Shown one piece after another: positions 1-64,000 of a DNA stretch of 64,000 nt. The stretch's first letter is position 1, and each line of letters begins with the position of its first letter. The position numbers and the translations under genes were made by a program. Under the pieces are notes generated by a model. It searched no databases. It was not told the origin of the DNA and worked only from the letters and a program-made list of their open reading frames with translations. This stretch comes from Pseudoduganella plicata (GTDB taxonomy: Bacteria; Pseudomonadota; Gammaproteobacteria; Burkholderiales; Burkholderiaceae_D). Location of the stretch: positions 372,001-436,000 of the forward strand of contig NZ_CP038026.1 in NCBI RefSeq assembly GCF_004421005.1, in the 5' to 3' direction.

Positions 1-1
1 C

Positions 2-1297
2 GACGCCATACCCGCGAACGCGGCGGCCGCGCCGCGAGGCGACGCGTCGCCCGGCGAAGCGTCGCCGCTGGTGCGCCTGCAATACCTGGTCGACAACACG
101 CCGGCCATCATCTACTGTACCGTTCCAAGCGGCGACTTCAAGATGACGTTCGTCAGCAACAACGCCTACAACCTGCTGGGCTACCGGCCGGAGCAGATGG
201 TGGCCGATCCGAACTTCTGGTTCGACCACATCCATCCCGACGACGCGCCGCACATTTTTTCCAGCCTGGCCAAGGTGTTTACGGAAGGCCAGCGCGCCTA
301 TGAGTACCGCTTTCGCATCCACGACGGCAGCTACCTGTGGATGCACGATTCGCTGCGGCTGATCCGCGACGAGCAGGGCAAGCCGCTCGAGGTGATCGGC
401 TCGCTGACGGACATCACGCAGCGCAAGCGCATGGAGGAAACGCTGAAGGCGCGCGGCATCGAGCAGCGCCAGCTGATCGGGCAATTGCGCAGCGCCCACG
501 AACAGCTGCTGCAGGCGGAGAAGATGGCGTCGATCGGCCAGCTGGCGGCGGGCATCGCCCATGAAATCAACAATCCGGTCGGCTTCGTCAATTCGAACAT
601 GGGTGCGCTGAAGAATTACGTCGGCACCTTGCTCGACGTGATCGACAGGTACGAACAGGCTGCGGCCGGCCATCCCGCGCTGGCGGCGCAGCTGGCGGCG
701 CTGCGGGCCGAGGCGGACCTGGCGTTTCTGAAGGACGACGTGGTGGATCTGGTGCGCGAGTCGCTTGACGGACTGAAGCGGGTCAGGGATATCGTCCAGG
801 CACTCAAGGATTTCTCGCACGTGGGCGAGACGGAGTGGCAGGTGGCCGATCTGCACCAGGGGCTGGACAGTACCCTCAACATCGTCGCCAACGAAATCAA
901 GTACAAGGCCACCGTGGTCAAGGAATACGGCACGCTGCCGCCCATCAGGTGCCTGGCCTCGCAGCTGAACCAGGTCTTCATGAACCTGCTCGTGAACGCC
1001 GCGCACGCGATGCGCGAGCACGGCGTGATCACCTTGCGCACGGGGGCGTCGGACGACTGGGTATGGGTGGAGGTGGCCGACGACGGCGTCGGCATCGCCC
1101 CGGAAAACCTGAAACGCATCTTCGAGCCGTTTTTCACGACCAAGCCCGTCGGCAGTGGCACGGGGCTGGGACTGTCGCTGTCCTACGGCATCGTGCACCG
1201 GCACGGTGGCCGCATCGACGTCGCTTCCGTGGTGGGCAAGGGAACGCAGTTCAGGGTGCACCTGCCGGTCCAGCCGCCGGGGCAGCCCGACACGTAG
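2..1297 (+). CDS. PAS-domain sensor histidine kinase, 5' end outside the window
   Basis: Sensor histidine kinase. The frame stays open from base 2 without an upstream stop, so the gene probably starts before the window; the first internal start codon is a GTG at 71, and residues here count from it. Residues about 5-115 form a PAS domain of the PAS_3 type (ends SLTDITQRKR). A short coiled coil (120-150) leads to the H box MASIGQLAAGIAHEINNP with phospho-acceptor His about 164. The ATPase domain shows the N box (NLLVNAAHAM), G1 (DDGVGIAP), F box (IFEPFFTTK) and G2 (GTGLGLSLS), so it looks active. No membrane segment is present in the visible part. It converges on the receiver gene ending at 1304, six bases away, and is a possible partner of the response regulators on the other strand; the pairing is inference. 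Confidence 0.9.
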   Translation, partial: DAIPANAAAAPRGDASPGEASPLVRLQYLVDNTPAIIYCTVPSGDFKMTFVSNNAYNLLGYRPEQMVADPNFWFDHIHPDDAPHIFSSLAKVFTEGQRAYEYRFRIHDGSYLWMHDSLRLIRDEQGKPLEVIGSLTDITQRKRMEETLKARGIEQRQLIGQLRSAHEQLLQAEKMASIGQLAAGIAHEINNPVGFVNSNMGALKNYVGTLLDVIDRYEQAAAGHPALAAQLAALRAEADLAFLKDDVVDLVRESLDGLKRVRDIVQALKDFSHVGETEWQVADLHQGLDSTLNIVANEIKYKATVVKEYGTLPPIRCLASQLNQVFMNLLVNAAHAMREHGVITLRTGASDDWVWVEVADDGVGIAPENLKRIFEPFFTTKPVGSGTGLGLSLSYGIVHRHGGRIDVASVVGKGTQFRVHLPVQPPGQPDT

Positions 1298-1303
1298 GCG
1301 ACG

Positions 1304-1822
1304 CTACAGGATCACCGAGCCGTTGGCGTCGCGCCGCACGGTCAGCAGGCCCGGCTCCTCCGCCTCGAGCCGGCGCGCCTCCAGCTCCTGCGGGGTCGGC
1401 GGCGCGCGATCGGCTGCCCGTGCCCTGGCCGCCAGCAGCGCCTCGCGCTGCGCCAGCCCGAGGCGGACACTTTCGGTCAGCTCGGCGCTGTCCCACGGCT
1501 TGCTCAGGAAACGGAACGCCTGCGCCTCGTTGATGGCGCTGAGGACCGTATCGAACGTGGCGGAGCCGCTCAGCATGATGCGCACCGTGTCGGGCGCCAC
1601 GTCACGCAGCGCCTGGAGCAGCTCGCCGCCGCTCATCTGCGGCATCATGTAGTCACAGATGATCAGGTCGAATTCACAGACGCAGATGCGGTTGAGGGCG
1701 TCGAAAGGATTGGTAAAGCTTTCGATCTGCGGCGCGGCGGGGCCTTGCCATCCCTGCAGCAGCGCACGCTGCAGCGCGCTCAGTATGTTGGGGTCGTCGT
1801 CGACCAGCAGGATCTTGCTCAT
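1304..1822 (-). CDS. Single-domain response regulator (CheY-like receiver with short tail)
   Basis: Receiver domain of about 125 residues with all switch residues: acidic pocket DDD at 8-10, phospho-acceptor Asp57 in DLIICDYMMP, a Ser at the Thr switch position (MLSGSA) and Lys108 in LSKPW. The KPW motif is typical of receivers related to RpfG and HupR. A 50-residue charged tail with no recognisable domain follows and ends DANGSVIL. It is the last gene of the minus-strand operon; its ATG overlaps the stop of the receiver-HD-GYP gene by four bases (ATGA at 1819-1822), which points to translational coupling. With no output domain it may relay phosphate or bind a protein partner. Confidence 0.9.
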   Translation of the reverse strand: MSKILLVDDDPNILSALQRALLQGWQGPAAPQIESFTNPFDALNRICVCEFDLIICDYMMPQMSGGELLQALRDVAPDTVRIMLSGSATFDTVLSAINEAQAFRFLSKPWDSAELTESVRLGLAQREALLAARARAADRAPPTPQELEARRLEAEEPGLLTVRRDANGSVIL

Positions 1823-3144
1823 GGTGTCTTCCTTGGCACGCGCACGTGGATGGCCAGGCGGCGGCCGCTTTTCGTTTCGAAGTCCTGAACCTGCTGGATC
1901 ATACGCGCATCCAGCACGTGGTCAACCGAGAGCAGCATCAGTCCGTCCCGGCTGACCAGGTCGCGCGCGAGCACCATGCCGGGCACCAGCTCGCCGGACA
2001 GCAGCTCGACCCCGGCAGCGTCGGCGCCGCTGCCGCCTTCGACGATCTGGCGGAACGCCACCACGACGTGCGGATCGTAGCGCGTGCCGCTGGCGCCGAT
2101 GATCAGCGACTTGGCGCCTTCGGCGCTGACGTGGCGCTGCACCATCGCGCCCTGCTGCAGGTTGTAGTAGTCCGCCGCCAGCGCCAGGATGCGGGCGCCA
2201 ACCGGAATGGCCAGGCCGGCCACGCCGTCGGGAAAGCCGGTGCCGTCGAAACGCTCCAGCTGGCCTCGCAGGATGGCCGCGCTGCCGCGCAGCTCTTCCA
2301 GCGGCATCAGCAGCTCGGCCGCACGCACGGGATGCTTGCGGAACTGGCCCAGCGCTTCGCCGTGCAGCTGCGTCAGCGGCGCGCCCAGCAGCGTGTCGGG
2401 AAAGCCGATCTTGCCGATATCGTGCAGCAGGGCAGCGATGAAGATGTCCTGGGTTTCCCGCGCATCGAGCGCCAGGTTGATGGCGATCTGGCGCGCCAGA
2501 TCGGCCACGAGGCGGGCGTGGCCCGGCCGGTTGTGTGCGCGCAGTTCGATCATGCTCGACAGGATCTTGATCGTTGTCACGAAATTCTGCTTGAGCTTGC
2601 TGTTGGCCGCTACGGTGGCCTCGTGCTCGGTCTTGAGCTGGCGCGTGCGGGCCTCCACCTTTGCCTCCAGGCTCTGGTTGAGCGCCTTCAGCTCCTCGTT
2701 CTGGCGCACCGTCAACGCTTCCAGCCGCGCCTTTTCCAGCTCCAGCTGGCGCCGTTCCAGCCCGTGGCGCACCAGCAGCACGATATCGTGGTCTTCCCAC
2801 GGCTTGGTGATATAGCGGTAGATCTCGCCGCAGTTGATGGCGTCCTGGATCGACCCGATGTCGGAGTAACCCGTCAGCAGCATGCGCAGCGTGCCGGGCC
2901 AGCGCTCGCGCACGCGGGCCAGGAAGCGGGCGCCATCCATGTGCGGCATGCGCATGTCGGAAATGACCAGGTCGACGGGCTCGCGCTCGAGGATTTCCAG
3001 GCCCAGGGCGCCGCTTTCCGCCGTCAGCACGCGGTAGCCGCTGGCGCGGAACAGGCGTCGCAGCGCCGACAGGATGTTCGGCTCGTCGTCCACGCACAGC
3101 AGCGTGGCGACGGGGTGTGCAGATACACCGATGGCCGCGCTCAT
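1819..3144 (-). CDS. Response regulator: receiver, coiled coil and degenerate HD-GYP domain
   Basis: 441 residues. Receiver at about 13-130 (DD at 19-20, phospho-acceptor Asp63 in DLVISDMRMP, Lys in ITKPW). A coiled coil fills about 130-190 and an HD-GYP-type domain about 190-365. HD-GYP proteins normally hydrolyse cyclic di-GMP with a metal centre. Here His241-Asp242 and Lys245 (HDIGK) and His271 (HP) are present. The second half, normally HHExxDGxGYP, reads QLERFDGTGFP (295-305), so two metal-binding His are Gln-Leu and GYP is GFP. Activity is therefore doubtful; a binding or regulatory role is possible. The last 60 residues carry a module (LVPGMVLARDLVSRDGLMLL) also seen in the small protein at 5427. 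Both gene ends overlap their neighbours by four bases. Confidence 0.88.
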   Translation of the reverse strand: MSAAIGVSAHPVATLLCVDDEPNILSALRRLFRASGYRVLTAESGALGLEILEREPVDLVISDMRMPHMDGARFLARVRERWPGTLRMLLTGYSDIGSIQDAINCGEIYRYITKPWEDHDIVLLVRHGLERRQLELEKARLEALTVRQNEELKALNQSLEAKVEARTRQLKTEHEATVAANSKLKQNFVTTIKILSSMIELRAHNRPGHARLVADLARQIAINLALDARETQDIFIAALLHDIGKIGFPDTLLGAPLTQLHGEALGQFRKHPVRAAELLMPLEELRGSAAILRGQLERFDGTGFPDGVAGLAIPVGARILALAADYYNLQQGAMVQRHVSAEGAKSLIIGASGTRYDPHVVVAFRQIVEGGSGADAAGVELLSGELVPGMVLARDLVSRDGLMLLSVDHVLDARMIQQVQDFETKSGRRLAIHVRVPRKTP

Positions 3145-4588
3145 GGCGCGCTCTCCTGTGCCGGCGCATGCTGGTGGACGGGCAGGACCACGCGGAACCG
3201 GCTGCCTTCGCCGGGCGTGGACACCACGTCGATGTGCCCGCCATGGCGCTGGACGATGCCGTAGGACAGCGACAGGCCCAGGCCCGTGCCCTTGCCCACC
3301 TCCTTGGTGGTGAAGAACGGGTCGAAAATGCGCGGCAGTACATCGGCGGGGATGCCGCAGCCCGTGTCGGCGATCTCGATCCAGACGCGATCAATGCCTG
3401 CGCGGCCCGTCGCCACCGTGATGCGCCCGCGCCCGGCGCGGAGCGCGTGCGCGGCGTTGACGACGAGGTTCATCACCACCTGGTTGATCTGCACCGGCAG
3501 ACACTGGATATCGGGAATGTCGCCATACTCCTTGACGACGTCGGCCCGGTACTTGACTTCGTTGCCGACGATGTTGAGCGTCGAGTCGATGCCCTGGTGC
3601 AGGTTGGCCCAGACCCAGTCCTGGTTGCCTTCGGCTCGCGAGAAGTCCTTCAGGTCCTGGACGATATGGCGCACCCGCACGATGCCCTCGCGCGACTCGG
3701 CCATTAACGCCGGGATGTCCCCGCGCAGGAAGTCGAGATCGATCTGCTCGCGCATGGCCCGCAGCGCGCCCGCATCGGCCATGTCCGCTTCGGCGCGCGC
3801 ATATTCGTCGAGCATCGCCAGCAGTTGCTCGAAGTAACCCTGCAGCGTCGTGAAGTTGGAGAAGATGTAGCCGATCGGATTGTTGATTTCATGGGCGACG
3901 CCGGCGGCCAGCTGGCCGATCGATGCCAGCTTGTCGGCCTGGACCAGTTGCTGCTGCGCGTGCGACAGGCGCTGGTTCAGTGCCGTCAGTTCCAGGTTGC
4001 TGCGCCGCAGTTCGGCCTCTGCCACGTGGCGCTGGCGGATGTCCTCCTGCAGCTGCTCGTTCATTTCAGCGAGTTGGGCAGTGCGCTGCTCCACCAGGTG
4101 GCCCAGGTTGTCGTGGGCACGGCGCAGCTCGTTCTCCGCGACGCGGCGGTCGGTCACGTCGCGCATCGTCTCGATCGCACCCACCACGCGGCCCGCCTGG
4201 TCGCGCAGCGGCGCGGCGGTGAAATGCAGCCAGTGACCGGCCGCGCCGATATTCGGAAAGAAGTCCTCCGCCTCGTAACCCCGGGGATCTGCGCCGAGCG
4301 GCGCCACTTGCCGGCATAGTGCTTTTCGATGGCCGCCTCGCCACCTTCGACGATCAGGTCGGCCAGCAAAGGCTGTTTATAACGGTACAACGCCTGCCAG
4401 TGGCGGTCCGTGCCGACCATTTCCACCTTGCTCCAGCCCAGCAGGTGCTCGCAGGCGCGGTTCCACTGCGTGATCACGTGGTCGGTGTTGATGGCAAACG
4501 TCGGCACCGGGTGGCCGTCGAAATAGTCCGACAGGGCCACGTCGCTGCCGTCCGGCAAGGTAGTGGAAAGGGGGGCGTGCCGGGTCAT
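3141..4588 (-). pseudogene. PAS-PAS sensor histidine kinase, interrupted by a one-base frameshift
   Basis: The product is split between two frames. The ATG at 4588 overlaps the HDOD gene stop (ATGA) and opens a PAS domain (DYFDGHPVPTFAINTD) that reads well to KWRRSAQIPG near 4283. The match then continues in another frame from YEAEDFFPNIG, with the end of the PAS domain (MRDVTDRR), a coiled coil, the H box (LASIGQLAAGVAHEINNP, His codon at 3891-3893), N box ([10 protein letters not shown]), G1 (DTGCGIP), F box (IFDPFFTTK) and G2 (GTGLGLSLS), ending at 3141. One extra base in the run CCCCGGGG at 4279-4286 would rejoin them (IPGGYEAED). It may be a sequencing error, a recent mutation or a phase-variable tract. 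Restored length is about 482 residues. The downstream frame alone could give a kinase lacking most of its PAS domain. Confidence 0.82.
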
Positions 4589-5430
4589 GACGCCAGGGCC
4601 CCGCACATTTCCCGGTACAGCTGCTCGGCTTCGCTGAACACGCCGTCCCAGGCGGCCTCGTCGAGAGCGAAGGCCCGCCAGACGGCCAACGACAGCGGCG
4701 GCGCCTGGTCATTTTCCGGGCCGCCCAGATCCAGCGCGTGCGCAAGCACGTTGGCCGCCTGCACCACGGTGGTCAGGTCGGCCGGCGCCAGGTCGTCATC
4801 CGGCAGCACCGTGTGATGCCCGGCCACGGCCGCCTGGATCTGCTGGGGAAATTTCCAGTGCGCAGCAAGGGCCGCGCCAACCGCGGCGTGGTCCGTGCCG
4901 AACAGCGCCTGCTCGGCCGTCGCGGCGGTGCAGTCATGCTCGCGCTGCCATGCGACCACCTGCGTGTACTCGTCCGGGAGGCGGGTCACCAGTACCAGCG
5001 TCCCCAGGTCGTGCAGCAGGCCGGCCGTGAATGCCGTTTCGACGTTCACGCGCAGGTGCCGCGCCAGCACCCGCGCGCAGACGGCGCTGGCGATGGCGTG
5101 GCGCCAGAACGCGGGAAAGTCGAACTGCCCGCCGGGGCGCGGCGCGAAACTGGCCGTGACGGAGCACGCGGTCACCAGCGTGCGGATGGCGTGAAAGCCC
5201 AGCACCGAGACCGCCTGGGCGATGCTGGTGACCTTCGACTGCAGGCCATAGAACGACGAGTTGGCCAGGCGCAGCGTCTTGGCCGTCAGCGCCTGGTCCT
5301 GCGTGATCCGGGCCGCCAGCGCGTGCGTGTCGATGTCCTCCTGCTCCATCGTTGCGAGCAGCTCGGCCACGATTCCGGGCAGCGAAGGCAGGTCGCGCAC
5401 GCTGCGGATGATGTCTTCCGGTCTTTTCAT
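4585..5430 (-). CDS. HDOD domain protein
   Basis: 281 residues, essentially one HDOD domain, a non-hydrolysing relative of the HD family found in signalling proteins. Diagnostic segments are LPSLPGIVAELL at the start, TLRLANSSFYG, ISxAV-like SIAQAVSVLGFHAIRTL, and the residual HD motif AGLLHDLGTLVL, followed by GTDHAAVGAALAAHW and VAGHH. No receiver or effector domain is attached. It lies between the small protein and the histidine kinase, with ATGA overlaps on both sides (5427-5430 and 4585-4588). Known HDOD proteins act as scaffolds or regulators in chemotaxis and biofilm signalling; a role linking the kinase to the cyclic-di-GMP enzymes of this operon is inference. Confidence 0.9.
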   Translation of the reverse strand: MKRPEDIIRSVRDLPSLPGIVAELLATMEQEDIDTHALAARITQDQALTAKTLRLANSSFYGLQSKVTSIAQAVSVLGFHAIRTLVTACSVTASFAPRPGGQFDFPAFWRHAIASAVCARVLARHLRVNVETAFTAGLLHDLGTLVLVTRLPDEYTQVVAWQREHDCTAATAEQALFGTDHAAVGAALAAHWKFPQQIQAAVAGHHTVLPDDDLAPADLTTVVQAANVLAHALDLGGPENDQAPPLSLAVWRAFALDEAAWDGVFSEAEQLYREMCGALAS

Positions 5431-5753
5431 GGCGCCACCTCGTCGCCGCCGCGGAATGCGCGCAGCCGGGCCAGCAGCAGGGCGCCGCCGGGTGTCGTGC
5501 CGACGTGGCGGAACAGCTGTTCCAGCCGGCGCAGCCGGCGCTCGCGTTCCCGTCGCAGCTCGGCGTCATCGACCGCCGCTTCCATCACGACCACGCAGCG
5601 CTGCACCCCGCGCCGGCGCAGCGCGCCCAGCAGGCTGTCCGTCAACGTGGCATTGCGCGGCACCAGTACGGCACCACCGTCGTCGAGCAGATCCTGCGCC
5701 AGCGTCATGCCGGCCGTGGCCTCGTCGAGGTCGATTTCGCTGGAACTGTTCAT
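5427..5753 (-). CDS. Small signalling-operon protein with GMxLAxDL module
   Basis: 108-residue protein whose ATG at 5753 overlaps the stop of the EAL gene and whose stop overlaps the HDOD start. The N-terminal half (EIDLDEATAGMTLAQDLLDD, then GGAVLVPRNATLTDSLLGAL) matches a short beta-rich module often attached to HD-domain proteins, and resembles the C-terminus of the receiver-HD-GYP protein of the same operon. The C-terminal half is a highly charged helix (RRERERRLRRLEQLF). No catalytic motif is visible. A longer in-frame reading to 6251 exists but only mirrors the EAL gene and is rejected. The function is unknown; its place in the overlap chain argues that it is a genuine partner. Confidence 0.75.
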   Translation of the reverse strand: MNSSSEIDLDEATAGMTLAQDLLDDGGAVLVPRNATLTDSLLGALRRRGVQRCVVVMEAAVDDAELRRERERRLRRLEQLFRHVGTTPGGALLLARLRAFRGGDEVAP

Positions 5754-7444
5754 GACGCCTCCGTCCGGCTCAAGGTAATCAGGCTGCCGCGCGAGGCCGA
5801 GTGCTCGCCCATCGGATAGACGACGACAGCGTAGCGCTGGCCGTCGATCTCGGCCATGTGCGTGCGGCTGCTCTGGCCGGCGGCGCTGCCGGCATCGTCC
5901 GGCGGGAACAACTGCGGCAGCACGATGCCGGCCTCGTTGCCCAGCAAGGCGCTCTCGTGCCGGAACAGCGTCTCGGCCGCGCCGTTGATGAAGGCGATCA
6001 TGCCGGCGTCGTCCATCCCGATCACAGGCAGTGGCAGGTGGCGCAGCAGCTCGCGGGCCACGTTCAGGCTGATCTCGTCGCGGCTGATCTGGCGCTGCTT
6101 CTCCGCCAGCAGCTGTTTCATGCGACGGTTGGCCGCGGCCAGCTCCTGGTTGGCCGTACGCACCTCCAGGTTCAGGCGCAGGTTTTCGTCGGCGATTTCC
6201 TTGACCCGGAATGCTTCGGCGATGTGGCCGCGCAGCTGCTCGTCGTCCCATGGCTTGGTGAGAAACTTGTAGATCGCCCCTTCGTTGACGGCATCGGTGA
6301 CCGATTGCAGCTCCGTGTAGCCGGACAGCATGATGCGGATGGTGTCCGGATACCGTTCCTTCGCCTTGCGCAGGAAGTCGGCGCCCATCATTCCGGGCAT
6401 GCGCTGGTCGGAGACGATGACGTCCACGGGCTGTTCGGCCAGCAGATCCAGGCCCTGCTGGCCGCTGTGGGCGGTATGAATCTGATATTGCTCGCTGCGC
6501 AGCAGGCGCTTCAGTGCGGACACGATATTCGCCTCGTCGTCCACCAGCAGCAGGCGGCGCAGCGGCTTATGCATGCGCAGCAGGTGCGGCGGCAGTGCGC
6601 GTCCCTCCGCCAGCAGCAGGTCGATGCCGTCCGGCGTCAGGGGCCGGGCAAAGAACCAGCCCTGGATGAAGTCGCACATATTGCGGCGCAGGAAGTCGCA
6701 CTGGCTTTCCGTTTCCACGCCCTCGGCCACCACGTGCATGCCCAGGTGGTGCGCCATCGCGACGATGGTGCGGCACATGGCCGCGTCGTCGCTGTCGGTG
6801 ACGACGTCGCGAACGAAGCGCGCATCGATCTTGAGGGCATCGAAGGCATAACGCTTCAGGCTGTTCAGCGACGAGTGGCCGGTACCGAAATCGTCCAGCG
6901 TCAGGTGCAGGCCAAGCACGCGGCAGCGCGCCAGCAGGGCGTCGCAGTCCGCGCCCGCCTCGGTCAGGGCCGTTTCCGTGATTTCCAGCGCCAGTTGCGA
7001 CGGGTCGATGCCGCAACGCTGCATGGTCTGCGCGACGAACGTGCCGAACTCCGGGTCGCGGAACTGGACCGGCGCCACGTTGATGGCCAGCTTGACCGCA
7101 CCGCTGCCGTGATCGCGCCAGTGCCGCGCATCGTGGCACGCGCGTTCCAGCACCCAGCGGCCAACGGCCGCGGTCATGCCCGCGGCGTCGATCGCGGCCA
7201 TGATCTGGCCCGCTTCCAGAAGTCCATGGCGCGGGTGCTGCCAGCGCAGCAGCGCTTCCAGGCTGGCAATGGCGCCGGTTTGCAGGTCGACGAGGGGTTG
7301 ATACAGCAGGGTCAGCTCGTCCTCGGCGATGGCGCGGCGCAAGGCGGCGCCGACATCCTCGCCGGCAAACGACGGTGGTGCGGACATGCCGCCGGCGGCG
7401 CAGAGAGCGGTAGGGCCTGCCGGGGAGCGCTCGGCTGGAAGCAT
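5750..7444 (-). CDS. EAL cyclic-di-GMP phosphodiesterase with receiver and PAS domains
   Basis: 564 residues, in an unusual order with the enzyme first. EAL domain at about 30-285 with the full catalytic set: Glu63 (EALLRW), Asn122 (INVAPVQF), Glu154 (EITET), Asp184-Asp185 (DDFGTG), Lys205 (KID), Glu241 (AEGVET) and Gln261 (QGWFFARPL). An active phosphodiesterase degrading cyclic di-GMP to pGpG is expected. A receiver follows at 296-415 (Asp346 in DVIVSDQRMP, LTKPW), then a coiled coil (420-455) and a C-terminal PAS-like domain (about 460-560). First gene of the six-gene minus-strand operon. The ATG at 7444 is taken; an internal ATG at 7387 is also possible and neither has a clear Shine-Dalgarno sequence. 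Confidence 0.92.
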   Translation of the reverse strand: MLPAERSPAGPTALCAAGGMSAPPSFAGEDVGAALRRAIAEDELTLLYQPLVDLQTGAIASLEALLRWQHPRHGLLEAGQIMAAIDAAGMTAAVGRWVLERACHDARHWRDHGSGAVKLAINVAPVQFRDPEFGTFVAQTMQRCGIDPSQLALEITETALTEAGADCDALLARCRVLGLHLTLDDFGTGHSSLNSLKRYAFDALKIDARFVRDVVTDSDDAAMCRTIVAMAHHLGMHVVAEGVETESQCDFLRRNMCDFIQGWFFARPLTPDGIDLLLAEGRALPPHLLRMHKPLRRLLLVDDEANIVSALKRLLRSEQYQIHTAHSGQQGLDLLAEQPVDVIVSDQRMPGMMGADFLRKAKERYPDTIRIMLSGYTELQSVTDAVNEGAIYKFLTKPWDDEQLRGHIAEAFRVKEIADENLRLNLEVRTANQELAAANRRMKQLLAEKQRQISRDEISLNVARELLRHLPLPVIGMDDAGMIAFINGAAETLFRHESALLGNEAGIVLPQLFPPDDAGSAAGQSSRTHMAEIDGQRYAVVVYPMGEHSASRGSLITLSRTEAS

Positions 7445-7513
7445 CGGAGTCCCGTGATCGGTTGACGGAACAAGCGCAGCGGCTCCACCATGGAACCGCT
7501 GCCTTGCAGGCCG

Positions 7514-7519
7514 ATTATA
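7514..7519 (-). promoter_or_regulatory. Candidate -10 box for the signalling operon
   Basis: On the minus strand the sequence reads TATAAT, a perfect sigma-70 -10 hexamer, about 70 bases upstream of the EAL gene start. No convincing -35 hexamer is placed at 16-18 bases, so this is only a candidate. The surrounding gap (7445-7616) holds nothing else that I recognise. Confidence 0.25.
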
Positions 7520-7616
7520 TGCCCGTGTCGGAGCCGCGTGCGCCAGTCCGGCACCATGCCGACATAAGTGTTGCTGGGTGGAAACGGAATGTTGGCAGCG
7601 TGCTACCGGTGTGCCT

Positions 7617-8585
7617 TCAGCGTGCTGCCAGCGCGCCCCAGATGGCCTTCATCGCAAAGCGCAGGTCGGCGTCGTCCTCCGTCAAGGCACGCACGATATC
7701 GTCCTCCGAGTCGAGGCGGCGCACGTCCGGCGGCACCAGCGTCTGCCCGGCGCCGTTGCGCAGGCAGGCCACTTCCGGGCCTGTGCCGGCCAGTGCCGGA
7801 CGGTAGGTGACGACGCCCGTTTCGCCGCATTGCAGTTCCACCAGCGTGCCCGGAGGGTAGCTGCCGATATGGACGGCGAATGCGGTTGCCAGCACCGTAT
7901 CGTGGGCCACGGCGGCGCTCGTCAGTTCGGCCAGCGCCAGATCGGGCGACTGCGAGCGGCGATAGTTGCGCGCCGAGACGCGGGCGCACCACCGGTCGGC
8001 CAGACGAAGCAGCCGTGCGCCGCGCGGGATCTCGTGCGCACCCAGGCCATGCGGATAGCCGCTGCCGTCGTCGTCCTCGTGGTGGTGCAGTACGCTGGCC
8101 AGCCACTCCTCGTCGCCGATGCCGGCGCAGGCCAGCAGGCGGGCGCCATCCTCGGGATGGCGACGCAATCGGGCGCGCTCCTCGCCCGTCAGGCCCTCGC
8201 CCGCAAGCGACACGCGGCTGTTGAAGGTGTCGTGCGCATCGAGCATCGCGCAGTTCATCGTCAGCGCGGCGCCGGCCACGGCGGCCAGGCTGTCCTCCCC
8301 CAGGCCGATACCGCGGCCGACGATAGCGACGACGACAGCCGTCTCCACGCAATGGCGCACGGCATAGCTGCCGGCGATCTGGTTCAGCAGCACGCACGCC
8401 AGCGCCACGTCCTGGCCCATGTCGACGGTATGCAGCAGGTCGCGCGCCAGTTCGCGCAGCGCCGGTGCGGCCTCGCGGGCATCCTCGAGGCGTGCCAGCT
8501 GATGCTCCAGGCGGCGGTGCAGCTCGTTCAGCCCGCGCAGCACCGACGGCGCGGTCCCGGTGACTTCGGCGTGGCGGGCATCCAT
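7617..8585 (-). CDS. HD-GYP family protein lacking the HD pair
   Basis: 322 residues from the ATG at 8585. The C-terminal two thirds follow the HD-GYP fold: His143-Pro, then HHHEDDDGSGYPHGL (167-181) and GARLLRLADRW. The normally invariant HDxGK is replaced: the segment AGAALTMNCAML has Met110-Asn111 where His-Asp should be and no Lys. The metal site is thus incomplete, the mirror image of the defect in the receiver-HD-GYP protein at 1819. No receiver domain is attached. The gene begins two bases after the stop of the aminotransferase gene, so the two are very likely co-transcribed and translationally coupled. The longer in-frame extension to 8783 only mirrors the aminotransferase and is rejected. 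Confidence 0.82.
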   Translation of the reverse strand: MDARHAEVTGTAPSVLRGLNELHRRLEHQLARLEDAREAAPALRELARDLLHTVDMGQDVALACVLLNQIAGSYAVRHCVETAVVVAIVGRGIGLGEDSLAAVAGAALTMNCAMLDAHDTFNSRVSLAGEGLTGEERARLRRHPEDGARLLACAGIGDEEWLASVLHHHEDDDGSGYPHGLGAHEIPRGARLLRLADRWCARVSARNYRRSQSPDLALAELTSAAVAHDTVLATAFAVHIGSYPPGTLVELQCGETGVVTYRPALAGTGPEVACLRNGAGQTLVPPDVRRLDSEDDIVRALTEDDADLRFAMKAIWGALAAR

Positions 8586-8587
8586 CG

Positions 8588-9769
8588 CTACACCCGGGCC
8601 AGCCGGTCCAGGGCGAGGCGCAGCGTGTCGTCCTGCTTGGCAAAGCAGAAGCGCACGACGCGCGACTCGACGCCGCCCCGGTAGAACGGCGCGACGGGAA
8701 TGGCGGCGACCTTGATCTCCGCCGCCAGCCATTCGGCAAACGCCACCTCCGGCAGGTCGGAGATGGCCCCGTAACGCACGCACTGGAAATACGTGCCGTC
8801 CGCCGGCAGCAGCTCGAAGCGGCTGGCCGCCAGGCCGGTGCGGAACAGGTCGCGCTTGCGCTGGTAGAAATCCGGCAGCTCGCGCCAGGGCCGCGGGTCG
8901 GCCATGTAGGCGGCGATGCCGTGCTGCATGGGCGCGTTCGTGGAGAACACGTTGTACTGGTGGACCTTGCGGAACTCCGCCATCAGCGGCGCCGGTGCCG
9001 CCACGTAGCCGATCTTCCAGCCCGTGACGTGGAACGTCTTGCCGAAGCTGGAGACGACGAAGCTGCGCGCGGCCAGCACGGCATGGCGGCTCATCGACTC
9101 GTGGCGAGCGCCGTCATAGACCATGTGTTCGTAGACTTCGTCGGCCAGGATCAGGATGCCGGTGCCTTGCACGATGGCGCTCAGGGCGTCGATATCGGCC
9201 TGGCGCAGCACCGTCCCGGTGGGGTTGTGCGGCGTGTTGATGACAAGCAGGCGCGTTTTCGGCGTCACGGCCGCCGCGATCCTGTCCCACGGGATGGCAT
9301 AGCAAGCGTCCGTGAGCGTCATCTGGACCAGCACGGGCACGCCGCCCGCCAGTTCCACGGTGGGCAGGTAGCTGTCGTAGGCCGGTTCGATGATGATGAC
9401 TTCGTCGCCCGGATGCACGCAGCACAGGATGGCCGTCGTCAGCGCCTGCGTGGCACCGGCGGTGACGGTGATTTCCGTGTCGGCGTCGTACTGGCGGCCG
9501 TAGGTGGCGGCGATCTTGGCGGCGATGGCCTGGCGCAGCGCCGGTACACCCGTCATCATCGGGTACTGGTTGAAGCCGGCGCGCATGGCTTCGGTGACGG
9601 CGTCGACGAGCCGCGCGTCGCAGGCGAAGTCGGGGAACCCTTGCCCCAGGTTGACGGCGCCATGCTGCGCGGCCAGCATCGACATGTGCGTAAATACGGT
9701 GGTGCCGACACTGGGCAGGCGGGAGACGATGGCCGGCGTTACCGGGCCGGCGGGGGAAGTCGTGGACAT
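8588..9769 (-). CDS. PLP-dependent aminotransferase (class I/II, YbdL-like)
   Basis: About 393 residues. Fold-type I aminotransferase of the group containing E. coli YbdL (methionine aminotransferase) and kynurenine transaminases. Seen: INLGQGFPDF-like VNLGQGFPDF, MTGVPALRQAIA, the cofactor site TAGATQAL, the substrate motif NTPHNPTG, DEVYEHMVYD, the PLP lysine in SSFGKTFHVTGWKIGY, and the C-terminal arginine region VVRFCFAKQ. It would move an amino group between an amino acid such as methionine or an aromatic and a keto acid. The start ATG at 9769 (MSTTSPAG) matches where homologues begin; an upstream in-frame ATG at 9802 would add eleven residues. It is followed two bases later by the HD-GYP gene. 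Confidence 0.9.
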   Translation of the reverse strand: MSTTSPAGPVTPAIVSRLPSVGTTVFTHMSMLAAQHGAVNLGQGFPDFACDARLVDAVTEAMRAGFNQYPMMTGVPALRQAIAAKIAATYGRQYDADTEITVTAGATQALTTAILCCVHPGDEVIIIEPAYDSYLPTVELAGGVPVLVQMTLTDACYAIPWDRIAAAVTPKTRLLVINTPHNPTGTVLRQADIDALSAIVQGTGILILADEVYEHMVYDGARHESMSRHAVLAARSFVVSSFGKTFHVTGWKIGYVAAPAPLMAEFRKVHQYNVFSTNAPMQHGIAAYMADPRPWRELPDFYQRKRDLFRTGLAASRFELLPADGTYFQCVRYGAISDLPEVAFAEWLAAEIKVAAIPVAPFYRGGVESRVVRFCFAKQDDTLRLALDRLARV

Positions 9770-9832
9770 GGGTTGTCGTAATGTGGCTGGTGGTCGTTCC
9801 ATTCTAGCGCAGCCGGCGGGCGCCGGGCCGCA

Positions 9833-10291
9833 TCAGACGGCCGTTGCAGGCGGCGTCCATTTTTCCGGCAGGATGACCCTGAACATGCCGGCTTTTTCCA
9901 GCCGTTTTGCCAGCTTGAGCAGGGCCTTGTCCTTCGTGATCAGCGTGCCGGCGCCCGCGTCGCGCGCCAGTTCCAGGAATTTCTGGTCGTCCGGGTCGGT
10001 GCAGACGGGCAGCCGCACGCCCGATTCGGGCGGTTGGACCACCTTGATCAGCGCGTCGAACCTGGCCGCCGCCAGCGGACGCGTGCTGTCGTCCAGCGGC
10101 AGGTGAGGGTAGTGCAGCACGATGTTGTATTCGTCGCGGCAGTCGGCGCGGGTGATCGCCTCGACCGTGCCGCTTTCCAGCGCGGCCAGCAGGGCGGCCC
10201 AGCGCGGGTCGTGGAACACGAACAGATCGAGGCAGACGTTCGTGTCGATAACGATGCGGTCCGGCAAGCTTTGGGTTGAAGCGGGTATCAT
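9833..10291 (-). CDS. PIN-domain protein, putative toxin-type RNase
   Basis: 152 residues, one PIN domain of the family annotated as putative toxin-antitoxin component. Acidic metal-site residues are visible in [11 protein letters not shown], in CRDEYNIVL and in [13 protein letters not shown], followed by [15 protein letters not shown] domains are magnesium-dependent RNases. No antitoxin-like DNA-binding gene lies next to it: upstream is the divergent yaaA 41 bases away, downstream the aminotransferase. Start: ATG at 10291 (MIPASTQ) is preferred to the upstream in-frame start at 10357, which would run into yaaA. Either an orphan nuclease or part of a system whose partner is elsewhere. Confidence 0.8.
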
Positions 10292-10332
10292 GTGGGAATT
10301 CTTGTTTTCAAGTATGTCTGGTTCCGAATCAT

Positions 10333-11100
10333 ATGCTGATAGTGCTTTCCCCCGCAAAAAGTCTCGACCTGGAGACGCCTTCTCCCACCCCCCACGCCAC
10401 CGAACCCGCGTTTCTCGATCATTCCGAGCAGCTGATCGCCCGGTTGCGCGACTTCTCGCCGGCCCAGCTGGCCGAGCTGATGGACCTGTCGGACGCGCTG
10501 TCCGCGCTGAACGTGGGCCGTTATGCGTCGTGGACGAAATCCACCGCCGAAGGCCGCCAGGCCGTGATGACGTTCAATGGCGACGTGTACGACGGCCTGG
10601 CGGCCCGCACGATGGCGCCATCGCAGCTGGACTATACGCAGTCGCGCGTGCGCATCCTGTCGGGCCTGTATGGTCTGCTGCGTCCCCTGGACCTGATCCA
10701 CCCGCACCGGCTGGAAATGGGCACGCGACTTGCCAACCCGCGCGGCAAGGATCTGTATGCGTTCTGGGGCGACACGATTACCGACGCGCTCAACGCCGCG
10801 GCGAAGGAACAGGGCGCGCAGTACCTCGTCAACTGCGCTTCCGAGGAGTATTTCAAGTCCGTGCGCAAGGCCAAGCTGGCCGTGCCCGTCATCACGCCCG
10901 TCTTCGAGGAATGGAAGAACGGCAAGTACAAGATCATCTCGTTCTATGCCAAGCGCGCCCGCGGCATGCTGGCCCGCTATGCGGCCGATCGGGGCATCAC
11001 CGAGCCGGAGGGGCTCAAGTCGTTCGATGTGGAGGGGTATGGGTTCGATGCGGGCGCTTCGAACGACACCACGTGGGTGTTCAGGCGCAAGGTGGCTTGA
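10333..11100 (+). CDS. yaaA: Peroxide stress protein YaaA (DUF328)
   Basis: 255 residues covering the whole YaaA family. Diagnostic segments: [12 protein letters not shown] at the start, [75 protein letters not shown] and [12 protein letters not shown]. In E. coli YaaA limits damage from hydrogen peroxide by lowering free iron; a DNA-binding fold has been described. ATG at 10333 gives the standard N-terminus; an in-frame ATG at 10276 would add 19 untypical residues. It is divergent from the PIN gene, so the 41-base gap must hold both promoters. Confidence 0.95.
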
Positions 11101-11119
11101 GGAAACGATCGGAGAGAAG

Positions 11120-11524
11120 ATGATGTTTCGATTCGATTTACGCTTGCTCGGGATTGCGCTTCTGTGCGGCTCATTCGCGGGGCGGACTGCGTTTGCCCAG
11201 GAAGCCGAGCATCCGACGCATCAAGCGGACAGATCGGCTCGTGTCAACCTCCCAGGGTGCGCCAGGCCCCAATATCCCCGTTCCGCGCTGTTGTTAGAAG
11301 CGGAGGGTACCGTCACGCTGTCCTATTTGATCGGCGCCGATGGCACGGTAAAGGAGTCGAGAGTATTTCGGTCGAGTGGCAATGCAGAACTTGACGAGGC
11401 CGCCCGTATTGCGCTGGCAAAATGTCGATTCGATCCGGCGGTAGTTGATGGCCAGCCTGTCGAGGCATGGACAAAGATGCAATATCTCTGGAAGCTCGAC
11501 GCAAGGCCGATGTACTCTTTCTAG
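11120..11524 (+). CDS. Periplasmic TonB C-terminal domain protein
   Basis: 134 residues. A cleavable signal peptide is apparent (positively charged start, LLGIALLCGSFAG, likely cut after TAFA). The mature part is a TonB_C-type domain: CARPQYPRSALLLEAEG, TVTLSYLIGADGTV, SGNAELDEAARIAL, CRFDPA and a closing WTKMQYLWKL. There is no membrane anchor or proline-rich spanner, so it is not a full TonB; such stand-alone proteins are common and their role is unclear. A good Shine-Dalgarno sequence (GGAGAG) precedes the ATG at 11120. It follows yaaA by 19 bases. Two mirrored cysteines could form a disulfide. Confidence 0.8.
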   Translation: MMFRFDLRLLGIALLCGSFAGRTAFAQEAEHPTHQADRSARVNLPGCARPQYPRSALLLEAEGTVTLSYLIGADGTVKESRVFRSSGNAELDEAARIALAKCRFDPAVVDGQPVEAWTKMQYLWKLDARPMYSF

Positions 11525-11627
11525 GCATCGGTGGCACGGCTGTGGCCCTGAGACACACGGGGCGTCTCAGCGCACTGTGCGCGTGAGCAGGCCACCGAGA
11601 CTGGATGGCTTTCGGCGCCAGAAAGTC

Positions 11628-11681
11628 GGGGACAGGCACCAATCTTCGCGTCTCCCGACTCGGAGATTGGCGCCTGTCCCC
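11628..11681. repeat. GGGGACAG-type inverted repeat, copy A
   Basis: An imperfect palindrome with 18-base arms (17 of 18 matching) at 11628-11645 and 11664-11681, separated by 18 bases. The arms begin GGGGACAGGCACC. It sits in the convergent gap between the TonB-like gene and bamD. Three related elements occur in this window (26319, 30752, 32528). As RNA it would form a strong hairpin readable from both strands, so it could end transcription from either side. The rest of the gap (11525-11735) shows nothing else. Confidence 0.8.
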
Positions 11682-11735
11682 AGCTATCGCAAGTGCCGCA
11701 GGCTCATTTTTTGATCGCCGCGCACTGCGCGACGA

Positions 11736-12539
11736 TCACCCCCAGAACTTCCACCACTTGCGTTCGGGCTTCGGCGCGCCTTCCTCGATGAATTTCGAGT
11801 TCGGGAAGTTCTGCTTGAAGACGCGCATCGCGTCGTCGCGCAGGGCGGTGTTGCCCAGTTTGTCGTAGCTGCGTGCCATGATCCACAGCGCTTCCTCGAT
11901 CGACGGCGAGTCGCGGTAGTCGCGCACGGCGTCCTGGGCGCGGTTGGCGGCGGCCAGGTAGGCGCCGCGGCGGTAGTAGTAGCGCGCCACGTAGACTTCG
12001 TACTTCGCCATCGCGTTGATCAGGTACTTCATCCGCTCGACGGAGTCCGGCGCGTATTTGCTGTTCGGGAATTTGTCGACCAGCGCCTTGAACGCGGCAA
12101 ACGCTTCGCGCGTGGCTTTCGGATCGCGCTCGGCCGGATCCTGTTCGTAGACGAAGTTCAGCAGGCTCAGCTGGTCATTGAAGTTGACCAGGCCACGCAG
12201 GTAGTACATGTAGTCCACGTTCGGGTGATTCGGGTGCAGCTTGATGAAACGCTCCACGGCGGCCAGCGCCTGGGCCTGGTCCTGTGCCTTGTAGTAGGCG
12301 TAGGCCACTTCCATCTGCGCCTGTTGCGCGTACACGCCGAACGGATAGCTCGCTTCCAGCTTCTCGTACAGCTGAATTGCACGCTCGTAGTGCTGGCCGG
12401 CCATTTCTTCCTTGGCCTCCGAGTATAATTTCGTTGCGGACCAACCTTTGGTCTCATCGGTCTGCTCAGGTAACAGGCCGCAGGCCGACAGACTGAGCAG
12501 TAAAACCGATGCTGCCACCACCTTGATTTTTTTTTGCAT
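11736..12539 (-). CDS. bamD: Outer membrane assembly lipoprotein BamD
   Basis: 267 residues. Essential lipoprotein of the BAM complex that folds beta-barrel proteins into the outer membrane. The signal peptide ends in the lipobox LSAC with lipidated Cys20. TPR-like helical pairs follow: KLYSEAKEEMAGQHYERAIQ, YEKLEASYPFG, AQMEVAYAYYKAQDQAQA, FIKLHPNHPNVDYMYYLRGL, and FKALVDKFPNSKYAPDS. The C-terminus ends KPERKWWKFWG. Start: ATG at 12539 (MQKKIK) puts the signal peptide at the end; the in-frame ATG at 12566 would add nine residues. It is divergent from rluD, 65 bases apart, as in many betaproteobacteria. Confidence 0.95.
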   Translation of the reverse strand: MQKKIKVVAASVLLLSLSACGLLPEQTDETKGWSATKLYSEAKEEMAGQHYERAIQLYEKLEASYPFGVYAQQAQMEVAYAYYKAQDQAQALAAVERFIKLHPNHPNVDYMYYLRGLVNFNDQLSLLNFVYEQDPAERDPKATREAFAAFKALVDKFPNSKYAPDSVERMKYLINAMAKYEVYVARYYYRRGAYLAAANRAQDAVRDYRDSPSIEEALWIMARSYDKLGNTALRDDAMRVFKQNFPNSKFIEEGAPKPERKWWKFWG

Positions 12540-12604
12540 GTTCTCGTGCAAGAAGACGTTTAACAAGATACTACACTAGGCTGATTATAGCCGATGGGAA
12601 TGCC

Positions 12605-13717
12605 GTGAAATTGAACACTGTGCCGAATCCGGCCGACGAACTGCCCGATCACGATTTTGACGCCGATTTCGATGGCGAGTTCCCGGCCGAAATCGCCGCT
12701 GAATTACCGGGCTTTGCCGCGCCGCTGGCCCCGATCGAACTGGAGCTGACGCCGGAAGCGTGCGGCGAGCGCCTGGACAAGGTGATCGCGAAACTCGTCC
12801 CGCAATTCTCGCGCGGCCGGCTGCAAAGCTGGATCGAGGAGGGCTTCGTCACCGTGGACGGCAAGCCGGCCAAGGTGCGTGCCACCGTTTACGGTGACGA
12901 AAAAATCGTCGTGCTGCCGCAGGCGGCGCCGGAAGACGTGGCGTTCACGCCCGAGGAAATGGACCTGAACGTCGTGTTCGAGGACGACCACCTGATCGTC
13001 ATCAACAAGCCAGCCGGGCTTGTCGTCCATCCGGGCGCGGGCAACTGGTCCGGCACGCTGCTGAACGGCCTGCTGCACCGCTGGCCGCAACTGGGCGGCG
13101 TGCCGCGCGCGGGCATCGTCCACCGTCTCGACAAGGATACCTCCGGCCTGATGGTTATCGGCAAGGACCTGCCGACCCAGACGGACCTCGTCCGCCAGTT
13201 GCAGGCGCGTACCGTCAAGCGCGAATACTGGGCGCTGGTGTGGGGCACGCCGCGCCTGTCGGGAACCATCGACGCGTCGATGGGCCGCGATCAGAAGAAC
13301 CGGGTCAAGATGGCGGTGTCGACCAGCCTGGGCTCGAAGCCGGCCATCACGCACTACCAGCGCCTCGAGTCGGGCGAGCTGGACCGCCGTCCAGTGACGC
13401 TGGTGCAGTGCCGCCTGGAGACGGGCCGCACGCACCAGATCCGCGTCCACATGGCGCACCTGGGTTTCCCGCTGGTGGGCGATTACGTCTACGGCAAGCC
13501 GCACCTGACGGGCGTGTTCCACCGCCAGGCGCTGCAGGCGCGCCGCCTTGGGCTGACGCACCCGGCCACGGGCGCAGCCTGCGAATGGATCATCCCGCTG
13601 GCCGACGACTTCCGCGCGCTGCTGGATCAGGCAGGCATCGAGGAGCCGCCCGAGACGGTCATCGGCGACGACTACGAGGATGCCGAGGACGACTACGACT
13701 ACGATGACGAGGCGTGA
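12605..13717 (+). CDS. rluD: 23S rRNA pseudouridine synthase RluD
   Basis: 370 residues. Converts uridines 1911, 1915 and 1917 in helix 69 of 23S rRNA to pseudouridine. An S4 RNA-binding domain (about 60-115: ERLDKVIAKLVPQFSRGRLQ, then SWIEEGFVTVDGKP) precedes the RluA-type catalytic domain with VVHPGAGNWSGTL, the catalytic motif GIVHRLDKDTSGLM with its Asp, and ETGRTHQIRVHMAH. The first 45 residues are acidic and variable, and the last 20 are very acidic (DDYEDAEDDYDYDDEA). GTG start at 12605. The stop overlaps the pgeF start region (GTGATCATG at 13714). Confidence 0.95.
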   Translation: MKLNTVPNPADELPDHDFDADFDGEFPAEIAAELPGFAAPLAPIELELTPEACGERLDKVIAKLVPQFSRGRLQSWIEEGFVTVDGKPAKVRATVYGDEKIVVLPQAAPEDVAFTPEEMDLNVVFEDDHLIVINKPAGLVVHPGAGNWSGTLLNGLLHRWPQLGGVPRAGIVHRLDKDTSGLMVIGKDLPTQTDLVRQLQARTVKREYWALVWGTPRLSGTIDASMGRDQKNRVKMAVSTSLGSKPAITHYQRLESGELDRRPVTLVQCRLETGRTHQIRVHMAHLGFPLVGDYVYGKPHLTGVFHRQALQARRLGLTHPATGAACEWIIPLADDFRALLDQAGIEEPPETVIGDDYEDAEDDYDYDDEA

Positions 13718-14517
13718 TCATGCGCAATCGCAACAGCGTGCAGTTCCTGGACCCGGACTGGCCCGACCTGCCTGAATCGGTCGGCGTGCTGTGCACCACG
13801 CGCCGCGGCGGCGTCAGCCCCGCGCCGTATGACGACGGGCAGGGCAAGGGCGGCCTGAACCTGGGCGTGCATGTGGGCGATTCGCCTCGCTGCGTCGAAC
13901 GCAACCGCGATATCGTGCGCGCCGAGCTGCCGGCCGAACCCGTCTGGCTGTCGCAGGTGCACGGCACGGCGGTCATCGACGCCGGTACCGTCGACGTGCT
14001 GGCCCATGCGCCCGCGCCGACAGCGGATGCCAGCTATGCGCGCGAGCGCGGCGTCGTCTGCGCCGTGCTGTCGGCCGACTGCCTGCCGGTGCTGTTCTGC
14101 GATGCGGCCGGTACGATGGTGGCTGCGGCGCATGCAGGCTGGCGCGGTCTGGCCGAAGGCGTGCTGGAAAACACGGCCACTGCGATGTACGGGGCCGGCG
14201 CACGCGATTTGCGAGCGTGGCTCGGGGCGGCCATCGGTCCGGCCAAATTCGAGGTCGGCTCGGAGGTGCTGGCGGCGTTTCTGGTACGCGCCGAAGGGCA
14301 TGAGGATCTTGTCCGCGCCGCGTTCGTGCCCGTGCCCGAGCGTCCCGGCAAGTATCTGTGCAACCTGTATGCACTGGCCCGCATCGCGCTGCAGCGCGCA
14401 GGCGTGCACCGGATTACCGGCGGCGACTTCTGCACCGTCTCGAACTCCGGCCGCTTTTACTCCTACCGCCGCGACGGCGTGACGGGCCGCCAGGCCAGCC
14501 TGATCTGGCTCAGGTAG
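13714..14517 (+). CDS. pgeF: Peptidoglycan editing factor PgeF (YfiH, laccase-domain family)
   Basis: 267 residues. Member of the YfiH/COG1496 family, which removes wrongly incorporated residues during peptidoglycan precursor synthesis; purine nucleoside phosphorylase activity has also been shown for relatives. The metal-site motifs are visible: WLSQVHGTAVID, VLSADCLPVLFCD, AAHAGWRGLAEGV, the GAAIGPAKFEVG loop and GGDFCTVSNSGRFYSYRRDG. The first possible start is GTG at 13714, overlapping the rluD stop by four bases; ATG at 13720 (MRNRNSV) is equally plausible. Its 3' end overlaps the opposite-strand membrane protein gene by eight bases. Confidence 0.93.
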   Translation: MIMRNRNSVQFLDPDWPDLPESVGVLCTTRRGGVSPAPYDDGQGKGGLNLGVHVGDSPRCVERNRDIVRAELPAEPVWLSQVHGTAVIDAGTVDVLAHAPAPTADASYARERGVVCAVLSADCLPVLFCDAAGTMVAAAHAGWRGLAEGVLENTATAMYGAGARDLRAWLGAAIGPAKFEVGSEVLAAFLVRAEGHEDLVRAAFVPVPERPGKYLCNLYALARIALQRAGVHRITGGDFCTVSNSGRFYSYRRDGVTGRQASLIWLR

Positions 14518-14710
14518 TCGTGTCGTCGGCAGCCCGCGCCGCGGCCGCGCGCTGCCGTTTGCGCCGTTTGCCACCGGTCACATAGAATAGAATGCCCAGT
14601 GGCAGGGCACAGTACAGCAGGAACGTCATGATGCCCGCCACCACGGTGGGTTCGGTCAGCGCCATCAGCAGCACGACATAGATCCAGGCAAGCGCAGTCA
14701 TCAGAAGCAT
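14510..14710 (-). CDS. Small two-span membrane protein
   Basis: 66 residues from the ATG at 14710. Two hydrophobic helices (MLLMTALAWIYVVLLMAL and ITFLL-like GIMTFLLYCALPLGILFYV) are followed by a strongly basic tail (GGKRRKRQR) and a Thr-rich end. The topology suggests a tiny inner-membrane protein with a cytoplasmic C-terminus. I recognise no named family, but proteins of this form often sit in front of phaC in related genomes (recalled, not checked). It is divergent from phaC by 46 bases. Confidence 0.6.
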   Translation of the reverse strand: MLLMTALAWIYVVLLMALTEPTVVAGIMTFLLYCALPLGILFYVTGGKRRKRQRAAAARAADDTTT

Positions 14711-14756
14711 AGATTCAGATTGTAGTCTTCGGTAACAAAGATCAATTCTAAATGGA

Positions 14757-16480
14757 ATGCACATGAACAAGCCCGACCCGCAAGCGATCGCTTCCGCATG
14801 GATGTCCCAGCTCAGCGATCCGAATCACTGGCAGTCCTGGTTCCGCATGATGCCCGATATGAATGCCATGCCGGGCGCCGCGCTGCTGCGCGACGCCGGC
14901 GCCGCCATCCGTCCGGATGCGCTGGAGGCACTGAAGAACCAATACATCGCCGAGTTCGGCGCGCTGTGGCAGGAGTTCCTGGCCGGGCGCGCCCCGCAAG
15001 TGAAGGACCGCCGGTTTGCGGCGGATGCGTGGACAGCCAATCCCGTCTCCGCCTTCAATGCGGCCGCCTACCTGCTCAATGCGAAATTCCTGATCGCGAT
15101 GGCCGACGCCGTCGAGGCGTCGCCGCACCAGAAACAGAAGATCCGCTTTGCCGTGCAGCAACTGGTCGACGCGATGTCGCCCGCGAACTTCCTGGCGACC
15201 AACCCGGAAGCGCAGCAGAAGCTGATCGAAACGAAGGGCGAAAGCCTGACCAAGGGGCTGGCCAATATGCTGGCGGACATGCGCCGCGGCCATATTTCGC
15301 AGTCCGACGAAAAGGCGTTCGAGGTGGGCCGCAACCTGGCCACGACGGAAGGCCAGGTCGTGTATGAAAACGCGCTGTTCCAGCTGCTGCAGTACAAGCC
15401 GCTGACGGCCAGGGTGCGCGAACGGCCGCTGCTGATGGTGCCGCCGTGCATCAACAAATACTACATCCTCGACCTGCAGCCGGACAATTCCCTGGTCCGC
15501 TACGCCGTCGAGCAGGGCAATACCGTGTTTCTGGTCTCGTGGCGCAATCCGGATGCGTCGCTGGCGCAGAAGGGCTGGGACGACTACACGGAGGAGGGCG
15601 TCATCGAGGCCATCCGTGTCACGCGGGAAATCAGCGGCGCTGACCAGCTCAACACGCTCGGTTTCTGTGTAGGCGGCACGTTGCTGGCTGCCGCGCTGGC
15701 CGTGCTGGCGGCGCGGGGCAGCAGCCAGCCGCCAGCGTGACGTTGCTGACGACGTTCCTGGACTTCTCCGATACGGGTGTGCTGAGCGTATTCGTCGATG
15801 AAGCGCAGGTGGCGCTGCGCGAACAGGCGCTGGGGCGGGGCGGGATCATGCCGGGGCGCGACCTGGCCAGCACGTTCTCCAGCCTGCGACCGAACGACCT
15901 TGTATGGAATTACGTGCAGTCGAACTACCTGAAGGGCAACGAGCCGCCGCCGTTCGACCTGCTGTTCTGGAATGCCGATTCGACCAACCTGCCGGGGCCG
16001 ATGTTCTGCTGGTACCTGCGCAATACGTATCTCGAAAACAACCTGAAGGAGCCGGGCAAGCTCACCGTTGCCGGCGAGAAGATCGACCTGGGTGCGATCG
16101 ATGCACCGGCCTTTGTCTACTCGTCGCGCGAGGACCATATCGTGCCGTGGCAGTCGGCGTTCGCCTCGACGGCGATCATGAATCCCGGCCGGCGCGAGCG
16201 CAACCGCTTCGTGCTGGGCGCTTCCGGCCATATTGCCGGCGTCATCAATTCGCCGGCAAAGAAAAAGCGCAGCTACTGGATCAACGATACGCCTGGCATC
16301 GGGGTGGACGGCTGGCTGGCGGGTGCTACCGAGCATCCCGGCAGCTGGTGGCCTGAGTGGGCCGCCTTCCTGGCGCAACATGGCGGTAGCGAGGTCAAGG
16401 CGCCCACGAAATTGGGCAACGCGACATACAAGCCCATCGAGCCCGCACCTGGCCGTTACGTCAAGGAAAAGGCCGAGTAA
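14757..16480 (+). pseudogene. phaC: Class I poly(3-hydroxyalkanoate) synthase PhaC, broken by a frameshift
   Basis: Polymerises (R)-3-hydroxyacyl-CoA into polyester granules. The product is split: 14757-15740 carries the N-terminal domain and the nucleophile elbow GFCVGG with the catalytic Cys; after ALAVLAARG it runs into a stop at 15738. The match resumes in another frame from about 15733 (ASVTLLTTFLDFSDTG) to 16480, carrying the catalytic Asp (SREDHIVPW) and His (ASGHIAGVINSP). Adding one base near 15730 would rejoin them (QPASVTLL) to about 574 residues, the usual class I length. As sequenced, neither fragment holds the complete triad. The break lies in a GC-rich repeat (GCAGCCAGCCGCCAGC), a likely site for a sequencing or assembly error, but a real loss of function cannot be excluded. 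phaR follows. Confidence 0.88.
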
Positions 16481-16620
16481 GGCGGGAAATTCCGCCATTT
16501 GTCCAGCGCTTATGTTAGTTGCGTTGTAATAAGCGCCGGGCGGGGGTTCCGCTGGGGGGAAACTTGTATCGATGCCACCATCCGGGGTTTTTTTCGCACT
16601 ATAATAAGGTGATTCGTGGA

Positions 16621-16645
16621 AAGCGAACCGCCGTTCGCTTTTTTT
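16621..16645 (+). terminator. Rho-independent terminator after phaC
   Basis: A perfect 8-base stem (AAGCGAAC / GTTCGCTT) with a 4-base loop is followed directly by a run of T. It lies 140 bases after phaC and 75 before phaR. A TATAAT hexamer at 16600-16605 lies just upstream, so a transcript starting there would meet the hairpin at once, allowing attenuation; that is inference. Confidence 0.8.
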
Positions 16646-16719
16646 ACGATGATTTACCCTGGCAGTATTAACCCGGTGCGCGCGACAGGCGCCGCATTTA
16701 GTGGATGAGTGGACTTGTG

Positions 16720-17283
16720 ATGAGTAGTGCAAAGAAAAGTGCTGAACGCCTGATCAAGAAGTACCCGAACCGCCGTCTCTACGATACGCAGACCAGTTCC
16801 TATATCACCTTGACCGACGTCAAGCAGCTCGTGCTCGATGCCGATCCGTTTACCGTTGTCGACGCGAAGTCGAACGAGGACCTGACGCGCAGCATCCTGC
16901 TGCAGATCATCCTGGAAGAGGAAGCCAGCGGCGTGCCGATGTTCTCCACCGATGTGCTGGCGCAGATCATCCGCTACTACGGCCACGCGATGCAGGGCAT
17001 GATGGGCTCGTACCTGGAGAAGAACGTCCAGGCGTTTACCGACATCCAGCGCCGCCTGACGACGGGCGCCACCAATTTCGAAGGGAAGCCGTTCAGCCCC
17101 GAGATGTGGACGCAGTTCATGAACGTGCAGGCCCCCATCATGCAGGGCATGATGAACAACTACATCGACCAGAGCAAGAACCTGTTCGTGCAGATGCAGG
17201 AACAGATGCAGAACCAGAGCCTCAGCCTGTTCGGCGCGTTCCCGTTCGCGGTGCCGCCGACGGCGCCGCCCGAAAAGAAGTAA
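16720..17283 (+). CDS. phaR: Polyhydroxyalkanoate synthesis repressor PhaR
   Basis: 187 residues. DNA- and polymer-binding repressor of phasin and PHA genes. The conserved N-terminal domain is complete (RLIKKYPNRRLYDTQTSSYI, TLTDVKQLVLD, FTVVDAKSNEDLTRSILLQI), followed by the PHB-accumulation regulatory domain (MFSTDVLAQIIRYYGHAMQG) and a Met/Gln-rich tail of helices (MQEQMQNQSLSLFGAFPF). ATG at 16720 (MSSAKK) is the usual family start; the in-frame ATG at 16705 would add five residues. It sits downstream of phaC and has its own terminator at 17305. Confidence 0.95.
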   Translation: MSSAKKSAERLIKKYPNRRLYDTQTSSYITLTDVKQLVLDADPFTVVDAKSNEDLTRSILLQIILEEEASGVPMFSTDVLAQIIRYYGHAMQGMMGSYLEKNVQAFTDIQRRLTTGATNFEGKPFSPEMWTQFMNVQAPIMQGMMNNYIDQSKNLFVQMQEQMQNQSLSLFGAFPFAVPPTAPPEKK

Positions 17284-17304
17284 GTTTTACCGTCAGTTGC
17301 AGCG

Positions 17305-17332
17305 AAGCCGGCCTCGTGCCGGCTTTTGTTTT
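17305..17332 (+). terminator. Rho-independent terminator of phaR
   Basis: A perfect 8-base stem AAGCCGGC / GCCGGCTT with a 5-base loop is followed by TTGTTTT. It lies 22 bases after the phaR stop and before the convergent gene that ends at 17368. Confidence 0.85.
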
Positions 17333-17367
17333 GTCGGCCGCGGGTTGCGCCGCCGGCGCATGGGCAG

Positions 17368-17988
17368 TCAGTCCGGCCCCGCCAGAATCGCCGCTTGCCT
17401 GTCTTTCAGGTAGGGATGCGCCTCCAGCAGCCTTGCGACCTCCTGTTCGATCCTCGCGATCGCACCATTCATCCACTCGAGATGGTCTTCGACATCTTTC
17501 GCCAGCTTTGCCGATCCGTCGCGCCGCAGCTGATCGAGATGCCTCGCCTCCGATTCCCGCAACTTCCGATACGCCGTCAGAGACTCGAGCGACACCTTCA
17601 GCAGGCGCTCCTCCAGCGGAGGCGGAATCCATGGGCCGGGGTTATTGGCGGCACAGTAGCGGGCAAGGGCCTTGGCGTCCGCCGCCGGGCTCGTCGCGGT
17701 CCTGGTGGCCGGTGTGGCCAATCCTTCCACAGCCGCACGATCCACCCGGCTGACAGTGGCGCCACTGTCGTGTAACGCCATTGCAAAGGCGCGCGCGTGG
17801 TCATCCGCCGCCTCGACACACACGTGCAGCGCGCCCGGTACGACACCCTGCTTGTCCAGCCAGGTCGTCAGTTCAGCCAGCGGCTTCTGCTCGCCCGCGA
17901 GCGCTTTCGTCTTCATCTTGCCATCGACAAGGAGCGCGACATTCCACTTGCACGCCGTGCCTTTGATCCCCAGGGTTGCTCCCGTCAT
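17368..17988 (-). CDS. Stand-alone protein resembling the DEDD half of an IS110 transposase
   Basis: 206 residues from an ATG at 17988 with a good Shine-Dalgarno sequence (AGGAGA). The pattern follows the N-terminal DEDD domain of IS110-family transposases: a GIxxxK..VALLVDGKMKTK strand region, LTTWLDKQG, HVCVEAADDHARAFAMALHD, GATVSRVDRAAVEGLA, then AADAKALARYC and PWIPPPLEERLL, and a coiled helix pair (LTAYRKLRESEARHL, ARIEQEVARLLEAHP). The first catalytic Asp (normally IDVSK) is missing (GIKGTA); the Glu and the later Asp appear kept. The C-terminal transposase_20 domain with the catalytic Ser is absent. No terminal repeats or second half are present, so it is a remnant or a domesticated protein. 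Confidence 0.65.
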   Translation of the reverse strand: MTGATLGIKGTACKWNVALLVDGKMKTKALAGEQKPLAELTTWLDKQGVVPGALHVCVEAADDHARAFAMALHDSGATVSRVDRAAVEGLATPATRTATSPAADAKALARYCAANNPGPWIPPPLEERLLKVSLESLTAYRKLRESEARHLDQLRRDGSAKLAKDVEDHLEWMNGAIARIEQEVARLLEAHPYLKDRQAAILAGPD

Positions 17989-18093
17989 CTCGTCTCCTGC
18001 AAGCCATCGGTTTCGCATGATGATAGCCGACGCCCCGGTCGCCACGCCAACTGTCGCGCAGGTGGAAACGTCACCACACTTCCGCGATATTTG

Positions 18094-18123
18094 TTGACCG
18101 GACAATTTTGTCGCTGTTACTAT
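18094..18123 (+). promoter_or_regulatory. Sigma-70 type promoter of the glycoside locus
   Basis: TTGACC (18094-18099) and TACTAT (18118-18123) are separated by 18 bases and lie 50 bases ahead of the GH1 start. This predicts transcription starting near 18130, inside the palindrome described in the next entry. The rest of the 185-base gap (17989-18173) is unassigned. Confidence 0.55.
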
Positions 18124-18128
18124 CATTT

Positions 18129-18148
18129 GAAACGACTGGAATCGTTTC
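18129..18148. promoter_or_regulatory. LacI/GalR-type operator candidate
   Basis: A perfect inverted repeat GAAACGA-N6-TCGTTTC, with an overlapping TGGAA/TTCCA palindrome, covers the predicted transcription start of the GH1 gene. The form resembles operators of LacI/GalR-family sugar repressors. A bound repressor here would block the promoter. No LacI-type regulator gene is present in the window. Confidence 0.55.
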
Positions 18149-18173
18149 CAGTGACGACAGCAAAGGAGACCCT

Positions 18174-19547
18174 GTGGCGCCAAGTACCCTGCCAAGTACC
18201 TTCAACCCGCCCGCGGATTCGATCCTGTGGCGGCCGGACTTCCTGCTCGGCGCGGCGACAGCTGCCTACCAGATCGAAGGGGCGGCACAGGAAGATGGCA
18301 GGCTGCCGTCGATCTGGGACACGTTTTCCGCCACACCCGGCAAGGTACTGCACGGCGACACCGGCGAGATTGCCTGCGACCATTACCACCGCTGGGAAAG
18401 CGACATCGATCTGCTGGCCAGCCTGAATGTCGATGCCTACCGGCTGTCGATTGCCTGGCCGCGCGTCATGGACGAAGCCGGACGGCCGAACGAGGCGGGC
18501 CTGGCGTTCTACCGCAAGCTGCTGCAGCGCCTGAAGGGCAAAGGCATCAGGACGTCCGTCACGCTGTACCACTGGGACCTGCCGCAGCACCTGGAGGACG
18601 AGGGCGGATGGTGCAACCGCGCTACGGCATACAGGTTTGCCGAGTACGCGGACCTGGTCAGCCGCGAGCTGGCCGGCCTGGTGGACTTCTGGTCCACGCT
18701 GAACGAACCGTGGTGCTCGGCGATGCTGGGTTACGGCACGGGCCATCACGCACCTGGGCGCAGCGACCTGCGGGCGGCCAACGCGGCGATGCACCACCTG
18801 CTGCTGGGGCACGGGCTGGCGCTGCGGGCGCTGCGCCGCAATGATCCGGCGTCGAGCAAGGGCATTGTCGTCAACGTCGGCCGCGGCACAACGGATGGTC
18901 CGACGCGGGACGACGAGCGTGCGGCCGAACTGTTTGAGCTGCAGCACAACGACTGGGTGCTGGATCCGCTGCTGCGCGGCCAGTATCCGGCGCGGCTGTA
19001 CGAGGAGCTGTGGCCGGGCGCAAGGCCCGACATCGCGGAGGGCGACATGGCCATCATCGGCGCGCCGCTCGACTTCATCGGCATTAATTACTATTTCCGC
19101 ACCAATGTGCGCAGCGACGGTGCCGGCGGGTATGTCGAGGTGCCGCTGGCCGATGTCGAACGCACGCAGATGGGGTGGGAGGTCTATCCGGATGGGCTGT
19201 CCGACCTGCTGGTCGCCTTCGACCGCCGCTACCCGAACCTGCCGCCCGTGTACATCACGGAAAACGGCATGGCCAGCGACGACGCCGTGATCGACGGTGC
19301 CGTCGTCGACGACCAGCGCATCGCTTTCCTGAACCGCCACCTGGCCGCCGTCGACGAAGCGGTGAGGGCGGGCGTGGACGTGCGCGGCTACTACATCTGG
19401 TCGTTTCTCGACAACTTCGAGTGGGCCTTCGGCTACGAGCGGCGCTTCGGCATCGTCCACGTCGATTACACGACGCAGCAGCGTACGCCCAAGCGCAGCG
19501 CGGAGCTGGTGCGCGATTTCCTGGCACGCCGCCGCGAGCGAGGCTGA
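18174..19547 (+). CDS. Glycoside hydrolase family 1 beta-glucosidase
   Basis: 457 residues; hydrolyses terminal beta-glucosides such as cellobiose with retention of configuration. The whole GH1 barrel is present: FLLGAATAAYQIEGA, SIWDTFSATPGKV, CDHYHRWESDIDLL, YRLSIAWPRV, LYHWDLPQHLED, acid/base Glu178 in TLNEPW, INYYF, nucleophile Glu363 in ITENGM, and the aglycone-site end YYIWSFLDNFEWAFGYERRFG. No signal peptide, so it acts in the cytoplasm on imported oligosaccharide. GTG at 18174 is preferred because AAAGGAGA lies five bases upstream and homologues start there; a longer reading from 18108 would cover the operator. First gene of the ABC-transporter and receptor locus. Confidence 0.95.
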   Translation: MAPSTLPSTFNPPADSILWRPDFLLGAATAAYQIEGAAQEDGRLPSIWDTFSATPGKVLHGDTGEIACDHYHRWESDIDLLASLNVDAYRLSIAWPRVMDEAGRPNEAGLAFYRKLLQRLKGKGIRTSVTLYHWDLPQHLEDEGGWCNRATAYRFAEYADLVSRELAGLVDFWSTLNEPWCSAMLGYGTGHHAPGRSDLRAANAAMHHLLLGHGLALRALRRNDPASSKGIVVNVGRGTTDGPTRDDERAAELFELQHNDWVLDPLLRGQYPARLYEELWPGARPDIAEGDMAIIGAPLDFIGINYYFRTNVRSDGAGGYVEVPLADVERTQMGWEVYPDGLSDLLVAFDRRYPNLPPVYITENGMASDDAVIDGAVVDDQRIAFLNRHLAAVDEAVRAGVDVRGYYIWSFLDNFEWAFGYERRFGIVHVDYTTQQRTPKRSAELVRDFLARRRERG

Positions 19548-19597
19548 ACCATCGGCGTCCCCGTTTCACTTATCATTGGCAAGTAAAAAATACATAA

Positions 19598-19612
19598 GGC
19601 GCCACAGGCGCC
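19598..19612 (+). promoter_or_regulatory. Small hairpin against the ribosome site of the binding-protein gene
   Basis: GGCGCC-ACA-GGCGCC forms a short G/C stem immediately before the Shine-Dalgarno AGGAGA (19613-19618) of the substrate-binding protein gene. It may stabilise the processed mRNA or limit ribosome access. The 75-base gap after the GH1 gene holds no other signal that I recognise. Confidence 0.3.
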
Positions 19613-19622
19613 AGGAGACAAG

Positions 19623-20897
19623 ATGAACGATGCAAGCAGACGGACGCGCGCCATTGCGGCCGCCGTCCTTGCGGCCGCGTGCGCGGGCACGCGGGCCGCG
19701 CCACCCGTGCCGTCAGCGACAGCGCCGCTGAAGGCCACGGTATCGCATTGGTGGACGTCAGGGGGCGAATCGGCCGCCATCCGCCAGTTCGCCGACGCAT
19801 TCAATGCGGCCGGCGGCCAGTGGATCGACCAGGCCGTCGCGGGCGCCGAACAGTCGCGCGCATCGACGATCAACCGCATCGTTGGCGGCAATGCGCCCGT
19901 GGCGGCGCAGTTCAACACGTCGCGCCAGTTCCGCGACATTGTCGACCAGGGCCTGCTGAACAACGTGGACGAGGTGGCGGCCAGGGGCAACTGGGACCGC
20001 ATCCTGCCGCAGACGATCATCGACGTCATCCGCATCAATGGCCATTATTACGCAGCGCCCGTGGACATCCACATGCCGGCGTGGTTCTTCTATTCCAAAA
20101 AGGCATTCGCACAGGCGAAGATCAAGGACGAGCCGCGTACGTGGGAAGAGTTCATCGCCGCGCTCGACAAGCTGAAGGCGGCCGGCCTGATACCGCTTGC
20201 CTTCGGCGGCCAGGTCTGGCAGGAGAAGATCGTGTTCGACGCCGTGTTCGCCCAGCTCGGCGGACCAGAGCTGTTCCTGAAGATCTACCGGGACCGGGAT
20301 GTCAAGGCGGTGGCGTCGCCGGCGTTTCGCAACGTGCTGGTGGCGTTCCGCCAGCTGCGCGCGTACACCGACCCGGGCGCGCCGGGACGCAACTGGAACG
20401 ATGCCACGGCGCTGGTGGTGTCGAATCGCGCCGGCGTGCAGATCATGGGCGACTGGGCCAAGGGCGAATTCTCCGCCGCCGGCCAGGTCGCCGGGCGCGA
20501 CTTCGGCTGCTTCCCCGGCTTCGGTCCGAAGGCGCCGTACATCGTCGCCGGCGACGCGTTTGTCTTCCCGAAAACGGCCAAGCCGAACGTCGTCAGGGCG
20601 CAGAAGCTGCTGGCAACCGTGATGACGGCGCCCGGCCCGCAGGCCGCGTTCAGCGCCCGCAAGGGCTCGATCCCGATCCGCCCCGACGTCGACCTGTCCC
20701 AACTCGACATGTGCGCCCGCATGGGCATCGCCATCATGCAGGACAAGTCGCGCCAGCTTCCCAACGCGGAAATGCTGGTGGAGCCGGACCTGAACGGCGC
20801 ACTGCAGGACGTGCTGACCAACTACTGGAACCGCAAGCAGACGCCGGAGCAGGCGCAGGCCGCCTTTGCCCAGGCGATGAAGGACAACACATGGTAG
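19623..20897 (+). CDS. ABC sugar transporter, periplasmic substrate-binding protein
   Basis: 424 residues. Family 1 extracellular solute-binding protein. A signal peptide is evident (RRTRAIAAAVLAAACAGTRA). The mature chain shows VSHWWTSGGESAAIRQF, the hinge and ligand region NRIVGGNAPVAAQFN, YYAAPVDIHMPAWFFYSKKAF, and GVQIMGDWAKGEF, all typical of binding proteins for oligosaccharides. It captures sugar in the periplasm for the two permeases downstream. Its stop overlaps the first permease start (ATGGTAG at 20891). Placed directly after the GH1 gene, cellobiose or other beta-glucosides are the likely ligands; that is inference. Confidence 0.92.
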   Translation: MNDASRRTRAIAAAVLAAACAGTRAAPPVPSATAPLKATVSHWWTSGGESAAIRQFADAFNAAGGQWIDQAVAGAEQSRASTINRIVGGNAPVAAQFNTSRQFRDIVDQGLLNNVDEVAARGNWDRILPQTIIDVIRINGHYYAAPVDIHMPAWFFYSKKAFAQAKIKDEPRTWEEFIAALDKLKAAGLIPLAFGGQVWQEKIVFDAVFAQLGGPELFLKIYRDRDVKAVASPAFRNVLVAFRQLRAYTDPGAPGRNWNDATALVVSNRAGVQIMGDWAKGEFSAAGQVAGRDFGCFPGFGPKAPYIVAGDAFVFPKTAKPNVVRAQKLLATVMTAPGPQAAFSARKGSIPIRPDVDLSQLDMCARMGIAIMQDKSRQLPNAEMLVEPDLNGALQDVLTNYWNRKQTPEQAQAAFAQAMKDNTW

Positions 20898-21796
20898 CCG
20901 CCCGCGCATCGAGGACCAGAAGCCGCGCTGCCTGCTGGTCCGCATACATCGCGCTGTTGCCGATGGTTCTGACGGTGCTGGGCGCGTACGTTGGCACGAT
21001 GCTGTGGACGGCGCGCGTGTCCGTCAGCAGCGCGCGCATCTTCCCGACGGGCGACTTCGTCGGTATCGGGCAGTACGAGCGGCTGTTCCGCAACGCGCGC
21101 TGGCTGCTGTCGCTTGAGAACCTGGCCGTCTACGGCGTGCTGTTCATCGCCGGCTCTCTGGTGCTGGGTTTCCTGCTGGCCGTCTTCATCGACCAGAAGG
21201 TGATGGGCGAGGGGACGCTGCGCACGGTGTTCCTGTATCCGTACGCGATGTCGTTTGTCGCCACAGGCCTGGTCTGGCAGTGGATCCTCAATCCCGAGCT
21301 GGGCATCCAGCGTGTCGCGCGCCAGCTCGGCTTCGAGGACTTCACGTTCGGCTGGATCGTCGACCAGGACAAGGCGCTGTATACCATCGTGCTGGCGACT
21401 GTCTGGCAGGCGTCCGGCCTCGTCATGGCGCTGCTGCTGTCCGGCCTGCGCGGCATCGATGACGAGTTGTGGAAGGCCGCCCGCATCGACGGCATTCCCG
21501 TCTGGCGCGTCTACATCAACATTGTTCTGCCGCTGCTGTGGCCCGCGCTGTCCACCGCGCTGATCCTGCTGTTCGCGCTGGTCGTCAAGCTGTTCGACGC
21601 GGTGGTGGCGATGACGCAGGGCGGCCCAGGCACCGCCACCGAAGTGCCGGCCAAGTTCATCATGGACTACCTGTTCGGACGCGCCAATATCGGCCTGGCC
21701 TCGGCCGCGTCGATCGTGCTGCTCACCACCGTGGTGGCCATTGTCGCGCCGCTGTACTACGCCCGCGCCAGGGCCGTGCAAAGGGGGCTGAAATGA
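20891..21796 (+). CDS. ABC sugar transporter permease (MalF-type)
   Basis: 301 residues with about six membrane spans, the first at about 17-40. The ATPase-docking EAA loop is visible as ELWKAARIDGIPVWRVYINI. It forms the channel with the next gene product. The ATG at 20891 overlaps the end of the binding-protein gene, and the stop overlaps the second permease start by four bases (ATGA at 21793-21796). The closing segment TQGGPGTATEVPAKFIMDYL is typical of binding-protein-dependent sugar permeases. Confidence 0.92.
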   Translation: MVAARASRTRSRAACWSAYIALLPMVLTVLGAYVGTMLWTARVSVSSARIFPTGDFVGIGQYERLFRNARWLLSLENLAVYGVLFIAGSLVLGFLLAVFIDQKVMGEGTLRTVFLYPYAMSFVATGLVWQWILNPELGIQRVARQLGFEDFTFGWIVDQDKALYTIVLATVWQASGLVMALLLSGLRGIDDELWKAARIDGIPVWRVYINIVLPLLWPALSTALILLFALVVKLFDAVVAMTQGGPGTATEVPAKFIMDYLFGRANIGLASAASIVLLTTVVAIVAPLYYARARAVQRGLK

Positions 21797-22698
21797 AGCG
21801 CGACGCCATCCGCGACATCGCCGCCGTGCCGGTCCGACGCAAGCCCCGCAAGCTCACGCCGGCACGCATCGGCGTCTATGGCTTCCTTGTGATGGCGGCG
21901 CTGTTCTTCCTGGTGCCGCTGTACGTGATGCTTGTCACGTCCGTCAAGCCGATGGACGAGATCCGGCTGGGCAACCTGTTCGCGCTGCCGGCGTCGCCCA
22001 CGCTGGCGCCGTGGCGCAGCGCCTGGCAGACCGCCTGCACGGGACTCGAATGCGAAGGCATCCGCGGCGGCTTCTGGAATTCCGTCCGGATCACGCTGCC
22101 CAGCATGGTGCTGTCGATCGCCGTCGGCGCCGTCAACGGCTACGCGCTGTCGTTCTGGCGGCCGCGCGGCGCCAACGCGCTGTTTGCCGTTCTGATGATG
22201 GGGGCCTTCATTCCGGGCCAGGTGATGCTGTATCCGCTGGTGCGGGCGCTGGCCGCGGTAGACCTGTACAGCACACTGCCGGGCATCGTGCTGGTGCACG
22301 TGATATTCGGCATGCCGATGATGACGCTGTTGTTCCGCAATTACTACGCCAGCCTGCCGGAGGAGCTGTTCAAGGCGGCGCGCGTGGACGGTGGCAGCTT
22401 CTGGCGCATCTTCCTCGAGCTGATGCTGCCGATGTCCACACCCGTCATTGTTGTCGCCGCCATCATGCAGGTCACGAACATCTGGAACGACTTCCTGCTG
22501 GGTCTTGTCTTCGCCGGCAGCGACAATCTGCCGATGACGGTCCAGCTGAACAACATCATCAACACGACGACGGGCGAGCGCCTGTACAACGTCAACATGG
22601 CGGCCACGATCCTCACGTCGCTCGTGCCGCTGGCGCTGTACTTCCTGTCGGGGCGCTGGTTCGTGCGCGGCATCGCGGCCGGCGCGGTCAAGGGATAA
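21793..22698 (+). CDS. ABC sugar transporter permease (MalG-type)
   Basis: 301 residues, about six membrane spans, the first at about 27-50 after a basic cytoplasmic N-terminus. The EAA loop ELFKAARVDGGSFWRIFLEL contacts the ATPase. Typical MalG-like features are LYVMLVTSVKPMDEI near the start and GRWFVRGIAAGAVKG at the C-terminus. It pairs with the preceding permease. The ATG overlaps the previous stop; the ATPase gene follows after 14 bases. Confidence 0.92.
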   Translation: MKRDAIRDIAAVPVRRKPRKLTPARIGVYGFLVMAALFFLVPLYVMLVTSVKPMDEIRLGNLFALPASPTLAPWRSAWQTACTGLECEGIRGGFWNSVRITLPSMVLSIAVGAVNGYALSFWRPRGANALFAVLMMGAFIPGQVMLYPLVRALAAVDLYSTLPGIVLVHVIFGMPMMTLLFRNYYASLPEELFKAARVDGGSFWRIFLELMLPMSTPVIVVAAIMQVTNIWNDFLLGLVFAGSDNLPMTVQLNNIINTTTGERLYNVNMAATILTSLVPLALYFLSGRWFVRGIAAGAVKG

Positions 22699-22712
22699 CA
22701 AGGAAAACCATC

Positions 22713-23774
22713 ATGGCCAATGTCTCCATCCGCAACCTGGGCATCCAGCTGGGTGCCAACCGCATCATCGAAGCACTCGACCTGGAAGTGCGCGCCGGCG
22801 AATTCATCGTGCTGCTGGGGCCTTCCGGCTGCGGCAAATCCACCCTGCTGCACAGTATCGCGGGCCTGAACGACGCCGCCGCGGGCAGCATCGAAATCGG
22901 CGGGCGCGACATGACGTACGCGGACCCGAAGGACCGCGGGATCGCCCTGGTGTTCCAGTCCTATGCGTTGTACCCGACCATGAACGTGGAGAAGAACATG
23001 TCGTTCGGGCTGCGCATTGCCGGCACGCCGAAGGCGGAGATCGAGCGGCGCGTCAACCGCGCGGCGGACATGCTGCAACTGGGCCCGCTGCTCAAGCGCA
23101 AACCGGCCCAGCTCTCGGGCGGGCAGCGGCAGCGCGTCGCCATCGGCCGCGCCATCGTGCGCGAGGCCGACGTGTTCCTGTTTGACGAACCCCTGTCCAA
23201 CCTGGACGCCAAGCTGCGCACCGAACTGCGGCGCGAGCTGAAGCTGCTGCACCGCCAGCTGGGCGCCACGATGATCTACGTGACGCACGACCAGGTGGAA
23301 GCCATGACACTGGCCGACCGCATGGCCGTCATGAAGGGCGGCGTCATCCAGCAGTTCGATACCCCGGATGCGATCTACCGCCACCCGGAGACCCTGTTCG
23401 TCGCCACGTTCCTCGGTTCGCCTGGCATGAACCTGTTCCGCGGCCGCATCGCGCGGCGCGAAGGCCGCACGCTGTTCACGGACGGGCACCTGACGCTGGA
23501 CGTGACAGGCTATCCGTTCCGCCAGTCTCCGGTCGACGGCCTGGCGTGCGTGCTGGGCGTGCGTCCCGAGGACGTCTCCCTGCGCGCGGACGGGCCGTTC
23601 CACGGCGGCGTCACGCTGGTCGAGGCGATGGGCGCGCATCGCGTCGTCTGGCTCGATCATCACGGCACCCAGCTCGCCGCCATCGTGCCGGATGGCCAGC
23701 CCGGCGGCGGGGCGTTCGCGCTGCGCGCGGACAACGTATCGCTGTTCGACGAGGCCAGCACACAGCGGCTCTGA
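22713..23774 (+). CDS. ABC sugar transporter ATP-binding protein (MalK/UgpC family)
   Basis: 353 residues. ATPase of the importer. Walker A GPSGCGKST (about 37-45), Q loop FQSYALYPTM, signature LSGGQRQRVAIGRAI, Walker B VFLFDEPLSNLD, and switch His in YVTHDQVEAMTLAD. The C-terminal TOBE regulatory region (about 240-353) includes FLGSPGMNLF and LGVRPEDVSL. Its ATPase may serve several importers, as MsmX- and UgpC-like proteins do. It closes the ABC genes; a 100-base gap precedes the TonB-dependent receptor. Confidence 0.94.
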   Translation: MANVSIRNLGIQLGANRIIEALDLEVRAGEFIVLLGPSGCGKSTLLHSIAGLNDAAAGSIEIGGRDMTYADPKDRGIALVFQSYALYPTMNVEKNMSFGLRIAGTPKAEIERRVNRAADMLQLGPLLKRKPAQLSGGQRQRVAIGRAIVREADVFLFDEPLSNLDAKLRTELRRELKLLHRQLGATMIYVTHDQVEAMTLADRMAVMKGGVIQQFDTPDAIYRHPETLFVATFLGSPGMNLFRGRIARREGRTLFTDGHLTLDVTGYPFRQSPVDGLACVLGVRPEDVSLRADGPFHGGVTLVEAMGAHRVVWLDHHGTQLAAIVPDGQPGGGAFALRADNVSLFDEASTQRL

Positions 23775-23874
23775 TTCGACGCTTCACCGATTGACGTGAC
23801 ACGGCCGCACGCAGCCGGGACCCGTCACGCCTGGACCACTGCAACCACGAACGATGGACGAAAGGGGAATACCG

Positions 23875-26304
23875 ATGAAGAGACTGACCAGGACCACTCT
23901 GGCGCTGTGCATCGCGGCGCTGGGCAACGACGCCCGGGCGCAGGCGGGCGCGCAGGCAGCAACGCCAGCGCCGGACGGGCAGGGCGGCACGATGGAGCGC
24001 ATCGTCGTCACGGCCAACCGGCGCGACCAGCTGGTGCAGGATACGCCGCTGGCCGTCACCGCGTTCACGCAGGACACGCTGCAGAACAACCAGGTCAAGG
24101 ACCTCGCGTCGCTGACGTCGATGGTCCCCAGCCTCGTCGTCGAGCCGCACAGCGACTCGGGCGGCGTGCACGTCTACATGCGCGGCGTGGGCTCGGCCAA
24201 TCACACGGAGCTGGGCGACCCGGCTGTTGCGTTCTATGTCGACGGCATCTACCTGCCGCGGCCGCAGGGTGCGACGGCGCTGATGTACGACTTGTCGCAC
24301 GTGGAGGTCGCGCGCGGTCCCCAGGGGACCCTGAACGGCCGTAACTCGACGGCGGGCGCCGTCAACCTCGTCTCGGCGGCACCCAACACGACAAAGACAA
24401 TGGGGTCGTTCAGCGTGACGGCAGGCGACCGGCACCGCATCCAGGCGCAGGGGATGATCAATATCCCGTTCGGCGACAACGTGGCGCTGCGCGTGGCCGC
24501 CATCAAGGACAGCCACGACGGCTACGTGGATTTCGCGCGCGGTTCGAACGTGCCGCCCGGCGCCGACAAGTACGGCGCGCAGGACCAGGCGGGCGCCCGC
24601 GCCACGCTGCTGTGGAAGATCACGCCGAATCTGCGCGCGAACCTCATCGCCGACTATTACGAGGACAAGGGCGCCGGCAATATCTACCTCGCACAGGAAC
24701 CGGCGGCGGGGCAGGACCGCTGGAGCGCCGTCATCGACACGCCCGGCACGCTGAACCAGTCGATCACGACCTACAAGACGAAGTGGAACTGGGCCGCCAA
24801 CGACTGGCTGGACGTGCAGTACCTGGGCAGCTGGAGCCGACTGAAGCGCAGCAACGCCAGCGACGCGGATGCCGGCATGTTCCTGGGCTTCAAGGCGGAA
24901 AACCGCACGGAGTGGGGCCAGTTCGACAGCCATTCGAACGAGCTGCAGTTGCGCTCCGCCGGCACCGGGCCGGTGGAGTGGGTGGCCGGCCTGTTCGAAT
25001 TCGGCGAGAAGAACCGCATCCGCTTCGATATCGACCGCAGCCAGATCTCCGAGGCGGCGCTGCGCCAGGATCTGGCGGCGGGCAACGTCATCTTCGTGCA
25101 GCCGACGGTGGGCGAGTATGCGTCCGCGATGTCGTTCATCCAGGGCGACCGCCAGCTGAAATCGAAAGCCGTGTTCGCGCAAGGCAGCTACAGCTTCAAC
25201 GAGCAGTACAAGTTCACGGCCGGCGCCCGCTACACGAAGGATCACAAGTTCGACAAGGGCGGCCAGAACTGGGCCTGCCCGAACTGGCCGGACAATGCGC
25301 CGCGCGGCACGACGGTCCTGACCCCGAACCAGATCGCCCAGCTGGTCACGCCCGGGACGGGGTTGATCAACACGCACAATATCGGTCCGGGCGGGCAGGT
25401 GGCGGTGGCGAACTGCGGCAATACGCCCGGCGACAACACGGCCGACCTGAAATACGGCCAGGCCACGTGGCTGGGACGCGTCGAGTACAAGCCTGCGAAG
25501 GACATCCTGGCCTTCGCTTCCGTCACGACGGGCTTCCATTCGCCGGCCATCGGCGACGGCGGCGCCACGACGAAGCCGGAGAAGCTGACCAGCTACGAGA
25601 TCGGTTTCAAGTCCGATCTGCTGAACCGCGCACTGACCCTCAATCTCGACGCGTTCTGGATGAAGTACAAGGACAAGCTGGAATCGCAGGTCGTCAACAA
25701 CACGCTGCAGAACTTCAACGCGGCCGGCGCCACCGTCAAGGGCATCGAGGCGGAGTTCGCGTGGCGTCCGCTGGACGCGGCCCGCATCAGCGGCAACGTG
25801 ACGTGGCTGCGGGCAAGCTATGACAGTTTCCTGTCGTGCGACATCGACGCGGCGCGTGCCAACGGCCAGACCTGCGGCACGACTGCGCCGACCGAGGACG
25901 TAGGCGGCTCCGTGCTGAAACACGCGCCCCGGTTCGCGACGACCTTGATGGCGGAGTACGACCTGCCGTTGGCGGGCGGGCGGCTCACGCCGCGCATCCA
26001 GGCGCACCACGAGACGAAATCGTTCGTGGCCGCCGGCGCGTTCAACCGCGACGTGCCGGGCCACCCCGGCGTCAAGCAGCAGGACGCGTACACGACGCTC
26101 GACGTCAGCCTGCGCTACGAGCCGGCCAACAAGGCCTACACGGCCGAGCTGTTCGTCAACAACGCCACTGACAAGGAGGTCAAGTACGACGCGGTGGAAG
26201 TGTGTACGCAGGTGGGGGCGCCGTGCCAGCCGAACCAGCAGATCTGGGCCGCTTACTACAACCAGCCGCGCACGCTGGGGGCGCGGTTGTCGATGAAATT
26301 CTGA
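23875..26304 (+). CDS. TonB-dependent outer membrane receptor
   Basis: 809 residues. Signal peptide at the start (RLTRTTLALCIAALGNDARA). A TonB-box-like stretch (ERIVVTANRR) opens the plug domain: DTPLAVTAFTQDTLQ, VYMRGVGSANHTELGDPAVA, VDGIYLPRPQG, VEVARGPQGTLNGRNSTAGA. The 22-strand barrel ends LGARLSMKF with the terminal Phe of outer-membrane proteins. It would import a substrate into the periplasm with energy from TonB. Its position after a sugar importer and GH1 enzyme suggests an oligosaccharide or plant glucoside. ATG at 23875 follows AAAGGGG; an in-frame start at 23854 would lengthen the signal peptide. Extracellular loops contain three cysteine-bearing segments. Confidence 0.93.
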   Translation: MKRLTRTTLALCIAALGNDARAQAGAQAATPAPDGQGGTMERIVVTANRRDQLVQDTPLAVTAFTQDTLQNNQVKDLASLTSMVPSLVVEPHSDSGGVHVYMRGVGSANHTELGDPAVAFYVDGIYLPRPQGATALMYDLSHVEVARGPQGTLNGRNSTAGAVNLVSAAPNTTKTMGSFSVTAGDRHRIQAQGMINIPFGDNVALRVAAIKDSHDGYVDFARGSNVPPGADKYGAQDQAGARATLLWKITPNLRANLIADYYEDKGAGNIYLAQEPAAGQDRWSAVIDTPGTLNQSITTYKTKWNWAANDWLDVQYLGSWSRLKRSNASDADAGMFLGFKAENRTEWGQFDSHSNELQLRSAGTGPVEWVAGLFEFGEKNRIRFDIDRSQISEAALRQDLAAGNVIFVQPTVGEYASAMSFIQGDRQLKSKAVFAQGSYSFNEQYKFTAGARYTKDHKFDKGGQNWACPNWPDNAPRGTTVLTPNQIAQLVTPGTGLINTHNIGPGGQVAVANCGNTPGDNTADLKYGQATWLGRVEYKPAKDILAFASVTTGFHSPAIGDGGATTKPEKLTSYEIGFKSDLLNRALTLNLDAFWMKYKDKLESQVVNNTLQNFNAAGATVKGIEAEFAWRPLDAARISGNVTWLRASYDSFLSCDIDAARANGQTCGTTAPTEDVGGSVLKHAPRFATTLMAEYDLPLAGGRLTPRIQAHHETKSFVAAGAFNRDVPGHPGVKQQDAYTTLDVSLRYEPANKAYTAELFVNNATDKEVKYDAVEVCTQVGAPCQPNQQIWAAYYNQPRTLGARLSMKF

Positions 26305-26318
26305 GCAGGCCGCAGCCT

Positions 26319-26427
26319 GGGGTCAGTCCCTCGACACGCCAACGGCAAGCGCCGGAGGTATCGCTTACCGGGACAGACCCCATGCCAACGGCAAGCGCTA
26401 CGAGTATCACTTACCGGGGACAGACCC
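26319..26427. repeat. GGGGACAG-type repeat, copy D, with a tandem 44-base unit
   Basis: A left arm GGGGTCAGTCCC (26319-26330) pairs with GGGACAGACCCC at about 26371-26382 (11 of 12). Within it a unit starting GCCAACGGCAAGCGC and ending GACAGACCC occurs twice, at 26338-26380 and 26384-26427, differing mainly in the centre. It lies between the TonB-dependent receptor and rimO, and is the only copy in a tandem (same-strand) gap. Confidence 0.75.
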
Positions 26428-26494
26428 AACCCGCCGCAATCCGGTACAATGGCAGATTGGTCCGAACATTCGTTGCTACAAAAGCTAATCTGAC

Positions 26495-27910
26495 ATGCAA
26501 TCCCAGCCACTCTCCCGCCTCAACAAGCCAGCCGCCGCCCCTGGCGCGCCCGCCAACATCTCCACGCCCGCCCCGAAGGTCGGTTTCGTTTCGCTCGGCT
26601 GCCCGAAGGCGCTGGTCGACTCGGAACAGATCCTGACGCAGCTGCGCGCCGAAGGCTACGAGACCGCCAAGTCGTATGAAGGCGCCGATCTCGTCATCGT
26701 CAACACGTGCGGCTTCATCGACGCGGCCGTGCAGGAATCGCTGGACGCGATCGGCGAGGCGCTGGCGGAAAACGGCAAGGTCATCGTCACCGGTTGCCTG
26801 GGCGCGAAGAAGGACGCGGACGGCAGCGACCTGATTCAGAAGGTCCACCCGAAGGTGCTGGCCGTGACGGGCCCGCACGCCGTGGCCGAAGTGATGGCGT
26901 CCGTGCACACGCACCTGCCGAAGCCGCACGAGCCGTTCATCGACCTGCTGCCGCCGCAGGGCGTCAAGCTGACGCCGAAGCACTATGCCTACCTGAAGAT
27001 TTCCGAAGGCTGCAACCACCGCTGCTCGTTCTGCATCATCCCGTCGATGCGCGGCGACCTGGTGTCGCGTCCCATCGGCGAGCTGATGATGGAAGCGGAA
27101 AACCTGTTCAAGGCCGGCGTCAAGGAACTGCTGGTGATCTCGCAGGACACGTCGGCCTACGGCATCGATGTCAAATTCCGCTCCGGCTTTTGGAACGGCC
27201 GTCCTGTCAAGACGCACATGACGCAGCTGACGGAAGCGCTGGGCCAGCTGGCGGCGCAGTACGGCGCCTGGGTGCGCCTGCACTACGTCTATCCGTACCC
27301 GCACGTGGACGAGATCATCCCGATGATGAGCGGCGGCCACGTGCTGCCTTACCTGGACATCCCCATGCAGCACGCCCACCCGGAAGTGCTGAAGCGCATG
27401 AAGCGTCCCGCGTCCGGCGAGAAGAACCTGGAGCGCATCCTGAAATGGCGTCAGATGAACCCCGACCTGACGATCCGTTCCACGTTCATCGCCGGCTTCC
27501 CCGGCGAGACTGAAAGCGAGTTCGAATACCTGCTGGACTTCCTGAAGGAAGCGCAGATCGACCGCCTGGGCTGCTTTGCGTACTCGCCGGTGGAAGGCGC
27601 CACCGCCAACGACATCGCCAATCCGGTGCCGGAAGCGCTGCGCGAAGAGCGCCGCGGCCGCGTCATGCTGCTGCAGGAGGAAATCTCGAAGAAGCGCCTG
27701 CAGGCCAAGGTCGGCAAGACCGTCAAGGTGCTGATCGACGAGCTGACGCCGTCCGGCGCCATCGGCCGCTCGGCCGCGGATGCGCCGGAGATCGACGGCG
27801 TCGTGTACGTCAAGAAGCCGTTCGAGCCGCACAAGAAGCTGGCGGTCGGGCAGTTCTACGATGTCGAGATCACCCGCGCCGACGCGCATGATCTGTGGGG
27901 CGCTTCCTGA
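26495..27910 (+). CDS. rimO: Ribosomal protein S12 methylthiotransferase RimO
   Basis: 471 residues. Radical SAM enzyme that adds a methylthio group to an Asp of ribosomal protein S12. The N-terminal UPF0004 domain binds one Fe-S cluster through Cys36 ([11 protein letters not shown]), Cys72 (NTCGF) and Cys101 (TGCLG). The radical SAM cluster is Cys173-x3-Cys177-x2-Cys180 (GCNHRCSFC). A C-terminal TRAM domain covers about 400-470. The motif [12 protein letters not shown] separates RimO from MiaB. The first 27 residues are a Pro/Ala-rich extension common in Burkholderiales. Monocistronic: repeat element upstream, terminator downstream. Confidence 0.96.
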
Positions 27911-27984
27911 GCCTGGGGGCTCGGGAAGCGTCACACGACCAAGGGCGCGGCGTAAACGTCCCCCGCAAGCGCCAAGGTACAATG

Positions 27985-28012
27985 AAGGCGGACCAACCGG
28001 TCCGCCTTTTTT
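27985..28012 (+). terminator. Rho-independent terminator of rimO
   Basis: A perfect 10-base stem AAGGCGGACC / GGTCCGCCTT with loop AACC is followed by TTTT. It ends only 12 bases before the metC start codon at 28025, so metC either shares this transcript poorly or is read from a promoter upstream of or within the hairpin. Confidence 0.88.
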
Positions 28013-28024
28013 ATTGTGCCCGCC

Positions 28025-29197
28025 ATGACCGATCGTAAAACCCTGCAGACCGCCCTGATCCACCACGACTACGAAGCGCCGGGAGGTTTTGGCGCGTTCC
28101 CGCCCGCGATCCACCATGCTTCGACCGTCCTGTTCGAGAACGTGGCGGCGCTGCGCTCGGGCGACTGGAAGGACAAGAGCGGTTATACCTACGGCCTGCA
28201 CGGCACGCCGACAACGTTCACGCTGGAAGCGCGGCTGGCCGCCATCGAAGGCGGCACGCACTGCCTGCTGGCGCCTTCCGGTCTGGCCGCCATCTCGATG
28301 GTCGATTTCGCGCTGCTGAAGACGGGCGACGACGTGCTCTTGCCGGACAACGTCTATCACCCCAGCCGCGTGCTGGGCAACTGGCTGCAGGAGTCGATGG
28401 GCGTCTCGGCGCGCTATTACGATCCGCTGGTCGGCGCCGGCATCGCGGAACTGATCGCGCCCAATACACGGCTGATCTGGACAGAGGCGCCCGGTTCCGT
28501 GTCGATGGAAGTGCCCGACCTGCCGGCCATCTGCGCCGCCGCGCACGCGCGCGGTGTCGTCGTTGCACTGGACAACACCTGGTCCGCCGGGATTGCGTTG
28601 CGCGCGTTCGACCTTGGTGTCGATATCGTCGTGCAGGCGCTGACCAAGTACCAGTCGGGCGGTGCGGACGTGCTGATGGGCGCCGCCATCACGCGCGACG
28701 ACGTGCTGCACGCGAAGCTGTCCGGCTCCCATATGCGCCTGGGTCTGGGCGTGGGCGCCGACGACGCCTATCTCGTCATGCGCGGGCTGCCGACGCTGAA
28801 GCTGCGCTTCGACGCGCACGATGCTGCCGCGCGCAGGGTGGCCGCCTGGCTCAAGGCCCGGCCCGAAATCGTCCGTGTGCTCCATCCGGCGTTCGAGGAC
28901 TGTCCCGGCCACACCACCTGGAAGCGTGACTTCACGGGTGCCGGCGGCCTGTTTTCCGTGCTGTTCGACGCCCGCTACAGCGAGGCCCGGACCGACCGCT
29001 TCGTCGACAGCCTGAAGCTGTTCCGTATCGGCTACAGCTGGGGCGGCCCGAACAGCCTGGCCGTGCCGTACCGGATGGCGGGCATCCGGCGCGACTGGAT
29101 GGACGCCGGCACGCTGGTGCGCTTCAATATCGGCCTGGAGGACCCCGCCGACCTGATCGCCGATATCGAACGGGCCCTGTCGACACTGACGGATTGA
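28025..29197 (+). CDS. metC: Cystathionine beta-lyase (PLP-dependent)
   Basis: 390 residues. Cleaves cystathionine to homocysteine, pyruvate and ammonia in methionine synthesis. Cys/Met metabolism PLP enzyme: SGYTYGLHGTPTTFTLEARL, APSGLAAISMVDFAL, DNVYHPSR, Asp183 in VVALDNTWSAG, and the PLP lysine Lys208 in VVQALTKYQSGGADVLMG. LKLFRIGYSWGGPNSLAVPY near the end favours the beta-lyase over the gamma-synthase. ATG at 28025 (MTDRKT) is the family start; a GTG at 28016 in the same frame overlaps the terminator tail and is less likely. No strong Shine-Dalgarno sequence is visible. Confidence 0.92.
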   Translation: MTDRKTLQTALIHHDYEAPGGFGAFPPAIHHASTVLFENVAALRSGDWKDKSGYTYGLHGTPTTFTLEARLAAIEGGTHCLLAPSGLAAISMVDFALLKTGDDVLLPDNVYHPSRVLGNWLQESMGVSARYYDPLVGAGIAELIAPNTRLIWTEAPGSVSMEVPDLPAICAAAHARGVVVALDNTWSAGIALRAFDLGVDIVVQALTKYQSGGADVLMGAAITRDDVLHAKLSGSHMRLGLGVGADDAYLVMRGLPTLKLRFDAHDAAARRVAAWLKARPEIVRVLHPAFEDCPGHTTWKRDFTGAGGLFSVLFDARYSEARTDRFVDSLKLFRIGYSWGGPNSLAVPYRMAGIRRDWMDAGTLVRFNIGLEDPADLIADIERALSTLTD

Positions 29198-29211
29198 AGG
29201 GGCCTATCGTG

Positions 29212-29232
29212 GCGATTGCGCAATACAATCGC
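29212..29232. repeat. Short perfect palindrome after metC
   Basis: GCGATTG-N7-CAATCGC forms a perfect 7-base inverted repeat 15 bases after metC and about 95 before the cytochrome gene. There is no T run after it, so it is not a typical terminator; it could be a weak terminator or a binding site for a regulator of the downstream gene. Confidence 0.4.
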
Positions 29233-29327
29233 GACCCTGAGGGCGAATTGCTTTTGTTTTATGGCCGCCGGTGCTTTAATGAACGAAGGAGATTGCTGAG
29301 TCCACTTTAAAACAAAGGGGGGATGTC

Positions 29328-30737
29328 ATGAAAGCTTCGAGGATGGCCGCAGCCATCGCGCTTGCCGTGTTACCGGGCCTGGTCTGGACACAAGAGGGGG
29401 CGCCGAAGCGTCCCGCCGACCCACCCACTCAGCCGACCAGCTACGCCAAGGTCGACATCACGGAACCGTTCAACGTGACGCTGGAGCGCATGCGCGCGGC
29501 CCGTCCCGTGATCCAGAAACGGCAGCAGGACCTGCTTGCGCAACGCTACGATCTGTCCAACCGCCCCGCACCCGGGGTCACGATGTTCCGCGGCAAGCCC
29601 GTGCAGGAAGGCGTAAGGGTGAAGCTGCCGCGCGGCGTCACCTGGCAGGGGCTGGCCGCGCTGAGTCCCGACGACATCCGTAACCGCGACCTGTTCCCCG
29701 CCGGCTTCCTGCCGCTGCCGCACCCGAATCATCCGGAAGGCGGCATGCTGTTCCCCCAGTTCCACATCGACGAGATCATCCGCCAGGAAGCGCGCGACCT
29801 GAACCGCTTCGACCTGGCGTTCGACCTGCCGGACCACGTGCTGCCCGAGTTCCCGGCGCCCATTTTCCTGACGACGCATCCGGAACTGGGCGACGTGTCG
29901 AAAGGGAAGCTGATCACCATCGACAATTTCTACGACACGTTCAACGGCATCCTCAATCCGAAGCAGATCGAGGGCCTGCGCCTGCTGCTGACGCCTTTCG
30001 CGCAGCAGCAGTTCAACCAGACGGAGGACCGGCGTTCGATAAAACCCAGCCGCGGCGTGACCTGCTTCGACTGCCATGCCAACGGACACACGAACGCGTC
30101 GACACACCTTGCCGGCGACATCCGCCCGCAAGAGCTGCGCCACCGCATCGACACGCCGTCGCTGCGCGGCGTGAACGTGCAGCGCCTGTTCGGCTCCCAG
30201 CGGGCGCTGAAGACGGTGGAGGATTTCACGGAGTTCGAACAGCGCGCCGCCTACTTCGACGGCGACCCGGTCATCGCCACGAAGAAAGGCGTCAATATCC
30301 TGGAGCGGGGCAGCCAGGTGCACTTCATGGGCGAGTTCCAGGCGCTGCTCGACTTCCCGCCCGCGCCCAAGCTGAATGTCTATGGCAAGCTCGATGCGAA
30401 AAAAGCGACCCCGCAGGAACTGCGCGGCGAGGCGGTCTTCAACGGCCGTGGCCAGTGCGTGTCGTGCCACGCGGCGCCGTACTACACGGATAACCTGATG
30501 CACAACCTGAAGACGGAGCGCTTCTACAAGCCGCGTGTGGTTAACGGCATGAAGGCGGTGGGCGATGGCCCCATCAAGACGTTCCCGCTGCGCGGCATCA
30601 AGGAGTCGCCGCCGTACCTGCACGACGGCCGCCTGCTGACGTTGGAGGACACGGTGGAGTTCTTTAACCTCGTGCTGGAGACGAAGCTGACGGATGCCGA
30701 GAAGTCGGACCTGGTGGCGTTCCTGCGGGTGTTGTGA
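29328..30737 (+). CDS. Periplasmic di-haem cytochrome c (cytochrome c peroxidase-like)
   Basis: 469 residues. Exported: signal peptide RMAAAIALAVLPGLVW. Two c-type haem sites, CFDCH (246-250) and CVSCH (377-381). The second half has the GEAVFNGRGQCVSCHAAPYYTD and FPLRGIKESPPYLHDGRL pattern of the MauG/cytochrome c peroxidase superfamily, with a late Met absent. The first 200 residues have no recognised domain. Reduction of peroxide or electron transfer in the periplasm is the likely class of function; the substrate is unknown. A run of G precedes the ATG. It stands alone: metC upstream, convergent membrane protein downstream. Confidence 0.8.
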   Translation: MKASRMAAAIALAVLPGLVWTQEGAPKRPADPPTQPTSYAKVDITEPFNVTLERMRAARPVIQKRQQDLLAQRYDLSNRPAPGVTMFRGKPVQEGVRVKLPRGVTWQGLAALSPDDIRNRDLFPAGFLPLPHPNHPEGGMLFPQFHIDEIIRQEARDLNRFDLAFDLPDHVLPEFPAPIFLTTHPELGDVSKGKLITIDNFYDTFNGILNPKQIEGLRLLLTPFAQQQFNQTEDRRSIKPSRGVTCFDCHANGHTNASTHLAGDIRPQELRHRIDTPSLRGVNVQRLFGSQRALKTVEDFTEFEQRAAYFDGDPVIATKKGVNILERGSQVHFMGEFQALLDFPPAPKLNVYGKLDAKKATPQELRGEAVFNGRGQCVSCHAAPYYTDNLMHNLKTERFYKPRVVNGMKAVGDGPIKTFPLRGIKESPPYLHDGRLLTLEDTVEFFNLVLETKLTDAEKSDLVAFLRVL

Positions 30738-30751
30738 CGAATGCAAAACCG

Positions 30752-30803
30752 GGGACAGCCACCTATTTGCCGGCAATATTGCCTGGAAATAGGTGGCTGT
30801 CCC
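30752..30803. repeat. GGGGACAG-type inverted repeat, copy B
   Basis: A perfect 17-base palindrome, arms 30752-30768 and 30787-30803, beginning GGGACAGCCACC, with an 18-base centre. It is in the convergent gap between the cytochrome gene and the membrane protein ending at 30841, and is the most regular copy in the window. Confidence 0.85.
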
Positions 30804-30840
30804 GATTTCGGTTCTTGCGATTTTCGAAAAAGAGGCGCGG

Positions 30841-31197
30841 TCAGATCGGTTGGTTGTTGTTCAGGGTGACCCAGCCGCGGATCAGGCGATACGCCTTCCA
30901 CAGCCACGCGCCGCACCAGATCAGCCATGCCAGCGGGATGCCGATGATCGTGGCGAACAGCACCCAGCCAAGCGCCATCCAGGCGACATACCACCAGAAC
31001 GAGCGGATCTGCCAGCTGTGATGGCTGTGCACGAAGGTGCCTTCCGTCTCGGGACGCTTGACGTAGTTGAGGATCAGCGGAATGAACGAAAACGCCCCCA
31101 GCGTGAAGAGGAAGCTGATGCCGTGGGCGACATACAGCCACCACGCCCAGTTCTTTTGCGAGTCGGTCCGCGCGTCGAAAACGAGTTCCTGTGTCAT
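30841..31197 (-). CDS. Small inner-membrane protein with three spans
   Basis: 118 residues from the ATG at 31197, which follows AGGAG. Hydrophobic stretches at about 18-45 (WWLYVAHGISFLFTLGAFSF, IPLILNYV) and 70-100 (FWWYVAWMALGWVLFATIIG, IPLAWLIWCGAWLWKAYR) are separated by a polar loop with HSHHSWQIRS. The HSHHxWQxRSFWW pattern matches a conserved membrane family often annotated as transmembrane protein; no function is known to me. It converges on the cytochrome gene across a repeat element. Divergent start regions are not shared with another gene. Confidence 0.75.
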   Translation of the reverse strand: MTQELVFDARTDSQKNWAWWLYVAHGISFLFTLGAFSFIPLILNYVKRPETEGTFVHSHHSWQIRSFWWYVAWMALGWVLFATIIGIPLAWLIWCGAWLWKAYRLIRGWVTLNNNQPI

Positions 31198-31282
31198 ATG
31201 CGCTCCTGTGTTGGCTCTTGTGTCGATTGATGCCCATACTATAGCAATTTTGCCAAGAGCCACACACAACAGGAGCGGACGG

Positions 31283-31519
31283 TCACCCCCCGCTCGACGC
31301 GAACTCGGCCGCCGCCTTCGCGGCCCACAGCGCTTCCTGCTGCGACGGGTACGGTTCCTCGTAGCCGTCCATCGCACCGTCCTCGCCGACGAACCAGACG
31401 GACCAGCCGTCCGCGTCGGGCCGAATGGCGATATCGTCCGGCTCGCACAGCGCGGCGATCTCTTCGCCCGGTTCCAGCGTGACGATGCGGGTGCGGCGGT
31501 GCAGGATGGTGGTGGACAT
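31283..31519 (-). CDS. Small conserved cytoplasmic protein, function unknown
   Basis: 78 residues, start ATG 31519 after AAGGAG. Compact acidic sequence: RTRIVTLEPGEEIAALCEPD, DIAIRPDADGWSVWFVGED, then EEPYPSQQEALWAAKAAAEF. It has the look of a DUF2188-like small alpha/beta protein in which the last helix packs on a short sheet, but I do not recognise the family with certainty. The cytochrome c gene lies upstream on the same strand, 23 bases away, so the two may be co-transcribed. Confidence 0.6.
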   Translation of the reverse strand: MSTTILHRRTRIVTLEPGEEIAALCEPDDIAIRPDADGWSVWFVGEDGAMDGYEEPYPSQQEALWAAKAAAEFASSGG

Positions 31520-31542
31520 GGCGGGCTCCTTGACTGGAAAGG

Positions 31543-31938
31543 CTATTTGACCGGAGGATACTGGCGCAGATAGGCCAGCAGGTTGGCGATCTTGCGCTCG
31601 TCGCCGATGCCCCACAGGCGCATCTTGGTGCCTGGCACGGTGTCACCGGGATCGCGCAGGAAGCGCGCCAGCGTCTGCTCGTTCCAGACAATACCGGATT
31701 TGCGCATCGCCGGCGAATAGGCGTAGTCGGCGAGCGTGCCGGCACGCCGGCCGATGACCCCGTTCAGCTGCGGCCCGAACACGCTGTGCGCGGACGGTCC
31801 CACCTGGTGGCACGACGCGCACATGCGGAACGCAGCGGCGCCGGCGGCGGGGTCGCCAACCGGGGACGCGGCGTGGCTCGACAACGTAGTGGCGAGCAGC
31901 ATGGCGACAACAGGGCCTTGGCGAGACGATCGGTTCAT
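31543..31938 (-). CDS. Periplasmic class I cytochrome c
   Basis: 131 residues from the ATG at 31938. Signal peptide GPVVAMLLATTLSSHAA; mature domain with a single haem site CASCH in RMCASCHQVGP, the loop FGPQLNGVIGRRAG, and the axial Met in PGTKMRLWGI, then a closing helix IANLLAYLRQYPPVK. This fits the cytochrome c2/c550 group of soluble electron carriers. An in-frame start at 31968 would add ten residues before the signal peptide. It probably forms a two-gene operon with the small protein at 31283. Confidence 0.88.
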   Translation of the reverse strand: MNRSSRQGPVVAMLLATTLSSHAASPVGDPAAGAAAFRMCASCHQVGPSAHSVFGPQLNGVIGRRAGTLADYAYSPAMRKSGIVWNEQTLARFLRDPGDTVPGTKMRLWGIGDERKIANLLAYLRQYPPVK

Positions 31939-32014
31939 GGCCGCATTATAGGCGCGTGTACGACGCACCGGAGCACGCGCTGCTATAGTCGGGTTTTCAA
32001 CTTGCCGTTACATC

Positions 32015-32515
32015 ATGAATACCAATCGACTCGGTGCCAGCGTCCGCAGCCTGGCCGCCTGGCTGCTCGTCACTTTCGTCGCCGCCGCGCTGGGTGCATG
32101 GGCATCGCGGGATGCGCCGGAGTTTTATCGGGAGCTCGTCAAGCCCGACTGGGCGCCGCCGGCGGGCGTGTTCGGCCCGGTCTGGACAGTGCTGTACCTG
32201 CTGATGGGCATTGCGGCATGGCTCGTGTGGAAGGTGCGTGGCTTCGCCACCGCGCCGCGCACGTTGACGTTGTATCTCGTGCAGCTGGCCGCCAACGCGT
32301 TATGGAGCTGGCTGTTCTTCGGCTGGCACCTGGGTGCCGCCGCGTTTGTCGAGGTGCTGATCCTGTGGCTGCTGGTGGGGGCAACCGTCGTCACGTTCTG
32401 GCGCGCGCGTCGCATCGGCGGCGTGCTCCTGCTGCCTTACTTTGCGTGGGTGACATTCGCCGGCGCGCTGACGTTCGCAGTCTGGCAGCGCAATCCGGGC
32501 TTGCTGGGTGGGTGA
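32015..32515 (+). CDS. tspO: TspO/MBR family membrane protein
   Basis: 166 residues with five membrane helices filling the chain. Family hallmarks: FYRELVKPDWAPPAGVFGPVW near the first loop, TVLYLLMGIAAWLVW, and the Trp/Asn-rich LAANALWSWLFFGWHLGAAA. TspO proteins bind porphyrins and related ligands in the inner or outer membrane and modulate tetrapyrrole and stress responses. It stands alone, divergent from the cytochrome c gene, and converges on serB across a repeat element. Confidence 0.93.
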   Translation: MNTNRLGASVRSLAAWLLVTFVAAALGAWASRDAPEFYRELVKPDWAPPAGVFGPVWTVLYLLMGIAAWLVWKVRGFATAPRTLTLYLVQLAANALWSWLFFGWHLGAAAFVEVLILWLLVGATVVTFWRARRIGGVLLLPYFAWVTFAGALTFAVWQRNPGLLGG

Positions 32516-32527
32516 GGATCTAATGTC

Positions 32528-32580
32528 GGGGACAGGCACCGTTCTGCAGCGCGGTGATCCGCAGATCGATGCCTGTCCCC
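32528..32580. repeat. GGGGACAG-type inverted repeat, copy C
   Basis: Outer arms GGGGACAGGCACC (32528-32540) and GATGCCTGTCCCC (32568-32580) pair in 12 of 13 positions; an inner TCTGC/GCAGA repeat extends the hairpin. It fills the convergent gap between tspO and serB and is closely related to copy A at 11628. Confidence 0.8.
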
Positions 32581-32593
32581 CGAAATTGCGCGC

Positions 32594-33460
32594 TTATGCC
32601 AGCAGGTTGAGGATGCCATCCAGCCCCGCGAAGTTCAGCGCGACAGTCGCCTGTTCCCGTACGACCGGCTTGGCGCGGAACGCCACCGACATGCCGGCGA
32701 TCGCCATCATCTTGAGGTCGTTGGCGCCGTCGCCCATGACGATCGCTTCCCGGGGCGTGATGCCCAGTCCCGCGCAGACGTGTTCCACGGCGGCGCGCTT
32801 GGCATCGGCGTCGACAATCCCGCCCAGTACCTTGCCCGTCAGCTTGCCGTCCACGATCTCCAGCTGGTTCGCCTGCGTGTAGTCCAGGCCCAAACGCGTC
32901 TTCAGACGGTCGGTGAAGTAGGTAAATCCGCCCGACACCAGCAGCGTCTTCAGGCCGGCCGCCTGCACGGCCTGCAGCATCCGCTCGGCGCCGGGCGACA
33001 GGCGCAGGCGCTCGTCATAGACCCGTTCCAGGGCCGACGCGTCAAGCCCCTCCAGCAGCGCCACGCGGCGGCGCAGGCTTTCGGCAAAGTCCAGTTCTCC
33101 GCGCATCGCCGCTTCCGTGATGGCGGCCACCTGCGGTTTCAGGCCCTGCATGTCCGCGATCTCGTCGATGCATTCGATCGTGATCAGGGTGGAGTCCATG
33201 TCCATCGCCACCAGGCGGAATTCGTCCAGGCTGTGGCGGCCCATCATGTAGGTGGCGTCCAGCTGGGCCGCGTGGGCCGCCACTTCGATCGTCTGGCGCA
33301 GGGCAGGGGAGAAGGCAATGCCCTCGCAGCGCACGGCGCTGCTGCCGATGCGGGTAACGGTCCGCGGCGCCGTCAGCGCGGCAATGCGCTCAGCGCGGTC
33401 CAGGCAGTCGCCCGCGCCCTGCAGCACGAGGTTCATCGTGAATTGTTGTGCTTCGGTCAT
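32594..33460 (-). CDS. serB: Phosphoserine phosphatase SerB
   Basis: 288 residues. Last step of serine synthesis: dephosphorylates phosphoserine. HAD-family motifs are all present: motif I DMDST with nucleophile Asp87 and acid Asp89, motif II LLVSGGFTYF, motif III Lys in DADAKRAAV, and motif IV VMGDGANDLKMM. The first 80 residues form a short regulatory part (LQGAGDCLDRAERIAAL) instead of a full ACT domain. It is 22 bases downstream of mfd on the same strand and may share its transcript. Confidence 0.95.
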   Translation of the reverse strand: MTEAQQFTMNLVLQGAGDCLDRAERIAALTAPRTVTRIGSSAVRCEGIAFSPALRQTIEVAAHAAQLDATYMMGRHSLDEFRLVAMDMDSTLITIECIDEIADMQGLKPQVAAITEAAMRGELDFAESLRRRVALLEGLDASALERVYDERLRLSPGAERMLQAVQAAGLKTLLVSGGFTYFTDRLKTRLGLDYTQANQLEIVDGKLTGKVLGGIVDADAKRAAVEHVCAGLGITPREAIVMGDGANDLKMMAIAGMSVAFRAKPVVREQATVALNFAGLDGILNLLA

Positions 33461-33481
33461 CGGAAATGAATCAGTTATGCG

Positions 33482-36400
33482 TCAATTGAGCAGTTGTTTG
33501 ATGGCGGTCTTGATCTGCGCCACGCGGGCCGGCAGGTCCGGCATGGCGGCAGTGATCTTCAGTTTGTCCTGCCCATTGAGTTTGATATGGCGGTTCTTCT
33601 GGATCAGGGTGATGATGCGCATCGGGTCGATGGGCGGTTTCGGCATGAACTGCAGGTTGGCTGCTTCGCCATGCGCGTCGATTTTAACAATTCCCACGGT
33701 CTTCGCGGCAATGCGCAGCCGGTGCGTCTCGATCAGCGCCTTGGCGGGATCGGGCAGCTTGCCGAAACGGTCGATCAGCTCTTCCTGCAGGCCGTCAATG
33801 GCTTCCTGCGATGTGCAGTTGGCCAGGCGCTTGTAGATCGACAGGCGTTCGTGCACGTCGCCGCAGAAGTCGGCCGGCAGCAATGCCGGCACGTGCAGGT
33901 TGATTTCCGTCGTGGTGGACAGCGGCGCGGCCAGGTCGGGCTCCTTGCCGGCCTTGAGTGCCCGCACGGCCTCGTTGAGCATGTCGGTGTACAGCTGGAA
34001 GCCCACTTCCAGCATTTCGCCGGACTGGCTTTCGCCCAGCACTTCTCCCGCGCCACGGATTTCCAGGTCGTGCATGGCCAGGTAGAAGCCGCTGCCCAGT
34101 TCCTCCATCTGCTGGATCGCGTCCAGGCGGCGCTGCGCCTGCTTCGACAGGCTTTGCACGTCGTTGACCAGCAGGTAGGCATATGCCTGGTGGTGCGACC
34201 GTCCCACGCGCCCGCGCAGCTGGTGCAGCTGCGCCAGGCCGAACTTGTCGGCGCGGTGCATGATGATCGTGTTTGCCGTCGGCACGTCGATACCCGTCTC
34301 GATGATCGTCGTGCACAAGAGGATGTTGTAGCGCTGCGCCACGAAGTCGCGCATGACTTTTTCCAGGTCGCGCTCGTGCATCTGCCCGTGCGCCACGGCG
34401 ATGCGCGCTTCCGGCAGCAATTCCGTCAGCTGTGCCAGGCGGTTCTGGATCGTCTCCACCTCGTTGTGCAGGAAGTAGACCTGGCCGCCCCGTTTCAGCT
34501 CGCGCAGCACGGCCTCGCGGATGATCGACTCGCCCTCGCTGCGCACGAACGTCTTGATGGCCAGGCGCTTCTGCGGCGCCGTGGCGATGACGGAGAAGTC
34601 GCGCAGTCCTTCCAGCGCCATGCCGAGCGTGCGGGGAATCGGCGTGGCCGTCAGCGTCAGCACGTCCACCTCGGCGCGCAGGGATTTGAGCGCCTCCTTC
34701 TGGCGCACGCCGAAGCGGTGCTCCTCGTCGATGATGACGAGCCCCAGGCGCGTGAACTTGACGTCCTCCGACAGCAGTTTGTGGGTGCCGATGACGATGT
34801 CGAGCGTGCCGTCCGCCATGCCCTTGATGGCGTTGGCGATCTCCTTGCCCGTGCGAAAGCGCGACATTTCCGCGATCTTCACGGGCCAGTCGGCGAAACG
34901 GTCGGCAAACGTCTGCGCGTGCTGCTCGGCCAGCAGCGTCGTCGGGGCCAGGATGGCCACCTGCTTGCCGCCCATGACGGCGATGAACGCGGCGCGCAGC
35001 GCCACTTCGGTCTTGCCGAAGCCGACGTCGCCGCAGACGAGGCGGTCCATCGGCTTGCCCGAAGTCATGTCGCGGATGACGTTCAGGATGGCCGCGGCCT
35101 GGTCGGGCGTCTCGTCGAAGCCGAAGCTCTCGGCGAAGCGCTCGTAGTCGTGCGACGAGTATTCGAACGCGTGGCCCTGGCGCGCGGCACGGCGCGCGTA
35201 CAGGTTCAGGAGTTCGGCCGCCGTGTCGCGCACCTGTTCGGCCGCCTTGCGCTTGGCTTTCTCCCACTGGCCGGAGCCCAGCGCGTGCAGCGGCGCATCC
35301 TCGGGCGCACCGCCTGAATAGCGCGAGATCACGTGCAGCTGCGAGACGGGCACGTACAGCTTGGTGTCCTTGGCATACTCCAGGTGCAGGAACTCCGTCT
35401 CGCCTTCGCCCAGGTCCATGCTGACGAGGCCCATGTAGCGGCCGATGCCGTGGTTGATGTGGACGACGGGGTCGCCGATCTTCAGTTCCGACAGGTCGCG
35501 CACCATCGACTCGACCTGCGTGACCGCTTCCTGCTTCTTCTTGCCGACACGCCGGCCCGAGCCGGCGTACAGCTCCGTCTCCGTCAGGAACGCCAGCGGC
35601 GTGTCCAGCGACAGCTCGAACCCTTGCTGCAGCGGCGCCACGCCCAGCGCGAACGGCGCGTCCGACGCCAGGAAGCCCTGGTAGCCTTCCACCAGCGCCG
35701 GTTGCAGGCCGAATTCGCCGAAATACTGCTGCAAGGTCTCGCGCCGGCCGTTCGAATCGGCGCACATCATGACGCGCCGGCCCGGCTGCATCAGGTAGGC
35801 GCGCAGGTTGATCAACGGGTCGTCCAGATGGCGGTTCACGGCCACGTTCGGAATCGGTGCCGAGATTTCCGACGGCAGTCCGTCACCCTCGCGGGTGATC
35901 GCCACGCGTGCATGCTGCTTGGCGCACGTGAAGAACGCCTCGTCGCGCAGGAAGATCGATTCGGGCGGCAGCAGCGGGCGTTCGCGGTCGGACTTGAGGA
36001 ATTTATAGCGCGATTCCGTGTCGGCCCAGAAGCGGCGGATGGCGCCGTCGATGTCGCCGATCAGCGCCAGTGCGGCGCCATCGGGCAGGTAGTCGAACAG
36101 CGTGGCCGTCTCGTCGAAGAACAGCGGCAGGTAGTATTCGATGCCGGCCGAGGCGATGCCGCTGCTGATGTCCTTGTAGACGACGGTGCGCGAAGGGTCG
36201 CCTTCGAACGTTTCGCGCCAGCGGCTGCGGAACGTCGTGCGCGCGGCTTCGTCCATCGGGAATTCACGGCCGGGGAGCAGCCGCACTTCCTTGACGGGAT
36301 ACAGCGAGCGTTGCGTATCGGCGTCGAACGTGCGGATCGTCTCGATCGTGTCGCCGAACAGGTCGAGGCGGTACGGCAGCGCGGACCCCATCGGGAACAG

Positions 36401-36919
36401 GTCGATCAGGCCGCCGCGCACGGAATATTCGCCCGGCGACATCACCTGCGTCACGTGGCTGTAGCCGGCCAGCGTCAGTTGCGACTTCAGCGCCGCCTCG
36501 TCCAGCGATTCGCCCTGCTTGAAAAAGAACGTGTAGGCCGCCAGGAACGACGGCGGCGCCATGCGCACCAGCGCCGTGGTGGCGGGCACGATCATCACGT
36601 CGCACTGGCCGCTGCGGATCTCGTGCAGGGTGGCCAGGCGCTCGGACACCAGGTCCTGGTGCGGCGAAAACGCGTCGTACGGCAGGGTTTCCCAGTCGGG
36701 CAGCAGGTGGCAGCGCAAGGTGGCGGCGAACCACGGGATCTCGTCCAGCAGGCGCTGGCCGTCGCTGGCCTGGGCGACGATCACGGCCAGCATCTGGCCG
36801 CGGCTCTTCAGTTCCAGTGCCGCCTGGGCCAGGGCCCAGGCATCGGACGAACCATATAACGCCGGCAGCACGAAGCGGTTGCCGGGCTTGGGAAGGGCTT
36901 TTTTTAAGTCGAAAGGCAT
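33482..36919 (-). CDS. mfd: Transcription-repair coupling factor Mfd
   Basis: 1145 residues, full length. Removes RNA polymerase stalled at DNA lesions and recruits UvrA. In order: UvrB-like N-terminal module (about 10-460), RNA polymerase interaction CarD-like domain (about 480-580; IGDPVVHINHGIGRYMGL), RecG-type helicase domains with Walker A CGDVGFGKTEVAL, Walker B VIIDEEHRFGV, TATPIPRTL and the QLRGRVGRSHHQAYAYLL motif VI, and the C-terminal TRCF domain (about 990-1110). ATG at 36919 (MPFDLKKALPKPG) is the usual start; the in-frame start at 36997 would add 26 untypical residues. serB lies 22 bases downstream. Confidence 0.97.
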   Translation of the reverse strand: MPFDLKKALPKPGNRFVLPALYGSSDAWALAQAALELKSRGQMLAVIVAQASDGQRLLDEIPWFAATLRCHLLPDWETLPYDAFSPHQDLVSERLATLHEIRSGQCDVMIVPATTALVRMAPPSFLAAYTFFFKQGESLDEAALKSQLTLAGYSHVTQVMSPGEYSVRGGLIDLFPMGSALPYRLDLFGDTIETIRTFDADTQRSLYPVKEVRLLPGREFPMDEAARTTFRSRWRETFEGDPSRTVVYKDISSGIASAGIEYYLPLFFDETATLFDYLPDGAALALIGDIDGAIRRFWADTESRYKFLKSDRERPLLPPESIFLRDEAFFTCAKQHARVAITREGDGLPSEISAPIPNVAVNRHLDDPLINLRAYLMQPGRRVMMCADSNGRRETLQQYFGEFGLQPALVEGYQGFLASDAPFALGVAPLQQGFELSLDTPLAFLTETELYAGSGRRVGKKKQEAVTQVESMVRDLSELKIGDPVVHINHGIGRYMGLVSMDLGEGETEFLHLEYAKDTKLYVPVSQLHVISRYSGGAPEDAPLHALGSGQWEKAKRKAAEQVRDTAAELLNLYARRAARQGHAFEYSSHDYERFAESFGFDETPDQAAAILNVIRDMTSGKPMDRLVCGDVGFGKTEVALRAAFIAVMGGKQVAILAPTTLLAEQHAQTFADRFADWPVKIAEMSRFRTGKEIANAIKGMADGTLDIVIGTHKLLSEDVKFTRLGLVIIDEEHRFGVRQKEALKSLRAEVDVLTLTATPIPRTLGMALEGLRDFSVIATAPQKRLAIKTFVRSEGESIIREAVLRELKRGGQVYFLHNEVETIQNRLAQLTELLPEARIAVAHGQMHERDLEKVMRDFVAQRYNILLCTTIIETGIDVPTANTIIMHRADKFGLAQLHQLRGRVGRSHHQAYAYLLVNDVQSLSKQAQRRLDAIQQMEELGSGFYLAMHDLEIRGAGEVLGESQSGEMLEVGFQLYTDMLNEAVRALKAGKEPDLAAPLSTTTEINLHVPALLPADFCGDVHERLSIYKRLANCTSQEAIDGLQEELIDRFGKLPDPAKALIETHRLRIAAKTVGIVKIDAHGEAANLQFMPKPPIDPMRIITLIQKNRHIKLNGQDKLKITAAMPDLPARVAQIKTAIKQLLN

Positions 36920-37046
36920 GCAGGCGAAAGCGGCAGACGAGAGAGCGGTAAGTGGGGCAAGCCCCGGAGACAAACCCAGGGCGCAAACCATGGGCAAAAT
37001 CGGGGTGGATCACCGCGGCGGACACGGTTCCCGGCCAGTTGCCCTC

Positions 37047-37052
37047 ATTATA
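37047..37052 (-). promoter_or_regulatory. Candidate -10 box for mfd
   Basis: TATAAT on the minus strand, overlapping the last codons of the 5'-nucleotidase gene and about 130 bases upstream of the mfd start. No good -35 hexamer is placed. The 128 bases between the two genes show nothing else. Confidence 0.3.
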
Positions 37053-38064
37053 ATCGAAGCGGTTTTTCCGCGTCGTCCGGCGCGGCGGTGGCTGCGCCAG
37101 GGCCGGCAACGTCCCGCGGCGCGTTCGCAATACCGAACGGCACGTGCACCATCGCCACGCGCTCCACCGGCGTCGTCAGATGGTCGCGCTGGTCGTCGAA
37201 GAAGATGTGCGGCTTGAACACGGCCAGTACGCGCGCCTTGTCCATGCCGCCAAGGAAAAACGTCTCGTCGGCGGAAACGCCCCAGCTTTTCAAGGTCGTC
37301 ACGACTCTTTCGTGCGACGGCGCGTTGCGGGCGGTGACGATTGCCACGCGCAGCAGCTTGCGGTAGCCCGGCTGCCGCCGCGCGAACCGCGCCTCGATCC
37401 GCTGCATCGCGTGCAACTGGCGAAACAACGTGGCAAATGGGCCGGGGCCGTGCGGAACGGCCACGTGCCGGGTTTCATGGGTATGAAACTCGTTGACGTC
37501 ATTATTGCGCTTGTAGACCGCCTCTGCCTCGTCATTGGCGATCACGCCGTCGTAGTCGAATGCGATGCGTAGTTCGTCGCCCGGTTCCTCCACCGCCCCA
37601 TGGATGTCGCCGACTTGCGGCCCGGCGGGCAGCACCAGGCCGGCCGGGTGACCCGCAGCCAGCGCCTGGCGCACGTCGTCGTCGTTCGCACTGAGGAACA
37701 GGGCGGCATTGAACGCAGGCAGATAAGGATAAGGGGAGCTGCCCGTGACGAAGGCCGCTCGCGAGATGGCCAACTGGTAATGGGCGATCGACTTCATGAC
37801 GCGCAGCCCCGTTTCCGGTGAATTGCGCGACAACAGCACCACCTCGACGGGCAGGCGGCGCCGGAAGCGCCCGTTGATGCCCAGGAAACCACGGATGAAG
37901 GGGAACGCTACGCCGGGTTTGAGCAGTACGTCCAGATGTTCTTCCTGGTAGCGGCGATACCCGTCTTCGCCGCTGTCCAGGAACACCCGGTGCGACTCGC
38001 GCAGGTCGAACAGCGCGCTGGAAGCGACGCCGATCACCAGTTTGCGTTCGATCGGGAAGGGCAT
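37048..38064 (-). CDS. Cytosolic 5'-nucleotidase (NT5C1-like, PF06189 family)
   Basis: 338 residues matching the 5-nucleotidase family that dephosphorylates nucleoside monophosphates. Seen: KLVIGVASSALFDL near the start, LLKPGVAFPFIRGFLGING, VEVVLLSRNSPETGLRVM, the HAD-like nucleophile motif IAFDYDGVIANDEAE, VAIVTARNAPSHERV, and ETFFLGGMDKARVL with FFDDQRDHL. No signal peptide. It begins three bases after the stop of the GAF-MshEN gene, so it is the third gene of the kinase operon. Its link to type VI secretion is only by position. Confidence 0.88.
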   Translation of the reverse strand: MPFPIERKLVIGVASSALFDLRESHRVFLDSGEDGYRRYQEEHLDVLLKPGVAFPFIRGFLGINGRFRRRLPVEVVLLSRNSPETGLRVMKSIAHYQLAISRAAFVTGSSPYPYLPAFNAALFLSANDDDVRQALAAGHPAGLVLPAGPQVGDIHGAVEEPGDELRIAFDYDGVIANDEAEAVYKRNNDVNEFHTHETRHVAVPHGPGPFATLFRQLHAMQRIEARFARRQPGYRKLLRVAIVTARNAPSHERVVTTLKSWGVSADETFFLGGMDKARVLAVFKPHIFFDDQRDHLTTPVERVAMVHVPFGIANAPRDVAGPGAATAAPDDAEKPLRL

Positions 38065-38067
38065 CCG

Positions 38068-39267
38068 TCAACCCCTGCCGTGGGCGAGCACGCCCGTCAC
38101 CGTGAACCGGATTGTCCCATCGGGCCCGCTTTCGGTGGCGATGTGCAGCTCCCGCACGCCCTGGCGCAGCGCCCCTTCCAGCAGCGGCAGGACGGCGCTG
38201 CCGACCAGCGCTTGCGACACGTCGGGGCGTGCCGGGCCGGGGCCGGGCCGGATCGTCGTCGCTTCGGCGCCGCCGTCGCTGTCCGCGCCAAAGAACTGCG
38301 TCGTCATCCAGCCGAATTCGCGCCGCGTCGTGACGCACCAGATGGGCGTGGCGTCGGGGAAGACGCGGGCGAAGGCGCCGCTGGCGCGGGCCGCGTCGGG
38401 ATCGACGGCCAGCACGAACAGCCCGTTGCGGCCTTCCTCCAGCGGCATCCAGCCGTGGCGCACGACGAAGTCGCGGTTGAACGCATCCAGCAGCCGCTGC
38501 GGCCGGCGTCGCTCGACCTGGAACGTGAAGTAGGGGACGCCGTAGAATTGCGCCAGCGCCCGGCCGACGATGCCGATGCGGATACCCAGTTCGTCCAGCA
38601 GCACGTCCTCGATGTCCAGGCCGCGCGCCGCCGCGCTGCGCATTGCCGTCTCCAGCTGCGCGCGCGGCAGGACGGCATCGGGCAGCAGCAGGGCGAAGCG
38701 GCTCCGGTCGCGCTCCGGCGCCCCGGCGGCGCGGGCAAAGGCGGTGGCGATGGCATCGCACAGGATGCCGGTCGCCTCCTCGACGACGGCGCTGAACGGG
38801 CAGTTGCGCGTATTGTTGATCAGTTGCACGACGCCCAGCAGGCGCTCGCCGTCCAGGATGGGTGCCGCCAGCATCTGGCGCGTGCGGTAGCCGGTGCGGC
38901 GGTCGACACCCTGCTGGAAGCGCAGCGCCGGGTCGATGGCGCGCAACCCGGCTTCGTCGTAGACGTCCGCCAGGTTGACCATGCGCCGTGCCAGCGCCGC
39001 GTAGCCGGCCACGCTTTCTTTCGAAACAGGCAGCTTGAGCTGCTTGAACGATGCGAGCCCTGTCTTGAGCTTCGATTCCAGGCAGGCGCCGTCGGGCGAC
39101 AGCGCATAGATCGTGATGCGGTCGGCGCAGAACAGGTTGCACAGCTCGGCCGACATCTCCAGCATGATGTCGTCCGCCTCCGGCGTGGCGCGGATGCGGC
39201 CGGTCAGCTCGCCCAGCCGCTGCAGGAAATGCAGCCGCTCCTGCGCCTCGCCGGCCGCCGCGTTCAC
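38068..39267 (-). CDS. GAF and MshEN domain protein, truncated GspE-like
   Basis: 399 residues from a GTG at 39267 overlapping the kinase stop (GTGA). A GAF domain spans about 14-178 (LGELTGRIRATPEADDIMLE, LAAPILDGERLLGVVQLINN). An MshEN/T2SSE-N domain follows (about 195-320: IVGRALAQFYGVPYFTF, HGWMPLEEGRNGLFVLAVD), the module that binds cyclic di-GMP or partners in GspE/PilB-type ATPases. The chain then resembles only the first strands of a GspE core (LLEGALRQGVRELHIATES, FTVTGVLAHGRG) and stops, with no Walker motifs. It is coupled to the Ser/Thr kinase and the 5'-nucleotidase. A sensory adaptor for the T6SS kinase is a guess; similar architectures may exist in other Burkholderiales. Confidence 0.75.
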   Translation of the reverse strand: MNAAAGEAQERLHFLQRLGELTGRIRATPEADDIMLEMSAELCNLFCADRITIYALSPDGACLESKLKTGLASFKQLKLPVSKESVAGYAALARRMVNLADVYDEAGLRAIDPALRFQQGVDRRTGYRTRQMLAAPILDGERLLGVVQLINNTRNCPFSAVVEEATGILCDAIATAFARAAGAPERDRSRFALLLPDAVLPRAQLETAMRSAAARGLDIEDVLLDELGIRIGIVGRALAQFYGVPYFTFQVERRRPQRLLDAFNRDFVVRHGWMPLEEGRNGLFVLAVDPDAARASGAFARVFPDATPIWCVTTRREFGWMTTQFFGADSDGGAEATTIRPGPGPARPDVSQALVGSAVLPLLEGALRQGVRELHIATESGPDGTIRFTVTGVLAHGRG

Positions 39268-40259
39268 CGCCGCGCTCCCGGCGGTGCCGTGCCGGCGACG
39301 ATGGTGGCATCGGCGTCGGCCGCGTCGGCGTCCGTGGCCGCGGCACCGGCCGGCATGATGCGTACCGGTGCCCGCGCCGGCGCGGAAACGGCCGGCGCGG
39401 CATCGGCCAGTACCGGCTCCCCGGCCAGCGCCCGCAGCAGGTCCTCCTTGAAGGCAGGGGCGCTGGAATAGCGGTCGGCGGGACGCTTGGCCAGCGCGCG
39501 CAGCGTGACGCGATCGAAGGCGGGGCTGACGAACGGATTGACGGTGCTCGGCGGCGCCGGCTGGTCCGTCATGATTTTCTGCTGGATCGTATACAGATTC
39601 GGGCCTCGGAACGGCTTCTCGCCCGTCAGGAACTGGTACAGGATGATGCCGACGGCGAAGATGTCGCTGCGCGGCCCCGCCACCTGGCCGGCGATCTGCT
39701 CCGGCGACATATAGCTGGGCGTGCCCACGACGGTGCCCGCTTCGCCATGCTGCGCCGCGCTGTCGTGCATGCGCGCCACGCCGAAGTCCGTGAGCTTGAC
39801 GCGCAGCTGCGCCGACAGCATCACGTTGGCAGGCTTGATGTCGCGGTGGACGATGCCATGCTGGTGGGCGTAGCCGACGGCGTCCAGCAGTTCGCACGTC
39901 ATGCGCACGGAATCCTCCAGCGTGAATTCGAGCTGGAACGCCTGGGTTTCGTCGAAATAACTGGACAGTTCTTCGCCCTCGATCAGCTCCATGACGAGGT
40001 AGGCGACGCCGTTTTCCTCGCCGAAGTCATAGACGGTGACGATGTTCGGGTGGTTCAGGCGCGCCACGGCCTGCGCCTCGTGCGTGAAGCGGGACGAGTA
40101 TTCGGCGCGCAGCGCGTCGTCGAGGCGGTGCGTCAGGATGACCTTGATGGCGACGCGGCGGTTCAGCTTCGGATCGACACCCTCATAGACGAGTCCCATC
40201 GCGCCGCGACCCAGCACGCGCAGCAAACCATAGCGGCCCAGCTGTTTGGTATCGTTCAT
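39264..40259 (-). CDS. Serine/threonine protein kinase (PpkA/Stk-type, T6SS-linked)
   Basis: 331 residues; Hanks-type kinase domain over about 9-275 with all key residues: P-loop LGRGAMGLVYEG, Lys39 in VAIKV, catalytic HRDIKPANV (Asp140, Asn145), DFG Asp158 and the activation/APE region GTPSYMSPEQIAG. The tail (about 285-331) is Ala/Pro-rich and hydrophilic, without a membrane helix or sensor domain, so it is shorter than P. aeruginosa PpkA. In HSI-I-type systems PpkA phosphorylates the FHA protein to switch secretion on, and PppA reverses this. Divergent from the T6SS operon by 102 bases; first gene of an operon with the GAF-MshEN gene. ATG at 40259 (MNDTKQLGRYG) chosen. Confidence 0.9.
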   Translation of the reverse strand: MNDTKQLGRYGLLRVLGRGAMGLVYEGVDPKLNRRVAIKVILTHRLDDALRAEYSSRFTHEAQAVARLNHPNIVTVYDFGEENGVAYLVMELIEGEELSSYFDETQAFQLEFTLEDSVRMTCELLDAVGYAHQHGIVHRDIKPANVMLSAQLRVKLTDFGVARMHDSAAQHGEAGTVVGTPSYMSPEQIAGQVAGPRSDIFAVGIILYQFLTGEKPFRGPNLYTIQQKIMTDQPAPPSTVNPFVSPAFDRVTLRALAKRPADRYSSAPAFKEDLLRALAGEPVLADAAPAVSAPARAPVRIMPAGAAATDADAADADATIVAGTAPPGARR

Positions 40260-40361
40260 CGTTGTCAGCGGTGGCAATCGGATCGATGCCCAAGTGTAAA
40301 GCAGAAATGCCCGTCGTATCATGAACCGTCCGAAATCTTGAGGGCATATCTATGCAAACCC

Positions 40362-41186
40362 ATGCAGCATGAACACTGGTGGCCCCGCCCGTACCGGTTC
40401 GACGCCCTCCTGGCACCCGGCGTGGCGCGGGCGCGCGATTGCGCCGGCGGTATCATCGTCGTCAAGCAGGGCGGCGTGCCTGCGCCGCTGCTGCGCCTGC
40501 GTCACCCCCATCTTGCGGCTGTCGTCGCGGCCGACTGCCATCACCATGTACTGGCCTGGGCCGGCGGCGTGCCGATGGCGCGACTGGCGGGCCGCGTTCC
40601 CGTGGCCGCCGCGGTGCGCTGGACCGGCCAGCTGCTGGCCGCGCTGGCGTGCCTGCACGATGCGGGCGTCGTGCACCGTGACGTCACCGCGGCCAACGCG
40701 ATGGTTGTCGGCACCGATGCGGTACTGATCGACTATGGACTGGCCGCGCCGCCGGGATCTTGCGCCGTCGCCGGCACGCCGGCCAGCACTGCGCCGGAGG
40801 GGTGGCGCGGCCATGCCGATGCGCGCAGCGACCTGTTCGCCGTCGGCGTGCTGCTGTACCGGCTGCTGACCGGACGTCATCCGTTCCCCGGCCCGCCGTT
40901 CGCCGCCCTGCAGCGCATCCTGCACGGGCCGGTGGCGGCACCGTCGACGCAGGCGCCGCAGTGCGGTTCCGCGTTCGATCCGCTGCTGGCGCGGGCGCTT
41001 GCGGCGCGGCCATCGGACCGCTTTGCCAGCGCGGCCGCGATGGCCGCCGCGCTGGACGCCGCGCAGGCGGCTTTCAAGCTGCATTGCGCTGCAAACGGGG
41101 GGCTGGCGCGCGTTGCAGGCGAGTGTCGCAAAAACGGTAATCGGAACGATAAATATCGTGAGAGGGAGCGCAAATACCGCGTATAG
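40362..41186 (+). CDS. Minimal Ser/Thr kinase-like protein heading the T6SS operon
   Basis: 274 residues. Kinase-like with a strongly reduced N-lobe: no glycine-rich P-loop is visible, a possible VAIK lysine is Lys35 (IIVVKQGG), and the C-lobe is well kept, with HRDVTAANAMV (His105, Asp107, Asn112), DYG in place of DFG (Asp124), TAPEGWRG and SDLFAVGVLLYRLLTGRHPF. It may be an atypical active kinase or a pseudokinase. The last 30 residues (ECRKNGNRNDKYRERERKYRV) come from AT-richer DNA and include a palindrome (41146-41159), so they may overlap the tssA promoter. It has the T6SS orientation and precedes tssA by 99 bases; a second complete kinase is divergent from it. Confidence 0.72.
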   Translation: MQHEHWWPRPYRFDALLAPGVARARDCAGGIIVVKQGGVPAPLLRLRHPHLAAVVAADCHHHVLAWAGGVPMARLAGRVPVAAAVRWTGQLLAALACLHDAGVVHRDVTAANAMVVGTDAVLIDYGLAAPPGSCAVAGTPASTAPEGWRGHADARSDLFAVGVLLYRLLTGRHPFPGPPFAALQRILHGPVAAPSTQAPQCGSAFDPLLARALAARPSDRFASAAAMAAALDAAQAAFKLHCAANGGLARVAGECRKNGNRNDKYRERERKYRV

Positions 41187-41285
41187 TCTTCCTAAAACCG
41201 ATAGTAAAAAAACAGCGGATTGCGAGGGGGCGGCGTTCCGGCGCCCGGGTTGGTAACCTTCCTCGCACGCCTGAACGGGAGTCCT

Positions 41286-42326
41286 GTGGATATCGATGCA
41301 ATGCTTCTGGACGTGAAGCAGGAGGACCCTTGCGGCCCGAATCTTGAATACGATCCGGAGTTTCTCGCGCTGGAGGCGGCCATCCTCGGCAAGCCCGAGG
41401 TCCAGTACGGGGATACCGTCACGCCTGCCGTGCCGCCCGAATGGAAGGTCGTGCGCCGCCTGGCCAACAGCCTGCTGGAGCGCAGCCGCGACCTGCGCCT
41501 GGCGATGGCGCTCACGCGCGCCGAGCTGGCGCTGGGCGGCATCCCGGGCCTGGCGGCAGGGCTGGCGCTGATCGAGCGCCTGCTGGCCGAGCGCTGGGAC
41601 CACGTGCACCCGCAGCTCGATCCCGACGACGACATGGACCCCATGTTGCGGATCAACTCCATCGCCACCCTGACCGATCCGGCTTTCCTGGCCGAAGTGC
41701 GCGAAGTGACGCTGCTGGCCTTGCCCGGCCTGGGGCCGTTCAGCCTGCGCGACCTCGATATCGCGCGGGGCGAACTGCCTGCGCCGGAAGGGCTGGCCGC
41801 TGTTTCCGTCGCCTCCATCGAGTCGGCATTGCACGACGCCGCGCTTGACGCCGTGCAGGCCGTCACCGCCGCGCTGAACGGGGCGTGTGCCAGCGTATTG
41901 CAGATCGAAATGACGCTGGTGCGCCAGGTCGGCAGTTCGCAGGCGCTCAACCTCGATGCACTGACGCGCATGCTGCGGCGCGGCCGCGATTTCTTCAACG
42001 AACAGGCCGCGCCTGCGACCGCTGCTGTCGCCGCGGACGCGCCCGCCGACAGCGCCGTCGCGGTTGCCGCGCCGGCCCCGGCCGCCACACCCGCAGCAGC
42101 CATGGGCGGCGAAGTCGCCAGCCGCGAGGACGTGCTGCGCATGCTCGACAGGATCGCCGCGTACTACCGGCAGCATGAACCGTCCAGCCCGGTGCCGCTG
42201 CTGCTGGAGCGGGCGCGCCGGCTCGTGACCAAGGATTTCTTCGAGATCCTGGAAGACCTGGCGCCGGACGGCATGAACCAGCTGCTGGTGGTCAGCGGCC
42301 CGCGCCCGGAGGCGCCACCGAAATAA
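41286..42326 (+). CDS. tssA: T6SS cap/priming protein TssA (ImpA family)
   Basis: 346 residues. The ImpA_N domain covers about 10-125: PCGPNLEYDPEFLALEAAIL, EWKVVRRLANSLLERSRDL, and the GLALIERLLAERWDHVHPQL signature. A proline/alanine-rich linker (about 240-275) leads to a C-terminal helical domain with SREDVLRMLDRIAAYYRQHE and SSPVPLLLERARRL. TssA links the baseplate to the growing sheath tail and helps sheath polymerisation. GTG at 41286 follows GGGAG and starts at the family N-terminus (VDIDAML); an upstream in-frame ATG at 41220 is less likely. Confidence 0.92.
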   Translation: MDIDAMLLDVKQEDPCGPNLEYDPEFLALEAAILGKPEVQYGDTVTPAVPPEWKVVRRLANSLLERSRDLRLAMALTRAELALGGIPGLAAGLALIERLLAERWDHVHPQLDPDDDMDPMLRINSIATLTDPAFLAEVREVTLLALPGLGPFSLRDLDIARGELPAPEGLAAVSVASIESALHDAALDAVQAVTAALNGACASVLQIEMTLVRQVGSSQALNLDALTRMLRRGRDFFNEQAAPATAAVAADAPADSAVAVAAPAPAATPAAAMGGEVASREDVLRMLDRIAAYYRQHEPSSPVPLLLERARRLVTKDFFEILEDLAPDGMNQLLVVSGPRPEAPPK

Positions 42327-42392
42327 ACGGCTCGCCGCCGCCACGTACTACAGATTTTTTCCGAGGGTCATGCCTAACTGGAGGAGTCAATC

Positions 42393-42893
42393 GTGGGTAA
42401 AGAGAGTAGCCAGAAGTTCATCGCGCGCAACCGTGCACCGCGTGTCCAGATCGAGTACGACGTCGAGGTCTACGGCGCGGAAAAGACCATCCAGTTGCCC
42501 TTCGTGATGGGCGTCCTGGCCGACCTCTCGGGGCAGCCGGCCGATCCGCTGGCTCCCGTGTCGGACCGCAAATTCCTGGAGATCGACGTCGACAACTTCG
42601 ACGAGCGCCTGAAGTCGATGAAGCCGCGCGTGGCCGTGCAGGTGCCGAACACGCTGACGGGCGAAGGCAATCTGTCGGTGGACATGACGTTCGAGAGCAT
42701 GGACGACTTCACGCCGGCCGCCGTGGCGCGCAAGGTGGAATCGCTGAACAAGCTGCTGGAGGCGCGCAGCCAGCTGTCCAATCTGCTGACCTATATGGAC
42801 GGCAAGACGGGCGCGGAAGAGCTGATCGCCAAGCTGCTGCACGAGCCGGCCCTGCTGCAGGCGCTGGCATCCGCACCGAAGCCGCAGGCTTAA
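42393..42893 (+). CDS. tssB: T6SS contractile sheath small subunit TssB (VipA)
   Basis: 166 residues. Small sheath protein that interlocks with TssC. The family start KESSQKFIARNRAPRVQIEYDV is present in short form (SSQKFIARNRAPRVQIEYDV), followed by KTIQLPFVMGVLADLSG, the RKFLEIDVDNFDERL core and a C-terminal helix pair (LNKLLEARSQLSNLLTYMDG). GTG start with a strong GGAGGAG 10 bases upstream. tssC follows after 19 bases; the pair builds the contracting tube sheath recycled by ClpV. Confidence 0.96.
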   Translation: MGKESSQKFIARNRAPRVQIEYDVEVYGAEKTIQLPFVMGVLADLSGQPADPLAPVSDRKFLEIDVDNFDERLKSMKPRVAVQVPNTLTGEGNLSVDMTFESMDDFTPAAVARKVESLNKLLEARSQLSNLLTYMDGKTGAEELIAKLLHEPALLQALASAPKPQA

Positions 42894-42912
42894 CCCATCC
42901 GGAGGAGATACC

Positions 42913-44403
42913 ATGGCGCAGACCCAGGAAGTGAGCGGGGGCGCGGCCGGCACGCTCGAACTGAGCGATTTCGGCAGCCTGCTGCAGAAAGAATTCAAGC
43001 CGCAGTCGGACAAGGCGAAGGAGGCCGTCGAGACGGCGGTGAAGACGCTGGCCGAGCAGGCGCTGGCCGGCGCCAATGTGGTCTCCGGCGACGTGCTCGG
43101 CACCATCGAAAGCCTGATCGCCGCGCTGGACCGGAAGCTCACGGAGCAGATCAACCTGATCATGCATACCGAGCAGTTCCAGAAGGTGGAAGGGGCCTGG
43201 CGCGGCTTGCACTACCTCGTCAACAATACGGAGACGGACGAGACGCTGAAGATCCGTGTCATGAACGTCTCCAAGAACGACCTGGCGAAAACGCTGAAGA
43301 AATACAAGGGCACGGCGTGGGACCAGAGCCCCATCTTCAAGAAGATGTACGAGGAGGAGTTCGGCCAGTTCGGCGGCGAGCCGTTCGGTTCCATCGTGGC
43401 CGACTACCACTTCGACAACAGCGCGCCGGACGTCGAGCTGCTGACGGGGATGGCGAAGATCGCCGCCGCCGCGCATGCGCCACTGATTGCCGGCGCGGCG
43501 CCATCGGTGATGCTGATGGAATCGTGGCAGGAGCTGTCCAATCCGCGCGACCTGACGAAAATCTTCCAGACCCCGGAACACGCCGCGTGGCGCTCATTCC
43601 GCGAATCGGAAGACGCGCGCTATGTCGGCCTGGCGATGCCGCGCTTCCTGGCCCGCATCCCGTACGGTGCGAAAACCGATCCGGTCGAGGAATTCGACTT
43701 CGAGGAAGATACCAGCGCGCCGGGCAGCAAGGGCTACACGTGGGCCAACGCGGCCTACGCGATGGCCGTCAACATCAACCGCTCGTTCAAGGAATATGGC
43801 TGGTGCTCGCGCATCCGCGGCGTCGAATCGGGCGGCGCGGTCGAGGGCCTGCCGGTGCACAGCTTCCCCACCGACGATGGCGGTGTCGCCATGCAGTGTC
43901 CCACGGAGATCGCCATCTCCGACCGGCGCGAAGCCGAGCTGGCGGCGAACGGCTTCATGCCGCTGGTGCACAAGAAGAACACGGACTTTGCCGCCTTCAT
44001 CGGCGCCCAGTCGCTGCACAAGCCGGCCGAATACGACGATCCGGATGCCACCGCCAACGCCAACCTGGCCGCGCGGCTGCCCTATCTGTTCGCCACCTGT
44101 CGCTTTGCGCACTACCTCAAGTGCATCGTGCGCGACAAGATCGGCTCGTTCAAGGGCCGCGAGGAGATGGAGCGCTGGCTGTCGAACTGGATCAACCGCT
44201 ATGTCGATGGCGACCCGCTCAACTCCAGCGAAGGCACCAAGGCGAAAAAGCCGCTGGCCGCCGCCGAGGTGCAGCTGGAGGAAGTGGAAGGCAATCCCGG
44301 TTACTACACATCGAAATTCTTCCTGCGCCCGCACTACCAGCTGGAGGGGTTGACGGTGTCGCTGCGGCTGGTGTCGAAGCTGCCATCCGCAAAGGGCGGG
44401 TAA
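42913..44403 (+). CDS. tssC: T6SS contractile sheath large subunit TssC (VipB)
   Basis: 496 residues. Main sheath protein. The start TLELSDFGSLLQKEFKP, IMHTEQFQKVEGAWRGLHYL, LFKMVYEEEFG-like KKMYEEEFGQFGGEPFG, and WQELSNPRDLTKIF are typical; the C-terminus closes with YYTSKFFLRPHYQLEGLTVS and LRLVSKLPS. SD GGAGGAG precedes the ATG at 42913. It follows tssB by 19 bases. A 102-base gap with a G/C hairpin separates it from hcp. Confidence 0.97.
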   Translation: MAQTQEVSGGAAGTLELSDFGSLLQKEFKPQSDKAKEAVETAVKTLAEQALAGANVVSGDVLGTIESLIAALDRKLTEQINLIMHTEQFQKVEGAWRGLHYLVNNTETDETLKIRVMNVSKNDLAKTLKKYKGTAWDQSPIFKKMYEEEFGQFGGEPFGSIVADYHFDNSAPDVELLTGMAKIAAAAHAPLIAGAAPSVMLMESWQELSNPRDLTKIFQTPEHAAWRSFRESEDARYVGLAMPRFLARIPYGAKTDPVEEFDFEEDTSAPGSKGYTWANAAYAMAVNINRSFKEYGWCSRIRGVESGGAVEGLPVHSFPTDDGGVAMQCPTEIAISDRREAELAANGFMPLVHKKNTDFAAFIGAQSLHKPAEYDDPDATANANLAARLPYLFATCRFAHYLKCIVRDKIGSFKGREEMERWLSNWINRYVDGDPLNSSEGTKAKKPLAAAEVQLEEVEGNPGYYTSKFFLRPHYQLEGLTVSLRLVSKLPSAKGG

Positions 44404-44406
44404 AAC

Positions 44407-44451
44407 GCCGCCCGGCGGCCGCGTATTCGGTCGTCAAAGCTTCCGGGCGGC
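44407..44451 (+). other. Hairpin in the tssC-hcp gap
   Basis: A perfect 9-base inverted repeat GCCGCCCGG (44407-44415) and CCGGGCGGC (44443-44451) lies just after the tssC stop and 54 bases before hcp. There is no T run. It may reduce read-through or protect the hcp end of a processed transcript. Confidence 0.45.
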
Positions 44452-44505
44452 TATGCCCGGCCTGCGCAGTCCCATAACTCGGTAGCACCAAACTAGGAGA
44501 ACGAA

Positions 44506-44997
44506 ATGGCAGTCGACATGTTCCTCAACCTGGGCAAAACCATCGCCGGCGAAACGCAGGACTCGGCACAGAAGGCCGCAGGCGATATCGACGTGCTGGC
44601 ATGGAGCTGGGGCGCCTCGAACGCCGGCAGTTTCCACGCGGGCGGCGGCGGCGGGGCCGGCAAGGCCAATTTCCAGGACATTTCCATCACCAAGTACCTC
44701 GACAAGTCGTCGCCGGCCATCCTGATCGCGCTGGCGAAGGGATCGCACATCCCGACCGCCACGCTGCTGGTGCGCAAGGCGGGGGAGGGCCAGCAGAAGT
44801 ACCTGGAAGTGACGATGAACAAGGTGCTGATCACGTCCGTGTCGACGGGCGGCAGCGGCGGCGAGGACCGCCTGACGGAGAACGTCACACTGAACTTCGC
44901 CGAGATGAAATTCGAGTACTTCCTGCAGAACGAGAAGGGCGTGACGGCGTCCGGTGGCGTGTTCGACTGGGATATCGCAGGGAACGTCTCCAAGTGA
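44506..44997 (+). CDS. hcp: T6SS inner tube protein Hcp (TssD)
   Basis: 163 residues. Forms the hexameric tube that is propelled by the sheath and carries effectors. The start MAVDMFLNLGKTIAGETQD and the ISITKYLDKSSPAILIALAK, HIPTATLLVRKAGEGQQKYL segments are typical; the closing part VTLNFAEMKFEYFLQNEKG is also typical. A Gly-rich loop (AGGGGGAGKANF) around 47-55 is the usual extended loop. Excellent SD AGGAG ahead of the ATG. It is placed between tssC and tagJ as in P. aeruginosa HSI-I. Confidence 0.97.
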   Translation: MAVDMFLNLGKTIAGETQDSAQKAAGDIDVLAWSWGASNAGSFHAGGGGGAGKANFQDISITKYLDKSSPAILIALAKGSHIPTATLLVRKAGEGQQKYLEVTMNKVLITSVSTGGSGGEDRLTENVTLNFAEMKFEYFLQNEKGVTASGGVFDWDIAGNVSK

Positions 44998-45061
44998 CGA
45001 CAGGGAGCAGATCGCAGTGGCCGGAACCGCGCGGTTCCGGCAGTTCTCTTCGGGAGCGGGC

Positions 45062-45889
45062 ATGGACGCGCAAGAGCTGATTGGACAGGGCCGGCTGCAC
45101 GACGGGCTGGCGGCGCTGCAGGAAAGGGTGCGCAAGGAACCGGGCAATGCGCGTTACCGCACTTTCCTGTTCCAGCTGCTGTGCGTGCTGGGTCAGTGGC
45201 AACGCGCGCTCACGCAGCTGAACGTGGTGGCCGAACTCGATGCGGGCGCGCTGCCGATGGTGCAGACGTACCGCGAGGCGATCCAGTGCGAGGTGTTACG
45301 TGGCGAAGTCTTCCTCGGCAAGCGGCAGCCGCTCGTCTTCGGCGAACCGCGGCCGTGGCTGGCGCAGCTGATGGCGGCATTGCAGTGCGATGCGCGGGAC
45401 GACCTGGCGCGCGCGGCCGACCTGCGCGCCGAAGCGTTCGACGCGGCACCGGCGCACGGCGGCAGTATCGACGGCAACGCTTTCGCGTGGCTGGCCGATG
45501 CCGACATGCGCCTTGGGCCCGTGCTGGAGGCGGTCATCAACGGCAAGTATTTCTGGGTGCCGATGCACCGCATCGCCCGCATCGAGATCGCGCCGCCGGC
45601 CGACCTGCGCGACGCCGTCTGGACACCGGCCACCTTCACGTGGATCAACGGCGCCGCCACGGTCGGCCTGATCCCGACCCGCTATGAGCGCACGACCGGG
45701 CAGGCCGACGAAGCGCTGCTGGCCGGGCGGCGCACGGAGTGGGTGGAACGGGGCACAATGAGCGGGTTCGGCCTGGGCCAGCGCATGCTGGCCACCGACA
45801 GCGGCGAATACGCACTGCGCGACGTGCGCCTGGTCGATTTCGAACCGGGCGAGTTCGAACCGGACGAGCAAGGCACTGCCAATGGCTGA
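45062..45889 (+). CDS. tagJ: T6SS accessory protein TagJ (ImpE family)
   Basis: 275 residues. TPR-like N-terminal part (AQELIGQGRLHDGLAALQER, NARYRTFLFQLLCVLGQW, RALTQLNVVAELD) followed by the conserved ImpE region (GNAFAWLADADMRLGPVLE, ING.YFWVPM-like INGKYFWVPMHRIARIE, LIPTRYERTTGQADEALL). In HSI-I-type systems TagJ binds the sheath protein TssB and influences ClpV-dependent recycling. ATG at 45062 follows GGGAG; an in-frame GTG at 45017 would add 15 residues. Its end overlaps tssE by eight bases. Confidence 0.9.
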   Translation: MDAQELIGQGRLHDGLAALQERVRKEPGNARYRTFLFQLLCVLGQWQRALTQLNVVAELDAGALPMVQTYREAIQCEVLRGEVFLGKRQPLVFGEPRPWLAQLMAALQCDARDDLARAADLRAEAFDAAPAHGGSIDGNAFAWLADADMRLGPVLEAVINGKYFWVPMHRIARIEIAPPADLRDAVWTPATFTWINGAATVGLIPTRYERTTGQADEALLAGRRTEWVERGTMSGFGLGQRMLATDSGEYALRDVRLVDFEPGEFEPDEQGTANG

Positions 45890-46703
45890 ACTGGCGACGC
45901 GGGAGCGGCTGCAGCCATCGCTGCTGGACCGGCTGACGGACGACGAGCCCGACGCGAATGTCGAGGCGCGCGAGCGGCGCGTGATGTCGCTGCGCACCCT
46001 GCGCGAGTCCGTGCTGCGCGACCTGGGCTGGCTGCTCAATACGACGAACCTGTTTTCCACGATCGACGGCGGCGGCCTGCCGTACCTGTCGGGCTCCGTC
46101 GTCAATTACGGCATGCCCGACATTTCCGGCATCACCGTGGCGGGGCTGAACCTGGCGGACATGGAGCGCGGCATCCGCCAGGCCATCTGGGACTTCGAGC
46201 CGCGCCTGATCCGCGCCTCGGTGACGGTGCGCGCCGTGTCGTCCACGGCACACCACAACAAGATCACGTTCGAGATCGAAGCGGACATGTGGGCCCAGCC
46301 CTATCCCGAGCGCCTGTACCTGAAGACGGAGCTGGACGTGGAACGTGGCACGGTGCGGCTGCGCGAGGGACGGGCGCATGAATCCCCGCTTCCTGCGGTA
46401 CTACAGCCAGGAGCTGCAACACCTGCGCGAAGTGGGCGGCGAGTTCGCGCGCGACTATCCCAAGATCGCCGGCCGTCTCGGGCTGGAAGGCTTCGACTGC
46501 GCCGACCCGTACGTGGAACGGCTGCTCGAAGGCTTCAGCTTCCTGGCCGCGCGGGTGCAGATGAAGATCGATGCCGAGTTTCCCCGTTTTACCCAGCACC
46601 TGTCGGAGCTCGTCTACCCGCATTTCCTGGCGCCGACGCCCTCGATGGCCGTCGTGCAGCTGGAGCCGGACCTGTCGAATCCGGCGCTGAAGAGCGGCTA
46701 TGA
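45882..46703 (+). CDS. tssE: T6SS baseplate protein TssE (gp25-like), read through into tssF
   Basis: gp25-like baseplate wedge subunit. The family domain is residues 1 to about 165 (LQPSLLDRLTDDEPDA, RTLRESVLRDLGWLLNTTN, VNYGMPDISG, IRQAIWDFEPRLIR, EADMWAQPYPERLYLKTELD), the full usual TssE length. No stop occurs where TssE normally ends, near 46378; the frame stays open another 326 bases, overlapping tssF to 46703. That extension is Arg/Ala/Pro-rich and is just the tssF sequence in another frame, so a one-base indel in the last TssE codons is suspected (a TGA overlapping the tssF ATG exists in a third frame). The N-terminal 165 residues are secure; the C-terminal 108 are doubtful. Confidence 0.82.
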   Translation: MAELATRERLQPSLLDRLTDDEPDANVEARERRVMSLRTLRESVLRDLGWLLNTTNLFSTIDGGGLPYLSGSVVNYGMPDISGITVAGLNLADMERGIRQAIWDFEPRLIRASVTVRAVSSTAHHNKITFEIEADMWAQPYPERLYLKTELDVERGTVRLREGRAHESPLPAVLQPGAATPARSGRRVRARLSQDRRPSRAGRLRLRRPVRGTAARRLQLPGRAGADEDRCRVSPFYPAPVGARLPAFPGADALDGRRAAGAGPVESGAEERL

Positions 46704-48279
46704 GATCCCGCGCGGCAGCGCGCTGCGTTCCGTCCTCGGCAAGGGCGACACGACGCCGTGCGAATATCGCACCGGGCATGCGGTCACGCTGTGGCCCGTG
46801 GAGCTGGTTGGCGCGGGGCTGTTCGCGCACAGCGGCACCGCACCGGGCGTGGACGTGGCGCTGCCGTCCGGCGTGCGGGCCGGGCTGCGTCTGCGGCTGC
46901 GCACGGCCGGCGGCGTGCCGTTCCGCGAACTGGCCCTGGACCGGCTTGCCATTCATCTGCGCGGCAGCGACGAGCTGCCCGTGCGCATCCTGGAAAAGAT
47001 CCTGGCCGGCGTGGAAGGGGTGCTGGTCACGCCGGCGGACGCGGCGCCGAAGCGGCCGGCGCGCTGGCATGGGCTGCTGCCGAAAACGGCCGTGGCGCCG
47101 CTGGGCTTTGCCGACGATGAGGCGCTGCTGCCCGTCGGGCGCCGCACGTTCCAGGGTTACCGCCTGTTGCAGGAATACTTTGCGTTCCCGCAGCGGTTCC
47201 AGTTCGTCGAACTGCGCGGCCTGCGCGCGGCGCTGGCCCGCTGCACGGCGGATGACAATACCGACAGCATCGACGTCACGCTGCTGCTGAACCGGGGCGA
47301 CCCGCTGCTGGAACAGGTGCTGGATGCGAGCCACTTCGCGCTGCACTGCACGCCCGCCATCAATCTGTTCCTGCGGCGGGCCGACCGCATCGATGTCGAT
47401 GGCGAGCGGTTCGAACACCACGTGCTGGTCGACCGTACCCGCCCGCAGGATTTCGAAGTGTTCCAGATCGACGAAGTGCGTGGCTACGGCACGGGTGTCG
47501 AGGCCGAGCAGGTATTCCGCCCGTTCTACACGGCGAAGGACCTCGGCAGCCTGCATCAGGACCAGGCGTTCTACCAGATCCGGCGCGAGCCGCGCCTGGT
47601 CTCGCAGCGCCAGCGCCGCGTCGGGCCGCGCTCCAGCTACATCGGCAGCGAGATGTTCGTCTCGATTGTCGATGCGGCGGAAACGCCGTACCGCGGCACG
47701 TTGCGTCAGCTCGGCCTGGGGGTGTGGTGCACCAACCGCGACCTGCCGCTGACAATGCCGCTGGGCGTGGGCAAAACCGACTTCATCCTCGATGGCGGGG
47801 CGCCCGTGCGCGCCGTGCGCTGCGTGGCCGGACCCAGCCAGCCATATCCCTCGTTCGCCGAGGGCAGCGTCGCCTGGCGCCTGCTCAATCATCTGTCGCT
47901 GAACTATCTGTCGCTGGTCGATACCGAGGGCGGCGCGGGGGCCGACGCCTTGCGCGAGCTGCTGCTGCTGTATTGCCCCGCCGGCGACACGAATGCCCAG
48001 CATCAGGTGGAAGGCGTGCATTCGATTCGGGCGGCGCAGGTCACGCGGCGCATGCCATCGCCCGGACCGATCACGTTCGGCCGCGGCCTGCAGGTGACGC
48101 TGACTCTGGACGACAGCGCGTTCGAGGGCACGGGCGCGTTCCTGCTGGGCGCCGTGCTGGCGCGCTTTTTTGCCCAGTACGTGTCCGTCAACTCGTTCGC
48201 CGAGACGGTCGTGCGCACGGTGGCGCGGGGCGAAATCATGCGCTGGCCCGCGCGGGAGGGTGTATGGTCGACCCTGTAG
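46378..48279 (+). CDS. tssF: T6SS baseplate protein TssF
   Basis: 633 residues, family-typical length. Large baseplate wedge subunit that forms a complex with TssG and TssE. Recognised from the start (RFLRYYSQELQHLREVGGEF, ARDYPKIAGRLGLEG, DPYVERLLEGFSFLAARVQM), the LVYPHFLAPTPSMAVVQL segment and the end GAFLLGAVLARFFAQYVSVN. The ATG at 46378 lies inside the extended tssE reading frame. tssG begins within its last codons (48264), a 16-base overlap. Confidence 0.96.
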   Translation: MNPRFLRYYSQELQHLREVGGEFARDYPKIAGRLGLEGFDCADPYVERLLEGFSFLAARVQMKIDAEFPRFTQHLSELVYPHFLAPTPSMAVVQLEPDLSNPALKSGYEIPRGSALRSVLGKGDTTPCEYRTGHAVTLWPVELVGAGLFAHSGTAPGVDVALPSGVRAGLRLRLRTAGGVPFRELALDRLAIHLRGSDELPVRILEKILAGVEGVLVTPADAAPKRPARWHGLLPKTAVAPLGFADDEALLPVGRRTFQGYRLLQEYFAFPQRFQFVELRGLRAALARCTADDNTDSIDVTLLLNRGDPLLEQVLDASHFALHCTPAINLFLRRADRIDVDGERFEHHVLVDRTRPQDFEVFQIDEVRGYGTGVEAEQVFRPFYTAKDLGSLHQDQAFYQIRREPRLVSQRQRRVGPRSSYIGSEMFVSIVDAAETPYRGTLRQLGLGVWCTNRDLPLTMPLGVGKTDFILDGGAPVRAVRCVAGPSQPYPSFAEGSVAWRLLNHLSLNYLSLVDTEGGAGADALRELLLLYCPAGDTNAQHQVEGVHSIRAAQVTRRMPSPGPITFGRGLQVTLTLDDSAFEGTGAFLLGAVLARFFAQYVSVNSFAETVVRTVARGEIMRWPAREGVWSTL

Positions 48280-49298
48280 ACCTGGCCCTGCGGCTGGAGC
48301 GCGACGTGGCGCGCATGGACTTCTTCCAGGTGCTGCGCCTGATCGAAAACGCTCATCCGCATCTGCCCCGCATCGGCGCCTCGCTGCGCCCGCGCGACGA
48401 TGCGGTGCGCTTCGGCCAGGAGCCGTCGCTGACGTTCAATCCCACTCAGCTGGCGAGCTTCCTGCACGCCGACGGCGCGGCGCGCGGTCGGCTCGCGGTG
48501 CATTTCTTCGGGCTGCTCGGGGCCAACGGCCCGCTGCCGCGTCACATGACGGAGTACGTGCGCGACCGCCTGCGCAACGGCGGCGATGGCACGCTGCTGG
48601 CGTTTCTCGACGTGTTCCACCACCGCCTGCTGTCGCTGTTCTACCGCGCCCGTGCCCAGGCCGAGCCGGCGATCAGCCTGGACCGGCCCGACAGCGACCG
48701 CTATGCCGATTTCGTCGGCAGCCTGTTCGGCATCGGCGCGCCGGCGCTGCGCGGGCGCGACGAGATCGGCGACTTCGCCAAGCTGCACTTCGGCGGCCTG
48801 CTGGCCAACAACGCCCGGCCGGCGTCGGGGCTGGCGGCCATCCTGCGCGAATACTTCGGCCTGCCGGTAGCCATCGAGCAGTTCGTCGGCCACTGGATGC
48901 GCCTGCCCGAGGAAATCCGGACGCGCATCGGCCGGGGCGAAAACGGCAACCGCCTTGGCATCTCGGCGGTGCTCGGACGGAGCGTGTGGGACAGCCAGAG
49001 CAAGTTCCGCATCGTCATCGGTCCGATGGATCTGGACGATTATGAGCGGCTGCTGCCCGGCGGCGTCAGCCTGCGCCGGCTGCTGGCCTGGGTGCGCAAT
49101 TACGTGGGCCTGGCCCTGGAATGGGACGTGCGCCTCGTACTGCGCAAGGAAGAAGTACCGGCATTGCGGCTGGGGCGCGGCCTGCGCCTCGGCTGGACGG
49201 CCTGGCCGATGAGCGCACCGCCCGCGCGCGATCCCGACCAGCTGCTGATCGACACGAACCGGCGCGGGCTGCGCGCCGGCCCGCAAACGCAGTCCTGA
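48264..49298 (+). CDS. tssG: T6SS baseplate protein TssG
   Basis: 344 residues. Pairs with TssF in the baseplate wedge. Family patterns: MDFFQVLRLIENAHPHLPRI, VRFGQEPSLTFNPTQLASF, VHFFGLLGANGPLPRHMTEY, LLSLFYRARAQAEPAISLDR, and LGRSVWDSQSKFRIVIGPMD. ATG at 48264 with SD GGGAGGG eight bases ahead, overlapping the tssF end by 16 bases. 45 bases separate it from clpV. Confidence 0.95.
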   Translation: MVDPVDLALRLERDVARMDFFQVLRLIENAHPHLPRIGASLRPRDDAVRFGQEPSLTFNPTQLASFLHADGAARGRLAVHFFGLLGANGPLPRHMTEYVRDRLRNGGDGTLLAFLDVFHHRLLSLFYRARAQAEPAISLDRPDSDRYADFVGSLFGIGAPALRGRDEIGDFAKLHFGGLLANNARPASGLAAILREYFGLPVAIEQFVGHWMRLPEEIRTRIGRGENGNRLGISAVLGRSVWDSQSKFRIVIGPMDLDDYERLLPGGVSLRRLLAWVRNYVGLALEWDVRLVLRKEEVPALRLGRGLRLGWTAWPMSAPPARDPDQLLIDTNRRGLRAGPQTQS

Positions 49299-49343
49299 CT
49301 ACGCAGTTTGAAACAGTATGCCCTCACGGGCGGAGGAGCCGTC

Positions 49344-52007
49344 ATGGCAGAAATCAGCCGCGTAGCCCTGTTCGGCAAGCTCAATGGCGTGTGCTACCGC
49401 GCCATCGAAAGCAGCACGGTGTTCTGCAAGCTGCGGGGCAATCCCTACGTCGAGCTGGTGCACTGGCTGCACCAGCTGCTGCAACTGCGGGATAGCGACC
49501 TGCACCGCCTGGTGCGCCATTACGAACTCGATGCGGCAACCCTGGCGCGGGACCTGACGGCGGCACTGGACCGGCTGCCGCGCGGCTCGACGTCCGTGAC
49601 GGATCTGTCGTCGCAGGTCGAGGAAACGGTGGAGCGCGCGTGGGTGTACGGCACGCTGATGTTCGGCGAGGCGCAGGTGCGTTCCGGCCACCTGGTGGTC
49701 GGCATGCTGAAAACCTCAAGCCTGCGCAACGGCCTGTATGGCATCTCGCGGCAGTTCGAGCGGATCCGCGTGGACGATCTGAGCGAGCGCTTCGCGGCAC
49801 TCCTCAAGGACTCGCCCGAGTCCGCGCTGGCGGCCACGGACGGCTTCCAGGCGGTCGCGCCCGGCGAAGCCAGCGGCGCCGTCGCGCCGGCGGCCATGGG
49901 CAGGCAGGAAGCATTGAAGAAATTCACCGTCGACCTGACGGCGCAGGCACGCGAAGGCAGGATGGACCCGATCGTGGGCCGCGACGACGAGATCCGGCAA
50001 GTGGTGGATATCCTGATGCGGCGGCGCCAGAACAATCCAATCCTCGTCGGCGAGGCCGGTGTCGGCAAGACGGCCATCGTGGAGGGCTTCGCCCAGCGCA
50101 TCGTGCGCGGCGACGTGCCGCCCGCATTGAAGGAGGTGCAGCTGCTGGCGCTAGACGTGGGCCTGCTGCAGGCCGGCGCCAGCATGAAGGGCGAATTCGA
50201 ACAGCGCCTGCGCTGCGTCATCGACGAAGTGCAGGGCAGCGCCCAGCCGGTAATCCTGTTTGTCGACGAGACGCATACGCTGGTGGGTGCCGGCGGCGCG
50301 GCCGGCACCGGCGATGCGGCCAATCTGCTCAAGCCCGCGCTGGCGCGGGGCACGTTGCGCACCATCGGCGCGACCACGTTCGCGGAGTACAAGAAGCACA
50401 TCGAGAAGGATCCCGCGCTGACCCGGCGCTTCCAGACAGTGCAGGTGGAGGAACCGGGCGAGGAACGGGCCATCCTGATGATGCGCGGCGTGGCCTCGAC
50501 AATGGAAAAGCATCACCAGGTGCAGATCCTGGACGAAGCGCTGGAAGCGGCCGTGAAGCTGTCGCACCGCTACATCCCGGCGCGCCAGCTGCCCGACAAA
50601 TCCGTCAGCCTGCTGGACACGGCTTGCGCCCGCGTCGCCGTCAGCCTGCACGCAACGCCAGCCGCGGTGGATGACAGCCGCAAGCGCATCGAAGCGCTGG
50701 AGACCGAAATGCAGATCATCGGCCGCGAACAGGCCATCGGTATCGATACGGCAAAGCGCGCGGAACGGGCCGAGGGCTTGCTGGCGGTGGAGCGCGAACG
50801 TCTGGCGGCCCTGGACGACCGCTGGCAGCGCGAGCGCAGGCTGGTCGACGAGCTTCTGGGTTTGCGGGCGCAATTGCGCGCGGGGACGCAACCCGTGGAG
50901 GGCGCCGCCGCCACGGCCGACCGCGCCGCGCTGATCGGGCAGCTGCACGCCGTGCAAGGCCGGCTGGCGGCCTTGCAGGGTGAATCGCCGCTGATCCTGC
51001 CGACGGTGGACTACCAGGCCGTGGCCGCCGTCGTCGGCGACTGGACGGGCATTCCTGTCGGCCGCATGGCGAAAAACGAAATGGAGACGATCCTCAACGT
51101 GGCGCGGCTGCTGGGACAGCGTGTGATCGGCCAGGATCACGCGATGGAGATGATCGCCCGGCGCATTCAGACGTCGCGCGCGGGGCTGGACAACCCGTCC
51201 AAGCCGATCGGCGTGTTCATGCTGGCCGGGACGTCCGGCGTCGGCAAGACGGAAACGGCGCTGGCGCTGGCCGAGGCGCTGTACGGCGGCGAACAGAACC
51301 TCATCACGATCAACATGAGCGAATTCCAGGAGGCGCACACGGTGTCGACGTTGAAGGGAGCGCCGCCGGGGTACGTGGGCTATGGCGAGGGCGGCGTGCT
51401 GACGGAAGCGGTACGGCGCAAGCCTTATTCGGTGGTACTGCTGGACGAGGTGGAAAAGGCGCATCCGGACGTGCACGAAATCTTCTTCCAGGTGTTCGAC
51501 AAGGGCTTCATGGAGGACGGCGAAGGCCGCCACATCGACTTCAAGAATACCCTGATCATCCTGACGACCAATGCGGGTACGGCGCTGATCGCGGAGCTGT
51601 GCCGCGACCCCGACCTGATGCCCGATCCGGAAGGAATGGCGAAAGCGCTGCGCGAGCCGATGCTCAAGGTGTTCCCGCCCGCGCTGCTGGGAAGGATGGT
51701 GACGATTCCGTACTACCCGCTGTCGGACGAAATGCTGGGACGGATCGTGCGGCTGCAGCTGGATCGCATCAGGGACCGCGTCGAGGCACGCTACGGCATC
51801 CCGTTCGGCTACACCGAGGAGGTCGTCGCGCTGGTCGTCTCGCGCTGCACGGAAAGCGAGTCGGGCGGGCGGATGATCGATGCCATACTGACCAACACGA
51901 TGCTGCCGGATATCTCGCGCGAATTCCTGAACCGGATGATGGCCGGTACGCCGATCGAACGCGTCGAGGTGAGTGTCTCCGGTGCCGATTTCGACTACGC
52001 GTTTTGA
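49344..52007 (+). CDS. clpV: T6SS sheath-recycling ATPase ClpV (TssH)
   Basis: 887 residues. AAA+ ATPase that disassembles contracted TssB-TssC sheaths. The N-terminal Clp-N-like domain (about 1-150) binds TssC. NBD1 has Walker A GEAGVGKT (about 236) and Walker B VILFVDETHTLVGAGG; a middle coiled domain at about 440-545; NBD2 has Walker A GTSGVGKT (about 629) and Walker B VVLLDEVEKAHPDV. The sensor and C-terminal D2-small domain are complete, and the protein ends SGADFDYAF. ATG at 49344 follows GGAGGAG; the in-frame ATG at 49308 overlaps nothing useful. It precedes the PAAR-like gene. Confidence 0.97.
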   Translation: MAEISRVALFGKLNGVCYRAIESSTVFCKLRGNPYVELVHWLHQLLQLRDSDLHRLVRHYELDAATLARDLTAALDRLPRGSTSVTDLSSQVEETVERAWVYGTLMFGEAQVRSGHLVVGMLKTSSLRNGLYGISRQFERIRVDDLSERFAALLKDSPESALAATDGFQAVAPGEASGAVAPAAMGRQEALKKFTVDLTAQAREGRMDPIVGRDDEIRQVVDILMRRRQNNPILVGEAGVGKTAIVEGFAQRIVRGDVPPALKEVQLLALDVGLLQAGASMKGEFEQRLRCVIDEVQGSAQPVILFVDETHTLVGAGGAAGTGDAANLLKPALARGTLRTIGATTFAEYKKHIEKDPALTRRFQTVQVEEPGEERAILMMRGVASTMEKHHQVQILDEALEAAVKLSHRYIPARQLPDKSVSLLDTACARVAVSLHATPAAVDDSRKRIEALETEMQIIGREQAIGIDTAKRAERAEGLLAVERERLAALDDRWQRERRLVDELLGLRAQLRAGTQPVEGAAATADRAALIGQLHAVQGRLAALQGESPLILPTVDYQAVAAVVGDWTGIPVGRMAKNEMETILNVARLLGQRVIGQDHAMEMIARRIQTSRAGLDNPSKPIGVFMLAGTSGVGKTETALALAEALYGGEQNLITINMSEFQEAHTVSTLKGAPPGYVGYGEGGVLTEAVRRKPYSVVLLDEVEKAHPDVHEIFFQVFDKGFMEDGEGRHIDFKNTLIILTTNAGTALIAELCRDPDLMPDPEGMAKALREPMLKVFPPALLGRMVTIPYYPLSDEMLGRIVRLQLDRIRDRVEARYGIPFGYTEEVVALVVSRCTESESGGRMIDAILTNTMLPDISREFLNRMMAGTPIERVEVSVSGADFDYAF

Positions 52008-52031
52008 CGACCCGTTCCGACGGAGGCTGCG

Positions 52032-52421
52032 ATGGCAAAGCAGGTGGCGATGGGTGCGATGATGAAATGCAGCTTTGGCGCGGCGCCCTCCGCGCTGGCG
52101 GTGCTGCCGGCGAACAAGGTATTGGCCGAAGGACCGCCGGCGGCCAACATCATGGATCATGTGCCGATGGTGAACATCCTGCCGTTCGGCGCCTGCAAGT
52201 CGCTGGCCAATCCTGCCGTAAAGGCCGCGACGATCGCCGCGAAAGGGGTGCTGACGCCGATGCCGTGCACGCCCGTCACGCCGGCACCGTGGACGCCCGG
52301 TGCGGCCACCGTGACGATCGCAAACGTACCGGCGCTGGACGACGTCTCGAGCTGCATGTGCCAATGGGGCGGCACGATCAGCTTCACCAGCGCCGGCACC
52401 GTCAAGACGATGATTCCCTAG
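52032..52421 (+). CDS. PAAR-like spike-tip protein (DUF4280)
   Basis: 129 residues of the DUF4280 family, whose fold resembles PAAR proteins that sharpen the VgrG tip. Pattern: VAMGAMMKCSFGAAPSALAV, NIMDHVPMVNILPFG, LTPMPCTPVTPAPW, VTIANVPALDDVSSCMCQWG. The paired Cys and His-less motifs would support metal or disulfide bonding as in other family members. No toxin domain is attached. Directly upstream of vgrG (27 bases) and downstream of clpV (24 bases), so it is likely the tip of this VgrG. Confidence 0.88.
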   Translation: MAKQVAMGAMMKCSFGAAPSALAVLPANKVLAEGPPAANIMDHVPMVNILPFGACKSLANPAVKAATIAAKGVLTPMPCTPVTPAPWTPGAATVTIANVPALDDVSSCMCQWGGTISFTSAGTVKTMIP

Positions 52422-52448
52422 CCAACCCGTGTAATCGCCAGGACCGAT

Positions 52449-54422
52449 ATGCCCGTCACACAAGCGCACCACGAAGTTACCGTCAGCACGGCGCTGGCCG
52501 ACGATACGCTGCTGTTCGAGCGCATGAGCGGCGCCGAGCAGCTGGGGCGCCCGTTCGAGTACCACGTGCAGCTGGTGAGCACCCGGCAGGACGTCAAGAT
52601 CGCCGACGTGCTGGGCAAACCAATGGCCGTCAAGGTGGCGCTGCCGGGTGGCGGCACGCGGGTCTTCCACGGCATCGTCACCCGCTTTGCCAGCGGGGGC
52701 TGGAACGGGCGCTTCTCCCGCTACGAGGCCACGCTGCGGCCCTGGCTCTGGCTGCTCACGCGTTCCTCCAACTGCCGCATTTTCCAGCAGAAGAGCGTGG
52801 TGGACATCGTCAAGGCCGTCTGCACCGGCGGGCCATATGGCGGTAGCGTCAACCTGGATGTGGGCGCCCTGACCGGAACGTATCCTGAGCTGGACTACTG
52901 CGTGCAATACCGGGAGACGGACTTCGCCTTTGTCAGCCGTCTGCTTGAAGGCGCGGGCATCTACTATTTCTTCCGTCACGAGGCCGCACGTCACACCATG
53001 GTGCTGGCCGATGCGTATGGCGCGCACGCGACGGCGCCCGGCTACGACACGATACGCTTTGCCGGCGAGGAGGGCCGGGGCATCGTCGACGAAGAGGCGG
53101 TCTACGAGTGGCTGGCCGCGGGCGAGATCCAGCCGGGCAGCTATGTGCTGGACGACTTCGATTTCGCCAGAGCGGTCGCCTCCGGCAGTGGCGCGCTGCG
53201 CGTCAGCGCCGTCATTGCGGCGCCGTTCTCCCAGCCCGACTACGAAATGTACGACTACCCCGGCGGCTACGTCGAAGCGGGCCACGGCGCCGCGCTGGCG
53301 CGGGCGCGCATGGAGAGCCTGCATGGACAGGGCGAGGAGATCACGGGCCAGACCAATGCCCGCGGCGTGGCAGCTGGCGTGCCGTTCACGCTGTCGGATC
53401 ATCCGCGCGACGACCAGAATCGCGCGGTCCTCGTCACCGGCGCCAGCGTCGACATCACCGACGCGCCATACGCCAGCGGCAGCGACGGTGCCGTGTTCGA
53501 CTTCCGCTGCAGCTTTACGGCTGTGGGCAAGCAGTACAGCTACCGCCCGCCGGCCGCGACGCCGAAGCCGGTCGTGCGTGGGCCGCAGACGGCGATGGTG
53601 GTCGGCAAGGCCGGCGAGGAAGTATGGACCGACCAGCATGGCCGCATCAAGGTGCAGTTCCACTGGGACCGCGAGGGCAAGGATGACGCGACCAGCTCGT
53701 GCTGGGTGCGCGTACAGCAGGCCTGGGCCGGGAAGGGCTGGGGCGCCGTGTTCCTGCCGCGGGTTGGCATGGAGGTCGTCGTCAGCTTCCTGGAAGGCGA
53801 TCCTGACCGCCCTTTGGTGACGGGCTGCGTGTACAACGGCGATGCACCGCCGCCGTATGCGCTGCCGGCCAACCAGACGCAGTCCGGTGTCAGGACGAAC
53901 GTCTCGAAAGGCGGCGCCGGTTTCAACGAGATCCGCTTCGAGGACAAGCAGGACGCGGAGGAGATCTTCATCCAGGCCGAGCGCGATCACACGCGCATCG
54001 TCAAGAACGACGACGTGCTGAAGGTGGGCTTTGAAAAGGCCGCCAAGGGCGACCAGACGATCGCGATCAAGAACGACCAGGGCACGGAAGTCGGCAACGA
54101 CCAGACGCTGGCGGTGAAGCGCGACCGCACGGTCAGGGTGACGCGCGATCACGTGGAGACGGTGGAGGGCAGGCAGACAGTGACGGTCACGGGCGACCAG
54201 AAGATCACGGGCCGGGCCAAGATCGAGATCGCCGCCACCACGTCGATCGAACTGACGGTGGGCGGCAGCAGCATCAAGATCGAACCGGCCAAGGTGACCA
54301 TCAGGACGGCCGTGCTGGAGGTGGTCGCGGACGGCAAGGCCAGCATCAACGCGAACGGCATGCTGGAACTGAAGGCGGGGGGCGTCGCCACGCTGGCGGG
54401 CTCGCTCGTCAAGGTCAACTGA
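52449..54422 (+). CDS. vgrG: T6SS spike protein VgrG (TssI)
   Basis: 657 residues, the length of a core VgrG without an effector extension. gp27-like N-terminal part (about 1-370: GRPFEYHVQLVSTRQDVKIA, VFHGIVTRFASGG, YPELDYCVQYRETDFAFVSR, LLEGAGIYYFF), the gp5/OB domain (about 390-470: DQHGRIKVQFHWDREGK, SSCWVRVQQAWAGKGWGAVF), and a beta-helix C-terminus of repeated DQT/RDRT segments (GDQTIAIKNDQGTEVGNDQT). It trimerises on Hcp and carries the PAAR-like tip. Chain ends with the triplet-strand pattern ASINANGMLELKAGG. No effector or immunity gene follows. Confidence 0.97.
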   Translation: MPVTQAHHEVTVSTALADDTLLFERMSGAEQLGRPFEYHVQLVSTRQDVKIADVLGKPMAVKVALPGGGTRVFHGIVTRFASGGWNGRFSRYEATLRPWLWLLTRSSNCRIFQQKSVVDIVKAVCTGGPYGGSVNLDVGALTGTYPELDYCVQYRETDFAFVSRLLEGAGIYYFFRHEAARHTMVLADAYGAHATAPGYDTIRFAGEEGRGIVDEEAVYEWLAAGEIQPGSYVLDDFDFARAVASGSGALRVSAVIAAPFSQPDYEMYDYPGGYVEAGHGAALARARMESLHGQGEEITGQTNARGVAAGVPFTLSDHPRDDQNRAVLVTGASVDITDAPYASGSDGAVFDFRCSFTAVGKQYSYRPPAATPKPVVRGPQTAMVVGKAGEEVWTDQHGRIKVQFHWDREGKDDATSSCWVRVQQAWAGKGWGAVFLPRVGMEVVVSFLEGDPDRPLVTGCVYNGDAPPPYALPANQTQSGVRTNVSKGGAGFNEIRFEDKQDAEEIFIQAERDHTRIVKNDDVLKVGFEKAAKGDQTIAIKNDQGTEVGNDQTLAVKRDRTVRVTRDHVETVEGRQTVTVTGDQKITGRAKIEIAATTSIELTVGGSSIKIEPAKVTIRTAVLEVVADGKASINANGMLELKAGGVATLAGSLVKVN

Positions 54423-54432
54423 CGGAGCGCCC

Positions 54433-55917
54433 ATGCCGCTGACCTTACGCATCCAGTCCTATCGCAAGGAGCCCCCCGCCGCGCCGGTGGAACGCCGCTT
54501 CGATCACCTGGGCGGCACGATCGGACGCGCGGCCGCCAACGACCTGGCGCTGCCCGATCCCGCCAAATATATCTCGCGCAACCACGGCCGCATCGATTTC
54601 ACGGACGGGCGCTACACGCTGACGGACCTCGGCGCAAACCCCAGCTGGATCAACGACCGGCCGCTGGGCACGGGCAAGACGGCGCCGCTGGCCCATGGCG
54701 ACCGCCTGCTGATCGGCGACTACGAGCTGGCGGTGACGATCGACGAACCCACGGCCGCGCCGCCGGCCGACGTGCCGCTGTTTGCACCCGAGACGTCGGC
54801 GGCGCTGCCGTTCCAGCCGCAGCCGGCGGCGGCGCCGTCGCCGTGGGCCGGGCCGTCGTTCGATGAGCTGCGCGACACGCTGGCGGAAGAACGTATCCTC
54901 GACGCGGCCGGCGCCGGCCATGCCGCGACGGCGCTGGCAGCGCCGTCGGCGTCCGACCCGCTGGGTCTGGGCCTGCTGGACGCGCAGCAGGCGCCCGTGA
55001 TCATGTCCCGCGAGCCGCTATTCCGAGGCTCGGAACCGGATCACGTGGCGCCGCAGTTCCACGCGCTGCCGGGCGCGCGGGTAGCGTCGCCGGCGCCCGA
55101 CGTCGATGCGCGCTGGCTGCCGCCACCGGAACCGACCATCATGACGTCCGTCGCGGCGCTGCACGGCGGCGCGGCGCCGCGGCCGGCGCAAGCGGCGGCG
55201 CCTCGTCCGGCCGCACCGCAGCCGATCCCCGACGACTACGATCCGCTGGCCGACTTCCTGCCGCCGCCGTCCAGGAACACCGCGTCGATGCCGGCCACCC
55301 AGGCGCCGGTGGGCAGCGGCGATGTCGTGCTGCGGGCGCTGTTGCGTGGCATGGGCGTACCTGGACTGCGGCCAGTCGGCACACCGGAGGAAACGGCCGA
55401 ACTGGCGGGGGCCATCCTGCGCGAGGCGATCGCCGGGACCATGTCCGTGCTGCTGGCGCGCGCCATGACGAAGCGCGAGAACCGGCTGGACATGACGGTG
55501 CTGGGCGTCGGCGCGAATAACCCGCTGAAGTTCTTCCCGGACGCCGAGAGCGCGCTGGCGCAACTGCTGACGGGGGCGATGGCCGGCTACATGACCCCGC
55601 TGAAATCGGTAGCCAACGCATTCGACGACCTGCGCGCGCACGAGCTGGCGATGGTGGCGGGCATGCGCGCCGCGCTGGCGGGCGTACTGGCCAGGGTCGA
55701 TCCCGCCCTGATCGAGGCGCGCGTCGAGCCCGGTGGCGTGTTCGACCGCATGCGGTCAACGAAGCGCAAGGCGAGGATGTGGGACGCCATGGTCGCGCTG
55801 TACGGCGACATCGTGCGCGAGGCGGACGACGACTTCGGCCATCTGTTCGGCGACCGCTTCGCCGAAGCCTACGCGGAGCAGGTCGAACGGCTGCGGCACC
55901 ACCAAGAACAATCCTGA
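54433..55917 (+). CDS. tagH: T6SS FHA-domain regulator TagH (Fha)
   Basis: 494 residues. N-terminal FHA domain (about 22-100) with the phosphothreonine-binding residues: Gly31-Arg32 (IGRAAANDL), Ser48-Arg49 and His51 (ISRNHGRI) and Asn74 (WINDRPL). A long Pro/Ala-rich linker (about 110-285) leads to the TagH C-terminal domain (about 300-490: VVLRALLRGMGVPGL, NPLKFFPDAESALAQLLTG, YGDIVREADDDFGHLFGDRF). In HSI-I-type systems the kinase PpkA phosphorylates Fha1 and the FHA domain binds the product, promoting assembly. It follows vgrG by 10 bases and precedes tssK by 11. Confidence 0.93.
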   Translation: MPLTLRIQSYRKEPPAAPVERRFDHLGGTIGRAAANDLALPDPAKYISRNHGRIDFTDGRYTLTDLGANPSWINDRPLGTGKTAPLAHGDRLLIGDYELAVTIDEPTAAPPADVPLFAPETSAALPFQPQPAAAPSPWAGPSFDELRDTLAEERILDAAGAGHAATALAAPSASDPLGLGLLDAQQAPVIMSREPLFRGSEPDHVAPQFHALPGARVASPAPDVDARWLPPPEPTIMTSVAALHGGAAPRPAQAAAPRPAAPQPIPDDYDPLADFLPPPSRNTASMPATQAPVGSGDVVLRALLRGMGVPGLRPVGTPEETAELAGAILREAIAGTMSVLLARAMTKRENRLDMTVLGVGANNPLKFFPDAESALAQLLTGAMAGYMTPLKSVANAFDDLRAHELAMVAGMRAALAGVLARVDPALIEARVEPGGVFDRMRSTKRKARMWDAMVALYGDIVREADDDFGHLFGDRFAEAYAEQVERLRHHQEQS

Positions 55918-55928
55918 ACGAGGCTGGC

Positions 55929-57260
55929 ATGACGTGGAACCGCAAAGTGATCTGGTCGGAAGGCATGCTGCTGCAGCCGCAGCACCTGCAGCAGCACGAC
56001 CGCTGGGTGCAAACGCAACTGGAAAGCCGCGTCGGCCGCGTCCGTCCCTATGCATGGGGCTTCTCGACGTTGCGTATCGACGAAGGTGCGCTGGCGCTGG
56101 GCCGGCTGGCGCTGACAGCCGTTGATGCCGTGCTGCCGGACGGCACGCCGGTCCGGCTGCCGGACGACGACGACCTGCCGCTTCCCCTGGCCATCCCGGA
56201 AGATGCGCGCAATGGGCTGGTGGTGCTGGCACTGCCGCTGCGCCGGCCGGGGATCGTGGAAACCGGGGATGGTGCCGACCCGGGCGAGCATGCCCGCCAT
56301 GGCATCGTCGATCATGAAGCGTGGGACAGCAATGGCCTCGACAATAGTGCCTTGATGCAGGTGGGCCGGCTGCGCCTGCGCCTCGCATTCGAGGCCGATG
56401 TGGCCAACGCGTATGCCTGCCTGGGCGTGGCACGCATCGTCGAGCGGCGGCCGGACAACCGTGTCGTGCTGGATCCCGCGTATTGCCCGCCGTGCCTGGA
56501 TTACCGCGTGGCGACGCGGCTGGCCGGTTTCGTCGATGAACTGGTGGGACTGCTGCACCAGCGCGGCGACGCGCTGGGTAACCGGCTGGCGCAGCCCGGC
56601 GCCGCCGGCGCGGCGGAAATCGCCGACTTCCTGCTGCTGCAACTGCTCAATCGCGCCGAGCCCCTGTTCGCCCACCTGGCCACGATGACGGGCCTGCACC
56701 CGGAAGAGCTGTTTCGCGAGGCGGTCCGCCTGGCCGGCGAGCTGGCCACGTTCAGCCCGGCCCACAGGCGCGCGGTCCAGTACCCCGTGTACCGTCACGA
56801 ACACCTGCGCGAGACGTTCGAGCCCGTGATCGAGGATCTGCGCCGCCACCTGTCGCTGGTGATGGATGCGGCGGCCGTGCCGATCCCGCTGGAGGAACGC
56901 CAGTTCGGCATCCGCGTGGCCGTGATGCGCGACCCGGAGCTGCTGAAGTCCGCCACGTTCGTGCTGGTCGTGCATGCGCAGCTGCCGGCCGAAACGATCC
57001 GCAATGTCTTTCCGCGCCAGGTCAAGGTGGGATCGATCGAGAAGATCCGCGACCTCGTCAACCTGCAGCTGCCCGGCATCGCGCTGCGTCCCTTGCCGGT
57101 GGCGCCGCGCCAGCTGCCGTTCCATGCCGGCCACACGTATTTTGAGCTGGACAAGAACAGCGAGTCCTGGCAGCAGCTGTCGTCGTCGGCCGGCTTCGCG
57201 CTGCACGTGGCCGGGGAATTTCCCGGGCTGACGCTGGCGTTCTGGGCGGTGCGCCGCTAG
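55929..57260 (+). CDS. tssK: T6SS baseplate-membrane linker TssK
   Basis: 443 residues, standard length. Trimeric protein that links the baseplate to the TssJLM membrane complex. Family start VIWSEGMLLQPQHLQQHDRW; shell and middle domains with GLHPEELFREAVRLAGELAT and FEPVIEDLRRHLSLVMD; C-terminal domain ends LPFHAGHTYFELDKNSESWQ and FPGLTLAFWAVRR. ATG at 55929 is the usual start; an in-frame GTG at 55779 would extend into tagH and is rejected. tssL starts nine bases downstream. Confidence 0.97.
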   Translation: MTWNRKVIWSEGMLLQPQHLQQHDRWVQTQLESRVGRVRPYAWGFSTLRIDEGALALGRLALTAVDAVLPDGTPVRLPDDDDLPLPLAIPEDARNGLVVLALPLRRPGIVETGDGADPGEHARHGIVDHEAWDSNGLDNSALMQVGRLRLRLAFEADVANAYACLGVARIVERRPDNRVVLDPAYCPPCLDYRVATRLAGFVDELVGLLHQRGDALGNRLAQPGAAGAAEIADFLLLQLLNRAEPLFAHLATMTGLHPEELFREAVRLAGELATFSPAHRRAVQYPVYRHEHLRETFEPVIEDLRRHLSLVMDAAAVPIPLEERQFGIRVAVMRDPELLKSATFVLVVHAQLPAETIRNVFPRQVKVGSIEKIRDLVNLQLPGIALRPLPVAPRQLPFHAGHTYFELDKNSESWQQLSSSAGFALHVAGEFPGLTLAFWAVRR

Positions 57261-57269
57261 GACCGGGCG

Positions 57270-58577
57270 ATGGCGGACGACGGCCAGCAGGGCGGTGAAC
57301 GCACGATCCTGGTCCCGCGACCGGGACGGCGCCCGGCCGCGCCGGCGTCCGAAACGCCAGCCGACGCGGTCGCGCCGCCGGCGCCAATGCCGCTACCGCC
57401 GGTCGCGGCGGGCGGCGTCAACCCGCTGGTGGCGGCGGCCACTCCGTTGCTGGATCTCGTGGTGCCGTTGCGGATCATGGTCAGCCACCCGGACGTGGCC
57501 GGCCTGCGCAGCCAGCTGGTCACTGCCATCCGCCAGTTCGAGGCGCTGGCACGAACCGCCGGCTACAGCCCGGAATCGGTGGCCGTGGCACGCTACTCGC
57601 TGTGCACCTTCCTGGACGAGACGATATCGGCGACGCCGTGGGGCGGCGGCGGTGTCTGGGCCAGCCGCAGCCTGCTGGTGGCATTTCACAACGAAGCGTT
57701 TGGCGGCGAGAAGTTCTTCCAGTTGCTCCAAAAGCTCAGTGGCGACCCGGCCGCCAATCTGCACCTGCTGGAATTGATGTACCTGTGCCTGGCGCTGGGA
57801 CTGGAGGGGCGCTACCGCGTCATCGACAACGGTCGGGCCCAGCTTGAGACGTTGCGCGAGCGCCTGCAGCAGCTGATCCGCCGTGAGCGCGGTACGGTGG
57901 AACCGGAACTCTCGCCGCACTGGCAGCCGTCCACGGAAAAACGGCCCGGGCTGGCGCGTTTCGTGCCGCTGTGGCTGATCGCGTTTGCCGCGCTGCTGCT
58001 GCTCGTGGCCGTGCAACTGGCGCTGTCGTTCCTGCTGAACCGCCAGTCCGACCCCGTCTATGCGGCGCTGAACCGCATCCGGCTGGCCGGTCCGGTGCCG
58101 GCGGCACCTCCGGTCATTCCGCCCGTGCGCGTGGCGCGCTTCCTGGCGCCGGAAATCGAACGGGGCCTCGTCAGCGTCACGGAAACGCCGGACCGTTCCA
58201 CCATTGTCCTGCATGGCGACGGCGTGTTCGCCTCCGGCAGCGCCGAGGTTCGCGCCCAGTTCGAGCCGCTGCTGGCACGCATCGGCGACGCGCTGCGACC
58301 CGTGCCGGGCAAGGCCATCGTCATCGGCCATACGGACGACGTTCCGAGCGCGTCGGCGCGCTTCCCGTCCAACTGGGCGCTGTCGAAAGCCCGAGCCGCC
58401 ACCGTGGTGCGGCTGCTTGCCGAGCGCGCCGGGCCGGCCGCCCGCTACAGCGTGGAAGGCCGGGGTGAGACCGAGCCGCTGGTGCGCAACGACTCGGCGG
58501 CGAACCGGGCGCGCAACCGGCGCGTCGTCATCGTGGTGCTGACGCCACCCCCTTCGTCGCTCCGGGCCGCGCCATGA
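57270..58577 (+). CDS. tssL: T6SS membrane protein TssL with OmpA-like peptidoglycan domain
   Basis: 435 residues. DotU-type cytoplasmic domain (about 50-220: NPLVAAATPLLDLVVPLRIM, LCTFLDETISATPWG, FHNEAFGGEKFFQLLQKLSG, YLCLALGLEGRYRV), one membrane helix at about 230-255 (LWLIAFAALLLLVAVQLALS) and a periplasmic OmpA_C domain (about 290-435: DGVFASGSAEVR, VIGHTDDVPSASARFPSNWA, NRARNRRVVIVV) that binds peptidoglycan. This extended form anchors the membrane complex. The N-terminal 45 residues are a Pro/Ala-rich leader. Stop overlaps the tssM ATG (58574) by four bases. Confidence 0.95.
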   Translation: MADDGQQGGERTILVPRPGRRPAAPASETPADAVAPPAPMPLPPVAAGGVNPLVAAATPLLDLVVPLRIMVSHPDVAGLRSQLVTAIRQFEALARTAGYSPESVAVARYSLCTFLDETISATPWGGGGVWASRSLLVAFHNEAFGGEKFFQLLQKLSGDPAANLHLLELMYLCLALGLEGRYRVIDNGRAQLETLRERLQQLIRRERGTVEPELSPHWQPSTEKRPGLARFVPLWLIAFAALLLLVAVQLALSFLLNRQSDPVYAALNRIRLAGPVPAAPPVIPPVRVARFLAPEIERGLVSVTETPDRSTIVLHGDGVFASGSAEVRAQFEPLLARIGDALRPVPGKAIVIGHTDDVPSASARFPSNWALSKARAATVVRLLAERAGPAARYSVEGRGETEPLVRNDSAANRARNRRVVIVVLTPPPSSLRAAP

Positions 58578-61500
58578 AGCGCCTGCTGCACTGGCTGGTG
58601 AAGCCCGCCGTCTTCTCGCTGCTCGGCGTCCTGGTGCTGTCGCTCGTCGTCTGGTTCGAGGCGCCGCTGCTGGCGTTCGACGGCGCCGAGCCGTTCGCCA
58701 CCGACCGGGCGCGCTGGATCATCATTGCCGTCCTGCTGCTGGCGTGGGCGGGCTGGTTCGGCTGGAAGAAGCTGGCGCTGCGGCTGGCGGAGCGGCGCTT
58801 GGCGCGTGCCGTCTCGGCCGACGCAAAGGCGGCCACCACGCAGCCGGAACATAGCAAGAGCAGCGAAAACAGCGTCGAGGTGGCGTTGCTGTCGCAACGC
58901 TTCCAGGAAGCGCTGGCAACGTTGCGCAAAGCGCGCAAACCGGGTGGGCTATATGGCCTGCCGTGGTACCTGTTTGTCGGCGCGCCCGGGACGGGCAAGA
59001 CCACCGCGCTGGTGCACTCGGGGCTGAAATTCCCGCTGGCCGACACGCACGGCCGCGGCCCCGTACAGGGTGTGGGCGGCACGCGCAACTGCGACTGGTG
59101 GTTCACGGACGAAGCCGTGCTGCTCGACACGGCGGGGCGCTATACGACGCAGGACAGTCACGCGGAAATGGACAACGCCGCGTGGCTGGGCTTCCTGCGG
59201 CTGCTGCGGCGCCAGCGCCGGCGGCGCCCCGTCGATGGCGTTATCGTCGCGCTGTCCGTCGCCGACCTGCTGGAGCGGGACGACGCGGCGCGCCGCGCCC
59301 AGGCGCGCACGGTGCGCGCCCGCATCCAGGAGCTGCACAACGAACTGGGCGTGCGTTTTCCCGTGTATGCGGTCGTGACGAAGTGCGACCTGCTGGCCGG
59401 ATTCGTCGAGTATTTTGACGGGCTGACCCGCGAGGAGCGCATGCAGGTGTGGGGGGTGACGTTCGCGCACCAGGCGGGCGACGCGCCGGATGCGGGCCTG
59501 AAAAGCTTCCCGGCCGAGTTCGCGGCGCTGGCGGCGCAGCTGCAGGCGCCCCTGTTCGAGCGCATGCAGGGCGAGCGCGACGTGCAGCGGCGCGCGCTGA
59601 TCTACAACTTCCCCCAGCAGTTCGCCGCCGTCGAGGCGCCGTTGCAGGCATTCCTGGACGATGTATTCGACACCACGGGATACGAACAGGCGGCGCTGCT
59701 GCGCGGCGTCTACTTCACCAGCGGCACGCAGGAAGGCAGCCCGATCGACCGCGTGATGGCCGCGCTGGCGGCCAGCTTCGGCCTCGATCGCAAGGTGCTG
59801 CCGCCCGCAATCGCCACGGGCCGCAGCTATTTCCTCACCCGGCTCTTGCGCGACGTGATCTTCGCCGAGCAGGGGCTGGCGGGGTCGAACCTGGCGATCG
59901 AGCGCAACCGGGGCCGGCTGCAATGGGCCGCCATCGGCGCCGCCGCACTGGCGCTGCTGCTGGCCACCGCCGGCCTGGCGACGAGCTACGTGCACAACGC
60001 CGGCTACGTGGCCGACGTCGCGGCACGGGCGGCGGAGATCGATCGGCTGGCGCGGGCAGTGCCGGACGATCTGTCGCCGCTCGTCACGCTGCCGCTGTTG
60101 AACGCTTCGCGCGACGTGCCGGGGGGATACCGTGACCGCGCGACGGACGTGCCGCTGCTGATGGGCCTCGGCCTGTACCAGGGCGCCAAGCTGGGCGACG
60201 GCGCAGTGCGCGCCTACCAGCGCTTCCTGCGGGCGGCGCTGCTGCCGCGTTTGATGACGCGGATGGAAACCCAGCTGCGCCGCGGTAACGCCAACAGCCC
60301 GGACTACCTGTACGAACTGCTGCGCGTCTACCTGATGCTGGGCCAGCCGAACCATCTGGATGCGCAGGCCGTCGGCGCGTGGCTCGACCTGGACTGGCAG
60401 CGCAACCTGGCCGCCGCCAGCGAGCCGCAACGCTCGGAACTGGCCGACCATGTCGCGGCGCTGCTGGATGAATCGTATGCACTGGATGCGCCGCCCCAGC
60501 TGGACACGGCGCTGATCGAGCGTACCCGCCTGCTGCTGGCGGCAGCGCCGCTGGGCGAGCGGGTGTATCGCCGCCTGCAACGCGACCTCATGACTGCCGC
60601 ACCGCCCGACTTCGACGTGGCCGCTGCGGCAGGACGCGATGCGCCGGTAGTGCTGAAGCGCCAGAGCGGCCAGCCGTTGACGCGCGGCGTGTCGGGGCTG
60701 TACACGGTGGCAGGCTACAAGCGCTTCATGGCGGCGATCGACGCCGGTATCGCCGACATCGTGCGCGACAGCTGGGTGCTGGACCGGCGCGAGGCCGTGG
60801 ACGGACTGGCGGCGGCCGCGCAGATGAAGGCTTCGGTCCAGGAACTGTATTACGACGACTACATCCGCCAATGGGATGGCTTGCTGGCCGATGTCGTGCT
60901 GGTACCGTTCGACAGCCTCGATGGGGCGGCGCGCGTACTGGCGCTGGCCAGCGGTGCCAATTCACCGCTGCGTCGCTACCTGCAGGCCGTGGCCTTCCAG
61001 ACCGCGCTGGAGAAGCAGGCCGCGCCACCGTCGGCGCTCGATGCGGCGGGCGCAAAGGTGAAGGGGCTGGGCGACGCGGCGCGCAAGCGTCTTGCGTCCG
61101 CGCTGGGCGGTGGCGCCGCGGCGCCGGCGCCGACGGCCCGGCCGATGAATCCTGTCGATGCGCACTTCGCGCCGCTGCACCGGATGCTGGTGGCCGGCGC
61201 GGCAGGTACGCCGGCCCCCCTGGAGACGGTGCTGGCGCAGCTGAAGGACGTCGCTGTCTACCTGGACGCGGCCAATGCGGCGCGTGCCGCGGGCCAGCCG
61301 CCACCGCCGGCGGATTCGCTGGCCAGGCTGCGGCCCGTCGGGGCCGACCTGCCGGCGCCGCTGGCGGCACTGGTGAGGGAGGTCGAGGGCGCTGGCAATG
61401 CGCTGACCCTTGGCACGGAGCGCGAGCGCATCAATGCGCTTTGGCAGGCCGGCCCTGCGCCGTTCTGCCGCGGCGCCATCGCCGGCCGCTACCCCGTCGT

Positions 61501-62125
61501 CCGCGCATCCGCACAGGATGCGCTGCCCGAGGACTTCGGCCGTTTCTTCGCGCCCGGCGGCATGATGGACGACTTCTTCCAGAAGTATCTGCTGGCGTAC
61601 GTGGACATGTCGGCCCCGCAGTGGCGCTGGCGCATTGTCAACAACGTCGAACTGGGCATCGATGCGGAGGTGCTGGCGCAGTTCCAGCGCGCCGCCACCA
61701 TCCGCGACCGCTACTTCGGCGCCGGCGGACGGCAGCCGTCGATCCGCTTCGACCTGCGCCCCGTCGCGGCCGATGCGGCGCTGACGCGGGTGGCGCTGGA
61801 TATCGACGGCCAGGTGCTGGCCTTCGCTCCCAAGGCCCCGTTGACCGGCGTGTCGTTCCAGCTCCCCAGCGGCAAGAACGTCAACGCGGTGCGCTTCGAC
61901 GTGGCGCCGCCGTCGACGCTGGAACTGCGCACGGAAGGGCCGTGGGCTTGGTTCCGCATGCTGGACAAAGCCGTCGTCGAACCGAGCCCGCAACAGCCGG
62001 AGCGCTACAAGCTGACCTTCGACCTGGAAGGACGCAGGATGATCTACGAGCTGGTAGCCAGCAGCGTCAACAACCCCTTCCGGCGCGACGGCACCGATGG
62101 CTTCCGCTGCCTGGAGGGACTGTGA
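58574..62125 (+). CDS. tssM: T6SS inner-membrane protein TssM (IcmF)
   Basis: 1183 residues, full length. Two membrane helices near the start (about 10-28 and 48-63), then a cytoplasmic NTPase-like domain with Walker A GAPGTGKTT (136-144), a third helix at about 450-470 (WAAIGAAALALLLATAGLA), and a large periplasmic domain to the end, closing with the DotU-contact region (about 1060-1180: VNNVELGIDAEVLAQFQRAA, LTFDLEGRRMIYEL). IcmF-related motifs include DWWFTDEAVLLDTAGRYTTQ and YAVVTKCDLLAGFVEYF. It forms the membrane complex with TssL and TssJ. The stop overlaps the tagF GTG start by four bases. Confidence 0.96.
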   Translation: MKRLLHWLVKPAVFSLLGVLVLSLVVWFEAPLLAFDGAEPFATDRARWIIIAVLLLAWAGWFGWKKLALRLAERRLARAVSADAKAATTQPEHSKSSENSVEVALLSQRFQEALATLRKARKPGGLYGLPWYLFVGAPGTGKTTALVHSGLKFPLADTHGRGPVQGVGGTRNCDWWFTDEAVLLDTAGRYTTQDSHAEMDNAAWLGFLRLLRRQRRRRPVDGVIVALSVADLLERDDAARRAQARTVRARIQELHNELGVRFPVYAVVTKCDLLAGFVEYFDGLTREERMQVWGVTFAHQAGDAPDAGLKSFPAEFAALAAQLQAPLFERMQGERDVQRRALIYNFPQQFAAVEAPLQAFLDDVFDTTGYEQAALLRGVYFTSGTQEGSPIDRVMAALAASFGLDRKVLPPAIATGRSYFLTRLLRDVIFAEQGLAGSNLAIERNRGRLQWAAIGAAALALLLATAGLATSYVHNAGYVADVAARAAEIDRLARAVPDDLSPLVTLPLLNASRDVPGGYRDRATDVPLLMGLGLYQGAKLGDGAVRAYQRFLRAALLPRLMTRMETQLRRGNANSPDYLYELLRVYLMLGQPNHLDAQAVGAWLDLDWQRNLAAASEPQRSELADHVAALLDESYALDAPPQLDTALIERTRLLLAAAPLGERVYRRLQRDLMTAAPPDFDVAAAAGRDAPVVLKRQSGQPLTRGVSGLYTVAGYKRFMAAIDAGIADIVRDSWVLDRREAVDGLAAAAQMKASVQELYYDDYIRQWDGLLADVVLVPFDSLDGAARVLALASGANSPLRRYLQAVAFQTALEKQAAPPSALDAAGAKVKGLGDAARKRLASALGGGAAAPAPTARPMNPVDAHFAPLHRMLVAGAAGTPAPLETVLAQLKDVAVYLDAANAARAAGQPPPPADSLARLRPVGADLPAPLAALVREVEGAGNALTLGTERERINALWQAGPAPFCRGAIAGRYPVVRASAQDALPEDFGRFFAPGGMMDDFFQKYLLAYVDMSAPQWRWRIVNNVELGIDAEVLAQFQRAATIRDRYFGAGGRQPSIRFDLRPVAADAALTRVALDIDGQVLAFAPKAPLTGVSFQLPSGKNVNAVRFDVAPPSTLELRTEGPWAWFRMLDKAVVEPSPQQPERYKLTFDLEGRRMIYELVASSVNNPFRRDGTDGFRCLEGL

Positions 62126-62823
62126 GCGACGGGGACGATGGCGCGCCAGGCTTCTTCGGCAAAGTCATGACGCACGGCGACTTCGTCGCGCGGCGCCTGC
62201 CGGCGGGGCCGCAGGCGATGTGGGATGCCTGGCTGCAGACGGCGCTGCAGGGCAGCCGCCAAGGGCTGGGTCGCGCGTGGATGGAGACCTATCTCACCAG
62301 CCCCGTGTGGCGCTTTGCGCTGGCCGGCGGCGTGGTCGATGGCGGCGCATGGGCCGGCGTGCTGATGCCCAGCGTCGACCGGGTAGGGCGTCACTTTCCG
62401 TTGACGGTGCTTGGCCCCATCGCGGACGGTCCCGCGTTGGCGGAATGGCTCGCCTCCGGCCAAGGTTGGTACGAAAGGGTGGAGGCGCTGGCACTGTCGT
62501 CGCTGGACGAGGGCTTCAGCCTGGAAGCGTTCGACGCCGCGCTGCTGGCGCTGGCGCCGGCCCTGGACGGATTGAGCGCGGCAGCGGGAGCGCATGGCGC
62601 CGCGGGCTACTGGCTGCAGCTGGGCAGCCTGGACGAACTGGCGGCAGCGCTGCCGCAGTTGCTGGGCGCTGCGCTGCATGGGCACAGCCTGTGGTGGACG
62701 GACGGCTCCGAGGCGGTGCAGCCATGCGCGCTGCTGTGCCGGGGGCTGCCTGCGCCAGCGGCGTTTGCGGAGATGCTGGGCGGCGCGCCGGTCAGCCCGG
62801 GCAGCGTACCAGCACCGCCGTGA
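62122..62823 (+). CDS. tagF: T6SS regulator TagF
   Basis: 233 residues. TagF family: APGFFGKVMTHGDFVARRLP, WDAWLQTALQGSR, ETYLTSPVWRFALAGG, GVLMPSVDRVGRHFPLTVLG. TagF is a post-translational repressor of HSI-I-type systems that acts on Fha and assembly independently of the PpkA/PppA switch. GTG start at 62122 overlaps the tssM stop. Its 3' end overlaps the opposite-strand phosphatase gene by 32 bases. No PppA domain is fused to it. Confidence 0.92.
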   Translation: MSDGDDGAPGFFGKVMTHGDFVARRLPAGPQAMWDAWLQTALQGSRQGLGRAWMETYLTSPVWRFALAGGVVDGGAWAGVLMPSVDRVGRHFPLTVLGPIADGPALAEWLASGQGWYERVEALALSSLDEGFSLEAFDAALLALAPALDGLSAAAGAHGAAGYWLQLGSLDELAAALPQLLGAALHGHSLWWTDGSEAVQPCALLCRGLPAPAAFAEMLGGAPVSPGSVPAPP

Positions 62824-63664
62824 TATTGTCCCGTCCCCCGTCGCGCTGCGCCATTGCCACCAGCCGGGCGCAGCAGGCGTCCAGGTTGTCGGCGCGGGCC
62901 TGGCCGACGATGGCGGCGATATTCTCCTCGGAGGAATCGCCATACAGGCCGTCGCTGCACAGCAGATAGACGTCGCCCGGTGCCGTCGCATGGATCGACA
63001 GGTCCGGCCTGATGTCGGCCGCGGGCCCCAGCGCCTGCAGCAGCAGGTTGCGCGCGGGCAGGGGCCCGGGCCTGCCGCGTTCAAGCGCCTCCTGGTACAG
63101 GGTCTGGTCGCGCGTCAGCTGCGTCAGCCGGCCGTCGCGGTACAGGTACAGGCGGCTGTCGCCGACGTGGAACAGGAAGACGGGGCCGCCGGGCGCCGGC
63201 TGCCACATGCCCGTCAGCGTCGTACCCATGCCCGTGCCGTCCGGCCGGGCTTGCGCCACGTTGGTCAGGTACATCCGCTCGTTGGCGAATTCCACGGCGT
63301 CGTGCAACGCGATCATCGCCTTCATCGTCGCATCCGTCCACGTGGCGTCGGGGTCGAGGCTGGCGGGATCGAAGTCGCTGGCACGAAAGACCGGCAAGGT
63401 GGCGTCCCCGTCGCGGTCGGGCGCAGGCGCGCGGCCGGCCGCGGCCAGATAGCCGCACAGCAGTTCGATGGCGTCGGTACTGGCGATTTCGCCGGCGTCA
63501 TGGCCGCCCATGCCGTCGGCCACCGCCAGCAACCCCAGCTCCGGCGAAATGAAGAAATTGTCCTGGTTCGACTCGCGCAGCAGGCCGGTATCGGTGACGC
63601 CGAACGCCACCCCCAGGCCCAGGGTGAAATACTGCGACGGCGATAGCGGCTTCCAGCTGGCCAA
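62792..63664 (-). CDS. PP2C-type Ser/Thr phosphatase (Stp1/PppA-like)
   Basis: 290 residues. PPM/PP2C phosphatase with all metal motifs: RESNQDNFFISPE, VADGMGGHDAGEIAS (metal-binding Asp and Gly), VFLFHVGDSRLYLYRDGRL, LLCSDGLYGDSSEENI and GGRDNITAVLV. It would reverse phosphorylation of TagH by the Ser/Thr kinases. Start: no ATG fits near a ribosome site, but a TTG at 63664 lies five bases after AGGAGA and gives an N-terminus MASWKPLSPSQYF that fits the family; ATG at 63721 or TTG at 63742 would give longer forms. On the minus strand it converges on tagF with a 32-base overlap. Confidence 0.9.
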   Translation of the reverse strand: MASWKPLSPSQYFTLGLGVAFGVTDTGLLRESNQDNFFISPELGLLAVADGMGGHDAGEIASTDAIELLCGYLAAAGRAPAPDRDGDATLPVFRASDFDPASLDPDATWTDATMKAMIALHDAVEFANERMYLTNVAQARPDGTGMGTTLTGMWQPAPGGPVFLFHVGDSRLYLYRDGRLTQLTRDQTLYQEALERGRPGPLPARNLLLQALGPAADIRPDLSIHATAPGDVYLLCSDGLYGDSSEENIAAIVGQARADNLDACCARLVAMAQRDGGRDNITAVLVRCPG

Positions 63665-63914
63665 AGTGTCTCCTGCGGTGGACAACGGTCCTGAAGTTGC
63701 GCAGCGACGCTGCAAGCGCATGCTAGCACGGGCCAGGGGCAACGCATAACGAAACCGCCACGGGCGACGACGACCGGGCCCGTGCTTCGGCGCGGCTGGG
63801 GCAGGAGAAGACGCGTACCGTCGACGTGTGCGCCAGTATGCGCGAGCAGGACAGGAAGGTGCGCCGGCGCGGAGCCGGCGGCACGTAGGGGGCAGACAGG
63901 CGGGCAGGCAGGCG

Positions 63915-64000
63915 TCAGTCGCCCGGTGGCGGCGGCAGCCGTGGCGCCGCCGTTGGCGGCACCGGCACGATATTGGACGCCGGCGCGCCCGGTGTCACAG
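63915..64000 (-). CDS. C-terminal end of a minus-strand gene, possibly tssJ
   Basis: An open frame enters from the right edge of the window and ends at TGA 63915-63917. The visible 28 residues read VTPGAPASNIVPVPP and end LPPPPGD, proline-rich. TssJ, the outer-membrane lipoprotein of the system, is the only core component not found in the window and could lie here, but no TssJ motif is visible in this fragment. The 250 bases between it and the phosphatase start contain a G/C-rich inverted repeat near 63859-63884 and nothing else that I recognise. Confidence 0.3.
   Translation of the reverse strand, partial: VTPGAPASNIVPVPPTAAPRLPPPPGD

What the first reader, a model, noticed from the sequence alone, without database searches (positions are those of the whole stretch)
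17368..17988. Possible domesticated IS110 DEDD domain
The ORF has an intact reading frame and a clear ribosome site, yet lacks the second half of IS110 transposases and the first catalytic Asp. Loss of these with frame preservation suggests selection for a new use, perhaps nucleic-acid binding. IS110 transposases work with bridge RNA, so a retained RNA-binding role is possible.
Basis: partly seen in the sequence, partly recalled or inferred. Interest (0 to 1): 0.55.

Follow-up and report, generated by a model that had tools for sequence, protein, structure and literature searches.

The report
Dead, shortened IS110 protein kept by bacteria
A jumping-gene enzyme has been cut down to its non-cutting half and kept as an ordinary single-copy gene by a group of environmental bacteria, where it probably works by sticking to other proteins or DNA, perhaps to block the jumping genes it came from.

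Summary
The ORF is real (window 17368-17988, minus strand, 206 aa): an IS110 recombinase reduced to its RuvC-like and coiled-coil domains. Two catalytic Asp are lost, not one (K9, P101; E59 and D104 remain), and the serine/RNA-reading Tnp domain is missing. The predicted fold (pLDDT 89.5) aligns to IS621 residues 4-217 at Z 20.2. It is one of a family of about 200-225 aa: 0 of 35 short rows have intact DEDD, against 27 of 28 other IS110 rows. Thirty of 40 Janthinobacterium genomes carry one copy; 29 of 29 loci examined lie beside a DAHP-synthase gene, with dN/dS 0.40 (bootstrap 0.31-0.48). Domestication is thus well supported for the family. For the focal copy it is inferred: five relatives lack it at this site, the highest identity is 38%, and dN/dS cannot be measured. 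A retained bridge-RNA role is not supported, because the RNA-reading domain is gone. I favour a non-catalytic dimeric protein, perhaps a poison subunit against IS110 elements; genomic support for that job is weak (p = 0.066, uncorrected for kinship).

The parts
17368..17988 (-). Focal CDS, 206 aa plus stop: catalytically dead RuvC-like domain plus coiled coil of IS110 descent
17620..17988 (-). RuvC-like part (residues 1 to about 123); K9 at the D1 place, E59, P101 at the D3 place, D104
   Evidence: alignments to RuvC and TsaB folds end by residue 123
17419..17616 (-). Two-helix coiled coil (residues 125-190), equivalent to the dimerising part of IS621
   Evidence: predicted helices 125-157 and 160-190; role in IS621 from PMC11208158 (passages)
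17994..17998 (-). Shine-Dalgarno-like AGGAG, 5 nt before ATG
17330..18055 (.). Stretch not shared with the same phaR-beta-glucosidase gap in G008, G010, G011 and G024 (ends approximate, read from the alignment; most of it is the focal gene; G003 has unrelated DNA there)

Best explanation
The ORF belongs to a small family of domesticated IS110 recombinase stubs, so far seen only in the window's own family of bacteria (Oxalobacteraceae for Janthinobacterium). An IS110 gene lost its C-terminal Tnp domain and the first catalytic Asp, and what was kept is a RuvC-like domain plus the two-helix coiled coil. In IS621 the coiled coil makes the dimer and RuvC-RuvC contacts join two dimers, so the retained parts are the assembly parts. 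Shown: the architecture, the loss of the catalytic tetrad, vertical inheritance and purifying selection in Janthinobacterium. Inferred: that the protein dimerises and acts by binding rather than by cutting or by RNA guidance. Inferred and weaker: that its job is to act as a poison subunit that mixes with, and blocks, IS110 recombinases. My estimates: domesticated family 0.85; focal copy itself functional 0.65; non-catalytic binding protein 0.75; poison-subunit job 0.35.
For: Short rows: 0 of 35 have intact DEDD and 28 of 35 keep none of the four residues; of the 28 other rows 27 are intact. The cut falls after the coiled coil in both short clades. Tree: the short proteins form two well-supported clades (98/99 and 100/99), and one common clade is not rejected (p-AU 0.425). 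Thirty of 40 Janthinobacterium genomes carry one copy; 29 of 29 loci examined lie next to the DAHP-synthase gene (name). dN/dS median 0.39 over 276 pairs of 24 species, neighbour families 0.06-0.24; pooled by region RuvC 0.42, coiled coil 0.30, tail 0.56. Four copies from three genomes of the focal genus: ratios 0.26-0.45 from dN 0.18-0.32 and dS 0.54-1.23. Structure. For the poison-subunit job: PF02371 in 10 of 30 carriers against 7 of 10 non-carriers, Fisher p 0.066.
Against: The focal copy has no close orthologue, a long branch (1.27) and atypical codon usage, so it could be drifting. The p of 0.066 (0.094 by rank test) is uncorrected for kinship, four of the ten non-carriers are one clade, and some PF02371 matches are fragments. 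Carriers can hold many IS110 copies (13 matches in G310, 10 in G272). Net charge differs between the clades (mean +3.4 in Janthinobacterium, -5.5 in the focal genus, 0 for the focal protein), so a shared nucleic-acid surface is doubtful. The gene is dispensable: presence and absence need 6 changes on a 38-species tree, at least 4 forced by well-supported branches. Dimerisation was not modelled.
Confidence: 0.45

Rival explanations
1. Domesticated scaffold or DNA-binding regulator with a host job unrelated to IS110 elements, like other non-catalytic RuvC-fold proteins (for example the Nop5 N-terminal domain).
For: Twenty of 30 Janthinobacterium carriers and the focal genome have no PF02371 match; the place next to the DAHP-synthase gene is stable; Foldseek also ranks TsaB/YeaZ and RuvC after the IS110 structures. 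The inactive RuvC of Nop5 is described in PMC12045711 (passages).
Against: Evolves faster than all six neighbour families measured (dN/dS 0.39 against 0.06-0.24) and sits at three unrelated places in the focal genus, which is odd for a core host function. No partner identified.
Confidence: 0.35
2. RNA-guided regulator: the stub still uses a bridge-like RNA to find DNA, as TldR proteins use a guide.
For: Descent from an RNA-guided recombinase. The Janthinobacterium proteins are basic (mean pI 8.7).
Against: The Tnp domain that recognises bridge-RNA bases is absent (IS621 facts from PMC11208158 passages); no Rfam match; in 25 of 29 Janthinobacterium loci the upstream gap (103-170 nt) is shorter than 177 nt, and the median downstream gap is 66 nt; the focal protein and its genus relatives are neutral to acidic. 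An RNA made elsewhere in the genome was not looked for.
Confidence: 0.07
3. Decaying relic of a transposase, kept open by chance.
For: Fits the focal copy's long branch and weak codon score. Broken IS110 copies do occur in the genus: G033, G067 and G015 hold recent ones.
Against: Those recent broken copies still have DEDD but have scrambled ends, the opposite of the short family. In Janthinobacterium 22 of 24 core genes keep 224-225 aa at median dS 0.36 although 3% of random single changes are nonsense, and dN/dS is well under 1.
Confidence: 0.13

Closest known systems
IS110-family bridge-RNA recombinases (IS621 8wt6/8wt9, ISCro4 9t56)
   Same: RuvC-like domain and coiled coil in the same order and fold: Z 20.2, rmsd 5.1, 198 aligned residues, model 2-205 to chain 4-217
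   Different: No Tnp domain or catalytic Ser, DEDD broken, no bridge RNA found, 206 aa rather than 300-460 (length from PMC11208160 passage), single copy
TldR and other nuclease-dead proteins derived from TnpB (TnpB origin recalled, from no call)
   Same: A transposon-derived RNA-guided enzyme that lost catalysis and was kept
   Different: TldR is an RNA-guided transcription factor (abstract start of PMC13418256, search listing); here the RNA-reading domain itself is gone
Truncated transposases acting as inhibitors, e.g. the Tn5 inhibitor protein (recalled, from no call)
   Same: A shortened transposase that keeps its oligomerisation part
   Different: The Tn5 inhibitor is made by the element itself; this is a separate chromosomal gene at a fixed host site in Janthinobacterium
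Nop5/Nop56/58 and TIGR-Tas
   Same: RuvC fold plus coiled coil; inactive RuvC in Nop5 (PMC12045711, passages); TasR 9mty is a weak fold match
   Different: The Nop RNA-binding domain that defines them is absent here

Membership tests
IS110-family transposase/recombinase | Homology over the RuvC-like domain | tested here: met
   Profile E 2e-37 to IS621, 5.3e-38 to ISCro4; NF033542 in 14 of 14 members at E <= 0.01, focal far under its cut-off
IS110-family transposase/recombinase | Intact DEDD tetrad | tested here: not met
   Focal K9, E59, P101, D104; 0 of 35 short rows intact
IS110-family transposase/recombinase | C-terminal Tnp domain PF02371 with catalytic Ser | tested here: not met
   No match in the ORF or in the whole genome; three full-length controls score 83-90 bits
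IS110-family transposase/recombinase | Bridge RNA in the non-coding end | tested here: inconclusive
   No Rfam match; flanks short in 25 of 29 Janthinobacterium loci; no bridge-RNA covariance model was built
IS110-family transposase/recombinase | Pfam PF01548 match | tested here: not met
   Focal: 0 Pfam families at E <= 1; 7 of 14 members of A1 match PF01548 at E <= 0.01
Domesticated transposase-derived gene (Janthinobacterium family) | Single copy at a conserved host locus | tested here: met
   30 of 40 genomes with one copy, 29 of 29 loci examined next to the DAHP-synthase gene
Domesticated transposase-derived gene (focal copy) | Single copy at a conserved host locus | tested here: not met
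   Single copy, but no copy at that site in G003, G008, G010, G011 or G024
Domesticated transposase-derived gene (Janthinobacterium family) | Purifying selection on the protein | tested here: met
   dN/dS 0.40, bootstrap 0.31-0.48
Domesticated transposase-derived gene (focal copy) | Purifying selection on the protein | not testable with these tools
   No relative above 38% identity in 74 genomes of the genus
TIGR-Tas / Nop proteins | Nop RNA-binding domain | tested here: not met
   The chain ends 16 residues after the second long helix; no Pfam domain

The most novel reading that the evidence does not exclude
The family is a host-kept restriction factor against bridge-RNA recombinases: a dead RuvC/coiled-coil stub that joins the tetramer of an invading IS110 enzyme and poisons synapsis, and whose fast change reflects an arms race with those elements. 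That would be the first natural inhibitor of bridge recombination known to me.
Probability: 0.3. Interest if true: 0.8.

Novelty: new variant of a known kind. Interest (0 to 1): 0.52.

Why it matters
Kept, nuclease-dead descendants are known for other RNA-guided transposon enzymes (TldR; abstract start seen, TnpB origin recalled). My searches of the open-access paper library showed none for IS110; subscription papers and preprints are mostly not in that library. This family kept the assembly half and lost both the RNA reader and catalysis, so it is a natural test of what the RuvC/coiled-coil half can do alone. If it blocks IS110 recombination it would be a natural off-switch for bridge-RNA genome-writing tools.

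Tried and rejected
Split gene working with a Tnp domain elsewhere: rejected, the genome has no PF02371 match. Phage or defence gene: PADLOC gives nothing for three of four proteins and one weak hit for the fourth (E 0.012); PHROGs says only transposase for all four at its best match; two viral-contig scans confirmed no relative. Spread outside the family: in 300 genomes of the order 28 matched, the own genome included. Of the nine best hits other than the own one, seven have frames of 332-379 aa and two of 266 and 272 aa were not examined, nor were shorter frames lower in the list; absence of the short form outside the family is therefore not proved. Close orthologue of the focal copy: none in 74 genomes of the genus, and the named-genome scan with the focal protein found nothing. 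Fewer IS110 in carriers: p 0.066 and 0.094, not significant. The charge comparison gave no consistent nucleic-acid signature. Strict Shine-Dalgarno patterns matched 15 of 29 upstream stretches; by eye all 25 with a true ATG have a G-rich purine run there, and the other four starts were set by alignment only.

Corrections and dropped rows. One search read minus-strand loci on the wrong strand and is superseded. The beta-glucosidase reference was translated one base out of frame, so its positions stand but its identities do not; the seed for that gene was also out of frame, and with the right frame gave the same scores. Six of 69 rows (from L013, L022, two of L023, L047, L056), cut by contig ends or frameshifts, were dropped before the 63-row tree and the tetrad count. 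L015 (G008) has its first 40 residues in another frame, so its D1 letter is an alignment artefact; the stretch in that other frame is 85% identical to G024's. L039 is the one other row without D1; its start is misaligned. The 28 'other' rows include two broken transposases (L012, L014). In one search the printed gap of 535 for L165 used a second ybiB piece; the table gives about 148.

Full report
What is there. Window 17368-17988 on the minus strand is an intact 206-codon frame with ATG and AGGAG. By itself it matches no Pfam family at E <= 1 and only weakly the NCBIfam IS110 model (3.6e-7, 29.6 bits, cut-off 140). In a profile with 13 relatives it hits the solved ISCro4 (9t56, 5.3e-38) and IS621 (8wt6, 2e-37) recombinases over chain residues 5-202 and 6-201. 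The AlphaFold2 model (20 sequences, pLDDT 89.5, pTM 0.75) has the strand and helix order of an RNase-H/RuvC fold followed by two long helices. Foldseek's first eleven matches are ISCro4 and IS621 chains (E 2.9e-12 to 1.1e-10), and VIA-align gives Z 20.2 (rmsd 5.1) to 8wt9_B with model 2-205 on chain 4-217. A Janthinobacterium relative (pLDDT 86.9) also has only IS621 and ISCro4 chains as its first eleven matches. According to PMC11208158 (passages seen) IS621 has RuvC 1-122, coiled coil 123-188 and Tnp 189-326; the coiled coil dimerises, RuvC-RuvC contacts join two dimers, Tnp domains recognise conserved bridge-RNA bases, and mutation of D11, E60, D102, D105 or S241 abolishes recombination. 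The focal protein thus keeps the assembly half and lacks the RNA reader and the catalytic Ser. In the tetrad it has K9, E59, P101 and D104.

It is one of a family. I searched 74 genomes of the genus (17 with a match) and 392 of the family (69 with a match; that search scored at most eight candidates a genome). The hits fall into full-length IS110s and a second class of about 200-225 aa. After dropping six of 69 non-redundant rows cut by contig ends or frameshifts, 0 of 35 short rows have an intact DEDD and 28 keep none of the four residues, whereas 27 of 28 other rows are intact. One short row (G008) has its N-terminus in another frame and its D1 letter is not informative; G008 also shows riboflavin synthase in two frames, so a sequencing error is likely. 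Recent broken transposases in G067, G033 and G015 keep DEDD but have scrambled ends, the opposite pattern.

Tree. On 63 rows the short proteins form two clades, six from the window's genus (98/99) and 29 from a second genus (100/99). A single short clade is not rejected (p-AU 0.425), so one or two domestications are both possible. D1 is K, E, H, N or A in different branches, as expected if the residues drifted after an early loss.

Janthinobacterium. The second genus is Janthinobacterium: 19 of 19 named loci, NCBI family Oxalobacteraceae. Thirty of 40 genomes carry one short copy. In 29 of 29 loci examined it lies directly upstream of a DAHP synthase gene (gap -88 to 138 nt, median 66), and in 27 of 29 within 520 nt of ybiB on the other side (names). 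In nine of the ten non-carriers the two neighbours are found together without it (about 107-294 nt apart; the tenth, G385, is a fragmented assembly and not resolved). On a 38-species tree of the two neighbours presence and absence need six changes, at least four forced by well-supported branches, so the gene is old in the genus and was lost repeatedly.

Selection. Over 276 pairs of 24 species median dN/dS is 0.39 against 0.06-0.24 for six neighbour families; pooled 0.40, bootstrap 0.31-0.48 (40 sampled pairs, 60 resamples); RuvC 0.42, coiled coil 0.30, tail 0.56. This is purifying selection, strongest on the coiled coil, at a fast overall rate. In the window's genus the copies of G008 (in-frame part), G011 (two) and G024 give ratios of 0.26-0.45 with 57-71% amino-acid identity, while the riboflavin synthases of G008 and G011 are 96-99% identical to G024's.

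The focal copy. In its genus five of 74 genomes have short copies: G000, G008, G010, G011 (two) and G024. The other four are also the closest to G000 by PhaR. Yet the copies sit at different places: phaR-beta-glucosidase in G000, beside or near ribE in G008, G011 and G024, elsewhere in G010. G003, G008, G010, G011 and G024 have no copy at the phaR site, and G000 and G010 none at the rib site. The focal copy therefore has short relatives in the genus at 28-38% identity but no positional orthologue, and its own selection cannot be measured. Its codon score favours the frame but is weak.

How it works. Shown: loss of catalytic residues and of the Tnp domain; conserved predicted fold; purifying selection in Janthinobacterium. 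Inferred: a dimer acting by binding. RNA guidance is unlikely: the RNA-reading domain is missing, 25 of 29 Janthinobacterium loci leave only 103-170 nt upstream, Rfam finds nothing in the window stretch, and mean net charge is +3.4 in Janthinobacterium but -5.5 in the window's genus. I favour a poison-subunit role against IS110 elements because the assembly parts are what remains and the gene evolves fast, but the genomic test is only suggestive (PF02371 in 10 of 30 carriers, 7 of 10 non-carriers, Fisher p 0.066, rank test 0.094, not corrected for kinship), and a host scaffold role is about as likely.

Novelty. No paper on a domesticated or shortened IS110 family of this kind surfaced in six searches of the open-access library (listings only, plus passages of PMC12045711, PMC11208160 and PMC11208158). 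The TIGR-Tas paper mentions truncated IS110-like proteins lacking RuvC and the inactive RuvC of Nop5; the passages I saw do not describe stubs lacking the Nop/Tnp half. I rate it a new variant of a known kind: a domesticated transposase remnant, here from a bridge-RNA recombinase.

Noticed in passing
window 14757-16480 (+): The phaC gene is in two overlapping frames (14757-15740 and 15737-16480), while five relatives read N and C parts in one frame; a frameshift mutation or an assembly error.
   Followed up: partly
L120 (G008) and L122 (G024), phaR-beta-glucosidase gap; a shorter one in L119 (G011): Long palindromic repeats lie in the same gap in which the focal gene sits in the window's genome; IS110 elements often target repetitive elements (PMC11208160 passage).
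   Followed up: no
L055 (G011), 4081-15591: Two short IS110-derived paralogues flank a tandem array of genes with Sel1 and DUF6396 domains; G008 and G024 have one copy beside a similar array.
   Followed up: no
L059, L120 and L157 (G008): Several genes, riboflavin synthase among them, appear in two frames, which suggests residual sequencing errors in that single-contig genome.
   Followed up: partly
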